A DNA stretch of 40,008 nt from Methanothrix sp. (GTDB lineage: Archaea > Halobacteriota > Methanosarcinia > Methanotrichales > Methanotrichaceae), in the NCBI GenBank assembly GCA_026394555.1, contig JAPKXZ010000002.1:1-40008 (forward strand), written 5' to 3'. How positions within the stretch are numbered: position 1 is the stretch's first letter; each line of letters opens with the position of its first letter. The translations under genes and the position numbers were made by a program. This document shows positions 1-40,008 of the stretch, piece after piece. The notes under the pieces are model-generated. The model was given only the letters and a program-made list of their open reading frames with translations, did not search any database and was not told the DNA's origin.

Positions 1-1
1 C

Positions 2-241
2 TTCCATGTTTCGGAAGTTTACCTCAAGAAGGAAGAGAGAATAGAATCGCTGAGCATGATCATGGTTCTTAGCCTTCTAATTTACTCTTTTGCAGAGTGG
101 AGGCTTCGAGAGAAGCTTAAGGAAACAGGGCTAACAATACCGAATCAACTCAATAAACCAACGCAACGGCCAACAATGCGATGGGTATTTGAGATTTTTA
201 TGGGAGTGATTCAAGCGGCTATTATTCAAGATGGAAAATAA
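2..241 (+). pseudogene. 3' part of an IS1634/IS4-type transposase
   Basis: The reading frame is open from the left edge of the window and reads FHVSEVYLKKEERIESLSM, then MVLSLLIYSFAEWRLRE and NKPTQRPTMRWVFEIF. This is the conserved C-terminal block of IS1634-family DDE transposases, which typically has a hydrophobic helix, a Q/L-R-R-L-R segment and a PTQRPTLRWVFQ motif. The catalytic region lies outside the window. After the RWVFEIF motif the frame stops within about 15 residues, whereas family members usually run on for several dozen more, so the 3' end also looks truncated. The stop lies just before the next gene. The family is recognised from memory of its conserved C-terminus; the broken state is inferred. 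Confidence 0.7.
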
Positions 242-257
242 GATCTGGAGAGATGAG

Positions 258-812
258 ATGAGACGAATTGCATTTCTAGCGTTCCTGGCTTTATTTATAA
301 CGCCGTGCATCGCAGAATCAGATAGCATCACGACTGGACCTTATAACGTCACATTTGACCTAGGCATACCCAAAGAAGATTATAAAGTCGTCGTGGCTGC
401 CCCTAAAACGAGTGAATCATTATCCGGTGATATAAGTACAACGTTCAATATAGAATTGATCAATAGGACTGGAATAACAAGAAGGTCTCTCATAACGCTG
501 ACGTCTTATGAGACGGAACAAGTTAAACCCACGCAAGACGAGCTTATGCAAACCGGAAAATATGTCCTCTCACAAGATGGCAGCTTTTACGATATTCAAG
601 CAGCTGGAAGAAAAATTGATGGATACGACGGCGCAGTTATTTCTGGAACTATGAGGACGAGTTCATTTATAAACGACATAGATACTTATTCTGCAATCTA
701 TCATCCATCTTCGACTACGGTCGTGGGCATATTCTCGTTATACCCTTGGGACGAAGGCACCCTTTCGCTCCTCAAGACAATTCATGTCGAGAAGATAAAT
801 GCAACCACCTAA
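258..812 (+). CDS. Secreted protein of unknown function
   Basis: A 185-residue protein beginning MRRIAFLAFLALFITPCIAE, a clear Sec signal peptide with cleavage probably after CIA. An in-frame ATG exists at 231, but GGAG at 247-250 is well placed for the ATG at 258 and the signal peptide starts there. The mature part has several N-glycosylation sequons and alternating beta-strand-like segments, with no cysteines in obvious pairs and no motif I recognise. It may have lost upstream context through the transposase fragment that ends 16 bases before it. It is probably an extracellular or envelope protein; function unknown. Confidence 0.7.
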   Translation: MRRIAFLAFLALFITPCIAESDSITTGPYNVTFDLGIPKEDYKVVVAAPKTSESLSGDISTTFNIELINRTGITRRSLITLTSYETEQVKPTQDELMQTGKYVLSQDGSFYDIQAAGRKIDGYDGAVISGTMRTSSFINDIDTYSAIYHPSSTTVVGIFSLYPWDEGTLSLLKTIHVEKINATT

Positions 813-846
813 AGCGTCACCACAAGCGTGCCCGCACGCCCCATGA

Positions 847-951
847 GCAGACACTGGTCTCCAGCGCCAAATGGAGGCCACAGATGGACAGATAGACGCC
901 CTGGTCTACAAGCTTTACGAGCTGACTGAAGAAGAGATGGACATCAATTGA
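847..951 (+). pseudogene. C-terminal scrap of a DNA methylase/restriction protein
   Basis: In the frame ending at 951 one reads LQRQMEATDGQIDALVYK and then LYELTEEEMDIN before the stop. This matches the typical C-terminal tail of Eco57I/type II adenine methylase-restriction proteins (ATDxQIDxLVYELYGLTEEEI). No upstream body of such a gene is present: the frame is already closed at a TGA around 844. It is therefore a leftover tail. A second, differently broken tail of the same type lies near 24 kb. Confidence 0.6.
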
Positions 952-971
952 GATGATACGACCGGACTTGG

Positions 972-985
972 ATACATATATATTG
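972..985 (+). promoter_or_regulatory. Candidate TATA box for the small ORF at 1011
   Basis: ACATATATATTGG lies about 30 bases before the ATG at 1011, where no ribosome site is visible. This would fit a leaderless transcript. Confidence 0.35.
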
Positions 986-1010
986 GCCCGGGTACATATG
1001 AGATATTGAA

Positions 1011-1217
1011 ATGGCATTGCTAATTGGAATGATGTTGGCGGCAGTTGGAGTTGCTCTGCTAAATAAGGTGCTGAAGGAAAGCATCTGTTCAGCGAAGAGC
1101 TCAATGAAAGTGGGTCGTGAATCCAAGGATCGGATCATTGAAATCGATGAGTACGAAATCGTTGATGAAATTCAGAATCGAGCATCTGAAGGCTACAAGG
1201 TGGAGATCCACGATTAG
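1011..1217 (+). CDS. Small membrane-anchored protein, unknown
   Basis: A 68-residue ORF. The first ~20 residues (MALLIGMMLAAVGVALLNKV) form one hydrophobic segment, followed by a charged cytoplasmic-type tail ending EGYKVEIHD. A TATA-like element precedes it by about 30 bases and there is no Shine-Dalgarno sequence, which suggests leaderless expression if the gene is real. It sits among gene scraps, so it may be a fragment. No family recognised. Confidence 0.4.
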   Translation: MALLIGMMLAAVGVALLNKVLKESICSAKSSMKVGRESKDRIIEIDEYEIVDEIQNRASEGYKVEIHD

Positions 1218-1345
1218 TACATTGATCCATTAAGCGTTTTGCTCCCTCTCGGGACGGGTGTTGGTGTTGTAAAAGACGATTGTCCGCCTGGTCAGGAGCC
1301 GTCCGCGAGGCCTTCCATCGCCGCTGTCGCCTTCCACGGCTTTCC

Positions 1346-1903
1346 CTAGTTCTCCTGGCAGACGGCCATCGTCTGCCCCTTGACCTCCTGCATCTTCTTC
1401 TTTCCCACCAGCACCTCCACCAGCTTCAAGGCAAACTCCAGGGCCGTTCCCGGCGAGCGGCTGGTGATGAGGTTGCCGTCCACTACCACCCGATCTTCAC
1501 TAAAGTATGCGCAGGCCTCCACCTGAGCCTTTCCGGATGGGCTGACCGTGGCCCTGCGGCCCTGCAGAACACCGGCCTTGATGAGGACCGAGGGAGCTGC
1601 GCATATTGCCGCGACAATTTTTCCCGCTCGATCCATCTCTCGTGCCATGTTTAGGATGCGCTCATCATTTCCCAGATTGATAAAACCCGGTGCGCCTCCG
1701 GGCAGGACCAGTCCGTCGAAGTCCCGGTAGTCGATTTTTTCCAGGGTGGTGTCCGGCAGCACCTTTATTTTGTGAGAGCCTTCCACCAGCCCCTCTTTCA
1801 ATCCCGCCGTAACGACATCCACATCGGCTCGCCGCAAAATGTCGATAACGCAAATCGCTTCGATCTCCTCGAAGCCCTCTGCCAGGGGCACTAGAATTCT
1901 CAT
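1346..1903 (-). CDS. DJ-1/PfpI family protein
   Basis: A 185-residue protein of the DJ-1/PfpI/ThiJ superfamily, the usual length for a single-domain member. It starts MRILVPLAEGFEEIEA, the conserved first strand with the acidic residue that pairs with the nucleophile. It carries LVLPGGAPG near residue 70 and the nucleophile-elbow cysteine in AAICAAP near residue 100, followed by a histidine-free TSRSPGTALEFAL segment typical of the DJ-1 branch. Family members act as deglycases, glyoxalases or chaperones; which activity applies cannot be told from sequence. It is divergent from the gene at 1958, with an A+T-rich TTTATTAATT between them that could serve as its TATA element. Confidence 0.9.
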   Translation of the reverse strand: MRILVPLAEGFEEIEAICVIDILRRADVDVVTAGLKEGLVEGSHKIKVLPDTTLEKIDYRDFDGLVLPGGAPGFINLGNDERILNMAREMDRAGKIVAAICAAPSVLIKAGVLQGRRATVSPSGKAQVEACAYFSEDRVVVDGNLITSRSPGTALEFALKLVEVLVGKKKMQEVKGQTMAVCQEN

Positions 1904-1957
1904 GGTATTGCCAATCGCAATTGTAATTAATAAAGACGCCCATCCGGCATTGCGACC

Positions 1958-2263
1958 ATGATCTGCCTACGCTGCGGCCAATGCTGCCTTCATCTGGACA
2001 TTTTTGTCGTCAACCCGTTTTCCATTCTAGCGGACGGCAGTATTGATCCCGATGATAGGCAGGCTATGATCTTCAAGGCCGCCGGACAAAGGTGCCCCCA
2101 TCTTGCCCCCCAGGTTGGCCGCGAGGGAGAAATGGCCGTTTGCACCATCCACCACCTGCCCTGCTACCGGGGATCGCCCTGCGAGCAGTTCGAGCAGCTC
2201 GGGCCGGAGGATGCGGTCTGCATCATGAGCGGATACTTCCAGGCTCTGGCTGAAAAAGGATGA
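1958..2263 (+). CDS. YkgJ-type CxxCxxCC metal-cluster protein
   Basis: A 101-residue protein beginning MICLRCGQCCLHLDIFV, the signature of the YkgJ/UPF0153 family of putative zinc- or iron-chelating proteins. Further conserved cysteines follow: RCPHL in the middle, AVCTIHHLPCYRGSPCEQF, and a late cysteine near the end. Together they could bind a metal centre. Length agrees with short archaeal members. No specific reaction is known for the family. It converges on the S9 peptidase gene, and the two stop codons are only about 18 bases apart. Confidence 0.8.
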   Translation: MICLRCGQCCLHLDIFVVNPFSILADGSIDPDDRQAMIFKAAGQRCPHLAPQVGREGEMAVCTIHHLPCYRGSPCEQFEQLGPEDAVCIMSGYFQALAEKG

Positions 2264-2271
2264 ATCGCAAG

Positions 2272-2281
2272 TAAAAAAAAA
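2272..2281 (-). terminator. T-tract terminator of the S9 peptidase gene
   Basis: On the minus strand a run of nine T follows directly after the stop codon of the S9 peptidase gene. This is the usual form of archaeal terminator. Confidence 0.5.
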
Positions 2282-4318
2282 TTAGGACCCTTCCCCCAGA
2301 GCTTCCGCCAGGCCTGGAACCTCCCCTGCCCCGGCGGGCACGGTAAGGTTAGATCCCACAAAGTCCTGGCCGATGGGCTGGAAGCTGCCGCCCAGGTGTT
2401 CTGCTAAAAACGCCTCGGCTATGGCATAGAAGGAGAGCCGGTTCTCGGGACGGGCAAATCCGTGACCCTCGTCGCCGTAAAGCACGTAGGTCACAGGAAG
2501 TCCCTTGGCCTGCATGGCTTTGACGATCTGGTCGGACTCATTCTGCTTGACGCGCGGATCGTTGGCTCCCTGGCCGATAAGCAGGGGCCGCTCAATTCGC
2601 GTCACAGAATTAAGGGGTGAACGTTCTTGTAGCAGCTTTCTGCCCGGCTCCGTTCGGAAGTCGCCCACCCTCTTGGTGAACTGCTCTATCTCCGGCTTCC
2701 AGTAGGGCGGAATGGTCTCCAGGAGGGTTATCAGGTTGGAGGGGCCCACGATGTCCACGGCGCAGGCAAAGGTGCTGGGGGTGAAGGTCAGGCCGGCTAA
2801 CGCAGCGTAGCCGCCGTAGCTTCCTCCCATGATGGCAATCTTCTTAGGATCGGCTATTTTTTGCTGCACAGACCAGTTCACGGCATCGATGAGGTCATCA
2901 TGCATCTTCTTGCCCCACTCCAGATTTCCGGCATTGATGAAATTCTTTCCCAGACCGGTAGAGCCGCGAAAGTTTACGCTCAGGACGGCGTAGCCCCGGT
3001 TGGCCAGCCACTGATGCATGGAATCAAGCCCCCAGTAGTCGCGAGCCCAGGGGCCGCCGTGCACGTACAATACCATGGGCAGAGGCTTATCCGGCAGACC
3101 ATCCCCGTTCCCATCGCTTGACAGAGGCAGGGTGTAATAGCAGACCAGGTCCAGGCCGTCGCGCGTTTTTATGACAGCTGGAATCATCCTGGCCAGTGGC
3201 AGACCCGCCAGCTTTTCTCTGTCAGTAAAGAGGAACGTGGCCCGCTTTTCCTCATGGTTGTAAAGGTAGTAGCGCGCCGGTCCGTTATCCCTGGTGAAAA
3301 CGACTATCCATACCTTGTCGTTCAGGCTGCGGCTTATCACTGTCATGTCCCCTTCCTCCACACTACGCAGCAGATCGATGTCCTGCTGAATAGCCGGATC
3401 CAGGATCTTCCATTGTATCCGGTCGTAGTAGAAAGCCACCGCTTGCACATTCTTTTCTGTGGGATGGATCATAAAACCGTTGAGGTCCGATTTGGGGTCC
3501 TCGGCCAAAAAATAGCTCTCTTTCGTATGCAGATTGAGGGCATAAAGAGCTGCCGTATTTCTGCCTCTGCTATCGATTAAATAAATAAGATCATTGCTCT
3601 TATTGAATCCGGCAAAGCCGGTGGTAAGAGCGTCTTCCATCTCGATTTTCAGGAAGGTCTCCCAACTGCCATTTTCTGCAGGCATGAAGACTTCGCTTCC
3701 GCCGTCTGCCGTCATATTGCTGGCCAGCCTCACCCGGAAGTCGTCATCGATCTCAAATCCGGAGAACTCTTTATTCTCCAGGATTTGCGTCATGTTGCCT
3801 GTCTCGATATTGAGCCGGTAGAGGTCGTGATACTCTGGGTCACGCTTATTGAGGCCGATGATAGCTTCCTCTGGGTGCTTGGGGCTAAGAGCCCGGATCT
3901 CGGCCCGAACCCCCTCAAAAGGCGTGAGATCTAAGATCTTGCCGCTACTTAGATTAACGCTGTAAATGCGCCAGTTCTCGTCTCCATTGCTATCTTGCAG
4001 ATAGAGGATATGCTGGTTGGTGTAAGCCCAGGTGTAGCTTCTAATGCCACGATAGGTGTCATTGGTCACAGGCTTTGCCGTCTTTGGCGAATCTGCCCCG
4101 CTCACCCAAACATTGAGCACTCCCTCTTTCGGGGCCAAAAAGGCCAGCTTCGAGCCGTCCGGACTGATTCTGGTGGTGATTTTATCCGGATTGCCGAATA
4201 AGAGATCCCTGGAAATAAGGGAGCTGTTATTCCTATTCTGCTCTCCTGCCTTACTATCCGCGCCACCCAAATACGCCAGCAGGATAGCAAAAATGATAAT
4301 AATAAGAAATTTTTTCAT
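2282..4318 (-). CDS. Secreted S9 family (acylaminoacyl/prolyl oligopeptidase-like) peptidase
   Basis: A 678-residue protein. An N-terminal signal peptide (MKKFLIIIIFAILLAYLGG) is followed by a beta-propeller of repeated WD-like blades with SPDGSKLAFL motifs. A C-terminal alpha/beta-hydrolase domain begins near residue 400 with LYVHGGPWARD. The catalytic triad is readable: Ser500 in GGSYGGY, Asp587 in GANDPRV and His619 in GDEGHGF. The GGSYGGY elbow and long propeller place it with dipeptidyl-peptidase/acylaminoacyl-peptidase-like S9 enzymes. It probably degrades extracellular oligopeptides. GGAGGTT lies 6 bases before the ATG and a TATA-like TATTTATATT on the minus strand lies about 25 bases before the probable transcript start. 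The gene looks intact. Confidence 0.92.
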   Translation of the reverse strand: MKKFLIIIIFAILLAYLGGADSKAGEQNRNNSSLISRDLLFGNPDKITTRISPDGSKLAFLAPKEGVLNVWVSGADSPKTAKPVTNDTYRGIRSYTWAYTNQHILYLQDSNGDENWRIYSVNLSSGKILDLTPFEGVRAEIRALSPKHPEEAIIGLNKRDPEYHDLYRLNIETGNMTQILENKEFSGFEIDDDFRVRLASNMTADGGSEVFMPAENGSWETFLKIEMEDALTTGFAGFNKSNDLIYLIDSRGRNTAALYALNLHTKESYFLAEDPKSDLNGFMIHPTEKNVQAVAFYYDRIQWKILDPAIQQDIDLLRSVEEGDMTVISRSLNDKVWIVVFTRDNGPARYYLYNHEEKRATFLFTDREKLAGLPLARMIPAVIKTRDGLDLVCYYTLPLSSDGNGDGLPDKPLPMVLYVHGGPWARDYWGLDSMHQWLANRGYAVLSVNFRGSTGLGKNFINAGNLEWGKKMHDDLIDAVNWSVQQKIADPKKIAIMGGSYGGYAALAGLTFTPSTFACAVDIVGPSNLITLLETIPPYWKPEIEQFTKRVGDFRTEPGRKLLQERSPLNSVTRIERPLLIGQGANDPRVKQNESDQIVKAMQAKGLPVTYVLYGDEGHGFARPENRLSFYAIAEAFLAEHLGGSFQPIGQDFVGSNLTVPAGAGEVPGLAEALGEGS

Positions 4319-4360
4319 CGTCTAACCTCCAATTGCAGCATCTAACGTCAAGGTCTTTCG

Positions 4361-4372
4361 AATATAAATAAA
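4361..4372 (-). promoter_or_regulatory. TATA box of the S9 peptidase gene
   Basis: The minus strand reads ATTTATTTATATTCG here. The GGAGGTT ribosome site sits at 4324-4330 and the start codon ends at 4318, so a transcript starting near 4340 would have a short leader. Confidence 0.5.
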
Positions 4373-4375
4373 TGG

Positions 4376-4852
4376 TTACACAGTCTCGATTGCTATGAGA
4401 AATCCAATGGCTCTTTCCGCCAGGGGGTATCTACGCACCAGTGCCTTGAACCTCTTGCCGTGATTAGGTTCAAGAAGGTGGGCAAGCTCGTGCACAATCA
4501 CATAATCCTCAACCCATTGGGGAAGACTGGCCATCTTGCTGCTGATGCGAATGGTCCGAGCGGTACAGTTGCACGATCCGCGCCTTCGCTCCTGGTTTGT
4601 GGAGTACTGGATGCTGTTCCAGGTCAGAGACCCTTGAAAGTATCTGCTGTTTAGAAGGCAGGCTCTTTCATGCAGATGGACGTCATCCTTTGGATAGACC
4701 CGCTTCTCCAGTTTAGAGCGCAGTTTTTCGATGTGACCTTGCAGAGCAGCATCTGAGATGGAGGCCGGTGCCAAAACCTCCATCTTTCCTCCCACCATCC
4801 TGGCCTGAATGGTCTTCTTGCGTCGCGCAGATCTCTTAATTAGAACCTCCAA
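4376..4852 (-). CDS. YgjP/DUF45-type zinc metallopeptidase
   Basis: A 158-residue protein with the zinc signature VHELAHLLEPNHGKRF near residues 120-135: an HExxH motif with a third histidine eight residues on. This is characteristic of the YgjP-like/WLM-related M48-type family (DUF45). The N-terminus (MEVLIKRSARRKKTIQARM) is the usual beta-hairpin of the family, and a YFQGSLTWNS region matches the family's conserved W-G/S segment. At 158 residues it is somewhat shorter than many bacterial members of about 230. It is probably cytoplasmic. It lies upstream of and in the same direction as the S9 peptidase gene, but that gene has its own promoter. Confidence 0.85.
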   Translation of the reverse strand: MEVLIKRSARRKKTIQARMVGGKMEVLAPASISDAALQGHIEKLRSKLEKRVYPKDDVHLHERACLLNSRYFQGSLTWNSIQYSTNQERRRGSCNCTARTIRISSKMASLPQWVEDYVIVHELAHLLEPNHGKRFKALVRRYPLAERAIGFLIAIETV

Positions 4853-4918
4853 AGCTAAAATCCCCCTGGTACATCAATGGTTCGTCGGCGGGCTATTAAT
4901 AACTTTCTTTTTGATGAT

Positions 4919-4930
4919 AGTATATAAAAA
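4919..4930 (+). promoter_or_regulatory. TATA box of the papain-like protease gene
   Basis: AGTATATAAAAA lies about 60 bases before the start codon. GGGGGT at about 4969-4974 is a possible ribosome site. Confidence 0.5.
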
Positions 4931-4983
4931 ATAACAAAGTTTATATTGCTCTATGGCCTAAGATATATGGGGGTTTACAAGCC

Positions 4984-6957
4984 GTGGCAATGGACGAAAT
5001 TAATGAAATACGTAGCATGATCAACGAAAAGAGCCTCTCCTGGCTGGCTGGAGAGACATCTCTTAGCCGGCTCGCAAAGCCGGAAAAACTGTTGTATCTT
5101 GGTCTTGTTGTTCCTGAAGATGAGAAAACGAGTATTCAGGAACTCCTGTCCCGGGAGAATGCTCGAACATTTGAGCCTGCGCCCGTCTACATCTATCCCG
5201 GTGAGTGGGATTGGAGGCAAGTCTCCGGCAAGAACTGGACTACTCCCATAAGAGACCAAAAGCAGTGCGGCTCATGCGTTGCCTTTGCTACCGTAGCCCT
5301 CATTGAGTCCAATTTAGAGATCTTCCGCAGAAATCCCGATCTCAAAACCGATCTTTCTGAGGCAGATCTGTTCTTCCGGGGTTGCGGCAACTGTTGTAGT
5401 CGGGGCTGGTACTACAACAGTGCTCTGGTATATGCCCAGCAAAGCGGCATTCCCGATGAGGCCTGTTTTCCATACGACAGCGATCAATTAAAGAGCTGCC
5501 CGGATAGAGAGAAACGAATAATCAAAATTGATAACTGGAAGACTCTGCTGAGCGCATCACAGGCCAAGGAGTGGCTTGTCACGCGCGGGCCTCTCATGAC
5601 CGGCATGAATGTCTATGAGGATTTTTATTACTATTATGGTGGAATTTATAAAGAAGCCTATGGCGGCTATATGGCCGATCATGCCATCTGCATCGTAGGC
5701 TACAATGATGCCCAAGGATACTGGATATGCAAGAATAGCTGGGGAGTGGACTGGGGTGAGAATGGGTGGTTTAAGATCGGCTATGGCGAGTGTGGTATCG
5801 GTAGTAGATTCGCTTTTTATGCAGTGCAATTTACCTCGGATGACGATCTGGTCATGCCCAAACTGGGCCGGGTCATCGTTCGCTTCAAGGGAAAGAACAC
5901 CACAGAGGAAAATGAGATTTGGCAGCATTTTCCCGAGAGCAGGCTGATCTTCCGGGCTTCCGACTCGGAGATCGGCAGACTCTACGATCTGGGAGTATAT
6001 CCATCCGGTTCCCGTCTCATTTTTGCTCTCAAAACCTCAGACGGGCACGTCTATTACACCGATCAATTCCTGAATAGCGACGCCTGCGACCATGTCAAGA
6101 AGGTCAAGACCGGGATCTATAAGTGGGAGCTCTCCTGGGAGGATCGCTACGGTTTGGAGGAGAAGGATTACGATGACGTAGTAATGGAGACGGAGATCAT
6201 CAGTCCCATTACTGAGGATATTATTATGCCTAAGGACGGCAGGGTCTTTGTTACGCCGAGGAGCATACTTGCCTCGACACTGGAAGAATTCCGTCAGAGC
6301 TCCCCCGTTGACAGGTTGATCCTTCGCGAAGAGACCACTTTAGGAAAAGGAATTGATTTGGGGGTCTTTCCTGCCGGCGCAAAGCTCTCCTTTGCACTAG
6401 AGACCGATGACGGTTACATCTATTACACCGACCAGGTAAAAAACCCGGACTTCTTGAGCCATGTGCGCAAGCTTCCCATTGGCTATAATAAATGGGAACT
6501 ACGCTGGGAGACCTCTCTTGGCCTTAAGATGAAGATCTACAAAGATCTCGTAGTGGAGATCGAGGTGATGCCCACCATTAAGGAAGATGTTGTTTTGGCA
6601 GTGGACAGCCATGTCGTGGCCAGGCTGGTCAGCAAGAATACGCCTTACCACAATCGTTTCGGGCTCTTTGGGCCGGTGAGCAAACTGATCTTTGATTCCA
6701 TTTCGGAGAATGTGGGAAAGAGCTTTGATGTGGGAGACTTTCCTGCTAAAACGAGGCTGGTCTTTGCTCTGCAGGCTCAGGACGGAAATATATATTACAC
6801 GGACAGCAGTCTTAATGGGGACGGGAGATCTCACGTCATAAAACTGCCTTTAGGCTCCAGCAAATGCCAACTTCGCTGGGAGGATCTCCATGCTCTGAAG
6901 GATCGTGATTACAATGACCTGGTTGTAGAGATAATCCTGAGTTCAGTAAAATTATAG
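4984..6957 (+). CDS. Papain-like (C1) cysteine protease with three C-terminal DUF4114-like repeats
   Basis: A 657-residue protein. Residues 1-75 form a short propeptide-like region with WLAGETSLSRL. The C1 catalytic domain spans about 75-285, with Gln92, catalytic Cys98 in CGSCVAF (the usual W after the Cys is V), His233 in ADHAICIVGY and Asn251 in KNSWGVDWGENGWFKIGYG. Three homologous ~118-residue modules follow (about 287-406, 411-528, 533-652), each ending in a WED..GL...DY.D.VVE signature like the calcium-associated DUF4114 fold. The second module has lost the acidic residues (LKMKIYKDLVVE). No signal peptide is visible from either ATG (4984 or 4990), unusual for this kind of modular protease. 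It probably acts on proteins or peptides; its location is uncertain. Confidence 0.88.
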   Translation: MAMDEINEIRSMINEKSLSWLAGETSLSRLAKPEKLLYLGLVVPEDEKTSIQELLSRENARTFEPAPVYIYPGEWDWRQVSGKNWTTPIRDQKQCGSCVAFATVALIESNLEIFRRNPDLKTDLSEADLFFRGCGNCCSRGWYYNSALVYAQQSGIPDEACFPYDSDQLKSCPDREKRIIKIDNWKTLLSASQAKEWLVTRGPLMTGMNVYEDFYYYYGGIYKEAYGGYMADHAICIVGYNDAQGYWICKNSWGVDWGENGWFKIGYGECGIGSRFAFYAVQFTSDDDLVMPKLGRVIVRFKGKNTTEENEIWQHFPESRLIFRASDSEIGRLYDLGVYPSGSRLIFALKTSDGHVYYTDQFLNSDACDHVKKVKTGIYKWELSWEDRYGLEEKDYDDVVMETEIISPITEDIIMPKDGRVFVTPRSILASTLEEFRQSSPVDRLILREETTLGKGIDLGVFPAGAKLSFALETDDGYIYYTDQVKNPDFLSHVRKLPIGYNKWELRWETSLGLKMKIYKDLVVEIEVMPTIKEDVVLAVDSHVVARLVSKNTPYHNRFGLFGPVSKLIFDSISENVGKSFDVGDFPAKTRLVFALQAQDGNIYYTDSSLNGDGRSHVIKLPLGSSKCQLRWEDLHALKDRDYNDLVVEIILSSVKL

Positions 6958-6975
6958 TCAATGAAAGCATTTCTT

Positions 6976-7479
6976 TCAAGAGCAGGGCAGCCAGTCCACG
7001 CTTATCTCCCCAGGACGGCTGCCGGACCAAAGCTGTATGAACTTCTCAATGGAGAATACTCCGGTCAGCTCCTCCACGCTGCGGCCTAAGAGCTGATGAC
7101 GGCCAGTGCTTGAGACGCTCGGATCAATTGATTGCCAGGCGATGTAGGCCTTGCCTATGACATTAGAGTTGATGCTGGCCTCAAGACCGCCGGCAGGGTT
7201 GTCTGCGGGGCTGAAGTTGCGGCTGCCGGCATCTGTCCCATTGGCATCAGATGCAAAAGACTGCGTCCCATAAGCTCTTGTATTGACCTTTGTATTTCTC
7301 TCCAGGTGCTCGATGTCAGTGTAAGATTCGGTCAATGACGCGCCGGTATCATAATTTTTGACGGTGAGGATATCTTCTTGGCCGGCGTTGTTCATGGCCT
7401 CGGCAAAATCCAGGGGCATCCCTCGCACTCCGGAAATAAGAGCCAATGCCGCGACCATCAGATAGATCAGCTTGAACAC
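6976..7479 (-). CDS. Secreted protein of unknown function
   Basis: A 167-residue protein with a signal peptide (MFKLIYLMVAALALISGVRG). The mature part is polar, Asn/Thr/Ser-rich, with no cysteine except a single one at the extreme C-terminus (WLPCS). It has a central SPADNPAGGLEASINS segment. No family recognised. GAGGTG lies about 11 bases before the start on the minus strand and a TTAAAATAAATG TATA-like element lies some 30 bases further upstream. The gene converges with the papain-like protease gene, 18 bases apart. Probably exported to the envelope. Confidence 0.65.
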   Translation of the reverse strand: MFKLIYLMVAALALISGVRGMPLDFAEAMNNAGQEDILTVKNYDTGASLTESYTDIEHLERNTKVNTRAYGTQSFASDANGTDAGSRNFSPADNPAGGLEASINSNVIGKAYIAWQSIDPSVSSTGRHQLLGRSVEELTGVFSIEKFIQLWSGSRPGEISVDWLPCS

Positions 7480-7605
7480 TTACCCAACACCTCAGATCGA
7501 TGATTGTCGAACATTTATTTTAAGCTATTGCCCTACTTTATGAAATCGACGTAATATTGGGCTACACAGGAATAGATGCAGCTCAAAAAAATAGATCTTG
7601 CCGGC

Positions 7606-8280
7606 CTACATCAGATCTTGCATGTTCATTCTTGGAGCTGTCTCTGGTAGCTGGTCCATGTCTTGTAGGGTTGACTCCCGGTTCTTCTGGTAATCATCAT
7701 TGGCAGAGTCGATGGTGATTGCTTTGTTGAAGCAGGTCAAAGCCTCCTGATATCTTTTCATTTCCCGGAGGACTACACCTTTGTTATTCCAGGCGGTGGG
7801 ATCTTGAGGCTTGATTTGAGTGGCTTTTTCAAAGCATTCCAGGGAGCCGGAAAGGCTGCCTTCACCGGCTAGAGCCATGCCCATTCCTGTCCAGGCATCA
7901 AAATAAGAGGGATCTGTCTGCAGGATCTGGTCGAAGATGGCAATAGCCTCACGGTTTCTATTTAATCCCCGACAGAGTGCAATTCCTTTCAGGTTTGAAG
8001 ACTCGGGATTGGAGGCGTTGATAGCAATCGATTTATCAAAACAAGCGATAGCATCGTCAAAGCGGCGCATCATGCCCAGTGTTCTTCCCTTATTATTCCA
8101 CAGCTCCGTGCTGTTCGGTTCCTGCTCCAGGGCCTTGTCATAGCTTGCGGCCGCTTTTTCAAAGTCGCCCGAGATGAAGTAGCCATTTGCCTGATTGGAC
8201 CAGAACTGTGCCGATTCTCCCATTGCCGGCAGAACATATATCGCCGCCAGCACCGCGATAATAGTAATTGCAAGTTTCAT
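7606..8280 (-). CDS. Secreted tetratricopeptide-repeat protein
   Basis: A 224-residue protein with an N-terminal signal peptide (MKLAITIIAVLAAIYVLPAMG) followed by about five TPR units of 34 residues. The units show the canonical pattern: WNNKGRTLGMMRRFDDAIAC, WTGMGMALAGEGSLSGSLEC and WNNKGVVLREMKRYQEALTC. TPRs form a helical scaffold for protein binding, and with the signal peptide this one probably works outside the membrane. It ends with a short Pro/Met-rich tail. It is divergent from leuA; an 8+8 base inverted repeat lies between the two. Confidence 0.85.
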   Translation of the reverse strand: MKLAITIIAVLAAIYVLPAMGESAQFWSNQANGYFISGDFEKAAASYDKALEQEPNSTELWNNKGRTLGMMRRFDDAIACFDKSIAINASNPESSNLKGIALCRGLNRNREAIAIFDQILQTDPSYFDAWTGMGMALAGEGSLSGSLECFEKATQIKPQDPTAWNNKGVVLREMKRYQEALTCFNKAITIDSANDDYQKNRESTLQDMDQLPETAPRMNMQDLM

Positions 8281-8299
8281 AGAGAACCTTTCTTTAACG

Positions 8300-8323
8300 A
8301 AGGGGTAAATATCTCTACCCCTT
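8300..8323. promoter_or_regulatory. Inverted repeat between the TPR gene and leuA, candidate operator
   Basis: AAGGGGTA at 8300-8307 and TACCCCTT at 8316-8323 are perfect inverted arms around an 8-base spacer. The site ends 12 bases before the leuA TATA box and overlaps where the TPR-gene promoter should be, so a bound dimer could control either gene. Confidence 0.5.
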
Positions 8324-8335
8324 GGGCGGCAAAAG

Positions 8336-8343
8336 TTTTATAG
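8336..8343 (+). promoter_or_regulatory. TATA box of leuA
   Basis: TTTTATAG preceded by a purine-rich AAAAG (BRE-like). A transcript would start near 8362-8366, just before an ATG at 8367 that is not in the leuA frame. Confidence 0.45.
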
Positions 8344-8418
8344 CTATGCATGCAATGCTATGATCTATGACACACGAAAGCTCTGTGGGGAATCGTCTTC
8401 TACGACGTTCGTTCACTC

Positions 8419-9939
8419 ATTGATGAAAAAGTCCGCATTTTTGACACCACACTTAGGGATGGCGAGCAGACTCCGGGCGTATCTCTCACCCAGGACCAAA
8501 AGCTCAAGATCGCCAGGCAGCTTGACAAACTCGGTGTGAATGTTATCGAGGCTGGATTTCCCGTATCCTCCAAGGGGGAGTTTGACAGTGTCCGGCAGAT
8601 CGCTGGAGAGGGCCTCCGGGCCCAGGTCTGCGGCCTCTCCCGCATTGTGAAAAAAGATGTCCAGGCCTGCCTTGATGCCGATGTGGGCATGGTGCACGTC
8701 TTCGTTCCCACCTCTGACATCCAGATAGCTCATACTATTAAGAAGAGCCACGACGAGATTGTGGCCGGAGCTATGGAGACGGTGCAGTTTGTCAAGGACA
8801 ACGGCAGGACATGTCTCTTCTCTGCCATGGATGCCACCCGCACCTCGCCGCAGTTTTTGCATCGCATCTTCCGGGCAGTGCAGGAGGCGCACTGCGATAT
8901 CATCAACATCCCTGACACGGTGGGAGTAGCAGCTCCTTCTGCCTTCTACCGTTTTGTCAAGGATATCTGCGATGATGTCAATATGGTGGTCGATGTGCAC
9001 TGCCACAACGACTTCGGCCTGGCCGTGGCCAATAGCCTGGCGGCAGTGGAGGCGGGGGCCCGAGAGGTGCAGGTCTGCGTCAATGGTCTCGGCGAGAGGG
9101 CCGGCAACGCCAACCTGGCCGAGACGGTCATGAGTCTGCACGCCATTTATGGGGCTCGCACCAGCATAAAGACGGAATACCTGGTGGAGACGGCCCGCCT
9201 GGTAGAGCGGCTCACCGAGGTTAAGATACCCATAACTATGCCAATCGTGGGCGAGAACGCCTTCTCTCATGAGAGCGGCATTCACAGCCAAGGAATTATT
9301 GAGAACAGCAAGACCTTTGAGCCAGGTATCATGACTCCGGAGATGGTAGGCCACAAGAGGCGCATAGTCCTGGGCAAGCATACGGGAAGGCATGCCGTGG
9401 CCAAAGTGCTGGAGGAGGCAGGCTACCAGCCTACAGAGGAGCAGCTCCAGGAGATTCTGGAAAGGATCAAGGAGCTGGGCGACAAGGGAAAGCAGATCGC
9501 AAATATCGATCTTCAGACCATTGCCGACGTAGTGATCGGAGAGGTAGCCAAAGGAAGCCAGGCCGTAGTGCTCCGGGAGGTCTCGGTCATGACCGGCAAC
9601 ATCATCACGCCCACGGCAACCGTAAGGGCCCTGGTGCGGGGCAAAGAGAGAGTTCTCGCCCATATCGGCGTAGGGCCGGTAGACGCAGCCGTAAATGCCG
9701 TGCAGGGTCTCCTGGAGTGCGACACATCCATTCGCATCTGCGACTTTAGAATTGAAGCCATAAGCGGCGGGGCTGATGCTCTGGCGGAAGTGGTGATTGG
9801 AGTAGAGGACGACCGGGGGCGCAGGGTCAGCGCCAAATCGGCTCGTGAGGACATAGTCTTGGCATCCGTGGAGGCCCTGGTCAGTGCCATAAATCGGTTG
9901 ATGCTCCTGAATCCCGCAGATGAAAAGAAGAAGGCTTGA
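8419..9939 (+). CDS. leuA: 2-isopropylmalate synthase (start codon unclear)
   Basis: LeuA condenses acetyl-CoA with 2-oxoisovalerate in leucine synthesis. The sequence reads [20 protein letters not shown] at the N-terminus, then [36 protein letters not shown] (metal ligands), [24 protein letters not shown] and [12 protein letters not shown]-terminal regulatory LeuA domain contains [15 protein letters not shown] and [12 protein letters not shown]. The regulatory domain and AGFP/MDATRT signatures favour LeuA over AksA or citramalate synthase. The frame is open from 8371, but no ATG, GTG or TTG occurs in it before GTG 8536. A start at 8536 would delete the RDGEQTPG catalytic motif. I place the start at ATT 8419 provisionally; an indel or rare start codon is likely. 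A T-run at 9958 follows the gene. Confidence 0.88.
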
Positions 9940-9957
9940 GTTTCAAGCAATCCATAA

Positions 9958-9964
9958 TTTTTTT
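9958..9964 (+). terminator. T-run downstream of leuA
   Basis: Seven consecutive T about 20 bases after the leuA stop codon, consistent with an archaeal U-tract terminator. Confidence 0.35.
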
Positions 9965-10016
9965 AGTATTAAATATCTGAATGAAGTTGCCCAATCGAAA
10001 CGAAAATTTTGGAGTG

Positions 10017-10505
10017 ATGAATACGAAGTATTGGATTATAGCTGCCGCAATGCTGCTAACTGTACCATCCGCGTATGGTTATATGATTGCTGATGAGATG
10101 AATAGCACAATAGAGACAATAAGGAACGAAACAGGAATAACACCTGCCGGGTGGTTAGAGGTTATAGAAGTAAGGAATGTTTGGAGCGCAGCATATCCAG
10201 AACTTAAATTGTATTGGACAAAAGTTGCTCCCAAGGCTTTTGTGCCTATTTATAGGCATGAAGACCTGCCGAAAGTAATCTCGGTTTTTAACATGACCGA
10301 GAATCGTCCAGAATTGAATGTCCCGGATACTTCGTCTTTATCAAGAGAGAAAAATCGCGAGCGAGCTTCCGTAATTTCCCTGACCGGTGAGTATATTTTG
10401 GTTGAAAATTTCCCACTGGAGGGATGGAATTACGAAAAAGCCAAGAAGGTCTTCTCAGCTCTAGCCTCAGATTTCAATTTCGCTCCAGCAAATGCGACCT
10501 CGTAG
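10017..10505 (+). CDS. Secreted protein of unknown function
   Basis: The frame is open from an ATG at 9981, but the signal peptide begins at the ATG at 10017 (MNTKYWIIAAAMLLTVPSAYG), giving 162 residues. The mature part is polar with one Trp-rich stretch (PAGWLEVIEVRNVWSAAYP), N-glycosylation sequons, no cysteine, and an alpha-helical-looking C-terminus. No family recognised. GGAG precedes 10017 by only two bases, so the start is not firmly decided. It sits alone between leuA and tatD. Confidence 0.6.
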   Translation: MNTKYWIIAAAMLLTVPSAYGYMIADEMNSTIETIRNETGITPAGWLEVIEVRNVWSAAYPELKLYWTKVAPKAFVPIYRHEDLPKVISVFNMTENRPELNVPDTSSLSREKNRERASVISLTGEYILVENFPLEGWNYEKAKKVFSALASDFNFAPANATS

Positions 10506-10693
10506 TTTCTCTCATTTCTCACTCTCTGTAATGAGACTTTCTCCTCAGCCCCTTCGCGATAGAATCCTCTGGACGCTGGCAGCATCTGGCGGAAAGGCAA
10601 TGTTTTTCTTTTTTTCAGCCACACCAAAAAAGATAATACCATCCACATCAACAAATTGATCTCATTGGAGGAATCTCATCGATAAATGTTCCT

Positions 10694-11449
10694 TTGCAAG
10701 GGGTAATCGATTCGCATTGCCACCTAGATTTCAAGCAGTTTAACAAAGATCGCGAAGCGGTAATGGACAGTGCCCGAAAATCCGGCGTGGTTCACATGAT
10801 CAACTCGGGTGTGGACTATTCCACCAATGCCAAGTCTCTGGAGCTGGCCAAGAAGTATGATTTCATCTCCGCCACCCTGGGGCTTTCCCCCAATACTTTG
10901 CAGAGCATAAAAGAGCCGGAACTCGATATGCTTTTTGAGCAGATAGAAAACAATGCCGGTCAGGCCGTGGGTATCGGCGAGGCGGGGCTGGACTACTATC
11001 ACTGCAAAGATGCTCCAACCAGGGAGCGCCAGGCAAAGGTCTTTAGCAGGGTCATTGAGCTCGCCAAATCCCTCGATTTGCCTCTGGTCATTCATTCCCG
11101 CGATGCCGAGCAGCCTGCTCTGGAAATGGTAAAGCACCTGGACAAGGTCGTATTCCACTGCTACAGCGGCACAATCGGAACTATGAAAGATGCCATTGAT
11201 CGGGGATTTTACATCTCATTGGCTACCAATCTCTGTCGATCCGCACAACATCAGATCCTGGCTAAAAATGTATCACTGGACCGGCTGCTGGTAGAGACGG
11301 ACAGCCCCTTCCTTTCGCCCCGAAGTGGCAGAAATGAACCCGCGTTTGTTACGGACTCTGTTCGGCTCATTGCCAGGATCAGAGGCATAGAGCCGCAAGA
11401 AATCGCCCAGATAACTGCGGATAATACCAAACGAATTTATAACATCTAA
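10694..11449 (+). CDS. tatD: TatD family metal-dependent hydrolase/DNase
   Basis: A 251-residue TIM-barrel hydrolase of the TatD family. Metal ligands are in the expected order: DSHCHLDF at the N-terminus, GIGEAGLDYYH near residue 95, LVIHSRDA near 130, VVFHCYSG near 155 and LLVETDSPFLSP near 205. Members are magnesium-dependent 3'-5' DNases implicated in DNA repair and quality control. Length is typical. The start is unusual: TTG at 10694 is the only standard codon near the barrel start. The clear GGAGG at 10667-10671 would fit better with an ATA codon at 10682, four codons upstream in the same frame. Confidence 0.9.
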   Translation: MQGVIDSHCHLDFKQFNKDREAVMDSARKSGVVHMINSGVDYSTNAKSLELAKKYDFISATLGLSPNTLQSIKEPELDMLFEQIENNAGQAVGIGEAGLDYYHCKDAPTRERQAKVFSRVIELAKSLDLPLVIHSRDAEQPALEMVKHLDKVVFHCYSGTIGTMKDAIDRGFYISLATNLCRSAQHQILAKNVSLDRLLVETDSPFLSPRSGRNEPAFVTDSVRLIARIRGIEPQEIAQITADNTKRIYNI

Positions 11450-11475
11450 TCCAAATATACTAAGAAAGGGTTAAC

Positions 11476-11970
11476 ATGAATCGGATGCCAATACAGTTCG
11501 AGCATATCTTGAGTTACCTGGGCTCCAAGAAGGAGAAGGGGAGAAAGAAGATCGGACTGCTCGTAGATGGGCCCAATATGCTCAGAAAGGAGTTCCAGAC
11601 GGACCTGGAAGAGATCCGGGACATCCTCAAGGATTACGGCGACATCAAGATGGGTAAGGTTTTCTTAAATCAGTACGCCTCGGAGAAACTGGTTGAAGCC
11701 GTGGAAAATCAGGGTTTTGAGCCGGTGATCTGCACCAGCGACGTAGATGTGAGAATGGCCGTAGAGGGCGTGGATATGATCTATAATCCCGTCATCGACA
11801 CCCTGGCACTCGTCACCCGCGATGCCGATTTAAAACCGGTGCTCATGAAAGCTATGGAGCACGGCAAGGAGACCATCATCTTCGGAGCGGAGCCCGGCTT
11901 CTCAGTGGCTCTACGTAACTCCGCCGATTATGTCATAGTTCTTCGTAACGGCCAGTATGTACCGGAATAA
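11476..11970 (+). CDS. NYN domain (LabA/DUF88-type) protein
   Basis: A 164-residue protein of the archaeal NYN/LabA-DUF88 group (the TIGR00288-type conserved archaeal protein). The PIN-like fold is marked by acidic residues at strand ends: IGLLVDGPNMLRKEF, CTSDVDVRMAVEGVDMI and LALVTRDADLKPVLMKA, ending with an ETIIFGAEPGFSVALRNSAD segment. NYN domains are predicted metal-dependent RNases acting on structured or modified RNA. The gene follows tatD by 26 bases and precedes the rhomboid gene by 27, so the three may be co-transcribed. Confidence 0.85.
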   Translation: MNRMPIQFEHILSYLGSKKEKGRKKIGLLVDGPNMLRKEFQTDLEEIRDILKDYGDIKMGKVFLNQYASEKLVEAVENQGFEPVICTSDVDVRMAVEGVDMIYNPVIDTLALVTRDADLKPVLMKAMEHGKETIIFGAEPGFSVALRNSADYVIVLRNGQYVPE

Positions 11971-11997
11971 ATATAATATTATTGTAAGGGAGTTAAA

Positions 11998-12660
11998 TTG
12001 AAACCATTTCAGACCATGACCGCTCGAAGGGAGGACAATAGATACCGGGATGAATGGGGTGAATCGCAAAAACCAGTCTACGGCTGGCGAGGTCGCATAC
12101 CTTCCGGGCTGCCCATAACCTATTCGGGTCTTATATTATTAGCATGCATTGTAGTATTCTTCATCAGCGTCATTTTTCCTGCCTTCGTATACAACTACCT
12201 GGCTTTAAATCCAGACCATGTAATGCAAAGGCCCTGGACGCTCATAACGCATATGTTCGTGCATGCAGACTTTAACCACCTCTTCTGGAATATGCTCTTT
12301 CTCTTCTTCTTTGGCATGGAGCTGGAAAGGCGCGTGGGTGAGAATAAATTCCTGCAGATCTACATGTTCTCAGGGATAGTGGCGGCGTTTGGCCAGATGA
12401 TGATATCCAGCGGCTCCATGGTGGGAGCGAGCGGAGCTCTCTATGGTGTGATGGGCTGTCTTGCAATGATTGCTCCCGAGATTCGCATACTGCTCTTCTT
12501 CGTGATACCGGTGAGCATTCGTGGTGCAGTCGTGCTATTCGTCCTGATTGATTTTCTGACCCTAGGTTCGGCAGACAACATCGCTCATATGGCCCATATC
12601 GTGGGGCTGTTAGTTGGACTGACTTACGGGCAGGCGATGATGAGAACGTCGAAATATTAA
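11998..12660 (+). CDS. Rhomboid family intramembrane serine protease
   Basis: A 220-residue membrane protein with about six transmembrane helices after a ~40-residue soluble N-terminus. The catalytic serine is in GASGALYG (near residue 145) after the conserved HMFVHADFNHLFWNMLFLFF block (W-R-like loop and HxxxxHxxxN motif). The catalytic histidine is in the last helices (HMAHIVGLLVGLTYG). Rhomboids cleave membrane proteins within the bilayer. The start appears to be TTG 11998, preceded by GGGAGTTAAA. It is downstream of the NYN-protein gene. Confidence 0.9.
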   Translation: MKPFQTMTARREDNRYRDEWGESQKPVYGWRGRIPSGLPITYSGLILLACIVVFFISVIFPAFVYNYLALNPDHVMQRPWTLITHMFVHADFNHLFWNMLFLFFFGMELERRVGENKFLQIYMFSGIVAAFGQMMISSGSMVGASGALYGVMGCLAMIAPEIRILLFFVIPVSIRGAVVLFVLIDFLTLGSADNIAHMAHIVGLLVGLTYGQAMMRTSKY

Positions 12661-12881
12661 TATGAGCTATAGATGTTCTTAAGTCTCATCGTATAATTAA
12701 TATTATTTTTATAATATTCACTCAGGCGGGACTAAGCACCTCAATTTTACTGCAAAAAGTAAATAATGATAAATAATTATTGCGCATAATAAGGCAATGA
12801 GTTGTAGCTCTATAGCTCTGTGCACGATTATATTAAATTAATTTCCGGTGCAATAAACCATTCATGTATTTGGACCAATCT
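12661..12881. other. A+T-rich intergenic region before the HerA-like gene
   Basis: About 220 bases, strongly A+T-rich, with T-runs after the rhomboid stop codon (TATTATTTTTATAATATT) that may terminate that transcript. A small imperfect repeat, GTAGCTCTATAGCTCTG, is present. I see no ORF or RNA gene in it. Confidence 0.5.
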
Positions 12882-12890
12882 TTTTATACT
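12881..12890 (+). promoter_or_regulatory. TATA box of the HerA-like gene
   Basis: TTTTTATACT lies about 55 bases before the start codon, giving a leader of roughly 30 bases. Confidence 0.45.
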
Positions 12891-12943
12891 TCAAGATACC
12901 TATTAAAAATGGGAATGTAGCAAGAAGGCGATGCAAAATAGTG

Positions 12944-14545
12944 ATGTCGATAGCAAAGGGGTCGGTCGGTACAATTGTTGGTGAGACCAATCCATTAGCA
13001 TTTAAGTTCATTATAAACAAAGAGGTAGGTCGAGGCACTTACATCAAGGCCAAAGCCGACGGGAGGGAATGGGCACTCGCCCAGGTGGAGGACGTCAAAC
13101 GGTCCAACTCCGCCTACAGCGTAAACCAGCTCAATGATGCCGCCCGGAATTATGATTCTAGAGAGATGATGATAGCTGAAGCCAGGGTTATCGGCGTGAC
13201 AAGCAACGGCAAGCTGCATCTTCCCACCAGTCCTGCCCGACCGGGAGATCCGGTCTTCATAGCCGACGAAAAACTGATCAAGGCAACGCTGGGCCTGGCC
13301 AAGGGAGATATGTACATCGGCATGTTGCGAGGCTATGATATCCGGGTGGAGCTGGACGCCAATACCCTGGTACAAAAGCATTGCAGCGTCCTCGCCAAAA
13401 CCGGTTCAGGAAAATCCTACACGGCAGCCGTGATTTTGGAAGAGCTGCTGGAAAGAAAGGTGGCTCTGCTCATCATCGATCCCCACGGCGAGTATGCCTC
13501 CATGAAGGAGCCCAACAAAGTGGGCGACTTTTCCAGATATAAGGTCAAGCCGCGCGGTTATGATGCCACCATCTACACTCCCGGAGAGATGGCCATGAAC
13601 CCGAGAGCCGACCGGCCTTTTCGCTTTAACGGAATGAACATGTCTGCCCGAGAGGTGGCAAAGATGATTCCCCACGAGAGCAGCAGCAGCGGCCAGTTGG
13701 GATTGCTCTACGAGGCCATCAGTGCCCTGCGGGCGGAGACGGATGCCTATACCCTGGAGGACGTCATCGAACAGGTAGTACGCAGCAATTCCAAGGTAAA
13801 GTGGAATTTAGTAGGCCAGCTGGAGTCGCTCCTGGAGCTGGGGCTCTTCTCGGGAGCGGAGACGCCGGTAGAGGAGCTTTTGCGACCCGGCAGGGCCGCT
13901 GTTATCGACATGACCGGAATACTTCCTGAACTGCAGGCCATGATCGTATCTCGACTTTTAACGGATGTCTTTGAGGCCAGAAAGCGCCGGCTGGTCTCGC
14001 CGGGAATGGTGGTGGTAGAGGAAGCCCACAACTACATACCGGAACGGGGCACTGGAAACGCCGCTTCTACCAGCATTGTGCGTACCATTGCCGCGGAAGG
14101 CCGAAAATTTGGCCTGGGGCTGATGATCATCAGCCAGAGGCCGGCCCGGGTGGACAAGAACGTCATCTCTCAGTGCAACACTCAGATCATTATGAGGGTC
14201 ACCAATCCCAATGACCTCAAGGCGCTCTCCAAAGGACTGGAGGGAATGACAGGCGATCTGGAGGAGGAGATCAAGAGGCTGCCGGCAGGCGTGGCCATGC
14301 TGGTTAGTAATGAGATCGAAAGGCCCATCACAGTTGATATCCGGCCCAGGAAATCCAGACATGGGGGCGTGAGCACCCAGATCGTTATCAAAGAGAAGGC
14401 CGCAGGCGCAGTCCGTGCTTCTCGGGGCGCGGAAAAAAGATCAGGCGCTCCCCCGGCGTCTCCTACGGGAGCTAAGGCAAAAAGACCTGGGGAGAAAAAG
14501 GCAAGCGGCCTATTAAAAAAGGTCTTTGGGGCGAGAAAGATATAA
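12944..14545 (+). CDS. HerA-like ATPase/DNA translocase
   Basis: A 533-residue FtsK/HerA-superfamily ATPase. It has an N-terminal beta-barrel (HAS-barrel; GTIVGETNPLAFKFIINKE), Walker A in LAKTGSGKSYTAAV near residue 155, a conserved LIIDPHGEYASM, Walker B MVVVEEAHNYIPERG near residue 355 and the ISQCNTQIIMRVTN sensor region. A basic Gly/Ala/Lys-rich tail follows. HerA ATPases form hexameric rings that drive DNA resection with NurA and Mre11-Rad50; no nurA, mre11 or rad50 lies in this window, so it may be a stand-alone paralogue. ATG 12944 is preceded by an in-frame GTG. The 3' end is followed closely by a secreted-protein gene. Confidence 0.87.
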   Translation: MSIAKGSVGTIVGETNPLAFKFIINKEVGRGTYIKAKADGREWALAQVEDVKRSNSAYSVNQLNDAARNYDSREMMIAEARVIGVTSNGKLHLPTSPARPGDPVFIADEKLIKATLGLAKGDMYIGMLRGYDIRVELDANTLVQKHCSVLAKTGSGKSYTAAVILEELLERKVALLIIDPHGEYASMKEPNKVGDFSRYKVKPRGYDATIYTPGEMAMNPRADRPFRFNGMNMSAREVAKMIPHESSSSGQLGLLYEAISALRAETDAYTLEDVIEQVVRSNSKVKWNLVGQLESLLELGLFSGAETPVEELLRPGRAAVIDMTGILPELQAMIVSRLLTDVFEARKRRLVSPGMVVVEEAHNYIPERGTGNAASTSIVRTIAAEGRKFGLGLMIISQRPARVDKNVISQCNTQIIMRVTNPNDLKALSKGLEGMTGDLEEEIKRLPAGVAMLVSNEIERPITVDIRPRKSRHGGVSTQIVIKEKAAGAVRASRGAEKRSGAPPASPTGAKAKRPGEKKASGLLKKVFGARKI

Positions 14546-14582
14546 TGATGATTTGCCAGCCAAATATAACATAAGTCTTAAT

Positions 14583-15350
14583 ATGTCAAAGCACGTATTT
14601 AACGTCATGATTTGGAAAGCCAGGAGATTAGTAATTCTGATAGCCTTATCGCTGGCGATCCTTGCACTATTTGCCGTCCATGCCTATGCCATCATTGATG
14701 GAGGCTCGGGACTATCCGCGGACCAGCTCATTGATTTCAGCAATGGGATTTACATCCCCAACAACGGTATACCGGAAAACCCAGCGGCGGCAAGAAAGCT
14801 GTGGAGCGAGGAGAGCGGCATCAATTTTACCATGCCCGGCAATCTATCCGAAAACGGCACCAATCCGCAGGCGTCCCGAAGCTCTGTGAAAACCGGCGAG
14901 GCACTGGAATATCAGACAGCAAGTACCGTGAGCTCAGGCCAGGCTAAAGCCGCATCATCGGCAGAACCGGCCATCTCGCAGGCTCCACTGCCGACATCAT
15001 CACCGGCAATATCGCAGACTACATCTCCGACAGTAAGCAAAGCCGGAAACTGGTCCTTCCGGCTTAAAGACAGCAAGAACAGATTCCTGGCCCTCACGCT
15101 TTTCCAGTCAGAGAATGCAGTTTTCGGAACGGGCAACATAAATGACGGCGGCGATACCATGAAGGCTTCGGCTTCCGGTTCAGTTTCCGCTGATAAATTG
15201 AGTCTGGATGTGATATCCTCTGGAACCGTAAACCTCTACCGGCTTAGGCTCAACTTGAGTGGCAACTCCGCCTCCGGTGAATACAGGGCGTTTTCGACTA
15301 AAGGCGATCCCTGGACGGGGATTGTGGAAGGAGTGCTAGCTGCAAAATAA
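14583..15350 (+). CDS. Secreted protein with Ser/Thr/Pro-rich linker, unknown
   Basis: The frame is open from 14526, overlapping the HerA gene, but the ATG at 14583 gives 255 residues with an N-terminal hydrophobic segment (RRLVILIALSLAILALFAVH) ending at AYA, a signal peptide. The next part is polar and Asn-rich. A low-complexity Ser/Thr/Pro/Ala linker is centred near residue 140, and a C-terminal beta-rich domain begins WSFRLKDSKNRFLALTLFQS and has a NLSGNSASGEYRAFS segment, which looks like a small extracellular beta-barrel. No named family recognised. Confidence 0.65.
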   Translation: MSKHVFNVMIWKARRLVILIALSLAILALFAVHAYAIIDGGSGLSADQLIDFSNGIYIPNNGIPENPAAARKLWSEESGINFTMPGNLSENGTNPQASRSSVKTGEALEYQTASTVSSGQAKAASSAEPAISQAPLPTSSPAISQTTSPTVSKAGNWSFRLKDSKNRFLALTLFQSENAVFGTGNINDGGDTMKASASGSVSADKLSLDVISSGTVNLYRLRLNLSGNSASGEYRAFSTKGDPWTGIVEGVLAAK

Positions 15351-15375
15351 TCAAATGCTCAGTGGTCAAAGAGAG

Positions 15376-15519
15376 ATGATTGATTCGCAGTAGGATCTTC
15401 TTGATGAGGTCAAGGATTCCAGAAAAGATCTAAAAGGCTACCTGGATCAGAGGTTCGAGAAGCTGGAGGACGAGGTAGTCGAGATGAGAACCGCTTTGAG
15501 GGAGAAGGGAAATATTTAG
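15376..15519 (+). pseudogene. Coiled-coil gene remnant with an internal TAG
   Basis: From ATG 15376 the frame reads five codons to a TAG at 15391, then 41 open codons: LLDEVKDSRKDLKGYLDQRF and EKLEDEVVEMRTALREKGNI to TAG 15517. The continuous heptad-like amphipathic pattern and codon use suggest a real coding remnant. No standard start codon follows the TAG in the right place. It could be a decayed tail, and pyrrolysine read-through is not supported by anything else here. Confidence 0.35.
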
Positions 15520-15619
15520 CTACGGCCTGACCAAGGTGCCGCCAAAGATAATTTTTTATTATTCTCAAGATTATTCTCATTAATAAGCCTTTTATCTTGT
15601 CCGGCATATCTCCCTCTTC

Positions 15620-16522
15620 ATGCTATCCCTTTCCATCCATGCCGGCGGCCTGCAGCTCAATAATCCCATCCTGCTGGCGGCAGGCATCCTGGGCACTACC
15701 GGTGCCTCTCTCTGTCGTGCCGCCCGGGCAGGCGCAGGCGGCGTGGTCACCAAATCCGTGGGATCCTTGCCGCGGGAGGGCCACCCCGGTCCCACCATTG
15801 TTCATGTGGACGGTGGCCTTCTCAATGCCATGGGCCTGCCCAATCCTTCCTACAAAGACTTTCAGGACGAGATCGATACAGCCCGCAAAGGCGGGGTGCC
15901 CGTCATCGCCAGCATATTCGGATCTTTTGCCGCAGAGTTCGCCCAGATCGCTCGCAGCCTGAAGGCAGACGCCTTCGAGCTGAACCTCTCCTGCCCCCAT
16001 GCCGAGAAGTATGGCAGCGAACTGGGCCGCTATCCCGATCTGGTGGAATCCGTTACTGGAGCCGTGAAGGCTGCTGCAGATGTGCCGGTCTGGGTCAAGC
16101 TGACTCCGAACACGGCCGATATCCTGGAGCTGGGCCTGGCGGCGCAGCGGGGCGGAGCTGACGCCATAGTGGCCATAAACACACTCAAGGCCATGGCCAT
16201 TGATATCGAGACCGGTTACCCGATATTGGGAAATCGCTTCGGCGGCCTGTCGGGTTCTGCCATCAAACCGGTGGCCGTGCGCTGTGTCTACGAGCTGGCC
16301 GGGCGCCTGGAGATTCCGGTGATAGGCGTAGGCGGCGTCTCCACCTGGGAGGATGCCGTGGAAATGATCATGGCCGGGGCCTCGGCGGTGCAGGTGGGAA
16401 CTGCTCTTCTCAAGGGCTACGGGGTCTTCGAGGAGATCACAACTGGTCTATCCCGCTACCTGGAGAGAAAATCGTTGACACTGGAGGAATTACGTGGCCT
16501 GGCAGGGAGGAGACGCTCATGA
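15620..16522 (+). CDS. pyrD: Dihydroorotate dehydrogenase, class 1B catalytic subunit
   Basis: A 300-residue FMN-dependent TIM-barrel enzyme that oxidises dihydroorotate to orotate in UMP synthesis. Recognisable segments are NPILLAAGILGTTG, GGVVTKSVGSLPREGHPGP, the substrate-binding FELNLSCPHAEKYGSELG, VWVKLTPNTADI, AINTLKAMAIDIETG, and the FMN phosphate-binding region IPVIGVGGVSTWEDAVEMIM with AGASAVQVGTALL. These belong to the class 1B (PyrDB-like) type, which needs an FAD/2Fe-2S partner. That partner, PyrK, begins within its stop codon (ATGA-type overlap), so the two are translationally coupled. Confidence 0.94.
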   Translation: MLSLSIHAGGLQLNNPILLAAGILGTTGASLCRAARAGAGGVVTKSVGSLPREGHPGPTIVHVDGGLLNAMGLPNPSYKDFQDEIDTARKGGVPVIASIFGSFAAEFAQIARSLKADAFELNLSCPHAEKYGSELGRYPDLVESVTGAVKAAADVPVWVKLTPNTADILELGLAAQRGGADAIVAINTLKAMAIDIETGYPILGNRFGGLSGSAIKPVAVRCVYELAGRLEIPVIGVGGVSTWEDAVEMIMAGASAVQVGTALLKGYGVFEEITTGLSRYLERKSLTLEELRGLAGRRRS

Positions 16523-17289
16523 AACCCATAAACTGCATCATAGAAGAAGTGCGCTCGGAGGCTCCTCTGATCAGGACCTTTCGGCTGGATAGAAACTTTG
16601 ACCCGGCACCAGGGCAGTACGTCATGGTCTGGATCAGAGGCGTGGATGAGATTCCCATGAGCTTCTCGGGACCTGATACCATAACGGTGCAGTCGGTAGG
16701 CGAGGCTTCAGCCGCGCTCTTTAGCTTGGGCAGAGGAAGCAGCGTCGGCCTGCGGGGCCCTCTGGGCAATGGCTTTGTCCTGCGGGGCAAGAGAATTCTG
16801 CTCATGGGCGGCGGCGTGGGCACTGCGCCGCTGGCTTTTTTGGGCGAGCAGGCCAAAAGCGCTAGCATGAAGGTCGCCTCACTGCTCGGCTTTCGCTGCA
16901 AAGAAGACCTCATCTTCCGGGATCGATTTGAGGCTCTGGGAGATACTATTATCACCACCGATGACGGCTCCCTGGGCATACACGGCCGCGTTGCATCCGG
17001 GCTAAAAGAGCTAGACTTATTCGAGTACGATCAGATCTACCTTTGCGGCCCGGAGATGATGATGTGGGACATAATTTCCCGAACAGCGGAGCACGCCAAA
17101 AAGACCCAGGCCTGCATCAACCGCTACTTCAAGTGCGCGGCAGGCATCTGCGGATCCTGCTGCCTGGACCCGGATGGCCTGCGGGTCTGTGTGGAAGGGC
17201 CGGTCGTAATGGCCGACCGATTGCTGGAGAGCGAGTTTGGGCGATACCGGCGAGGCCCCACCGGTGGCAAGGGTCCCTGCAAAGGATAG
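16519..17289 (+). CDS. pyrK: Dihydroorotate dehydrogenase electron-transfer subunit
   Basis: A 256-residue ferredoxin-reductase-like protein with an FAD-binding barrel (DPAPGQYVMVWIRGVDEIPMS), NAD-binding half (ILLMGGGVGTAPLAFL) and C-terminal 2Fe-2S cysteines in CAAGICGSCCLDPDG plus the later VCVEGP. This is the PyrK arrangement, passing electrons from PyrD's FMN to NAD+. The start ATG overlaps the pyrD stop codon by four bases. The length is normal. It differs from the related protein at 30 kb, which carries an NfnA-like sequence without a PyrD neighbour. Confidence 0.94.
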   Translation: MKPINCIIEEVRSEAPLIRTFRLDRNFDPAPGQYVMVWIRGVDEIPMSFSGPDTITVQSVGEASAALFSLGRGSSVGLRGPLGNGFVLRGKRILLMGGGVGTAPLAFLGEQAKSASMKVASLLGFRCKEDLIFRDRFEALGDTIITTDDGSLGIHGRVASGLKELDLFEYDQIYLCGPEMMMWDIISRTAEHAKKTQACINRYFKCAAGICGSCCLDPDGLRVCVEGPVVMADRLLESEFGRYRRGPTGGKGPCKG

Positions 17290-17299
17290 TTGACTTGCG

Positions 17300-17340
17300 A
17301 ATACGATCACCACAAAGGCACAAAGGCACAAAGACGACTT
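17300..17340. repeat. CACAAAGGCACAAAG simple repeat between pyrK and the FAA-hydrolase gene
   Basis: Three imperfect 9-base units (CACAAAGGC/ACAAAGGCA/CAAAGACG). Such CACAAAGGCACAAAG strings occur between genes in many prokaryotic genomes, and a related CACAGAG-type sequence lies at about 21.07-21.16 kb in this window. Confidence 0.5.
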
Positions 17341-17371
17341 AATAATATTTGGCTCGGAGAGATGGTTTAAA

Positions 17372-18088
17372 ATGATAGTTCGATTCATGCTTGATGGCAT
17401 AGTTAGGGGAGGATCATACAGCAAAGAGAATGGCATAATCTCCAGGGGGGAAGTGCTAAGATTGGACGAAGTATTCCTTCTGCCTCCCTGCCAGCCGACG
17501 AAGATCGTCTGTGTGGGCTTAAATTACGTAAAACATGCCCAGGAGCTGAAGATGCCCCTTCCCGAGGAGCCCATTCTCTTCTTGAAGCCTCCTTCTGCCA
17601 TCCTGGACCCGGATGGGCATATCGTCTATCCTGCTTCCAGCAGCCAGGTGGACTACGAAGGCGAGCTGGCGGTAGTTATTGGAAAGCGCTGCAAAAATAT
17701 CCAGGCAGAAGAGGCGGAGAAGTACATCCTGGGCTACACCTGCTTCAACGATGTGACGGCCCGTGATTTGCAGCGCAAGGATGGTCAGTGGACGCGTGCC
17801 AAGAGCTTCGACACCTTTGCCCCCTTCGGCCCCTGGATCGCTAAAATAGATCCCGCTGACGCGGATATTGAGACACGCGTTAACGGAAAAGTGGTGCAGA
17901 AGTCGAACACCTCCGATCTGATCTTCGACGTGCCGAAATTGGTGCAGTTCATAAGCGGGGTCATGACTCTTGAGCCGGGTGATGTGATTGCCACGGGCAC
18001 GCCCCCGGGCGTGGGGCCGCTGAAAAAGGGAGATGCGGTGGAAGTTGATATCGAGGGGATCGGGGTGCTGAGGAACTTTGTGGTGTAG
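17372..18088 (+). CDS. Fumarylacetoacetate hydrolase family protein
   Basis: A 238-residue member of the FAH family (bacterial/archaeal FAHD1-like branch). It has an N-terminal beta-strand cap, then KIVCVGLNYVKHAQEL, the metal-ligand region VDYEGELAVVIGKRCKN (E-x-E), [20 protein letters not shown], the [11 protein letters not shown] loop, and the final [29 protein letters not shown] motif. Members hydrolyse or decarboxylate acylpyruvates, oxaloacetate or ring-cleavage products; the substrate is not decidable. A truncated copy of its 3' half occurs at 21659-21966. Confidence 0.92.
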   Translation: MIVRFMLDGIVRGGSYSKENGIISRGEVLRLDEVFLLPPCQPTKIVCVGLNYVKHAQELKMPLPEEPILFLKPPSAILDPDGHIVYPASSSQVDYEGELAVVIGKRCKNIQAEEAEKYILGYTCFNDVTARDLQRKDGQWTRAKSFDTFAPFGPWIAKIDPADADIETRVNGKVVQKSNTSDLIFDVPKLVQFISGVMTLEPGDVIATGTPPGVGPLKKGDAVEVDIEGIGVLRNFVV

Positions 18089-18133
18089 CAAGATTGAGGA
18101 AACAGCCAAATAGCTTGACGATAGATACCAAAG

Positions 18134-18751
18134 ATGACTATGAAGCTGAAAGTTAAGATTGCCGGTCCTAAAGTGCATGGTGTAGGCTACAGATACTTTT
18201 TGATGAGCAACGCCATAGACTTGGGTCTCAAGGGCTTTCACGCTCGCAATAGGACGGGCGAGAATGGGCCAGAGGTAACAGCCCTGGTCGAAGGCAATGA
18301 AGAAACAATCGCAGATTTTAAGAAGCTGGTAGAGACCCAAAAACCTGACCATTCCCAAGTATCGAGCATTGTCTTTGAGGACTATGAGGGCGATATTATG
18401 AGGACCAGCGAGTATGCCTTTGTTTGCACAAATATACAGCTAAACAAGGCAATCCCGCTACTCCTGGATATGAGAGACAACCTCAAAGAGATGACGGGTG
18501 ATCTGAAAGAGTTGAAGGGTGATATAAAAGAGTTAAAGGGTGATATAAAAGAGTTAAAGGGTGATATGAAAGCAGTGCGGAAGAATACCGATATCATCCC
18601 TCAAATCGGGGAAGACATCAAGGCCGTGAAAGCGAATACGAGTGAGGTCACGGAAGAGATCAAAGGCATGAGGGAAGACATTCAACCAGGATATGCCAGG
18701 CAAATGCAGGCCGATGTCAGAGCGATAAAGGAACGCTTGGGTATGCAGTGA
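18134..18751 (+). CDS. Acylphosphatase-like domain fused to a heptad-repeat coiled coil
   Basis: A 205-residue protein. Residues 1-100 are acylphosphatase-like: KVKIAGPKVHGVGYRYFLM contains the phosphate-loop arginine equivalent (GxV.GVGYR), then FHARNRTGENGPEVTALVEG at the position of the catalytic asparagine. A helical part follows from about 112, with four seven-residue repeats (GDLKELK, GDIKELK twice, GDMKAVR) and a long amphipathic tail. The repeats are nearly identical at DNA level (21-base unit, 18498-18570). This fusion is not the usual single-domain 90-residue enzyme, so a regulatory or scaffold role is possible. Two further copies of the N-terminal part lie at 20.6 and 21.5 kb. Confidence 0.7.
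   Translation: MTMKLKVKIAGPKVHGVGYRYFLMSNAIDLGLKGFHARNRTGENGPEVTALVEGNEETIADFKKLVETQKPDHSQVSSIVFEDYEGDIMRTSEYAFVCTNIQLNKAIPLLLDMRDNLKEMTGDLKELKGDIKELKGDIKELKGDMKAVRKNTDIIPQIGEDIKAVKANTSEVTEEIKGMREDIQPGYARQMQADVRAIKERLGMQ
18498..18570 (+). repeat. 21-base tandem repeats encoding coiled-coil heptads
   Basis: The unit GGTGATATAAAAGAGTTAAAG is repeated about three and a half times in frame, coding for GDIKELK. Two central units are identical, which suggests recent slippage expansion. Confidence 0.8.
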
Positions 18752-18817
18752 GTTTGCCGCGAATCCAAAAAGAGGCCAGGGCTAATAGCTGGTGGCAATT
18801 CTGGAAGAGGAATTAAG

Positions 18818-19084
18818 ATGATCCCTAGTGATGTATATATCGGCGTCCTTTTTGTAGCCGCAATTTTTATGCTATTCCTAATAAGCCAAATACTTGAACA
18901 TGGAATTGGTAGAGTCGTCATGGCGGTTCTTGCAGAAGCGGCTATTATTATTGTAATCTTCGCTATTGGCTATTTTGTGAATCCCGCAGGAAAAATGGGT
19001 TCGTTATTCGCAATTGTTTTCTCAATTGCTTCGGTGATAATTTTATGGGGAACATGGAAGGAAGTAATTCGATATGGAAAATAA
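18818..19084 (+). CDS. Small three-helix membrane protein, unknown
   Basis: An 88-residue protein that is almost wholly hydrophobic: three predicted transmembrane helices (about residues 7-25, 32-52 and 60-80) and a short basic C-terminus (WKEVIRYGK). GGAAGAGGAATTAAG precedes the ATG. No family recognised. It sits between the acylphosphatase/coiled-coil gene and the islet beginning at 19089, whose left inverted repeat overlaps the 3' flank of this gene. Confidence 0.55.
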   Translation: MIPSDVYIGVLFVAAIFMLFLISQILEHGIGRVVMAVLAEAAIIIVIFAIGYFVNPAGKMGSLFAIVFSIASVIILWGTWKEVIRYGK

Positions 19085-19088
19085 CTAA

Positions 19089-19132
19089 GTGAAACGGCTG
19101 CGGCGCACCCGCGGGGCGAGCTAGCGAGGTAT
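19089..19132 (+). repeat. Left arm of an imperfect inverted repeat bounding a 0.4-kb islet
   Basis: GTGAAACGGCTGCGGCGCAC and the following ~20 bases pair with 19444-19487. The outer 25 bases match at 23 positions and the match continues more weakly inward. Confidence 0.6.
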
Positions 19133-19139
19133 TGCGATA

Positions 19140-19268
19140 ATGGCAACTGTTGAAGTTCAAAAAGAGGATGTATTGGCGGCTTATGCAGATGAGCAGTATA
19201 GGAAGCTCCAGAAAGAGAAGGATCAATACATATCACTTGATGAGTATTGCACCAAACGTGGCATTTAG
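19140..19268 (+). CDS. Small antitoxin-like ORF
   Basis: A 42-residue ORF starting at ATG 19140 and reading MATVEVQKEDVLAAYADEQY, then RKLQKEKDQYISLDEYC and TKRGI. It is short, acidic and helix-rich with an ISLDEYC motif, resembling small archaeal antitoxin-type proteins. No matching toxin gene is visible downstream: the following bases read FLEEGDRTALDNGIIS and a lysine-rich end in another frame. It lies within the inverted-repeat islet 19089-19487. Function inferred weakly from form only. Confidence 0.4.
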   Translation: MATVEVQKEDVLAAYADEQYRKLQKEKDQYISLDEYCTKRGI

Positions 19269-19443
19269 ATTCTGTTATTCCTAACTTAGCCGCGATAAAG
19301 CTAAGTTCATGGCGCAAGAAGCGATTTCTGGAAGAGGGGGATCGTACAGCGCTCGATAATGGCATTATCTCCAGCAAGCAGGTGCCAAAAAGACGCAAGA
19401 AAAAAGGATAAATGATTGTACTGGAGTCAATTTATTATTTTGA

Positions 19444-19487
19444 ATACCCAGTAGCTCTGCTGCGCGGCTGCGCCGCCGCCGTTTCAC
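19444..19487 (-). repeat. Right arm of the inverted repeat bounding the 0.4-kb islet
   Basis: The reverse complement begins GTGAAACGGCGGCGGCGCAG, matching the arm at 19089. The arms enclose about 310 bases. Confidence 0.6.
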
Positions 19488-19636
19488 CTGATTTCACAAC
19501 AATATAATCTGTTGTTAATCAATTTCTGATGATTGGGTTTCTTGAATAAAATAGATGCACCCGTATGGAAAACCTTAAAATGATGCATTGGTAACACTAT
19601 TTCAGGTGAGATGAAATCAAAGGAGATAAGATATAA

Positions 19637-20467
19637 TTGGCAATTGATTGGAATCAAGTTTCAAGCACTATTACGGCAATTGCAACAGTTGGACTTGCTA
19701 TTTACGCCTATAAATCCTTCAAAGGCGTTAAGGATCAAATGGACTTAGTATATAAACAATCTGTAGATATGAAACGACAAGCAGATGCAATGGAAATTCA
19801 ATCTAAATTTATTAGAAACCAATCAGATGCTATGGCAAAACAAGCAGATATTATGGATAGCCAAACTGACTTTGTCCGCGACCAATCTTTTGCCATCCAA
19901 AATCAGGCAAAGACAATGTTAGAACAAGCCGAGGCCATGAAAAGCCAATCAGATTCTATGAAAAAGCAGTCAAATCTTATGCTAGAAAATATGGAGTATG
20001 ATCGATTGGTAAAAAAATATGAAAGAGTCAACAGAGAAATGGTCAAATTAGTAGGACCGTTATTTGAAAGAAAGAATGATATAAATATATTTTCGTTGAA
20101 ATATAAGCGTTCAGTAAGAATAGTTGTATCACCAACATCAAGAGTTCCAGATCCAAGTCCAAATACTCTAATTTATGACTTCGTATCATTTTGGGATTCG
20201 ATCGAACAAAACATGTATCTTAATAGATCCTCTGAATTTCAAACTGTTTTTAGTAGTTATTCTGTCTATGTAAGAGACTATTTCCAGAAAGCAGAAAGCG
20301 GCGCTGATGAAAAGCGGAAACAAGATCTTGAAGATATTTTCAATAGAAATAGGAAACCAGAATTTATTCGTGAAATAGAAATAAGACACTTGGAGCTTTC
20401 AACTGAGCTCAAGGACATAGAAAGCCAACTTAGCATGAAAATATCTGAAGAAAAAAAAGTCCTCTGA
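19637..20467 (+). CDS. Membrane-anchored long coiled-coil protein, A+T-rich
   Basis: A 276-residue protein starting at TTG 19637 with AGGAGAT nine bases upstream. One N-terminal transmembrane helix (STITAIATVGLAIYAYKSF) is followed by about 90 residues of Gln/Met/Asp-rich helix with repeating phrases (QSDAMAKQADIMDSQ, MKSQSDSMKKQSNLM), then a globular C-terminal part of about 140 residues with a second coiled coil. The codons are strikingly richer in A and T than in the neighbouring genes, suggesting recent acquisition. This architecture is common among membrane-tethered phage- or defence-island-associated proteins of unknown role. No enzymatic motif seen. Confidence 0.65.
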   Translation: MAIDWNQVSSTITAIATVGLAIYAYKSFKGVKDQMDLVYKQSVDMKRQADAMEIQSKFIRNQSDAMAKQADIMDSQTDFVRDQSFAIQNQAKTMLEQAEAMKSQSDSMKKQSNLMLENMEYDRLVKKYERVNREMVKLVGPLFERKNDINIFSLKYKRSVRIVVSPTSRVPDPSPNTLIYDFVSFWDSIEQNMYLNRSSEFQTVFSSYSVYVRDYFQKAESGADEKRKQDLEDIFNRNRKPEFIREIEIRHLELSTELKDIESQLSMKISEEKKVL

Positions 20468-20649
20468 GTAGCGTTTCAAGTTGCTTGGCTCATGAAATTT
20501 CCTCATAGCTATTGATTTTAATGATTTAGTGGATAGGGAAAATAGGGTTCCTCGCTGTTATTGGTGGTCAAGGGGCAAATTTTATTAATATCATTTCGAA
20601 GTTGTCTTGGAAAAAACCAAATAGCTTGCCGATGCATATCAAGGGTGAC

Positions 20650-20970
20650 ATGAAGCAGCAAGCCAAGATAACCGGTCCCAAAGTACATGATGTGGGCTAT
20701 CGCATATTCCTGATGGAGGCGGCAATGGATTGCGGAGTGCACAGAATTTCTGCCTGCTGGTGGGAGGAAGATCGCCCGCAAACACTCATCTGCCTGGTTG
20801 AGGATGAGGAGGCAAGAATCACCGCCTTCCAGAAGTTCATAAAGAGCCATAAGCCGGTGCAAGCTGAGGTATCGGCTATCACTTGGGAAGATTACGATGG
20901 CGAAGTGATGCACATCAGCGAATTTGCCCAGATCTGCACTTGCATGGTTCTTCAAAGGCTATTTGTGTAG
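20650..20970 (+). CDS. Divergent acylphosphatase-like protein (second copy)
   Basis: The frame is open from 20602, but ATG 20650 (after AAGGGTGAC) matches the start of the related copies and gives 106 residues: [22 protein letters not shown]. The fold follows an acylphosphatase: GVGYR-type loop replaced by DVGYR, then an altered central part (ACWWEEDRPQTLICLVEDEE) where the catalytic Asn motif should be. The C-terminus ends CTCMVLQRLFV with no coiled coil. The catalytic asparagine is not evident, so enzymatic activity is doubtful. Its 5' flank (about 50 bases before the ATG) is nearly the same as that of the copy at 21510. Confidence 0.6.
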   Translation: MKQQAKITGPKVHDVGYRIFLMEAAMDCGVHRISACWWEEDRPQTLICLVEDEEARITAFQKFIKSHKPVQAEVSAITWEDYDGEVMHISEFAQICTCMVLQRLFV

Positions 20971-21039
20971 ACGATTTCTTTGAAGAAGGCATAGTTCATC
21001 GAAATGCGAGAAGTCTCTATAGCCAGTGGATGATGGTTT

Positions 21040-21180
21040 TGTTAGTTCGTCGCTCTGTGCGTACTCTGTGAACTTTGTGTCTCTGTGGTGGATTAGTCGT
21101 TAGCCACTGGTTATAACCAATGGTTTACGGAATAGAACCACAGAGTCGCAGAGCGCACGGAGGACGAACGAACGGAGATT
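21040..21180. repeat. Foldback element with a palindromic centre
   Basis: GTTCGTCGCTCTGTGCGTACTCTGTG... on the left pairs imperfectly with ...CACAGAGTCGCAGAGCGCACGGAGGACGAAC on the right. In the middle, CCACTGGTTA at 21104 meets TAACCAATGG up to 21123, a near-perfect 20-base palindrome with one mismatch. No coding function seen. It lies directly before a gene scrap and may be an intergenic foldback repeat. Confidence 0.6.
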
Positions 21181-21266
21181 ACTTCTCTTTCGATCTGCCC
21201 TCAAACTCCTGGAACGTGCGCAGTGCGAAGACCGGCACCTTCGTCTGGCCGATGATGGCGACTATG
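21179..21266 (-). pseudogene. 3' scrap of an unidentified gene
   Basis: On the minus strand one frame reads KDAVFIVAIIGQTKVPVFAL and then RTFQEFEGRSKEK to a stop at 21179-21181. The peptide is protein-like, with a hydrophobic strand followed by a charged end. It is out of frame with the adjacent GHMP-kinase scrap. I do not recognise the family. Confidence 0.35.
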
Positions 21267-21515
21267 AACACCGCATCCTTGGACCATCGTCCTCGCTCGC
21301 CCCCGCGCGTGCAGCCCCGGCCATGTGCACCTTCAGCCCCTCGTTATCCACCTTTGTCTCAATGGCAATCTCCAGCCCCAAAGGCTCAATAAGCTTGGCT
21401 ACCTCTTCTCGGCTGCGGTCGGTTACGATGGCAATGGAGGGGCCTACCGAGCTCATGCCCACGAACTGCAGGCCGCTCTCCCGCAAAAGGCTCATGTGCC
21501 GATTGAAGATGTCTT
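21262..21515 (-). pseudogene. C-terminal scrap of a beta-RFAP synthase-like GHMP protein
   Basis: The minus strand reads IFNRHMSLLRESGLQFVGMS, then SVGPSIAIVTDRSREEVAKL and a KVDNEGLKVH end. This matches the C-terminus of beta-ribofuranosylaminobenzene 5'-phosphate synthase, an enzyme of methanopterin synthesis, which has a GxxGMSSFGPTVYA motif. The N-terminal two thirds are absent: the frame runs into the acylphosphatase copy at 21510. It is a stranded end of a translocated gene; a functional copy is expected elsewhere in a methanogen. Confidence 0.55.
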
Positions 21516-21966
21516 GGAAACAAACAAATAGCTTGCCGATACAGATCAAGGGCGACATGAAGCAGCAAGCCAAGATTACCGGTCCCAAAGTGCATGATGT
21601 GGGCTATCGCATATTCCTGATGAGCAATGCCATAGACTTGGGTCTCAAAGGCTTCCAGGCTTCAACGATGTGACGGCCCGTGATCTGCAGCGCAAAGATG
21701 GTCAGTGGACGCGTGCCAAGAGCTTCGATACCTTTGCCCCCTTTGGCCCCTGGATCGCCAAAATAGATCCCTTTGACGCGGATATTGAGACGCGCGTCAA
21801 CGGAAAGGTGATGCAGTTCATAAGCGGAGTCATGACTCTTGAGCCGGATGATGTGATTGCTACGGGCACGTCCCCCAGGAGTGGGGCCTCTGAAAAAGGG
21901 AGATGCGGTGGAAGTAGCGATCGAGGGGATTGGGGTTCTGAGGAATTTTGTGGTGTAGCAAGATTG
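21510..21966 (+). pseudogene. Chimera: acylphosphatase 5' part joined to the FAA-hydrolase 3' half
   Basis: Bases 21510-21658 repeat the leader and first codons of the acylphosphatase-like genes ([20 protein letters not shown]). At the GGCTTC junction near 21655 the sequence changes to a copy of the FAA-hydrolase gene corresponding to 17742-18096. Relative to the intact gene it lacks 48 bases (17900-17947), exactly one repeat interval between two GTGCAG-containing direct repeats. A one-base insertion near 21870-21880 then breaks the frame before the GDAVEV end. Homology continues past the stop codon. Neither fused part can make an active enzyme. Confidence 0.8.
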
Positions 21967-22217
21967 GGTCGTGAACCTCTAATAGGTTTTAATTTTGTGA
22001 TGTGGAAAAGTCAATAATTCACTCAAGCTCCAGATATGATCGATCAAGCCAGCATGTTTCGCGGGGCAGTTCAATTTTATTTTCCCCTGACATCCCTATA
22101 CTTTAGAGAGCGATGTTTTCGGCAGTAGTTGAAGTTTGCAAAATATAAAGTCAGGAGATTCGGATTGTGGAAGATGCTGCATAGCAAATGGTTGAACGAT
22201 AATCCTGTTTGAGGTAT
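21967..22217. other. Intergenic stretch without recognisable genes
   Basis: About 250 bases downstream of the FAA-hydrolase copy. I see no ORF with protein-like sequence, no tRNA and no strong repeat in it. Confidence 0.4.
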
Positions 22218-22281
22218 TCAGAGCAGATTTTTAATGGCCTCGGAGATGCTCCAAACTCTTATGAGATCGGAATCTCTTATT
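22218..22281 (-). pseudogene. vapC: C-terminal half of the split vapC toxin gene
   Basis: On the minus strand, directly outside the left end of the TnpB element, one frame reads IRDSDLIRVWSISEAIKNLL and stops at 22218-22220. This is the typical PIN-toxin ending (…I-K-VWSISEAI…) that is missing from the vapC fragment on the other side of the element. The two parts were one gene before insertion. Confidence 0.75.
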
Positions 22282-22355
22282 TTATCTCGTTGGGGTACAG
22301 GGGTAGAGAAGACCCCAGACTTCAGGCTGGGGATGAATCGTACCCCTTCATGATT
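22281..22355 (+). repeat. Left end of the TnpB element (copy A)
   Basis: Shared with 29661-29736 (same strand) and in part with 28876-28907 (minus strand). It contains the CCCCAGACTTCAGGCTGGGG hairpin and a GGGGTA...TACCCC outer stem. Confidence 0.8.
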
Positions 22356-22416
22356 ACTTTCGCTGCGCACTAATTGACTTAATATAGCAATGGTGCGACC
22401 ATATTATGTTAATATG

Positions 22417-23079
22417 AAAACTGCCTACAAGTTCCGGCTATATCCAAACAGGCAACAAGAAGCACAATTGGCCTTAACGCTGGATACCTGTAGGCATCTT
22501 TGGAATAAAGCACTTGCTGATCGCAAAAATGCCTGGGAACGCGAAGGTATAACTCGATCTTACGAAGATCAGGCAGCTTTGCTGGTCTTTGAGAAACAGT
22601 CTAATCACAACCTCAATGCAGTCCATTCTCAGGTCGAACAGGATGTCTTGAGGAGGCTTCAGAAATCCGTTGATAACTTCTTTCGAAGAGTTCGCGAAGG
22701 GGCTCGAAAAAAAGGCTACCCCAGGTTCAAGTCCATTAACCGTTATAGCTCGGTTACCTATCCCCAGTCAGGGTTCAAATTGAACGGCTCTCTGCTGATA
22801 CTCTCAAAAATTTCCGGCGGCATTAGAACCTTTGTGCATAGGCCTATTGCGGGCAGGATCAAAACCGTGGTATTGGTAAATCCCTATAACACTAGCCAGA
22901 GATGTTCTGCTTGTGGTGAGATCGTGCCCAAAAAGCTGAAAGATAGGGTACATATCTGCTCTCGGTGTGGTCTCATAATCTGCCGAGATCTCAATGCAAG
23001 CATGGGAATCAGAACCCTCGGACTGAGGGGGATAGCCTGTGGAGAACCGACCTATGGCTTTGGCCTATGTACAAAGTAA
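22417..23079 (+). pseudogene. tnpB: TnpB, RuvC nuclease core deleted
   Basis: A 220-codon frame (also open from ATG 22390). It starts MKTAYKFRLYPNRQQEAQL, then QVEQDVLRRLQKSVDNFFRR and KKGYPRFKSINRY, the normal N-terminal third of TnpB. It then jumps from PIAGRIKTVVLVNPYNTSQ straight to the zinc finger CSACGEIVPKKL...CSRCG and CRDLNASMGI. Full-length TnpB is about 370-400 residues. The missing part holds the first two RuvC acidic motifs, so the protein cannot be an RNA-guided nuclease. The junction is in frame. Confidence 0.85.
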
Positions 23080-23196
23080 GCGTCGGTTCGTTGAAGCAGG
23101 AAGCCCCATCCTTTAGGGTGGGGAGTGGCTTTGGCCTATGTACAAAGTAAGCGTCGGTTCGTTGAAGCAGGAAGCCCCATCCTTTAGGGTGGGGAG
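23055..23196 (+). repeat. Perfect 71-bp tandem duplication of the tnpB end and right-end hairpin
   Basis: Bases 23055-23125 and 23126-23196 are identical. Each contains the last tnpB codons (TYGFGLCTK), the spacer, and the CCCCATCCTTTAGGGTGGGG hairpin. Two right-end hairpins are therefore present in series, which is not seen in the other element copy. Confidence 0.9.
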
Positions 23197-23538
23197 GAAG
23201 TCACCATTTGTGATCAGGACTGCTGCGGTATGAAGACAAGTTGCAGCATGAACCACATCAGATGCCTTACCTTCAGGAAAGAATGGCTTGCATCTTTGTA
23301 CCTCGTCTTCGGACTGATCAGTCAAAATAACCCGGCTCTTCATGTAGAAGAAGACATATTGTGCATCAAGTTGCTGAGCATACTTCTCATACTCCGCAAG
23401 CAAAGATTTGTTGGCAACCAGTTCGAAAGAGCCATCCAGGAGGACAGAGAGAAGTTCCGAACTCTTCGTCCAAACGCTCTTTACCGCCGCAATAAATAGA
23501 TTGGAGTCAATCAAGAACCTTGTACATCTTTCTGGCAA
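23113..23538 (-). pseudogene. vapC: VapC-like PIN toxin, N-terminal part ending in the TnpB element
   Basis: A PIN-domain ribonuclease toxin: FLIDSNLFIAAVK (first Asp), LLAEYEKYA (Glu), and SDVVHAATCLHTAAVLITNGDF (Asp). After ITNGDF the frame enters the right end of the TnpB element at 23204 and gains a foreign end (LPTLKDGASCF...). The authentic C-terminus lies beyond the element at 22218-22281. The start is a TTG at 23538 or an internal TTG nearer the LIDSN motif. It overlaps the abrB-type antitoxin gene by about 30 bases, as usual for such operons. PIN acids are present, so partial activity is not excluded. Confidence 0.8.
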
Positions 23539-23767
23539 CTCTGTTTCCCTCTTCGTCCATCTCTTTTTGGAGCTTGTCGAGGTCTACGGACTTGGCGCGC
23601 TCAATCGCATCCTGAATCATGGATCGCACATCTACTTTTCTAATTAGAATTGTGTCCGGCCCGACCTCGTCCACAACAAATTCATCTCCAGGAACGATTT
23701 TCATCTTGCGCCTGATCTCGTTAGGTAGGACCATTCTGCCTTTTTCATCAACTTTGGTAAACGGCAC
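23507..23767 (-). CDS. AbrB/SpoVT-type antitoxin (partner of the split VapC)
   Basis: An 86-residue protein. The N-terminal swapped-hairpin DNA-binding domain reads TKVDEKGRMVLPNEIRRKM, then VPGDEFVVDEVGPDTILIRK, the AbrB/MazE signature. A helical C-terminus (IERAKSVDLDKLQKEMDEEG) would bind and block the toxin. Such antitoxins repress their own operon. The gene appears complete and overlaps the broken vapC. With its toxin split, the module is probably relaxed or being lost. Confidence 0.88.
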   Translation of the reverse strand: MPFTKVDEKGRMVLPNEIRRKMKIVPGDEFVVDEVGPDTILIRKVDVRSMIQDAIERAKSVDLDKLQKEMDEEGNRVARKMYKVLD

Positions 23768-23929
23768 GTTACACTATTCCCCCTAATTCCACTAATGGGC
23801 TGATTCAATTTTAACCTTGCGATCGTCAAAAGGATAATCCTAATGGAGTCTACCTGCCGATATCGCATGGTCTCCCTGGTGGTGCTAGACGCTCGCCCTG
23901 CATAAACAGCTCCCCGAAATCGGCACGCC

Positions 23930-24066
23930 TCACGAAAAGACTGCCCTGGAACGGCAGATCGACGGGGGCCCGGCATTATGGGCTGACGAAAGAGGAGATC
24001 GGTATTGTGGAGGCGGCGAGCAAGCAGTTCTATATTCTTTTCCAGCATTTAGAATCCGGGCAATAA
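23930..24066 (+). pseudogene. Second methylase C-terminal scrap
   Basis: One frame reads ALERQID and, after a deletion with frame change, another reads YGLTKEEIGIVEAASKQFYI and LFQHLESGQ to a stop near 24066. As at 847-951 it is the tail of an Eco57I/type II methylase-type protein, with no body upstream. The two scraps differ in their breakpoints. Confidence 0.5.
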
Positions 24067-24067
24067 A

Positions 24068-24169
24068 ATGGCGATAGAAGATAAGCCTCCACGAGAGATC
24101 GAGTTATCGATAAAGGCCAACAAGGATTTGGATGCATTTGTGAGAAAAAGGATAGAACGAGAGATATAA
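24068..24169 (+). CDS. Very small ORF, possibly a fragment
   Basis: ATG 24068 opens a 33-codon frame: MAIEDKPPREIELSIKANKD, then LDAFVRKRIEREI. It is strongly charged and helix-like. It lies 2 bases after the methylase scrap and has no clear ribosome site. Its form is like the N-terminus of a helix-turn-helix or antitoxin protein, but nothing specific can be claimed. Confidence 0.25.
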   Translation: MAIEDKPPREIELSIKANKDLDAFVRKRIEREI

Positions 24170-24244
24170 TCTCCAAATCAATCTGATGATGTCTCAGATC
24201 AAAGAACCGCAAGGTATAGATAAAGTCATAACATAACGCATGGC

Positions 24245-24745
24245 ATGAAAAAAATATTTGTGGCTCTGTTTTCAGCTGTCTTATGTACCTGTGTCCTAGC
24301 CTTGGCAGAAGAAGGGAGCAATCAATCAGCAAATTTGACAGAAAGAACGAGTATCGAAAAACAGGTAGACCTCAATCAAAGCGAATTTCAATCAGTTCAG
24401 GTCAATCTCATTGATCTAGCCCAACAAAAGAGTCTGGACGCGAAGGCCGGTCTCAATATAACTCAAGTGGCATCCGGAAAGAATGCCAGCGTCAATTTAG
24501 TAATGGGTCCCCCCGGCTCGATCCTAAAGATGCACTATCATCAATACAGGGATGAGATAACCTATTGCATTAAAGGCCAGGCCGTCATGAACGTATCCGG
24601 CAAGAAATTAGTGATGAAAGCCGGAGATCTGATGTACATACCAGCATTAGTGCTCCATGGATCAGAAGTAACTGGCAATGAAACTTTGCAGCTTATCTCT
24701 ATCTTTACACCACCATTTGACGGGAAAGACAGAATTTACGTTTAG
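24245..24745 (+). CDS. Secreted cupin-domain protein
   Basis: A 166-residue protein with a signal peptide (MKKIFVALFSAVLCTCVLALA, lipobox-like LCTC possible) and a polar stretch of about 45 residues. A single cupin barrel follows: motif 1 at GPPGSILKMHYHQYRDEITYCIKG (HxH...E) and motif 2 near LMYIPALVLHGSEV. Three histidines and one glutamate are available as metal ligands. A small extracellular cupin may bind a metal or small molecule; the exact role is unknown. It stands alone, followed by the first of two direct repeats that flank the peptidase gene. Confidence 0.8.
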   Translation: MKKIFVALFSAVLCTCVLALAEEGSNQSANLTERTSIEKQVDLNQSEFQSVQVNLIDLAQQKSLDAKAGLNITQVASGKNASVNLVMGPPGSILKMHYHQYRDEITYCIKGQAVMNVSGKKLVMKAGDLMYIPALVLHGSEVTGNETLQLISIFTPPFDGKDRIYV

Positions 24746-24843
24746 TCAAACATGAGATAAATGGAGCGGCGGGCCTGGCCAGTCATCAAGCCCCATCGCT
24801 CCGACTTTAATTGCCTCTCTCCTCCTAATGGCTGGCGTTTCTA

Positions 24844-24988
24844 TATCAAGTCCCAGGCGGGCCAGCGCCAAATCCACAGCGTCCTCTTAGAAGGAGCCAA
24901 TCAACGCATAGTGTTGGCCTGGCCCTGCCCTAAGCTCGACATTAAACCGGACTAGGAAGGCGGCATTAGCGCTGTAATCTCACACAGC
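24844..24988 (+). repeat. Direct repeat R1 downstream of the PepD-like gene
   Basis: About 145 bases starting TATCAAGTCCCAGGCGGGCC, nearly the same as R2 at 26880-27025 with scattered substitutions and small indels. The repeat ends at CACACAGC, which is also the last codons and stop of the peptidase gene on the minus strand. Confidence 0.8.
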
Positions 24989-26578
24989 AGGAACTCGCTT
25001 CAGTGTTTCCGTCAACAGGTCGTACACCTTGGATACGGTCGAGACCTCTAAGCGCTCATCCGGTGAATGGACATGTTGCAACGTGGGGCCCAAAGAGATC
25101 ATATCCATTCCAGGGTACTTTTCCCCAACCACGCTAGTCTCCAGGCCGGCGTGAATGGCTATGACCTTGGCCTCTTGACCGAATTTATCCTGATAGACCT
25201 CTTTCATCAGGCCCAGTATCGGAGACTCTGGGTTGGGCGCCCAGCCAGAATAACTATCTGCGAATGATACATTGGAGCCCGCCAGCTCGAAGACACTTCG
25301 AGTCATGTTGCCTGTGTCGTCTCTGGCCGAATCAAGTGAGCTCCTTACATAGAATCCGGCCCAAAACTCACCCTTTTCTGCCTTCAGGATGCCCATGCTG
25401 GTAGAGGTTTCTACTAGCCCAGGAACCGCATCGCTCATCCTCAAGACGCCGTTTGGGCAGCTATATGCGGCGCTTATCAGGTTAACTTTGGATTGTGCCA
25501 CCATTAGCTTAGCTGGAAGGTCAGCATTCTCTGCTTTTATAACCAAGCTTGGCTCTGTGGCTGAAAGCTCTTTTTGCACGGTGGCTTCGAACTCCTGGAC
25601 ATACTTGGCAAAGGAGTCGGCCTCTGACTTTGGCACTACTACAACTGCATCTGCTTCTCTGGGTATGGCGTTGTAACGATCTCCTCCATTAAAGGAGGCA
25701 ATCCTTAAGCCGAACAATCTCTGGGAAGTCCATAGCAGACGGCATAGGATCTTGGCTGCATTTCCCCTGCCCAGGTTTATATCCGTTCCGGAATGGCCTC
25801 CCTTTAGCCCTTTGATGGCTATTTTGTATCCAACCATTTGGGCAGGAGTTCCTTCCTCTGAATAATTCTTCTTAGCGTCAATGTATAGACCGCCAGCGCT
25901 GCCGATAGTAAACTCTCCCTCAGTCTCCGAGTCCACGTTTATGTAGATATTACCCTTGAGCAGATCTGACTTAAGCCCATGAATACCAGTAAAACCGTCC
26001 TCCTCGTTGACGGTGAAGAGGGCCTCCAGAGGGCCGTGGACCAGTTTTTTATCTTCCAAAAGGGCCATGATGATAGCAACCCCGATACCGTCATCAGCAC
26101 CCAGGGTTGTGCCATTGGCCTTTACCCATCCGTCCTCCATGTAAGCCTGAATGGGATCCTTCTGAAAGTCAAATTCCTTGTCCGCATCCTTCTGAGCTAC
26201 CATGTCCATGTGAGCCTGAAGAATCAACCCTTTCCGGTTCTCCATTCCGAGAGTGGCAGGCTTGCGAATAAGGACGTTGCCCACTTCATCTACAGTAGTC
26301 TCCATAGCCAAGTCTTTGCCAAAATTTGCCAGATAGGCGCTTATCTGCTCCTCTCCGTGGGAAGGACGCGGAACTTTAGTCAAATTATAGAAATTTTCCC
26401 AGACAGCCTTCGGCATAAGAAAATCTATGGCATCTCCCAAAGAAACTTTGGACGAATCATTATTGTTATTGTTGGTCGAATTTATGCCGGAGTCTATATT
26501 TGAAGCAAAGCACGAATTCGTTACAAATATCAGGACAACCGCTATCATTAGCGATTTAAAACGCCGGTTTTGTTTCAT
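24980..26578 (-). CDS. pepD: Secreted aminoacyl-histidine dipeptidase-like M20 peptidase
   Basis: A 532-residue protein. The N-terminal signal peptide (FKSLMIAVVLIFVTNSCFA) is followed by a PepD-type zinc peptidase: GLILQAHMDMVAQKDADKEF (H and D ligands), GTTLGADDGIGVAIIMALLE (bridging Asp), LFTVNEEDGFTGIHGL (catalytic and ligand Glu), VDSETEGEF and the C-terminal HAGLETSVVGEK and SLGPTLQHVHSPDE (His ligand). The family hydrolyses Xaa-His dipeptides and other small peptides. Most relatives are cytoplasmic; the signal peptide here points to external peptide use. Direct repeats of ~145 bp flank the gene, so it may lie on a duplicated or inserted segment. Confidence 0.92.
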   Translation of the reverse strand: MKQNRRFKSLMIAVVLIFVTNSCFASNIDSGINSTNNNNNDSSKVSLGDAIDFLMPKAVWENFYNLTKVPRPSHGEEQISAYLANFGKDLAMETTVDEVGNVLIRKPATLGMENRKGLILQAHMDMVAQKDADKEFDFQKDPIQAYMEDGWVKANGTTLGADDGIGVAIIMALLEDKKLVHGPLEALFTVNEEDGFTGIHGLKSDLLKGNIYINVDSETEGEFTIGSAGGLYIDAKKNYSEEGTPAQMVGYKIAIKGLKGGHSGTDINLGRGNAAKILCRLLWTSQRLFGLRIASFNGGDRYNAIPREADAVVVVPKSEADSFAKYVQEFEATVQKELSATEPSLVIKAENADLPAKLMVAQSKVNLISAAYSCPNGVLRMSDAVPGLVETSTSMGILKAEKGEFWAGFYVRSSLDSARDDTGNMTRSVFELAGSNVSFADSYSGWAPNPESPILGLMKEVYQDKFGQEAKVIAIHAGLETSVVGEKYPGMDMISLGPTLQHVHSPDERLEVSTVSKVYDLLTETLKRVPAV

Positions 26579-26879
26579 GGTAGGTCAACTCTTCTAAACA
26601 GCTGGTCTTATCAGGAAGTCTCTGATCACTCTGACTTTGGAGGGCGAGCTTATTTAAATTATTCTACGTACCAATGTATATTTCTTTTGCATTCAACATG
26701 CCTTTGTTCGGTCCAATTGCACAAGAAGGAGGGAGGAGAAAGTCAATTGGATGTAGGAGGAAAATGGCCATCGACTTTCACCAATATACTATACGTCAAT
26801 TGCCGAGATAAAAGACTTTCGCTCCAAGTTTAGAAAAGACCATTCTCCACCCCAAAGAGAAATCATCAAGAAAATGCAA
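26579..26879. other. Region upstream of the PepD-like gene
   Basis: About 300 bases. One frame from about 26811 reads TSIAEIKDFRSKFRKDHSPP and QREIIKKMQYQVPG into R2, which has the look of a coding remnant, and an AGGAGG at 26753 precedes a 15-codon ORF (MAIDFHQYTIRQLPR). No complete gene seen. The minus strand should hold the promoter of the peptidase gene. Confidence 0.3.
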
Positions 26880-27025
26880 TATCAAGTCCCAGGCAGGCCA
26901 GCGCCAAATCCACAGCGTCCTAATAGGCTGGAGCCAATCACCGCATAGTGTTGGCCTGACCCTGCCCGAAGCTCGACATTAAACCGGGGCTCAAAGGCGG
27001 CATAAGCGCTGGAATTTCACACAGC
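26880..27025 (+). repeat. Direct repeat R2 upstream of the PepD-like gene
   Basis: The second ~146-base copy of R1, also ending in CACACAGC. Together R1 and R2 enclose about 1.9 kb with the peptidase gene. Confidence 0.8.
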
Positions 27026-27097
27026 GTCCGAATTACCGGAACCTTTTTTCGGGGCCTCTTGCCCGTCCTCTCGCCTTTGGTTTCTACTTTTGCCGCG

Positions 27098-27505
27098 TCA
27101 TGCGGTAACTTTGGTCTTGGCGATGTACTTGATCAGCTCCGAGCCGATCCGGGCCTTCCTCTGAATCTGATCGGCCACTTCGTCCACGGATGCGCCGGCG
27201 GCGGCCAGGGCGTGAATCTCTGCAAGCGTGGAATCGCCCACGGTGAAGTACTCGTCCAGGTCTTTTCTGTGGCCCCACACGTCGCCTTCCAGCATCTCAA
27301 TGCCCTGCATCTCCAGGAATACCTGGATGGCATTGGACATGGTCTTGCGGTAGGATGGCGGAACCTGAATCATTCTTAGCCTGGGACACCTCTGCATCAG
27401 GTTAAGGAAATCTACATTGCTGGCTCGAAAAGCCAGATGAACAGTTTTCTCATTGGGGTTCAAATTGGGGATCTCATTTCTGGCGCTGATTACTCTAAGT
27501 CTCAT
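27098..27505 (-). CDS. DUF1699 family protein
   Basis: A 135-residue protein beginning MRLRVISARNEIPNLNPNE, followed by VHLAFRASNVDFLNLM, RMIQVPPSYRKTMS and MLEGDVWGHRKDLDEYF. This is the sequence pattern of DUF1699, a family known from Methanosarcina-type methanogens. ATG at 27505 fits the family start better than the frame opening at 27532. Function is unknown. Beyond the stop, the minus strand in another frame still reads a basic stretch (KVETKGERTGKRPRKKVPV), which may be an original tail lost by a frameshift. Confidence 0.82.
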   Translation of the reverse strand: MRLRVISARNEIPNLNPNEKTVHLAFRASNVDFLNLMQRCPRLRMIQVPPSYRKTMSNAIQVFLEMQGIEMLEGDVWGHRKDLDEYFTVGDSTLAEIHALAAAGASVDEVADQIQRKARIGSELIKYIAKTKVTA

Positions 27506-27636
27506 TTTAGCACTCCATACCTTAAAAGGCATTCCTAATATTAATAGACACTTCCGCTGTACACATCATACTAAAACGATTGCGACAGAGGCAATCAGCA
27601 CTAAAAATTTGGAATTTAGTACTGCACTGTGCACAG

Positions 27637-27736
27637 AGGTGCTCGGCGACGAAAAAAGTGCTGGTGGCGGTGAGGGGGGGGCAACCTGATGGCTGGCAGA
27701 AATCCGAGCGGGCCGGGGTGAGGTTGCCTAGCACCT
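27637..27736. ncRNA. Possible structured RNA of about 100 nt
   Basis: Nested complementary arms: AGGTGCT at 27637-27643 with AGCACCT at 27730-27736, and GGCAACCT at 27680-27687 with AGGTTGCC at 27721-27728, around a G/C-rich core. The stretch is much more G+C-rich than its flanks, as structured RNAs often are in A+T-rich intergenic DNA. It matches no SRP, RNase P or tRNA signature that I know. Strand and transcription are not established. Confidence 0.35.
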
Positions 27737-27751
27737 TTCTACGTTAGGCAA

Positions 27752-27760
27752 AATTTATAA
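27752..27760 (+). promoter_or_regulatory. TATA box of the secreted lipocalin-like gene
   Basis: AATTTATAA sits about 25 bases before ATG 27779/27785, and no ribosome site is present. The transcript is probably leaderless. Confidence 0.5.
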
Positions 27761-27784
27761 TAGAGAATAGGCTTACAAATGTGT

Positions 27785-28198
27785 ATGAAATCGATTTGGT
27801 GTTTTACACTGTTGGCCATGGTCTTCTTGGCCACGGGGATCTGTGCGGCAGAAGTTCCTGACCTGCTTGGGATTTGGACCGGCTCGTGGAGTTCATATGA
27901 TGAAGGGATAGGCTACTCCAATTCGACGGAAAACGTAAGCATCATTTTTACTTTCATCGAGCAGGATGACCGTCTCTTCGCAGGAAATATAACAATCAAG
28001 CAGGAGAACGAACCAGAGATTAGTGAAGGATTTGCCGGAGCCATTGGTTTGGATAATAAAACGCTCTATATTGCCGAGTTTGATAAGGGCTATAGCCTGG
28101 GGACGATTATTTCCAACGATGAGATGGAGCTGATATATTTCGCGGATGGAGAAAATGCCTCAGTGGCCATTGATAGGCTTCATCGGACAAGAGCATAA
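27785..28198 (+). CDS. Small secreted beta-barrel-like protein, unknown
   Basis: About 137 residues: signal peptide MKSIWCFTLLAMVFLATGICA, then DLLGIWTGSWSSYDEG, repeated beta-strand segments and an acidic NDEMELIYFADGENASVAI ending. The GxWTGxW start and even strand pattern resemble small lipocalin-like binding proteins, but no named family can be assigned. ATG 27785 is favoured over 27779 as the signal peptide start; a TATA box is placed for a leaderless message. The RDD-protein gene follows with its stop and start nearly touching. Confidence 0.6.
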   Translation: MKSIWCFTLLAMVFLATGICAAEVPDLLGIWTGSWSSYDEGIGYSNSTENVSIIFTFIEQDDRLFAGNITIKQENEPEISEGFAGAIGLDNKTLYIAEFDKGYSLGTIISNDEMELIYFADGENASVAIDRLHRTRA

Positions 28199-28215
28199 AT
28201 TTGGCAGGTGATTTT

Positions 28216-28662
28216 ATGGCAAGTGAGACTCAAACAAATTTGGGAAATCCCATAGAAGGAAGAGAATACCAGGGAATAGGAATTCGGCTTGTGTCGCTCA
28301 TTATTGACAACATCGTCATCGGCATCATTATTGGAGCAGTCGGAAGTATTATTGGCTTTGGTATGATGACGCAGAAAATGGTCCCCTGGTGGATTGGCTT
28401 ACTTTATTTCGTGATTTATATTGGCTATTTCACTCTCCTTGAGGGATCAAAGGGGCAGACCATAGGCAAAATGGCAACCAAGATCAAGGTGGTCAGGGAA
28501 GATGGAAAGCCGATCGACATGAACCAGGCTCTGACAAGGAATATCCTCAGGATCATCGACGGGCTATTCGCCTATCTGATCGGAGCTATCCTGATCTGGC
28601 GTTCCGATAAGAAGCAGAGACTTGGAGATAACATTGCCAAGACAATTGTCGTAAAGGCCTGA
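28216..28662 (+). CDS. RDD family membrane protein
   Basis: About 148 residues from ATG 28216, which has GGTGA just upstream; the frame is open from TTG 28201. RDD family features: GIGIRLVSLIIDNIVIGIII (the R-D pair opening helix 1), WWIGLLYFVIYIGYFTLLEG, KGQTIGKMATKIKVV and RNILRIIDGLFAYLIGAIL, ending SDKKQRLGDNIAKTIVV. Three to four transmembrane helices. RDD proteins are small membrane proteins, some linked to Na+/H+ transport or osmotic adaptation; a specific role is not assignable. Confidence 0.88.
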   Translation: MASETQTNLGNPIEGREYQGIGIRLVSLIIDNIVIGIIIGAVGSIIGFGMMTQKMVPWWIGLLYFVIYIGYFTLLEGSKGQTIGKMATKIKVVREDGKPIDMNQALTRNILRIIDGLFAYLIGAILIWRSDKKQRLGDNIAKTIVVKA

Positions 28663-28755
28663 AACTAATAAGACGGCCAGGCAGAGCACTACCTGGGAGA
28701 CAACATTGTGGATGATTACCCGCCTACTAACCAGGGTGTTCTGCAGCTAAATCGA

Positions 28756-28907
28756 GTGACTTCCTCCCCACCCTAAAGGATGGAGCTTCCTGCTTCAACG
28801 AACCGGCGCTTACTTTGGACGTAAGCCAAAGCCATAGGTCGATTCTCCACAGGCTATCCCCCTCAGTCCGAGGTCTTCTCTACCCCAGTACCCCAACAAG
28901 ATAAAAT
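28756..28907 (-). mobile_element. About 150-bp miniature derivative of the TnpB element
   Basis: On the minus strand the copy starts ATTTTATCTTGTTGGGG and follows the left end of copy A as far as GAAGACC, then continues with TCGGACTGAGGGGGATAGCC, the tnpB 3' end, spacer, hairpin and GGTGGGGAGGAAGTCAC. Everything from the left-end hairpin to the end of tnpB is missing. The deletion joins at a short ACC shared by both sides. It lies between the RDD gene and rubrerythrin. Confidence 0.8.
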
Positions 28908-28958
28908 TATAAGACGAGAGGAGACTGGTCGATCCGTCTCCTCTCTAAAATAGAAAGA

Positions 28959-29456
28959 TCAATCCACTTTCATGAAGATCTTGCCCTCTGCACCGCAGAC
29001 GGAACACACGCCGGGCGCTTCTCGCTCCACCGTATTGCCGCAGTAGGGGCAGACGTAGTAGGAGAAAGTCTCCTGGCTGGCACTAAGGTCTGCTAAGAGC
29101 TTCCTGTAAAGCCTGGAATGAATCTTCTCCACCTCATTGGCGTAGTGGAAGGATGTTTCTGCCGCCTTATTGCCTTCTGCCTTGGCGGTCTCAATCATTT
29201 CCGGATACATCGCTTCCCATTCCTCGTCCTCTCCGGATATGGCCGCTTGCATGTTCTTTTTGGTGGACTTGATGCCTTTTAAAACCCGCAGATGATTTAC
29301 GGCATGAACCTCTTCTGCTGCCGCCGCCGCCCGAAAGAGCTTGGCCGCCTGGGTAAATCCTTCTTTATCCGCCTTGGTTGCAAAAGCGCTGTATTTGCGA
29401 TTGGCCTGCGACTCGCCAGCAAATGCCTCTTTTAGAAACGTCTCTGTGTTGGACAT
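28959..29456 (-). CDS. rbr: Rubrerythrin
   Basis: A 165-residue protein. A four-helix di-iron domain with ESQANRKYSAFATKADKEG, AAAAEEVHAVNHL and the second ExxH-type half HYANEVEKIHSRLY is followed by a C-terminal rubredoxin-like centre with CPYCGNTVEREAPG and CSVCG. Rubrerythrins reduce hydrogen peroxide in anaerobes with electrons from rubredoxin or NADH-rubredoxin reductase. The length is typical and the sequence appears intact. Likely cytoplasmic. Confidence 0.95.
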   Translation of the reverse strand: MSNTETFLKEAFAGESQANRKYSAFATKADKEGFTQAAKLFRAAAAAEEVHAVNHLRVLKGIKSTKKNMQAAISGEDEEWEAMYPEMIETAKAEGNKAAETSFHYANEVEKIHSRLYRKLLADLSASQETFSYYVCPYCGNTVEREAPGVCSVCGAEGKIFMKVD

Positions 29457-29660
29457 ATCTTGAAACCTTCCTATGCTAAAATCCTTCTATTTGCTTATCT
29501 ATCTATGCTTTGGGAGTTTTGCCACGAGTGACTTTTGGGTCTTGACGAACAGAATCGCGGAGGGATTCATAAAAGCAAAATGAAAAACGCGAGACCTGAG
29601 GCGAGAAACATTTTAGAACCTGTTTGAGCCAATACTGACTTTGAGTAGCCAGACCGAATG

Positions 29661-29736
29661 TTTATCTCGTTTGGGGTACAGGGGTAGAGAAGACCCCAGA
29701 CTTCAGGCGGGGGATGAATCGTACCCCTGTCATGAT
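29661..29736 (+). mobile_element. Solo left end of the TnpB element
   Basis: TTTATCTCGT...GGGGATGAATCGTACCCC is almost the same as 22281-22355, with a few single-base differences, and stops matching after CATGATTA. No right end or tnpB follows. It lies about 25 bases before the next start codon, so promoter or leader sequence of that gene may come from the element. Confidence 0.75.
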
Positions 29737-29763
29737 TATAACGCTTTAAGGAGATGAAAACCC

Positions 29764-30027
29764 ATGTTTAATACCAAAAAGAAGAATGAAAAAGGAGAAG
29801 TTGTAGTAGCGATTTGCCCGCTGTGCAATTTACGGGTAGAATTTATCGGCGCTCCAATGGTAAGGTGTTATTCCACCGGAGGCACGTATGAGCCAGAGCA
29901 AATTATGTGGGTTCTGGAATCTAAAGTTTCGAAAGAAACCGGCTACGATGTGGAGAATATAAGAGGAAACGACAAAGAGCAAGATTTCTTGCCTAACGCA
30001 CACACCGCGGAAGATGAGAAAGAGTGA
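29764..30027 (+). CDS. Small CxxC protein, unknown
   Basis: An 87-residue protein beginning MFNTKKKNEKGEVVVAICPLCNLRV. CPLC and a later Cys (VRCYSTGG) are the only cysteines. A helical middle and very acidic C-terminus follow. AAGGAGATG is 6-10 bases before the ATG, a good ribosome site. No family recognised. A further 29-codon ORF (30014-30103) overlaps its end and is not considered real. The upstream region is the TnpB left end. Confidence 0.5.
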   Translation: MFNTKKKNEKGEVVVAICPLCNLRVEFIGAPMVRCYSTGGTYEPEQIMWVLESKVSKETGYDVENIRGNDKEQDFLPNAHTAEDEKE

Positions 30028-30180
30028 TGATAAGAAATCCTCTGGTCTACGAGCTGTAAGGCTGACGGCGGAAGATCATATAAAAGATGATATCTTATTT
30101 TAATTGATAATAATATTAAGCAGGGAAGTTAATCGCCGATGAAAATTTTAATTGAACAACATACCTTTCGCTGAGGCTCG

Positions 30181-31044
30181 ATGTACAGGATAGTCAGGCG
30201 CAGGGAGATGGCAGACGGAGATATCATTCTCAATGAGATTGAGGCGCCCAAGATCGCCCGAATAGCCCAGCCGGGGCAATTCGTGATTCTCAGGGCCAGT
30301 GAGAGTGGAGAGCGTATCCCCATGACCATGGCCGACATAAATGCGAAGAAAGGGACCATTACCATCATTTACCATGTGGTAGGCCGGTCCACGGCACTCT
30401 TCAAGACCCTACAGGAAGGCGACTATTATCTGAATGTGGCCGGACCCCTGGGCCGGCCTACAGAAGTAGGGAAGGTGGGGACAGCCATTTGTGTGGGAGG
30501 GGGAACGGGCCTGGCTGTCATTTATCCCATCGCCAAGAAGCTGAAGAGCCTGGGAAACCGGGTGGTGAGCATCATGGGGGGACGCACAAAGGAGCTTGTC
30601 ATCCTTCAAGAGGAGATGGCCGCCGTCTCCGATGTGCTCTTGATCTGCACGGATGACGGTTCATTGGGGCAGAAAGCACTGGTGACACAGCTTCTAGAGG
30701 AGGCCCTGCAAAGAGAGACCCCGGGATTGGTAGTGGCCATCGGGCCCGTGCCCATGATGAAACTGGTCAGCGATATCACCCGGCCCCGTCAGATTAAGAC
30801 CATCGTCAGCCTCAACCCCATCATGATTGACGGCACGGGCATGTGCGGCAGTTGCCGAGTCGAGGTAGGTGGAGAGACGAAGCTGGCCTGCGTGGACGGA
30901 CCGGAGTTTGACGGGCACCAGGTGAACTACGAATTACTCATGGCACGCCTCTCTGCCTTCCAGGCGGAGGAGAGGGAAGCCTTGCAGGCTCACGGGGAAG
31001 AAGAGATGCACAGATGTCGCATGACGGAAACAGAGCAGGAATGA
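30181..31044 (+). CDS. NfnA/sulfide-dehydrogenase-type FAD/NAD(P)-binding subunit
   Basis: A 287-residue ferredoxin-NADP reductase-like protein. Its FAD-binding part reads PGQFVILRASESGERIPMTM, the NAD(P) part VGTAICVGGGTGLAVIYPIA, and a C-terminal 2Fe-2S site is MCGSCRVEVGG with LACVDGPEFDGH. This matches the small subunit of NADH-dependent ferredoxin:NADP oxidoreductase (NfnA) and sulfide dehydrogenase, close to PyrK in fold but with the GPVPMMKLVSDITRP signature. No large NfnB/GltD-like subunit is in the window. The downstream ferredoxin genes could be partners. Length typical. Confidence 0.87.
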   Translation: MYRIVRRREMADGDIILNEIEAPKIARIAQPGQFVILRASESGERIPMTMADINAKKGTITIIYHVVGRSTALFKTLQEGDYYLNVAGPLGRPTEVGKVGTAICVGGGTGLAVIYPIAKKLKSLGNRVVSIMGGRTKELVILQEEMAAVSDVLLICTDDGSLGQKALVTQLLEEALQRETPGLVVAIGPVPMMKLVSDITRPRQIKTIVSLNPIMIDGTGMCGSCRVEVGGETKLACVDGPEFDGHQVNYELLMARLSAFQAEEREALQAHGEEEMHRCRMTETEQE

Positions 31045-31207
31045 GGACAAGATGGCAGGGATGAAGGCTTGGTAAATGAAACTATGATGACGAATCTCTT
31101 TAGGGAGATCAATACCGCCGATGTCGCGTTGTTAAATAGCGTGAAAAGAGGAGTGGTATTCATGCCCTTCCTTTTTCCCCGGAACCAACATCCTCACGAG
31201 GGATTAA
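31045..31207. other. Gap between the NfnA-like and ferredoxin genes
   Basis: About 160 bases. A 46-codon ORF from ATG 31084 overlaps the ferredoxin start but shows no protein family character. Otherwise nothing recognised. Confidence 0.3.
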
Positions 31208-31648
31208 ATGCCGGTTTACATTGACATTTCTAGATGCATCGGCTGCCGCTCCTGCGAGGTGGCCTGCCAGCGCGTGCACGCAGGCAGCGGACACATCAAT
31301 GTGCATTTTGTAGGAGATCTGGCCTCATTCCCCATATTCTGCCATCAATGTGAGGAGGCCGGTTGCGTCATGGCCTGCTTTAGCGGGGCGCTACGTAAGG
31401 ATGAGGAGAAGCGCACAGTCTTTGATGCGGAAAAGTGTACCGGATGCGATCTATGCCGGCTGGCCTGTCCCTTCGGAGTGATCTGGACGGACAAGATCGC
31501 CCACAAGTGCGATCTGTGCCAGGGCCGCGAACAGCCCGTTTGCGTTACCACCTGTCCTGCCAATGCTCTATCCACGAATTTCCAGCAGGCGTCTCGCCGG
31601 GCGCGCTCTCGAGCGGCGTGCATAGCTGCTAGCGGAGGCGGAAGATGA
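31208..31648 (+). CDS. 4x[4Fe-4S] ferredoxin (HycB/CooF type)
   Basis: A 146-residue electron-transfer subunit with four cysteine groups: CIGCRSCEVAC, CHQCEEAGCVMAC, CTGCDLCRLAC and CDLCQGREQPVCVTTC. This is the spacing of DmsB/HycB/CooF-like polyferredoxins that connect dehydrogenases with their electron carriers. The C-terminal ~20 residues are Arg/Ser/Ala-rich and atypical. Its stop overlaps the start of the next ferredoxin gene by four bases, so the two are likely made together. No catalytic partner subunit is adjacent apart from the NfnA-like gene upstream. Confidence 0.9.
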   Translation: MPVYIDISRCIGCRSCEVACQRVHAGSGHINVHFVGDLASFPIFCHQCEEAGCVMACFSGALRKDEEKRTVFDAEKCTGCDLCRLACPFGVIWTDKIAHKCDLCQGREQPVCVTTCPANALSTNFQQASRRARSRAACIAASGGGR

Positions 31649-32064
31649 TAAAAGTTGATGCAGATCTATGTCTGGGCTGCAAATCCTGCTCCAATGTCTG
31701 TCCCAGTCAAAAAATCGTTTGTACCGATACCGGAGAGATGCGAAGCCTGCACTGGAAGAGGTGCAAAGAGGAGTGCGATCTCTGCTTGGAATTTTGTCCG
31801 GGCCGTGCGCTGGCGCTGGTGCCATACGACGAGAGCGTGCCGGAACCCGAGGTGTCATTTGAGCTGGTGGCCTGCAAGATCTGCCAATCGCGCTATGCCA
31901 CAGAGCCCATGCTGAGGAGAATCGAATCCACTCTGCCTGCCAACATGCAGAAGGACTCGTATGGTCTGGAATGGATCCGGGTCTGTCCATTATGCAGGCG
32001 CAATATTGAGGCCCAGAGGGCTACCAGGCAGATGGTGCTGAGAAGGAGCAGAAAAAGAGCGTGA
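31645..32064 (+). CDS. Ferredoxin-like protein with extra C-terminal cysteines
   Basis: A 139-residue protein. The first 60 residues form two ferredoxin cysteine groups (CLGCKSCSNVC and, separated by an insertion with CKEECDLCLEFC, a second). The second half carries CKIC near residue 85 and CPLC near 120, a potential metal site not normal for ferredoxins. The tail is very basic (RQMVLRRSRKRA). The gene overlaps the upstream ferredoxin gene, suggesting a complex, but the precise assembly is unknown. Confidence 0.78.
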   Translation: MIKVDADLCLGCKSCSNVCPSQKIVCTDTGEMRSLHWKRCKEECDLCLEFCPGRALALVPYDESVPEPEVSFELVACKICQSRYATEPMLRRIESTLPANMQKDSYGLEWIRVCPLCRRNIEAQRATRQMVLRRSRKRA

Positions 32065-32090
32065 AGGGAAGGGCCGAAAACAACACACAA

Positions 32091-32100
32091 ATATTTATAG
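32091..32100 (+). promoter_or_regulatory. TATA box of the secreted protein gene at 32135
   Basis: ATATTTATAG is about 25 bases before the probable transcript start. GGAGGTT at 32124-32130 and ATG 32135 follow. Confidence 0.5.
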
Positions 32101-32134
32101 CTAAGTTGAACCCATCTACCTCTGGAGGTTTTGC

Positions 32135-33025
32135 ATGAAAATTATTCTGACGATCATCGCTTTTATTTCCCTGCTATGTCTCCCCGTTGTCTTTGCAGAG
32201 GATATCAGCGTCGATCAGCTCAAGCAGATGATGACCGCGTCCGCGGACAATCTCACCAGCTATACTTATTCCCGCTCTGCACAAAGCACTATCATCTACA
32301 GCAATGAATCGCTGCAAGACAAATTCGCTGCCATCAAGGCCACGGAAGGAAAAGTGAACCTGACGGCGAAGTCCGGCTGGTGGAGCCATCGGCTTACGGA
32401 TATTGGAAATGGTCAAGTCCTCACCTGGCAAGGATACTTCCTAAACGGTACGGAGTTCTGGAAAGAAGGAGAGAACTGGACCCAATTCAACATCACCGAT
32501 CCGGATGCCCTTCTAGCGGACTACAACGAGCTTCCCGGCCAGGCAGCGCTCTTAAACTACAGTGACCTGTTGATCACAGGCACGGAGACGATTGACGGTG
32601 AGGACTGCTACAAGCTTGCCGGAGAGCCGATTCCCCTGATCGAGAAGACCATTTTAGGCACACAGATCTTTGCCTCCTACCTCTCTTCGCCCTTCCCTCT
32701 GCCCGACGAATTCGACAACAAGAACTTTGACTTCGACAATACTTCAATTCTCGAAAACAGCAACGTCTCGATCACAGCCTGGATTTCCAAACAGACCTCT
32801 CTGTTAAGGAGAATCGAAATTGATTCAAGCCTGACCCTTACGCCCTCGATCCTCAAGATAGAGGAGCTAAACTTTACCATACAGTCGACTTTGCAGGAAC
32901 GGACTGATTACAGCAATTTTGGCGAGAGCGTGCAAATAGTGCTTCCTGAAGAGAGCAAAAATCAATCCACGCGCATGAAAGGAGCTGACTATAGATGGGC
33001 AATCTTCGGCCTGGTGGAGCCTTAA
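32135..33025 (+). CDS. Secreted LolA/LppX-like protein
   Basis: A 296-residue protein with signal peptide MKIILTIIAFISLLCLPVVFA. The mature part starts DISVDQLKQMMTASADNLTS and YTYSR, followed by long antiparallel strands with many N-glycosylation sites. GTETIDGEDCYKLAGEPIP in the middle and TSLLRRIEI are reminiscent of LolA/LprG-like half-barrels and of archaeal outer-surface proteins. It is probably an extracellular lipid- or ligand-binding protein; family assignment is tentative. A very good ribosome site precedes it. The tandem DUF333 protein gene follows in the same direction. Confidence 0.6.
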   Translation: MKIILTIIAFISLLCLPVVFAEDISVDQLKQMMTASADNLTSYTYSRSAQSTIIYSNESLQDKFAAIKATEGKVNLTAKSGWWSHRLTDIGNGQVLTWQGYFLNGTEFWKEGENWTQFNITDPDALLADYNELPGQAALLNYSDLLITGTETIDGEDCYKLAGEPIPLIEKTILGTQIFASYLSSPFPLPDEFDNKNFDFDNTSILENSNVSITAWISKQTSLLRRIEIDSSLTLTPSILKIEELNFTIQSTLQERTDYSNFGESVQIVLPEESKNQSTRMKGADYRWAIFGLVEP

Positions 33026-33041
33026 AGGGGGGAACGAAAAA

Positions 33042-33515
33042 ATGAAATTTGCCATGAATATTCTGCCAGGCCTCTGTATCCTGGCATTTTTGTCCTCAGG
33101 CATGCTGGCGGCTATGGCACAGGATTCTGCCGACCAGGCACGCTCCTACTGTGTGAGTTCGGGCTATCTTTACAGCACATCTCCCGGAATTAATGAAAGT
33201 CAGGGAATGTGCGTGTTCCCGGACAAGAGCTGGTGCGATGTACAGTCATTTTTCCAGGGAACTTGCAGCCGGAGCCAAAAACTAAATATCTTGCCGGGGT
33301 ATGCCTCCGAGCCCGGGAGCACTTGGACTCCATCAGCGGCAACGATCTGCCGGAGCAGTGGTGGCATTCTTAGGAGCGTTCATACTCCCTATGGCGATAT
33401 TACAATGTGCGCGTTTCCTGATGGAAGCACCTGCGATCTGTTATCTCTGACTGAAGGAAGGTGCGGCAGAGATTACTGGCAAGTATATGCCCGTTCCTGG
33501 CTTGATGCGCCATAA
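33042..33515 (+). CDS. Secreted protein with two DUF333 domains
   Basis: A 157-residue protein. Signal peptide MKFAMNILPGLCILAFLSSG with ...AMA cleavage, then two copies of the small DUF333 (hemolysin-like) pattern: ARSYCVSSGYLY...GMCVFPDKSWCDVQSFFQGTC and ATICRSSGGIL...TMCAFPDGSTCDLLSLTEGRC. Each has four Cys that should form disulfides. DUF333 is usually single and found in bacterial lipoproteins; two in tandem in an archaeon are less common. Function unknown. A T-run at 33531 may terminate the transcript. Confidence 0.8.
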   Translation: MKFAMNILPGLCILAFLSSGMLAAMAQDSADQARSYCVSSGYLYSTSPGINESQGMCVFPDKSWCDVQSFFQGTCSRSQKLNILPGYASEPGSTWTPSAATICRSSGGILRSVHTPYGDITMCAFPDGSTCDLLSLTEGRCGRDYWQVYARSWLDAP

Positions 33516-33530
33516 TTTTGCACCTAACTA

Positions 33531-33537
33531 TTTTTTT
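33531..33537 (+). terminator. T-run after the DUF333 gene
   Basis: Seven T in a row about 15 bases beyond the stop codon, followed by the next gene's promoter region. Confidence 0.4.
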
Positions 33538-33586
33538 ATCAATCGTGCTATTGTCTTTTATGGCTTGAGAGCGCCAATAAGCCGTA

Positions 33587-34318
33587 ATGAGAAAGATAAT
33601 CAAGATCGACCAGTCGCTCTGCAACGGCTGCGGCGAGTGCATTACCTCCTGTGCTGAAGGCGCCATCGAGCTTGTGGACGGAAAAGCTCGCGTGGTGAGC
33701 GACAGCTTCTGCGATGGCCTGGGAGCATGCTTGGCCGTCTGCCGGAATGGTGCTCTGACCATCGAGGAGCGCGAGGTTGAAGAATTTGACGAGAAGGCGG
33801 CCAAAGAGCACCAAAGAGGTGCGGATGCTGCCCTCACGCCCTGCACCCTGCCAATTACCCTGAAGCCGGATCAAAGGGCAAAGCCGGATTTTTCACACGA
33901 GAAGATAAAGCCCGGACAAGACAGCGCAAATGAGCTGTGCGGCTGGCCTATCCAGATGAGACTGGTTCGCCCCTGGGCCCCATATCTGCAAGGCGCTCGC
34001 CTGCTGGTGGCCGGGGACTGCACCGCCTTTGCCTATCCAGCCATCCAGCAGGACTTCGTAAAGGGTCGCGTGGCCCTGGTGGGCTGCCCCAAGCTGGATG
34101 AGACCGCGCCCTTTGTGGACAAACTCAGCGAGATTCTCAAGGCCAATGAGATCCGGGACATTACTGTGCTGCACATGACTGTTCCATGTTGCTCCCAGCT
34201 TGAGACCCTTGGTAGCGGAGGCAGTGCTACGATCGGGAAAGGATGTGCCACAAAAAAGCTATGTGGTGGGAATCGACGGCAAACTGAATCCGGAATAGAT
34301 CGAATGGAAAAGTTTTAA
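33587..34318 (+). pseudogene. Ferredoxin-domain protein with a 3' frameshift
   Basis: Two [4Fe-4S] groups at the N-terminus (CNGCGECITSC and CDGLGACLAVC), then a linker and a domain with LLVAGDCTAFAYPAIQQDFV, ALVGCPKLD and LHMTVPCCSQLE. This matches anaerobe ferredoxin proteins with an extra conserved cysteine domain. After SQLETL, an extra base (a GG in CTTGGTAGCGG near 34210) shifts the frame. The other frame carries the true end VAEAVLRSGKDVPQKSYVVG and IDGKLNPE, stopping at 34298. The shown frame reaches 34318 instead. It could be a genuine mutation or a sequence error. Confidence 0.72.
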
Positions 34319-34344
34319 CTGTCAGAACGGAGATAGTCATACTC

Positions 34345-35409
34345 ATGGATTTCAGCCGTCGCTTTGACATGGCAGCAGGAGCCCTGGTCTTTCTGGTCTT
34401 TCTCGCCACCGTGTACCTGACCAAGGACTTCCTAACCACTATTTTGCTGAGCATAGTCATGGTATTTCTCCTCAAGCCACTTTATGCCGCCTTCTTTCGT
34501 CTGACCCGGCAAAAGCAGATCTCCTCTTTTTTCTCCATATTGATTGTGTTCGTCTTTATTCTGGCCATATTGATTGGCATCACCACTGTGCTCCTGGTGG
34601 AGATATCCAATCTGCAAGAGTCCGGAGCCCTATCAGGCATCCAGTTCACTGCCATAACCCAGGATATCGACAAATGGGCCATGAGCGCCCTTCCGGCCTG
34701 GGTTTATAATTACGTAAATGTCATTATACTTAAAAACGTACAGGAGATAAGCGACATTCCCATAACCATAGCCACCTGGCTCTTTCCCATTGCCCAAAGA
34801 GAGCTAACCACATTTGCCTCCAATCTGCCTGTACTCTTTGCCCAGTTGATTGTGGTGGTATTCTTCACGTACTACATTCTCATAGACGGCAAAGATTTCA
34901 TGGCCAAGGCTGTGGACCTGATTCCCAAGCAGAAGCGAGGAATTGTAGTAGATTTTTTGCACGAGCTAAACAGTATCTATAACACCCTTTTCACCGTCTA
35001 TTTCACTACATCGATGTTAAGCGGCGTTTTGGCGGCTATTGGATTTTCCATGCTTGGCGTGCCCTATCCCTATTTGATGGGGGCCATTGTGGGCATCTTT
35101 ACCCTCATCCCCATGCTCGGGCCGCCCTTCGTATTCATTCCCATGGCTCTCTATTATCTGTTCATGGGGGACATGATCCGTTTCCTGATAATCATGGTAT
35201 TCGGAACGGTGGCGCTCATGGTGATACCTGAGAACGTAATCCGTCCCCATCTGGCCATGAAGAGCGCCAGGATACACCCCATAGTCACACTGCTCGCGTA
35301 TACCGCCCCCATATTCGTGGTGGGGATCATCGGCGTGATTATCGGCCCCACACTCTACGGTTTTCTCCTGGCAGCCTACCGGGCGGCCATAAATAACCGG
35401 GAAGCTTGA
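34345..35409 (+). CDS. AI-2E/PerM family transporter
   Basis: A 354-residue membrane protein with eight predicted helices. It opens with ALVFLVFLATVYLTKDFLTT and ends IVTLLAYTAPIFVVGIIGVI and IGPTLYGFLLAAYR, the GxxxGPxL family signature. The central GVPYPYLMGAIVGIFTLIPMLGP is also conserved. The family includes E. coli YdiK/PerM/TqsA and archaeal Na+/H+ antiporter-like members; the substrate is not known. The gene is complete and begins 27 bases after the frameshifted ferredoxin gene. Confidence 0.9.
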   Translation: MDFSRRFDMAAGALVFLVFLATVYLTKDFLTTILLSIVMVFLLKPLYAAFFRLTRQKQISSFFSILIVFVFILAILIGITTVLLVEISNLQESGALSGIQFTAITQDIDKWAMSALPAWVYNYVNVIILKNVQEISDIPITIATWLFPIAQRELTTFASNLPVLFAQLIVVVFFTYYILIDGKDFMAKAVDLIPKQKRGIVVDFLHELNSIYNTLFTVYFTTSMLSGVLAAIGFSMLGVPYPYLMGAIVGIFTLIPMLGPPFVFIPMALYYLFMGDMIRFLIIMVFGTVALMVIPENVIRPHLAMKSARIHPIVTLLAYTAPIFVVGIIGVIIGPTLYGFLLAAYRAAINNREA

Positions 35410-35445
35410 CGAATTGCAGACTTGACGAATGGAAAGCTTTATCTC

Positions 35446-35454
35446 TTTTTATAG
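35446..35454 (+). promoter_or_regulatory. TATA box of the AAA ATPase gene
   Basis: TTTTTATAG about 37 bases before ATG 35491. GGAG at 35479-35482 is the ribosome site. Confidence 0.5.
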
Positions 35455-35490
35455 GCCACTAGTTTAGTTCAGTTCCATGGAGCTTTAAAG

Positions 35491-36783
35491 ATGGGCGTAG
35501 AAAATGGCTTGGAGAAGTTTGGTGCTATTGATGTTGCAGAGCTGCTGCTAACTGCTGATATTTATAACCGCACAGAAAATTTGACTGAAGACGACCTGCC
35601 CCCCAATATTCGCAAGCATTACTTCGATGTGCAGACCAAGAGCGTTAAAAGGCCGATTTATGTAACCAGCGCCGATGCACAGAAGATTTATGGCATTGAG
35701 AATGTCAAAGCGGTCGTAAAAGATCTTACGTTTGTGGCTTTTGAGGAATTTGGCTCACAGCTCCGGCTGACTGTATTCGATGTGGCGGCCAAGTGGTTCG
35801 CCAATCAAAAGGTCCTGGCCAGGATCAAATCGAATCCCACATTGGCCTACCTCTATGAGAGCTATGATTCTCTGGATGTGAGCTATGCACAGGCCAAAAA
35901 AGCCAATAAGCCTCTCTCAGCCGACCGGGAGTGGATCGACGCCAAGATAAAGGAGCTATGCAAGGATTCCAAGGAGTCGGAAGATCTTCTCAAGCTGGCC
36001 TACATCAAGGCCCCCGAGGATGTGAGGGACAGCATTGCCGGCCTGATTTTAACTGAGGATCAGAAGTCTGAGATAGAAAAGATGGGCAAGGCTCTGAAAA
36101 ACCGGCAATATCTGCGAGAGATCGGACTCTATGAAATCGGCAAGCTTCTTTTTGTCGGCCCGCCGGGTACAGGCAAGACCTCTACCGCCCGGGCGCTTTC
36201 CAGCTGGTTTTCCCTTCCCATTGTAGAGGTTCGCCTCTCCATGATCACCAGCCAGTATTTGGGAGAGACCTCTAAGAACATCGACAAGGTCTTTGAGCTG
36301 GCCAAGAGGCTGTCCCCCTGCATACTGCTTATTGATGAGTTCGACTTCGTGGCCAAGACCAGGACCTCGGATGAGCATGGAGCCATGAAGAGGGCCGTCA
36401 ACTCGCTTCTAAAAGCCATAGACGAGATCAGCCTGGTAGAGCACGGCGTTCTGCTCCTGGCGGCCACCAATCACCCTCAGCTCCTGGATTATGCTGCCTG
36501 GAGGAGGTTTGACAAGGTATTGAGCTTCCCCTTGCCGGACCAGGATATGAGGCGCATGATCCTGGATAAGGTATTGTCTCGCATTGATGCAGACGTAGAT
36601 ACGGCCGCGTTAGCAGGCGCGACGGAGGGTTACTCGGGCTCGGACCTCCGGTTGGTGATCAGGGAAGCCGTGCTCAATGCCCTCCTGGAAGATCGCAGAC
36701 ATCTAAACCAGGAAGATCTGGATATTTCCGTAGATGAGTTCCGGCGCAGGATCTCTGATTATAAGCGGAGCGTTACGGCATGA
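35491..36783 (+). CDS. AAA+ ATPase (FtsH/Cdc48-like AAA domain)
   Basis: A 430-residue protein. The N-terminal ~200 residues are an uncharacterised alpha-rich domain. The AAA core has Walker A GPPGTGKT at 223-230, Walker B ILLIDEFD at 278-285, sensor-1 LLLAATNHPQ and the arginine-finger region YAAWRRFDK near 335. The lid ends with SGSDLRLVIREAVLNALLED. No protease or HEXXH motif, so it is not FtsH itself; likely a hexameric remodelling ATPase of unknown client. ATG 35491 has a good ribosome site. The stop lies within 11-base repeats that reach to the next gene's start. Confidence 0.87.
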   Translation: MGVENGLEKFGAIDVAELLLTADIYNRTENLTEDDLPPNIRKHYFDVQTKSVKRPIYVTSADAQKIYGIENVKAVVKDLTFVAFEEFGSQLRLTVFDVAAKWFANQKVLARIKSNPTLAYLYESYDSLDVSYAQAKKANKPLSADREWIDAKIKELCKDSKESEDLLKLAYIKAPEDVRDSIAGLILTEDQKSEIEKMGKALKNRQYLREIGLYEIGKLLFVGPPGTGKTSTARALSSWFSLPIVEVRLSMITSQYLGETSKNIDKVFELAKRLSPCILLIDEFDFVAKTRTSDEHGAMKRAVNSLLKAIDEISLVEHGVLLLAATNHPQLLDYAAWRRFDKVLSFPLPDQDMRRMILDKVLSRIDADVDTAALAGATEGYSGSDLRLVIREAVLNALLEDRRHLNQEDLDISVDEFRRRISDYKRSVTA

Positions 36784-36830
36784 AGTACGAAATGTGGACG
36801 GCATGAGGACGGCATGAAGACGGCATGAAG
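36775..36830 (+). repeat. Four ACGGCATGARG 11-base repeats at a gene junction
   Basis: Copies at 36775, 36798, 36809 and 36820, the last three in tandem. The AAA stop codon lies in the first copy and the metallohydrolase ATG in the last. Because the unit is 11 bases, the ATGs at 36803, 36814 and 36825 fall in three different frames. Confidence 0.85.
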
Positions 36831-37568
36831 GTCACGCTCCTGGGCACGGGCGACGCCATCGGCACACCCAAGATCGGCTGCAAGTGTCCGGCCTGCATGG
36901 ATGCCTTGCGAGGAGGACGCAGCCGCAGGATGAGGTTTTCCATTCTTATCGAGTCGGATGAAGATGAAGGCCGGGTTTTGGTGGACAGCAGTCCTGATTT
37001 GCGCTGGCAGCTTTTGAAGAAGGACATATCCAGTGTGGACGGCGTGATTTGGACGCATGCCCATTACGATCATTATGCTGGCTTTGGGGATTTTCACCGG
37101 GTGCAAAGCCATGTGGATGTCTATGCTTTGAAGGACACCATGGACTATATCTTAAACTATCTTTATTTCCTAAATCCTGTGCGCCATGACGCCCTAGCCT
37201 ATCAGCCCTTTGATATTGCAGGAATGCAGTTCACCCTCTTTCCCGTCAACCATCCGCCCACGGAGACAGTTGGGGTACGCATAGACGACGGCAATAAAGT
37301 GGTGGTGATCACCAGCGACACCAAGATGGAGCTCCCGGAGGAAAGCCTGGAGCTGATGAGAGATGCAGATTTGATGCTGGCGGATGCCATTACTCCGCCG
37401 GGCTACACCATCAGTAAGCACATGACGGCAGACGAGGCCATGGCCTTGGGGGAGCGTTTGGGCGCGAAACGGCTGCTGCTCACGCACCTGAGCCACCTTT
37501 ATCCGCCCCACGAGATGGCTCTCAAGAAATGGCCGCTGGGCCATGACATGATGGAAATAGTGCTGTGA
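36825..37568 (+). CDS. PhnP-like metallo-beta-lactamase-fold hydrolase
   Basis: A 247-residue protein. Residues 1-30 hold the PhnP-type extra zinc site, LLGTGDAIGTPKIGCKCPAC (Cys19, Cys21, Cys24). The metal centre is in VIWTHAHYDHYAGFGDFH (HxHxDH), VFPVNHPPTE-like strands, VVVITSDTK and the final LLLTHLSHLYPPHE with two further ligands. PhnP members are phosphodiesterases, including cyclic phosphate hydrolases. The function of this archaeal member is not known. The start ATG is in the last copy of the 11-base repeat. Confidence 0.9.
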   Translation: MKVTLLGTGDAIGTPKIGCKCPACMDALRGGRSRRMRFSILIESDEDEGRVLVDSSPDLRWQLLKKDISSVDGVIWTHAHYDHYAGFGDFHRVQSHVDVYALKDTMDYILNYLYFLNPVRHDALAYQPFDIAGMQFTLFPVNHPPTETVGVRIDDGNKVVVITSDTKMELPEESLELMRDADLMLADAITPPGYTISKHMTADEAMALGERLGAKRLLLTHLSHLYPPHEMALKKWPLGHDMMEIVL

Positions 37569-37758
37569 GAATCATTGTATGCTTCGCGCCTTCGCGTGAA
37601 ACCGGACCCTGTTGAATCTCATGGCTTTAACTAGGACTCGCCGTACTAGCAGCTTGTGAAGCAAGAAGAGCGTTCTGGAGATTCTTATAGAGATGAGAAG
37701 ATGAACCTAACATGAATGGCCGCAAGATATATTTCTTTATCTGGTGTTTGCTCCTACT

Positions 37759-38013
37759 ATGAGGACTTTTAGTTATCGAATCACTCTTAGAAAAGAGCCT
37801 GAAGGAGGCTATACCGTGCTGGTACCGGCCCTTCCCGGATGCATCACCTACGGAAAGACCGTGGAAGAGGCCATTGAGATGTCCAGGGATGCAATCACGG
37901 GTTATGTGGAGAGCCTCATAGAGGATGGCGAGGCTGTTCCCATCGAGGATGACCTCATTGAATGCAGAGTGACTGTGGAGGCTCATGCCCAGGCTGCCGC
38001 CTCTTTCTCCTAA
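37759..38013 (+). CDS. hicB: HicB family antitoxin
   Basis: About 84 residues from ATG 37759: MRTFSYRITLRKEPEGGYTV, VPALPGCITYGKTVEEAIEM and DAITGYVESLIEDGEAVP. This is the partial RNase H-like fold of HicB. It is short, lacking an obvious C-terminal DNA-binding domain, which is common in archaeal HicB1-type proteins. Its 3' end overlaps the hicA gene by 29 bases, so they form one module. The frame extends upstream to 37744 without changing the picture. Confidence 0.9.
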   Translation: MRTFSYRITLRKEPEGGYTVLVPALPGCITYGKTVEEAIEMSRDAITGYVESLIEDGEAVPIEDDLIECRVTVEAHAQAAASFS

Positions 38014-38209
38014 AAAAGTAATAGCCGTACTGGAAAAGAAAGGCTTCGTACTGAAAAAAGTTACTGGGAGCCATTACATCTTAGCGCATCCTGAGACTAA
38101 GAAACGGGTCACTGTTCCTTTTCACAGCCAGGATATAGCCAGAGGGACACTTCTACAAATTCTGAAGGATGCAGGAATCAGCAGAGAAGAGCTACAGTCT
38201 CTCCTCTAA
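37985..38209 (+). CDS. hicA: HicA toxin
   Basis: A 74-residue mRNA interferase of the HicA family: SPKKVIAVLEKKGFVLKKVT then GSHYILAHPETKKRVTVPFH with the catalytic histidine, and the double-stranded RNA-binding-like end IARGTLLQILKDAGISREEL. HicA cleaves mRNA until neutralised by HicB. The gene order antitoxin-first, with overlap, is as in hicB-hicA modules of archaea. Both genes look intact, unlike the VapBC-type pair at 23 kb. Confidence 0.92.
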   Translation: MPRLPPLSPKKVIAVLEKKGFVLKKVTGSHYILAHPETKKRVTVPFHSQDIARGTLLQILKDAGISREELQSLL

Positions 38210-38278
38210 TCTCCCTTGAACTCCCAAAGCATCAGATTTCGATTCTGAGTCATTGGTCATAGGTTAAGGAGGATGCAA

Positions 38279-39640
38279 TTGCAGCAGGATAATTATGTTT
38301 TGATTCTTACTTGGGTGATGTCTATGAGAATAATAATTATTTTAATCATTTTAATGCTACAGCCGCTTGCTGTGATGGCCGCTTCTGAAACATCAGGCGT
38401 TCTGGAGAAGGATGAGAAAAATGGATTGGCAGCAATCGCTCCCAATGATTTTAACGCCACTCTGAATTATAGTTATGAGGAAATTGACCGCCATGCTTTG
38501 AATGCGCCCGCCTCAGCCGAAAGCTCGGTAGAAAGCCTGGCTGCCTACTTGATCGAGCCTGCTAAAAATGATCGCGAGAAGGCCAGAGCCATATTCCGGT
38601 GGATCACCGAGAACATCGACTACAATGTGGAGGTCCTTTTCAAGGGAGGCAGCGGGGCTACCAACGCGGTGGATGTCTTGAAGAGCCGAAAATCGGTCTG
38701 CTACGGCTATTCCCATCTCTTCCTCTCTCTGGCCAGGGAAGCCGGGCTGGAGGCTGTGCGGATCAGCGGCTACGGAAAGGGGTACGGCTACATGCCTGGC
38801 ACGAACTTTCGCGGCCCCGCCAATCATGCCTGGAATGCAGTGAAGATTAACGGATCCTGGTATTTGATGGACTCCACCTGGGGGGCGGGGTATGTGAGCG
38901 GGGAAGGCAAGTACGTGCGCCGGTTCAATGATCATTTTTTTATGACGCCGCCCAACCAGTTCATCTTTGATCACTTCCCGGAGGACGCCCAGTGGCAACT
39001 CCTGGATAAGCCCGTTTCCAAGCAGGAGTTTGAGAATCTGGTCTTTCTGGAAGCGGAATTTTTTAACCTGGGCCTGAAGCTTGGCCAAAGGAATGGGACG
39101 ATAAACGCGGATAAGCAGATCAATGTCTCCATCAAGGCTCCCGAGGATGTGATGCTGATGGCGAAGCTGGAGTATGCGGACGGCGCGGCTGCAGGGGATG
39201 GTTACACTTTTTGCCAGAGAGACGAAGAGCGGTATGATATTTATGCACAGTTTCCTGAGGAAGGAAGCTATATTTTGAAGGCGTATGCCAAGCAGAAGGA
39301 CGATCCGGGCGACTACAACTCTGTTTTAGAATACCGGATCAATGCTGCTTCCGACGGGGGCGCCGGCTTTCCCATGGCTTTCGAAAAGTTCCGAGAAGCT
39401 GGGGCCTATCTCTACGGGCCGCTGGAGGGCAAACTGAAGACTGGGTCGAGCTACCTGTTCCAGATCAGGGTTCCTGGTGCCCAAGAGGTGGCTGTGGTGT
39501 GCGGGGAGGAATGGACGCATCTCGCGATGCGAGGGGAGCTGTTCGAAGGGAGTGCTACGGCCAAGAAGGGCGATGTGGGGATCTATGCGAATTTTGGGGG
39601 AGAGGGATGGGAGGGGATGGTGAGGTACATAGAAGAATAA
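38279..39640 (+). CDS. Secreted transglutaminase-like protein
   Basis: About 453 residues. An ATG at 38273 abuts the AAGGAGG site (38266-38272), so TTG 38279, six bases further on, is the more likely start; ATG 38318 is another option. The N-terminus has a hydrophobic export segment (IIIILIILMLQPLAVMA). A transglutaminase-like core follows with EKARAIFRWITENIDYN, the nucleophile in SVCYGYSHLF (Cys143 numbered from the 38273 ATG), GPANHAWNAVKING (His185) and SWYLMDSTWGAGYV (Asp200), the complete triad. The kyphoscoliosis-like form is frequent in archaea and may hydrolyse or crosslink peptides. A beta-rich C-terminal half of unknown role follows. Confidence 0.87.
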   Translation: MQQDNYVLILTWVMSMRIIIILIILMLQPLAVMAASETSGVLEKDEKNGLAAIAPNDFNATLNYSYEEIDRHALNAPASAESSVESLAAYLIEPAKNDREKARAIFRWITENIDYNVEVLFKGGSGATNAVDVLKSRKSVCYGYSHLFLSLAREAGLEAVRISGYGKGYGYMPGTNFRGPANHAWNAVKINGSWYLMDSTWGAGYVSGEGKYVRRFNDHFFMTPPNQFIFDHFPEDAQWQLLDKPVSKQEFENLVFLEAEFFNLGLKLGQRNGTINADKQINVSIKAPEDVMLMAKLEYADGAAAGDGYTFCQRDEERYDIYAQFPEEGSYILKAYAKQKDDPGDYNSVLEYRINAASDGGAGFPMAFEKFREAGAYLYGPLEGKLKTGSSYLFQIRVPGAQEVAVVCGEEWTHLAMRGELFEGSATAKKGDVGIYANFGGEGWEGMVRYIEE

Positions 39641-39734
39641 GGCATACGAGTTTTCAGTAAAAATAAATTTAAAAAATTGAAATGTTGGACCCAATTCCCT
39701 CTTTTTGATCTCCTCAAATAGGTCATCACTATTA

Positions 39735-39930
39735 GCCCACCTAATGTAATCCATGCCTCCAATCCTGGTTGTTCTTTTATCCCTGTAGGGGGCTTCTCGG
39801 AATTATTTGTTGTTGCAGTCACGGTGCTTGTCGCTGGGCAGGGTACACCGCATGTTATCCACAACTTGGTAGTGTCTCGATATTGATGTAAAATAGTAGT
39901 AGTAATCCTGGCGAGTCGTAGTTTGCTGTC
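39735..39930 (-). pseudogene. C-terminal scrap of a surface-anchored protein
   Basis: The minus strand reads TKLWITCGVPCPATSTVTAT and NNSEKPPTGIKEQPG, then LEAWITLGGLIVMTYLRRSK followed by RGN. A Thr/Ser/Pro linker, a PGLEA-like start of a hydrophobic helix and a basic end are the features of archaeal PGF-CTERM-type sorting tails. Upstream (higher coordinates) the frame is blocked by TGA near 39950 and there is no standard start. The frame then runs on past the expected stop into the transglutaminase gene. It is an orphaned tail or frameshifted gene end. Confidence 0.45.
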
Positions 39931-40008
39931 AGGTTCTTGGCAGCATTTTGATCATCCGAAGGATTTATAATAAGCCCTGCATCCTAGCTTGAGATATTGC
40001 AGAAATCA
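39931..40008. other. Right edge without recognisable gene
   Basis: Only a few short open frames remain; one minus-strand frame reads NLTANYDSPGLLLLFYIN, possibly the same surface-protein remnant in a different frame. Confidence 0.3.

Follow-up and report, generated by a model that had tools for sequence, protein, structure and literature searches.

The window analyzed here, a 40,008-nt stretch of a Methanothrix sp. contig, contains three acylphosphatase-like sequences preceded by similar DNA, which raises the question of what kind of gene is repeated at this locus and what keeps its upstream DNA alike while the encoded proteins diverge. All three look-alike copies listed by a first-pass annotation are present, and its observation that the first alone carries a tail is true within the window. 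The sequences belong to a large archaeal family in which an acylphosphatase domain is joined to a C-terminal heptad coiled coil, and which is strongly expanded in Methanothrix.

Copy 1 (18140..18751, + strand) is an intact gene of 203 aa including the coiled coil. It comprises an acylphosphatase domain (18140..18433, + strand; Pfam PF00708, 55.5 bits at a cut-off of 22.5 bits) with both Arg18 and Asn37, and a coiled-coil tail (18434..18748, + strand); no other Pfam domain scored above its cut-off. The start common to the family is the ATG at 18140, and a further in-frame ATG is located upstream at 18134. The neighboring gene (17372..18088, + strand) belongs to the fumarylacetoacetate hydrolase (FAH) family (PF01557, 255.9 bits). 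In an AlphaFold2 model of the copy 1 monomer (pLDDT 90.6) the domain is ferredoxin-like, with strands at residues 2-8, 32-40, 43-51 and 76-81 and helices at 17-27 and 54-66; a helix spanning residues 89-180 comes next, and then a second one that reaches 199. The top Foldseek matches of the model were acylphosphatases (TM to target up to 0.78), in agreement with a ferredoxin-like alpha/beta fold.

The hydrophobic residues of the tail recur with a period of 3.5 residues, and none of 2000 shuffles was equally strong. In-frame 21-nt repeats of one heptad each (KELKGDI; 18485..18589, + strand, repeat D3) occur within the tail of copy 1, and its orthologs, which are approximately 94% identical with low dN/dS, measure 189 and 182 aa, i.e., they differ in length by whole heptads. 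Among the members, 29 of 62 tail lengths fall into one class modulo 7, a count that is not independent of phylogeny. In two adjacent paralogs on G000:C27 (L014, 3230-3799 and 4051-4620) the cores are 43% and the tails 84% identical, and from these sequences conversion of the tail appears likely. A tail-bearing fragment of the family was also found on the minus strand of L167 (G001:C1:521500-526500, approximately 2281-2583), where it adjoins a TnpB-like gene and an IS transposase.

Stand-alone acylphosphatases measure approximately 90-100 aa, and the roles of the active-site Arg and Asn have been described (PMC13044899). The present proteins resemble acylphosphatase (EC 3.6.1.7, PF00708) in the fold, the Arg of the phosphate-binding loop and the catalytic Asn, but differ in the addition of a coiled coil of approximately 100 aa, in H-D/G in place of Q-G in the loop (V-H-D/G-V-G-Y-R versus V-Q-G-V-x-x-R) and in their number, with up to 18 matches per genome. 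All NCBIfam acylphosphatase models remained below their cut-offs (best score 36.8 versus an equivalog cut-off of 100 bits), as they did for the ordinary 88-aa acylphosphatase of the same genome. The best profile match to a solved chain was HypF (3vth, E 2.3e-6), whose N-terminal acylphosphatase domain is likewise part of a larger protein; the zinc-finger and carbamoyltransferase parts of HypF are, however, absent from copy 1.

The organism's own genome contains approximately 10 family members on seven contigs, in addition to the one ordinary acylphosphatase. A search of this genome with the DNA of the leader and gene start matched only family members, in six places at E<=3e-11, which is far more than chance would give, and leader and gene start were present in 20 of 26 genomes of the genus. 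The case that the first-pass annotation had set against its own proposal, a leader found only here within one tandem duplication, therefore does not apply, since block and gene are dispersed. Using a profile of 73 members, 25 of the 26 genus genomes yielded 1-18 matches each at E<=1e-9, and 75 of 238 genomes of the class and 79 of 393 sampled genomes of the phylum were positive; these figures refer to samples of genomes, and the matches do not give an exact number of genes. Nearly all named relatives are from Methanothrix/Methanosaeta, with a few from Methanoperedens and one from Methanospirillum. Two relatives with bacterial record names (L067 and L121) are probably mis-binned contigs, because they fall among Methanothrix sequences on the tree. 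The first-pass annotation had also called the fusion unfamiliar for acylphosphatases. A literature search of incomplete coverage indeed found no paper on this architecture or on its expansion in Methanothrix; the fusion is nevertheless no one-off, being the standard form of the protein in a family that extends across the phylum. The family is thus real and undescribed in the literature searched; its architecture, copy number and modular evolution are new, the enzyme fold is known.

Arg18 is present in 86 of 86 members and Asn37 in 83 of 86, among cores that diverge to approximately 35% identity, and each of the 14 close pairs analyzed had a dN lower than its dS. The three exceptions at Asn37 are copy 2 and its ortholog, which have Trp, and one other member with Lys. 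Copy 2 (20650..20970, + strand; 106 aa; PF00708, 25.8 bits) is tailless and, as the first-pass annotation had noticed, has lost the likely catalytic Asn; it is an exception in a family whose usual state is tailed and which retains the active-site Arg and Asn. Its ortholog in another species (G015) shares both losses, so the state of copy 2 does not reflect fresh decay, and this, together with a dN of 0.084 versus a dS of 0.204 between the two, indicates that copy 2 is probably being maintained as a variant. Such constraint on proteins that lack the Asn would suit the main functional rival, in which the family is non-catalytic, with a rod that serves as a scaffold and an acylphosphatase fold that only binds a partner or an anion; the altered phosphate loop and the ordinary acylphosphatase already present in the genome point in the same direction. 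The near-invariance of Arg and Asn across such diverged cores would, however, be hard to explain without catalysis, and we regard the non-catalytic reading as unlikely.

Copy 3 (21557..21673, + strand) is a dead fragment and not a gene. Its 38 codons form a chimera, which resembles copy 2 up to ...CTGATG and copy 1 from there on, and which then runs into a duplicate (21659..21966, + strand; repeats D2, D5 and D7) that is 90-93% identical to positions 17742-18096, i.e., the 3' part of the FAH gene. The remnant scored 21.8 bits with PF00708, which is below the cut-off. The third acylphosphatase-like gene of the first-pass annotation thus exists as sequence but not as a gene. Between copies 2 and 3 (21265..21507, - strand) lies another duplicate fragment, which corresponds to the end of a gene whose intact version is found at G000:C44:9879-10109 (92% aa identity). 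Of the DNA separating copies 1 and 2, approximately 1.8 kb (18809..20597) is mostly absent from the orthologous G015 locus (blastn to L164). The order of that locus is FAH gene, acylphosphatase, FAH fragment, acylphosphatase and tailless acylphosphatase, with the same FAH fragment placed between its tandem copies, and the window can therefore be regarded as derived by rearrangement from a tandem array of FAH and acylphosphatase genes. The dead copy 3, the scattered fragments of FAH and other genes, and several paralogs elsewhere that are partial or contain in-frame stops are what would be expected if an old tandem duplication of acylphosphatase were simply decaying into shrinking copies without special function. 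The similarity and low dN/dS of the copy 1 orthologs and the intact, dispersed copies across the phylum make such ordinary decay a distinctly improbable account.

Regarding the DNA ahead of the genes, the conserved stretch that the first-pass annotation had seen before each ATG was confirmed as a block of approximately 42-43 nt (GGAAA...), which extends from 18098, 20609 and 21516 to the ATGs at 18140, 20650 and 21557 (18098..18139, 20609..20649 and 21516..21556, all + strand). The blocks of copies 2 and 3 (repeats D4 and D6) are almost identical to each other, have 11 further nt in common upstream and show 78-80% identity to that of copy 1. The latter consists of a BRE-like GGAAAC at 18098, a TATA-like AAATAG at 18108-18113, an A/T element and an SD-like block ahead of the ATG. 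An information profile was computed from 65 members picked by protein similarity alone, without regard to the leader. Information is approximately 0.05-0.1 bits upstream of about -44, rises to approximately 1 bit in GGAAACAACCAAATAG and peaks again at GATACATATC and AAGGATGA (ACATAT and the block preceding the ATG). AAATAG, which is not a canonical TATA box, begins 31-33 nt ahead of the ATG in 49 of the 53 members that have it, and the A/T element lies near -14 from the ATG. This promoter is common to most copies of the family, but more distant members have other TATA-like boxes and not this exact block. GAAACTTTAAATA is found at a similar distance upstream of a tRNA-Gly gene of a relative. 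In archaea, the TATA box lies approximately 27 nt and the BRE approximately 33 nt upstream of the start site, with the A/T element at a distance of approximately 10 nt from it (PMC5316973). The layout of the block, with a BRE and a TATA-like box at a fixed distance and an A/T element, is that of an archaeal core promoter, and the conserved 'leader' is best read as such rather than as a transcribed leader; its spacing would predict a transcription start only a few bases away from the ATG. Order and spacing of the elements are like those of the mapped core promoters of Thermococcus onnurineus (PMC5316973), but the present block is near-identical across dozens of paralogs and species and ends abruptly at the BRE. 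Four-fold sites are only 0.29-0.46 identical among members with 30-80% protein identity, so that recent copying does not suffice to explain the block, which is kept by selection or recombination.

If the block were instead transcribed as a regulatory RNA, similar to a riboswitch or an attenuator and co-regulating the family, it would also be conserved upstream of many copies, and an SD-like GGATGA does precede the ATG. The block is, however, only about 43 nt long and arranged like a BRE and TATA box, an alignment of 36 sequences yielded 0 predicted pairs of conserved or covarying RNA structure, and a search of Rfam with the block gave no match; on the latter two grounds the RNA leader was rejected as extremely unlikely. 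Of the suggestion by the first-pass annotation that the leader marks a unit which spreads or is regulated, dispersal together with the gene is borne out, but the leader is best read as a core promoter and not as RNA.

The proteins themselves are modular. Between members whose cores are 0.3-0.4 identical, identity is 0.70-0.72 over the first 23 residues and 0.50 over the tails. Using segments of fixed length, which avoids a bias from short tails, the effect of core clade on DNA identity was 0.151 for the core, 0.062 for the first 23 codons, 0.066 for the start of the tail, 0.024 for the promoter and 0.006 for the last 40 codons (p=0.157); nearest-neighbor counts are not independent of phylogeny. 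A mosaic was found in the first copy of L057 (L057_2982), which is linked to FAH in the same place as copy 1 and has a clade-A promoter and start; its start, core and tail are 0.97, 0.82 and 0.92 identical to relatives from clades A, B and A, respectively. Copy 3 is a second mosaic, with the switch at about the same codon. The simplest reading of these sequences is reassortment of modules by recombination, with strong constraint on the ends contributing; the conserved ends could be partly due to selection rather than recombination. Paralog families with conserved ends and a variable middle that are diversified by recombination are a general concept. The present family is like them in its conserved start and end, diverged core and mosaics, but differs in that no switching system or bank of silent cassettes is shown here.

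In many pairs of close relatives the shared DNA is limited to the stretch from about -45 through the stop codon. Pairs in different contexts (dS 0.33-0.57) share no flanks, whereas pairs in the same context (dS 0.29-0.42) still do, which argues that a compact unit of promoter plus gene has reached new places. These sharp ends could indicate a mobile element, transposon-like or a cassette carried by IS200/IS605, that moved the gene along as DNA, and it might be added that a TnpB/IS605 gene is present in the window (22390-23079), that the copy on C69 has a repeated hairpin element directly beside its stop codon and that G013 lacks this copy at the corresponding junction. The ends, however, coincide with a promoter and a stop codon and could be preserved by selection alone, and the hairpin element stands beside only one of the loci compared. 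Terminal repeats, target duplications or a transposase of its own were not seen at the copies examined, the search for target duplications not being exhaustive; 40 pattern matches on viral contigs included no relative of the family, and plasmids gave one weak, partial match. The intergenic DNA of G013 at the junction is itself unrelated, so that there is no clean empty site and the ends of an insertion are unreadable. With no transposase, terminal repeat or viral or plasmid carrier tied to the unit, it is best described as a duplicated, recombined gene and not as a demonstrated mobile element; we consider the mobile-element reading improbable. The hairpin element mentioned above measures 57 nt, begins with the first base that follows the stop of the G000:C69 paralog (L013, approximately 2573-2631, - strand) and has a 9-bp hairpin (ATGAGTTGA/TCAACTCAT); copies approximately 90% identical occur in most genomes of the genus, several of them near contig ends, like an IS end.

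Clustering of the neighbors (367 flanking ORFs) revealed no partner that recurs at more than four loci, and hence there is no operon-based pointer to a function or pathway. Judged from the sequences, the most likely function of the family is that of multimeric acyl-phosphate hydrolases with diversified pockets under their own promoters, the predicted catalysis being supported by residue conservation and the predicted multimerization by heptad periodicity. We favor, at a probability of roughly 60%, the reading that these genes are autonomous transcription units for coiled-coil-multimerized acylphosphatases with diversified pockets, which spread as a promoter-to-stop unit and exchange their cores. 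Each gene would form its own transcription unit, and its product would multimerize through the rod and so bring together several phosphate-binding active sites, which, keeping the catalytic Arg and Asn, would hydrolyze acyl phosphates; the diverged core might determine the choice of substrate or partner. The family would grow as the compact unit is copied; recombination events within its conserved ends would place different cores between the same promoter with the first 23 codons and the same tail.

Few small protein folds have been studied as well as acylphosphatase, but what it does in cells is poorly settled. A coiled-coil fusion that retains its active site despite deep divergence and reaches up to 18 matches per genome in a globally important methanogen offers a handle on this role, and the family is a clear archaeal case of a fixed promoter and two fixed protein ends around an exchanged catalytic core. 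It might even be speculated, with a small chance of being right, that proteins sharing promoter and rod form mixed multimers whose cores dephosphorylate particular targets (e.g., aspartyl phosphates on signaling proteins), the recombining ends supplying new combinations; methanogens would then have a phosphatase repertoire diversified by recombination.

Some further features of the locus were observed. The interval between copies 1 and 2 contains, at 18818-20467, an 88-aa membrane ORF starting at 18818 with a weak NADH chain 4L-like match and a 276-aa ORF starting at 19637 with membrane and coiled-coil segments, as well as a 25-nt inverted repeat (19089-19113 and 19463-19487; GTGAAACGGC.../...GCCGTTTCAC) that is 92% complementary, with its arms 349 nt apart. 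The IS605 OrfB/TnpB-like gene (PF12323, PF07282) encodes 229 aa, which is short for an intact TnpB. A 33-nt inverted repeat is located at 21057-21169 around 'CACAGAGTC...', and similar DNA is present in the locus of a relative.

Follow-up and report, generated by a model that had tools for sequence, protein, structure and literature searches.

Introduction

For the PATEs of Haloquadratum, passages of PMC3119063 describe a repeat-mediated deletion of the core of the element, with a product of 52 bp, and for the IS200/IS605 family, passages of PMC7290912 state that both ends carry hairpins, that the target is short, and that no target duplication arises. These are the closest described systems to the locus reported here, an islet of 0.4 kb in which an antitoxin-like open reading frame (ORF) lies between two inverted arms. 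The locus is part of a window, that is, the whole stretch of DNA analysed, of 40,008 nucleotides from Methanothrix sp. As judged from alignment, both arms are opposite copies of a repeat dispersed in Methanothrix, and are transposase-less IS200 derivatives (PATEs). They very likely represent two separate PATE insertions around an orphan antitoxin gene that lost its toxin, and the islet is probably not a single mobile unit.

Results

Geometry of the islet

The outer parts of the arms, at 19089–19113 and 19463–19487, form an inverted repeat of 25 nt that is 92% complementary, with a spacer of 349 nt, in agreement with the 23 of 25 matching outer bases first reported. The likeness over the longer arms of 44 bp in the original prediction is genuine as well; its inner portion is weaker because both arms are copies of one repeat family. 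The contrast in G+C between the arms and their surroundings is visible by eye in the sequence, and the ORF of 42 residues said to be enclosed by the arms is indeed there, at 19140–19268 on the + strand. We also considered that the arms might resemble each other by chance, and rejected this, since both match our repeat model R1 and align with one another in alignment A1.

The left PATE copy occupies 19088–19139 (R1 match 19088–19148, 56.5 bits), and the right copy 19440–19488 (R1 match 19429–19488, 74.5 bits). The model R1 is written from right end to left end and the strands of both arms are given accordingly: the left copy is on the + strand of R1, which is − in the IS200 orientation, and the right copy on the − strand of R1, which is + in the IS200 orientation. 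Both copies have their right end pointing outward, that of the right copy at 19488, and the left end of the left copy abuts the ATG of the ORF. A candidate target, TTATT, adjoins the right copy at its left end (19435–19439, + strand), the assignment being made from the sequence and from the TTATT counts across copies given below; an intact TTATT is absent beside the left end of the left copy. An Rfam scan of 17000–23300 gave nothing at gathering scores.

The repeat family

A search for the arms elsewhere in the genome, as suggested in the original prediction, was productive. With 19070–19500 as the query, the own genome (2.53 Mb in 75 contigs) gave 21 matches. Many of these cover an arm only, and in some cases both strands match at a single place. 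The aligned copies belong to a single family: they begin sharply with (A)GTGAAAC, and their conserved end is GGGGTATT, after which comes an A+T-rich tail. The family occurs in a short form (about 50–57 bp) and a long one (about 165 bp) with the same two ends. The repeat model, built from 17 short copies, also has 21 matches in the own genome, both arms among them, and has matches in 21 of the 26 genomes of the genus, the own genome counted. As is expected of PATEs, the repeat is below the length needed to code for a transposase and is dispersed, as these 21 matches attest.

Scanning one genome per species for an exact pattern gave 62 stretches. Of these, 53 come from records whose titles name Methanothrix, Methanosaeta or Methanotrichaceae; the remainder are from “uncultured Methanosarcinales archaeon” (five), “uncultured archaeon” (two), a Thermoproteota (one) and a Chloroflexi MAG (one). 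The Thermoproteota and Chloroflexi stretches have their flanks in common (99.7 and 100% identity), and mis-binning is therefore likely for both. In the literature searched, we found no description of an IS200-derived PATE family in Methanothrix; the repeat is a new family of a known kind of element.

In one Methanothrix MAG, several contigs (L134, L136, L138, L162, L174 and others) break off about 138 bp into a long-form copy, which would fit an assembly interrupted by recent, near-identical copies.

Relation to IS200 transposons

Nine loci with long-form ends were inspected. In three of them (L037, in the own genome, L115 and L151) an ORF of about 150 aa lies beside the repeat; in the other six, the end of the contig was reached or no such gene was seen nearby. 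All three ORFs are IS200-type Y1 transposases (PF01797, Y1_Tnp, with E-values of 6e-34, 1.4e-23 and 7.1e-31, respectively). A repeat copy lies at most 100 bp from a tnpA relative in two more genomes (G041:C333 and G016:C324), and TnpA relatives are present in 15 of the 26 genomes of the genus. On the 5′ side of tnpA, the left end consists of TTATTC or TTGAATACCCC plus a hairpin; on the 3′ side, the right end is a hairpin inside a longer GC stem, terminating in GTTTGAC. The two ends of the repeat correspond to these left and right ends around tnpA, among them those of the full-length IS200-group transposon of the own genome, as they should in a PATE, and the proposed mobile-element origin of the arms has thus held up. 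At the level of sequence, then, both the family membership of the arms and the equivalence of repeat ends and transposon ends are established.

Short, dispersed, GC-rich and palindrome-bearing as they are, the arms could instead be REP sequences with a domesticated REP-associated transposase (RAYT) and a regulatory or structural role in the host, and the TnpA of the own genome (contig C55) does have a weak match to the REP-transposase model NF047646. This match, at 25 bits, is however far under the cut-off of 80, whereas the same protein passes the NCBIfam IS200/IS605 model NF033573 with 131 bits against a cut-off of 55, and tnpA is flanked by the same ends as the repeats. A REP/RAYT nature of the arms is hardly credible, and we rejected it. 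Derivation from an IS200 transposon is the reading we retain.

The short repeat is composed of the left-end hairpin and the outer right end, an arrangement that a deletion of the core between two similar hairpins would produce. Compared with its shuffles, the own transposon's full right end folds much better (z = −5.02), and two-sided pair changes are found at 6 of the 24 pairs in the long-form alignment. The two arms of the window fold no better than shuffles (z = −0.92 and +1.13), and none of the five pairs in the short-form alignment has two-sided changes; the two PATE copies of the window may therefore be degraded and no longer mobile.

Insertion sites and target

Comparison of the flanks of 99 copies from the list, in which one place may appear under several locus names, with the collected loci gave one empty site. 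It pairs the C71 copy of the own genome, the left end of which adjoins AATAATTATT, with L143: about 56 bp are added in the filled site, and a target duplication is absent. The original prediction had proposed looking both for empty sites and for a short target duplication. An empty site thus exists for another copy of the family, but none was found for the arms of the window, where a DNA search of 41 genomes, with up to 8 candidates scored in each, returned none that spans both flanks. As for the duplication, there is none at the one empty site, and in the IS200/IS605 family it is not expected. The C56 copy gave no clean empty site. Among the proteins encoded in the flanks, one of 88 aa was found in the own genome alone (1 of 26), and one of 276 aa in 3 of 26 genomes, the two besides the own genome having weak relatives.

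When the 89 distinct copies were sorted, 60 were short and 29 long. TTATT is on the left-end side in 38 of 57 short copies, the three of the 60 that have no recognised end being excluded, in comparison with 5 of 60 on the right-end side, a control that is not matched for composition; the misses in this count include several mis-sorted long copies.

The FAA-hydrolase remnant and the extra block

Inside the islet, 19335–19374 (+ strand) aligns to the 5′ region of the FAA-hydrolase gene at 17372, with a score that was reached by none of 1000 shuffles under two scoring schemes. On this alignment, and on the layout in the relatives G021 and G010, we assign the segment as a remnant of the 5′ region of such a gene, which explains the FAA-hydrolase likeness noticed earlier and shows it to be genuine. 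In both relatives, the equivalent of 18808 runs directly into the equivalent of 19326–19374, which in G021 continues into further FAA-like codons. Part of the interior of the islet therefore belongs with the sequence outside it. Compared with G021 and G010, the window has an extra block, 18811–19337 (no strand assigned), between copies of TTCTGGAAGAGG at 18799–18810 and 19326–19337, and this block straddles the left boundary of the reported islet. The 12-bp direct repeat formed by the two copies bounds a step of 527 bp that is missing from G021 and G010 and that contains an 88-aa membrane-protein-like ORF (1 of 26 genomes), the left PATE and the antitoxin ORF.

The wider neighborhood has further features of its own. 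Acylphosphatase-like genes in repeated copies, along with a second FAA-hydrolase fragment, lie at 18134–18751, 20602–20970 and 21570–21920; these acylphosphatase and FAA-hydrolase repeats point to a duplicated, rearranged region, and similar arrays are found in relatives. A short TnpB-like ORF of 229 aa, with HTH_OrfB_IS605 and Cas12f1-like_TNB domains, is located at 22390–23200, its 3′ end and hairpin being duplicated in tandem. On the − strand, at 23113–23767, a MazE/AbrB-like antitoxin gene (PF04014, 37.6 bits) overlaps a PIN-like gene that is below the cut-off, likely making a second toxin-antitoxin pair in the window.

The antitoxin-like ORF

The ORF at 19140–19268 has no match above cut-off to a curated family in Pfam or NCBIfam. 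It does have relatives in 19 of 60 genomes, including a copy in contig C2 of the own genome that is 93% identical. In G001, the relative is directly 3′ of a 93-aa ParE/Gp49-like toxin gene; among the contexts listed, similar toxin-like genes also precede relatives that are more distant. Six neighbor genes of relatives were scanned: four are above the Pfam cut-off, one is just below it, and the truncated gene in C2 has no hit. Since its relatives follow toxin-like genes, the antitoxin-like label of the original prediction stands as far as family membership is concerned. The ORF list of the window contains no toxin gene before the ORF, and, taking that list, the relatives and the context together, the ORF is best read as an orphan antitoxin whose toxin partner is absent. 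Elsewhere, the relative in G020 is directly after an acylphosphatase gene, and that in G019 is interrupted by an in-frame stop.

Compared with the C2 copy, the ORF has 7 synonymous and 2 changed codons, and compared with the G001 copy, 9 and 2; between the C2 and G001 copies 12 positions differ, every one of them synonymously. In the G006 copy, which is more distant, changed codons prevail (18 vs. 7 synonymous). With changes relative to close relatives mostly synonymous, the ORF is, to judge by its codons, under purifying selection, and the antitoxin may still be active. The linkage to a toxin in G001 and the mostly synonymous change in the ORF are established from comparison of the genomes, as is the one empty site without duplication.

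The DNA similarity between the ORF and its C2 copy starts at the ATG, beyond the arm. As the PATE end abuts this ATG and its inner end would provide a GAGGT nine bases before it, the left PATE might have been co-opted to give the translation signal of the ORF, which is, moreover, conserved with mostly synonymous changes. The C2 copy, however, has its own AAGAGGT before the ATG in the absence of an arm; the GAGGT may thus be residual or due to chance, and we regard such a co-option as unlikely. The reading we keep is that of an orphan antitoxin gene with a PATE inserted on either side.

At the C2 locus (L023:1037–1514), a long-form PATE is found upstream, with the truncated toxin gene in between; both copies of the ORF in the own genome stand near a PATE.

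One mobile unit or two insertions

The original prediction took the arms and the ORF together as one miniature mobile element, and for this we find no support: none of the 28 other loci of the ORF (two of them overlapping) has an opposite pair of arms at E up to 0.1, at the C2 locus a single long copy lies upstream of the truncated toxin, and the DNA likeness to the C2 copy, starting as it does at the ATG, leaves out the arm. Elements of the IS200/IS605 family require a left end and a right end that lie on the same strand. The inverted ends of the islet do not provide such a pair, and would not make a single excisable unit.

A compound mobile element, made of inverted copies of the ends with the antitoxin as cargo, would account for arms that are mobile-element ends with their outer ends pointing outward, and also for their proximity: by our own arithmetic, 21 copies in 2.53 Mb would place two within 400 bp about 0.07 times, so that the close pairing is mildly unusual, and only one other pair closer than 600 bp is found among the matches listed (G016:C139), in the opposite layout. 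Against such an element, paired arms occur at 0 of the 28 other ORF loci; the host sequence of the interior is contiguous with the outside in two relatives; the ends are not on the same strand, as IS200/IS605 elements require; and the DNA between the G016 pair is different, with no such ORF. We rejected the compound element, which we hold to be extremely unlikely, in favor of two separate PATE insertions. In the G016 pair itself (L194:1–528), the opposite repeats are about 390 bp apart, with their left ends outward.

Discussion

We propose the following course of events. The source would be an element of the IS200 group, with a Y1 tyrosine HUH transposase, from which a PATE of 50–57 bp would have arisen by fusion of the left-end hairpin region with the outer right end. 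A TnpA like that of C55 presumably mobilised this PATE in trans, and it would insert as a single strand next to a TTATT-like target, the exact form of which is a prediction, without duplicating it. Two copies would have come to lie in opposite orientations in the rearranged intergenic region 3′ of the acylphosphatase gene. The ParE/RelE-like toxin gene would have been lost, leaving the antitoxin as an orphan, and the left PATE probably came to meet the start codon of the ORF via a deletion at the junction.

One could go further and suppose that in Methanothrix small toxin-antitoxin genes are trimmed or shuffled by opposite PATE pairs acting with a resident IS200 TnpA, which we consider very unlikely. 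If it were true, the islet would be the product of an end-driven rearrangement in which the toxin was lost and the antitoxin retained, and a transposon end would supply the translation signal of the antitoxin.

The islet is for the most part ordinary, as the ORF shows no sign of travelling with the arms. Its analysis brings to light a PATE family of IS200 origin that occurs widely in Methanothrix, along with a probable helper transposase, and this family accounts for such GC-rich arms wherever they recur in the genus. It also illustrates that two inverted copies close together can mimic a cargo-carrying miniature transposon.

Among known systems, REP sequences with their RAYT resemble the Methanothrix repeats in being short, dispersed and palindromic and in having a Y1-type transposase, but the Methanothrix transposase fails the RAYT model and is flanked by the repeat's own ends. 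The ORF compares with ParE/RelE-type modules in which the toxin gene comes first: its G001 relative directly follows a ParE/Gp49-like gene, whereas the ORF of the window has no preceding toxin and the toxin of the C2 copy is truncated. With the IS200 group of the IS200/IS605 (Y1) family, the Methanothrix elements share a tnpA that is above cut-off for PF01797 and NF033573, hairpins at both ends, and the absence of a duplication at the one empty site; unlike that group, the repeats themselves carry no transposase, and the helper activity is predicted. Closest are the PATEs of Haloquadratum walsbyi, which, as described in PMC3119063, are likewise short and transposase-less, have palindromes near the ends, are akin to IS605-type transposons, cause no target duplication and include a 52-bp form that consists of the termini only. 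Their core deletion has a probable counterpart here, deduced from the shared hairpins. The Methanothrix family differs from them in belonging to another archaeal genus, in its sequence, and in its helper, which is IS200-type, with tnpA unaccompanied by tnpB between the ends in the three loci read.
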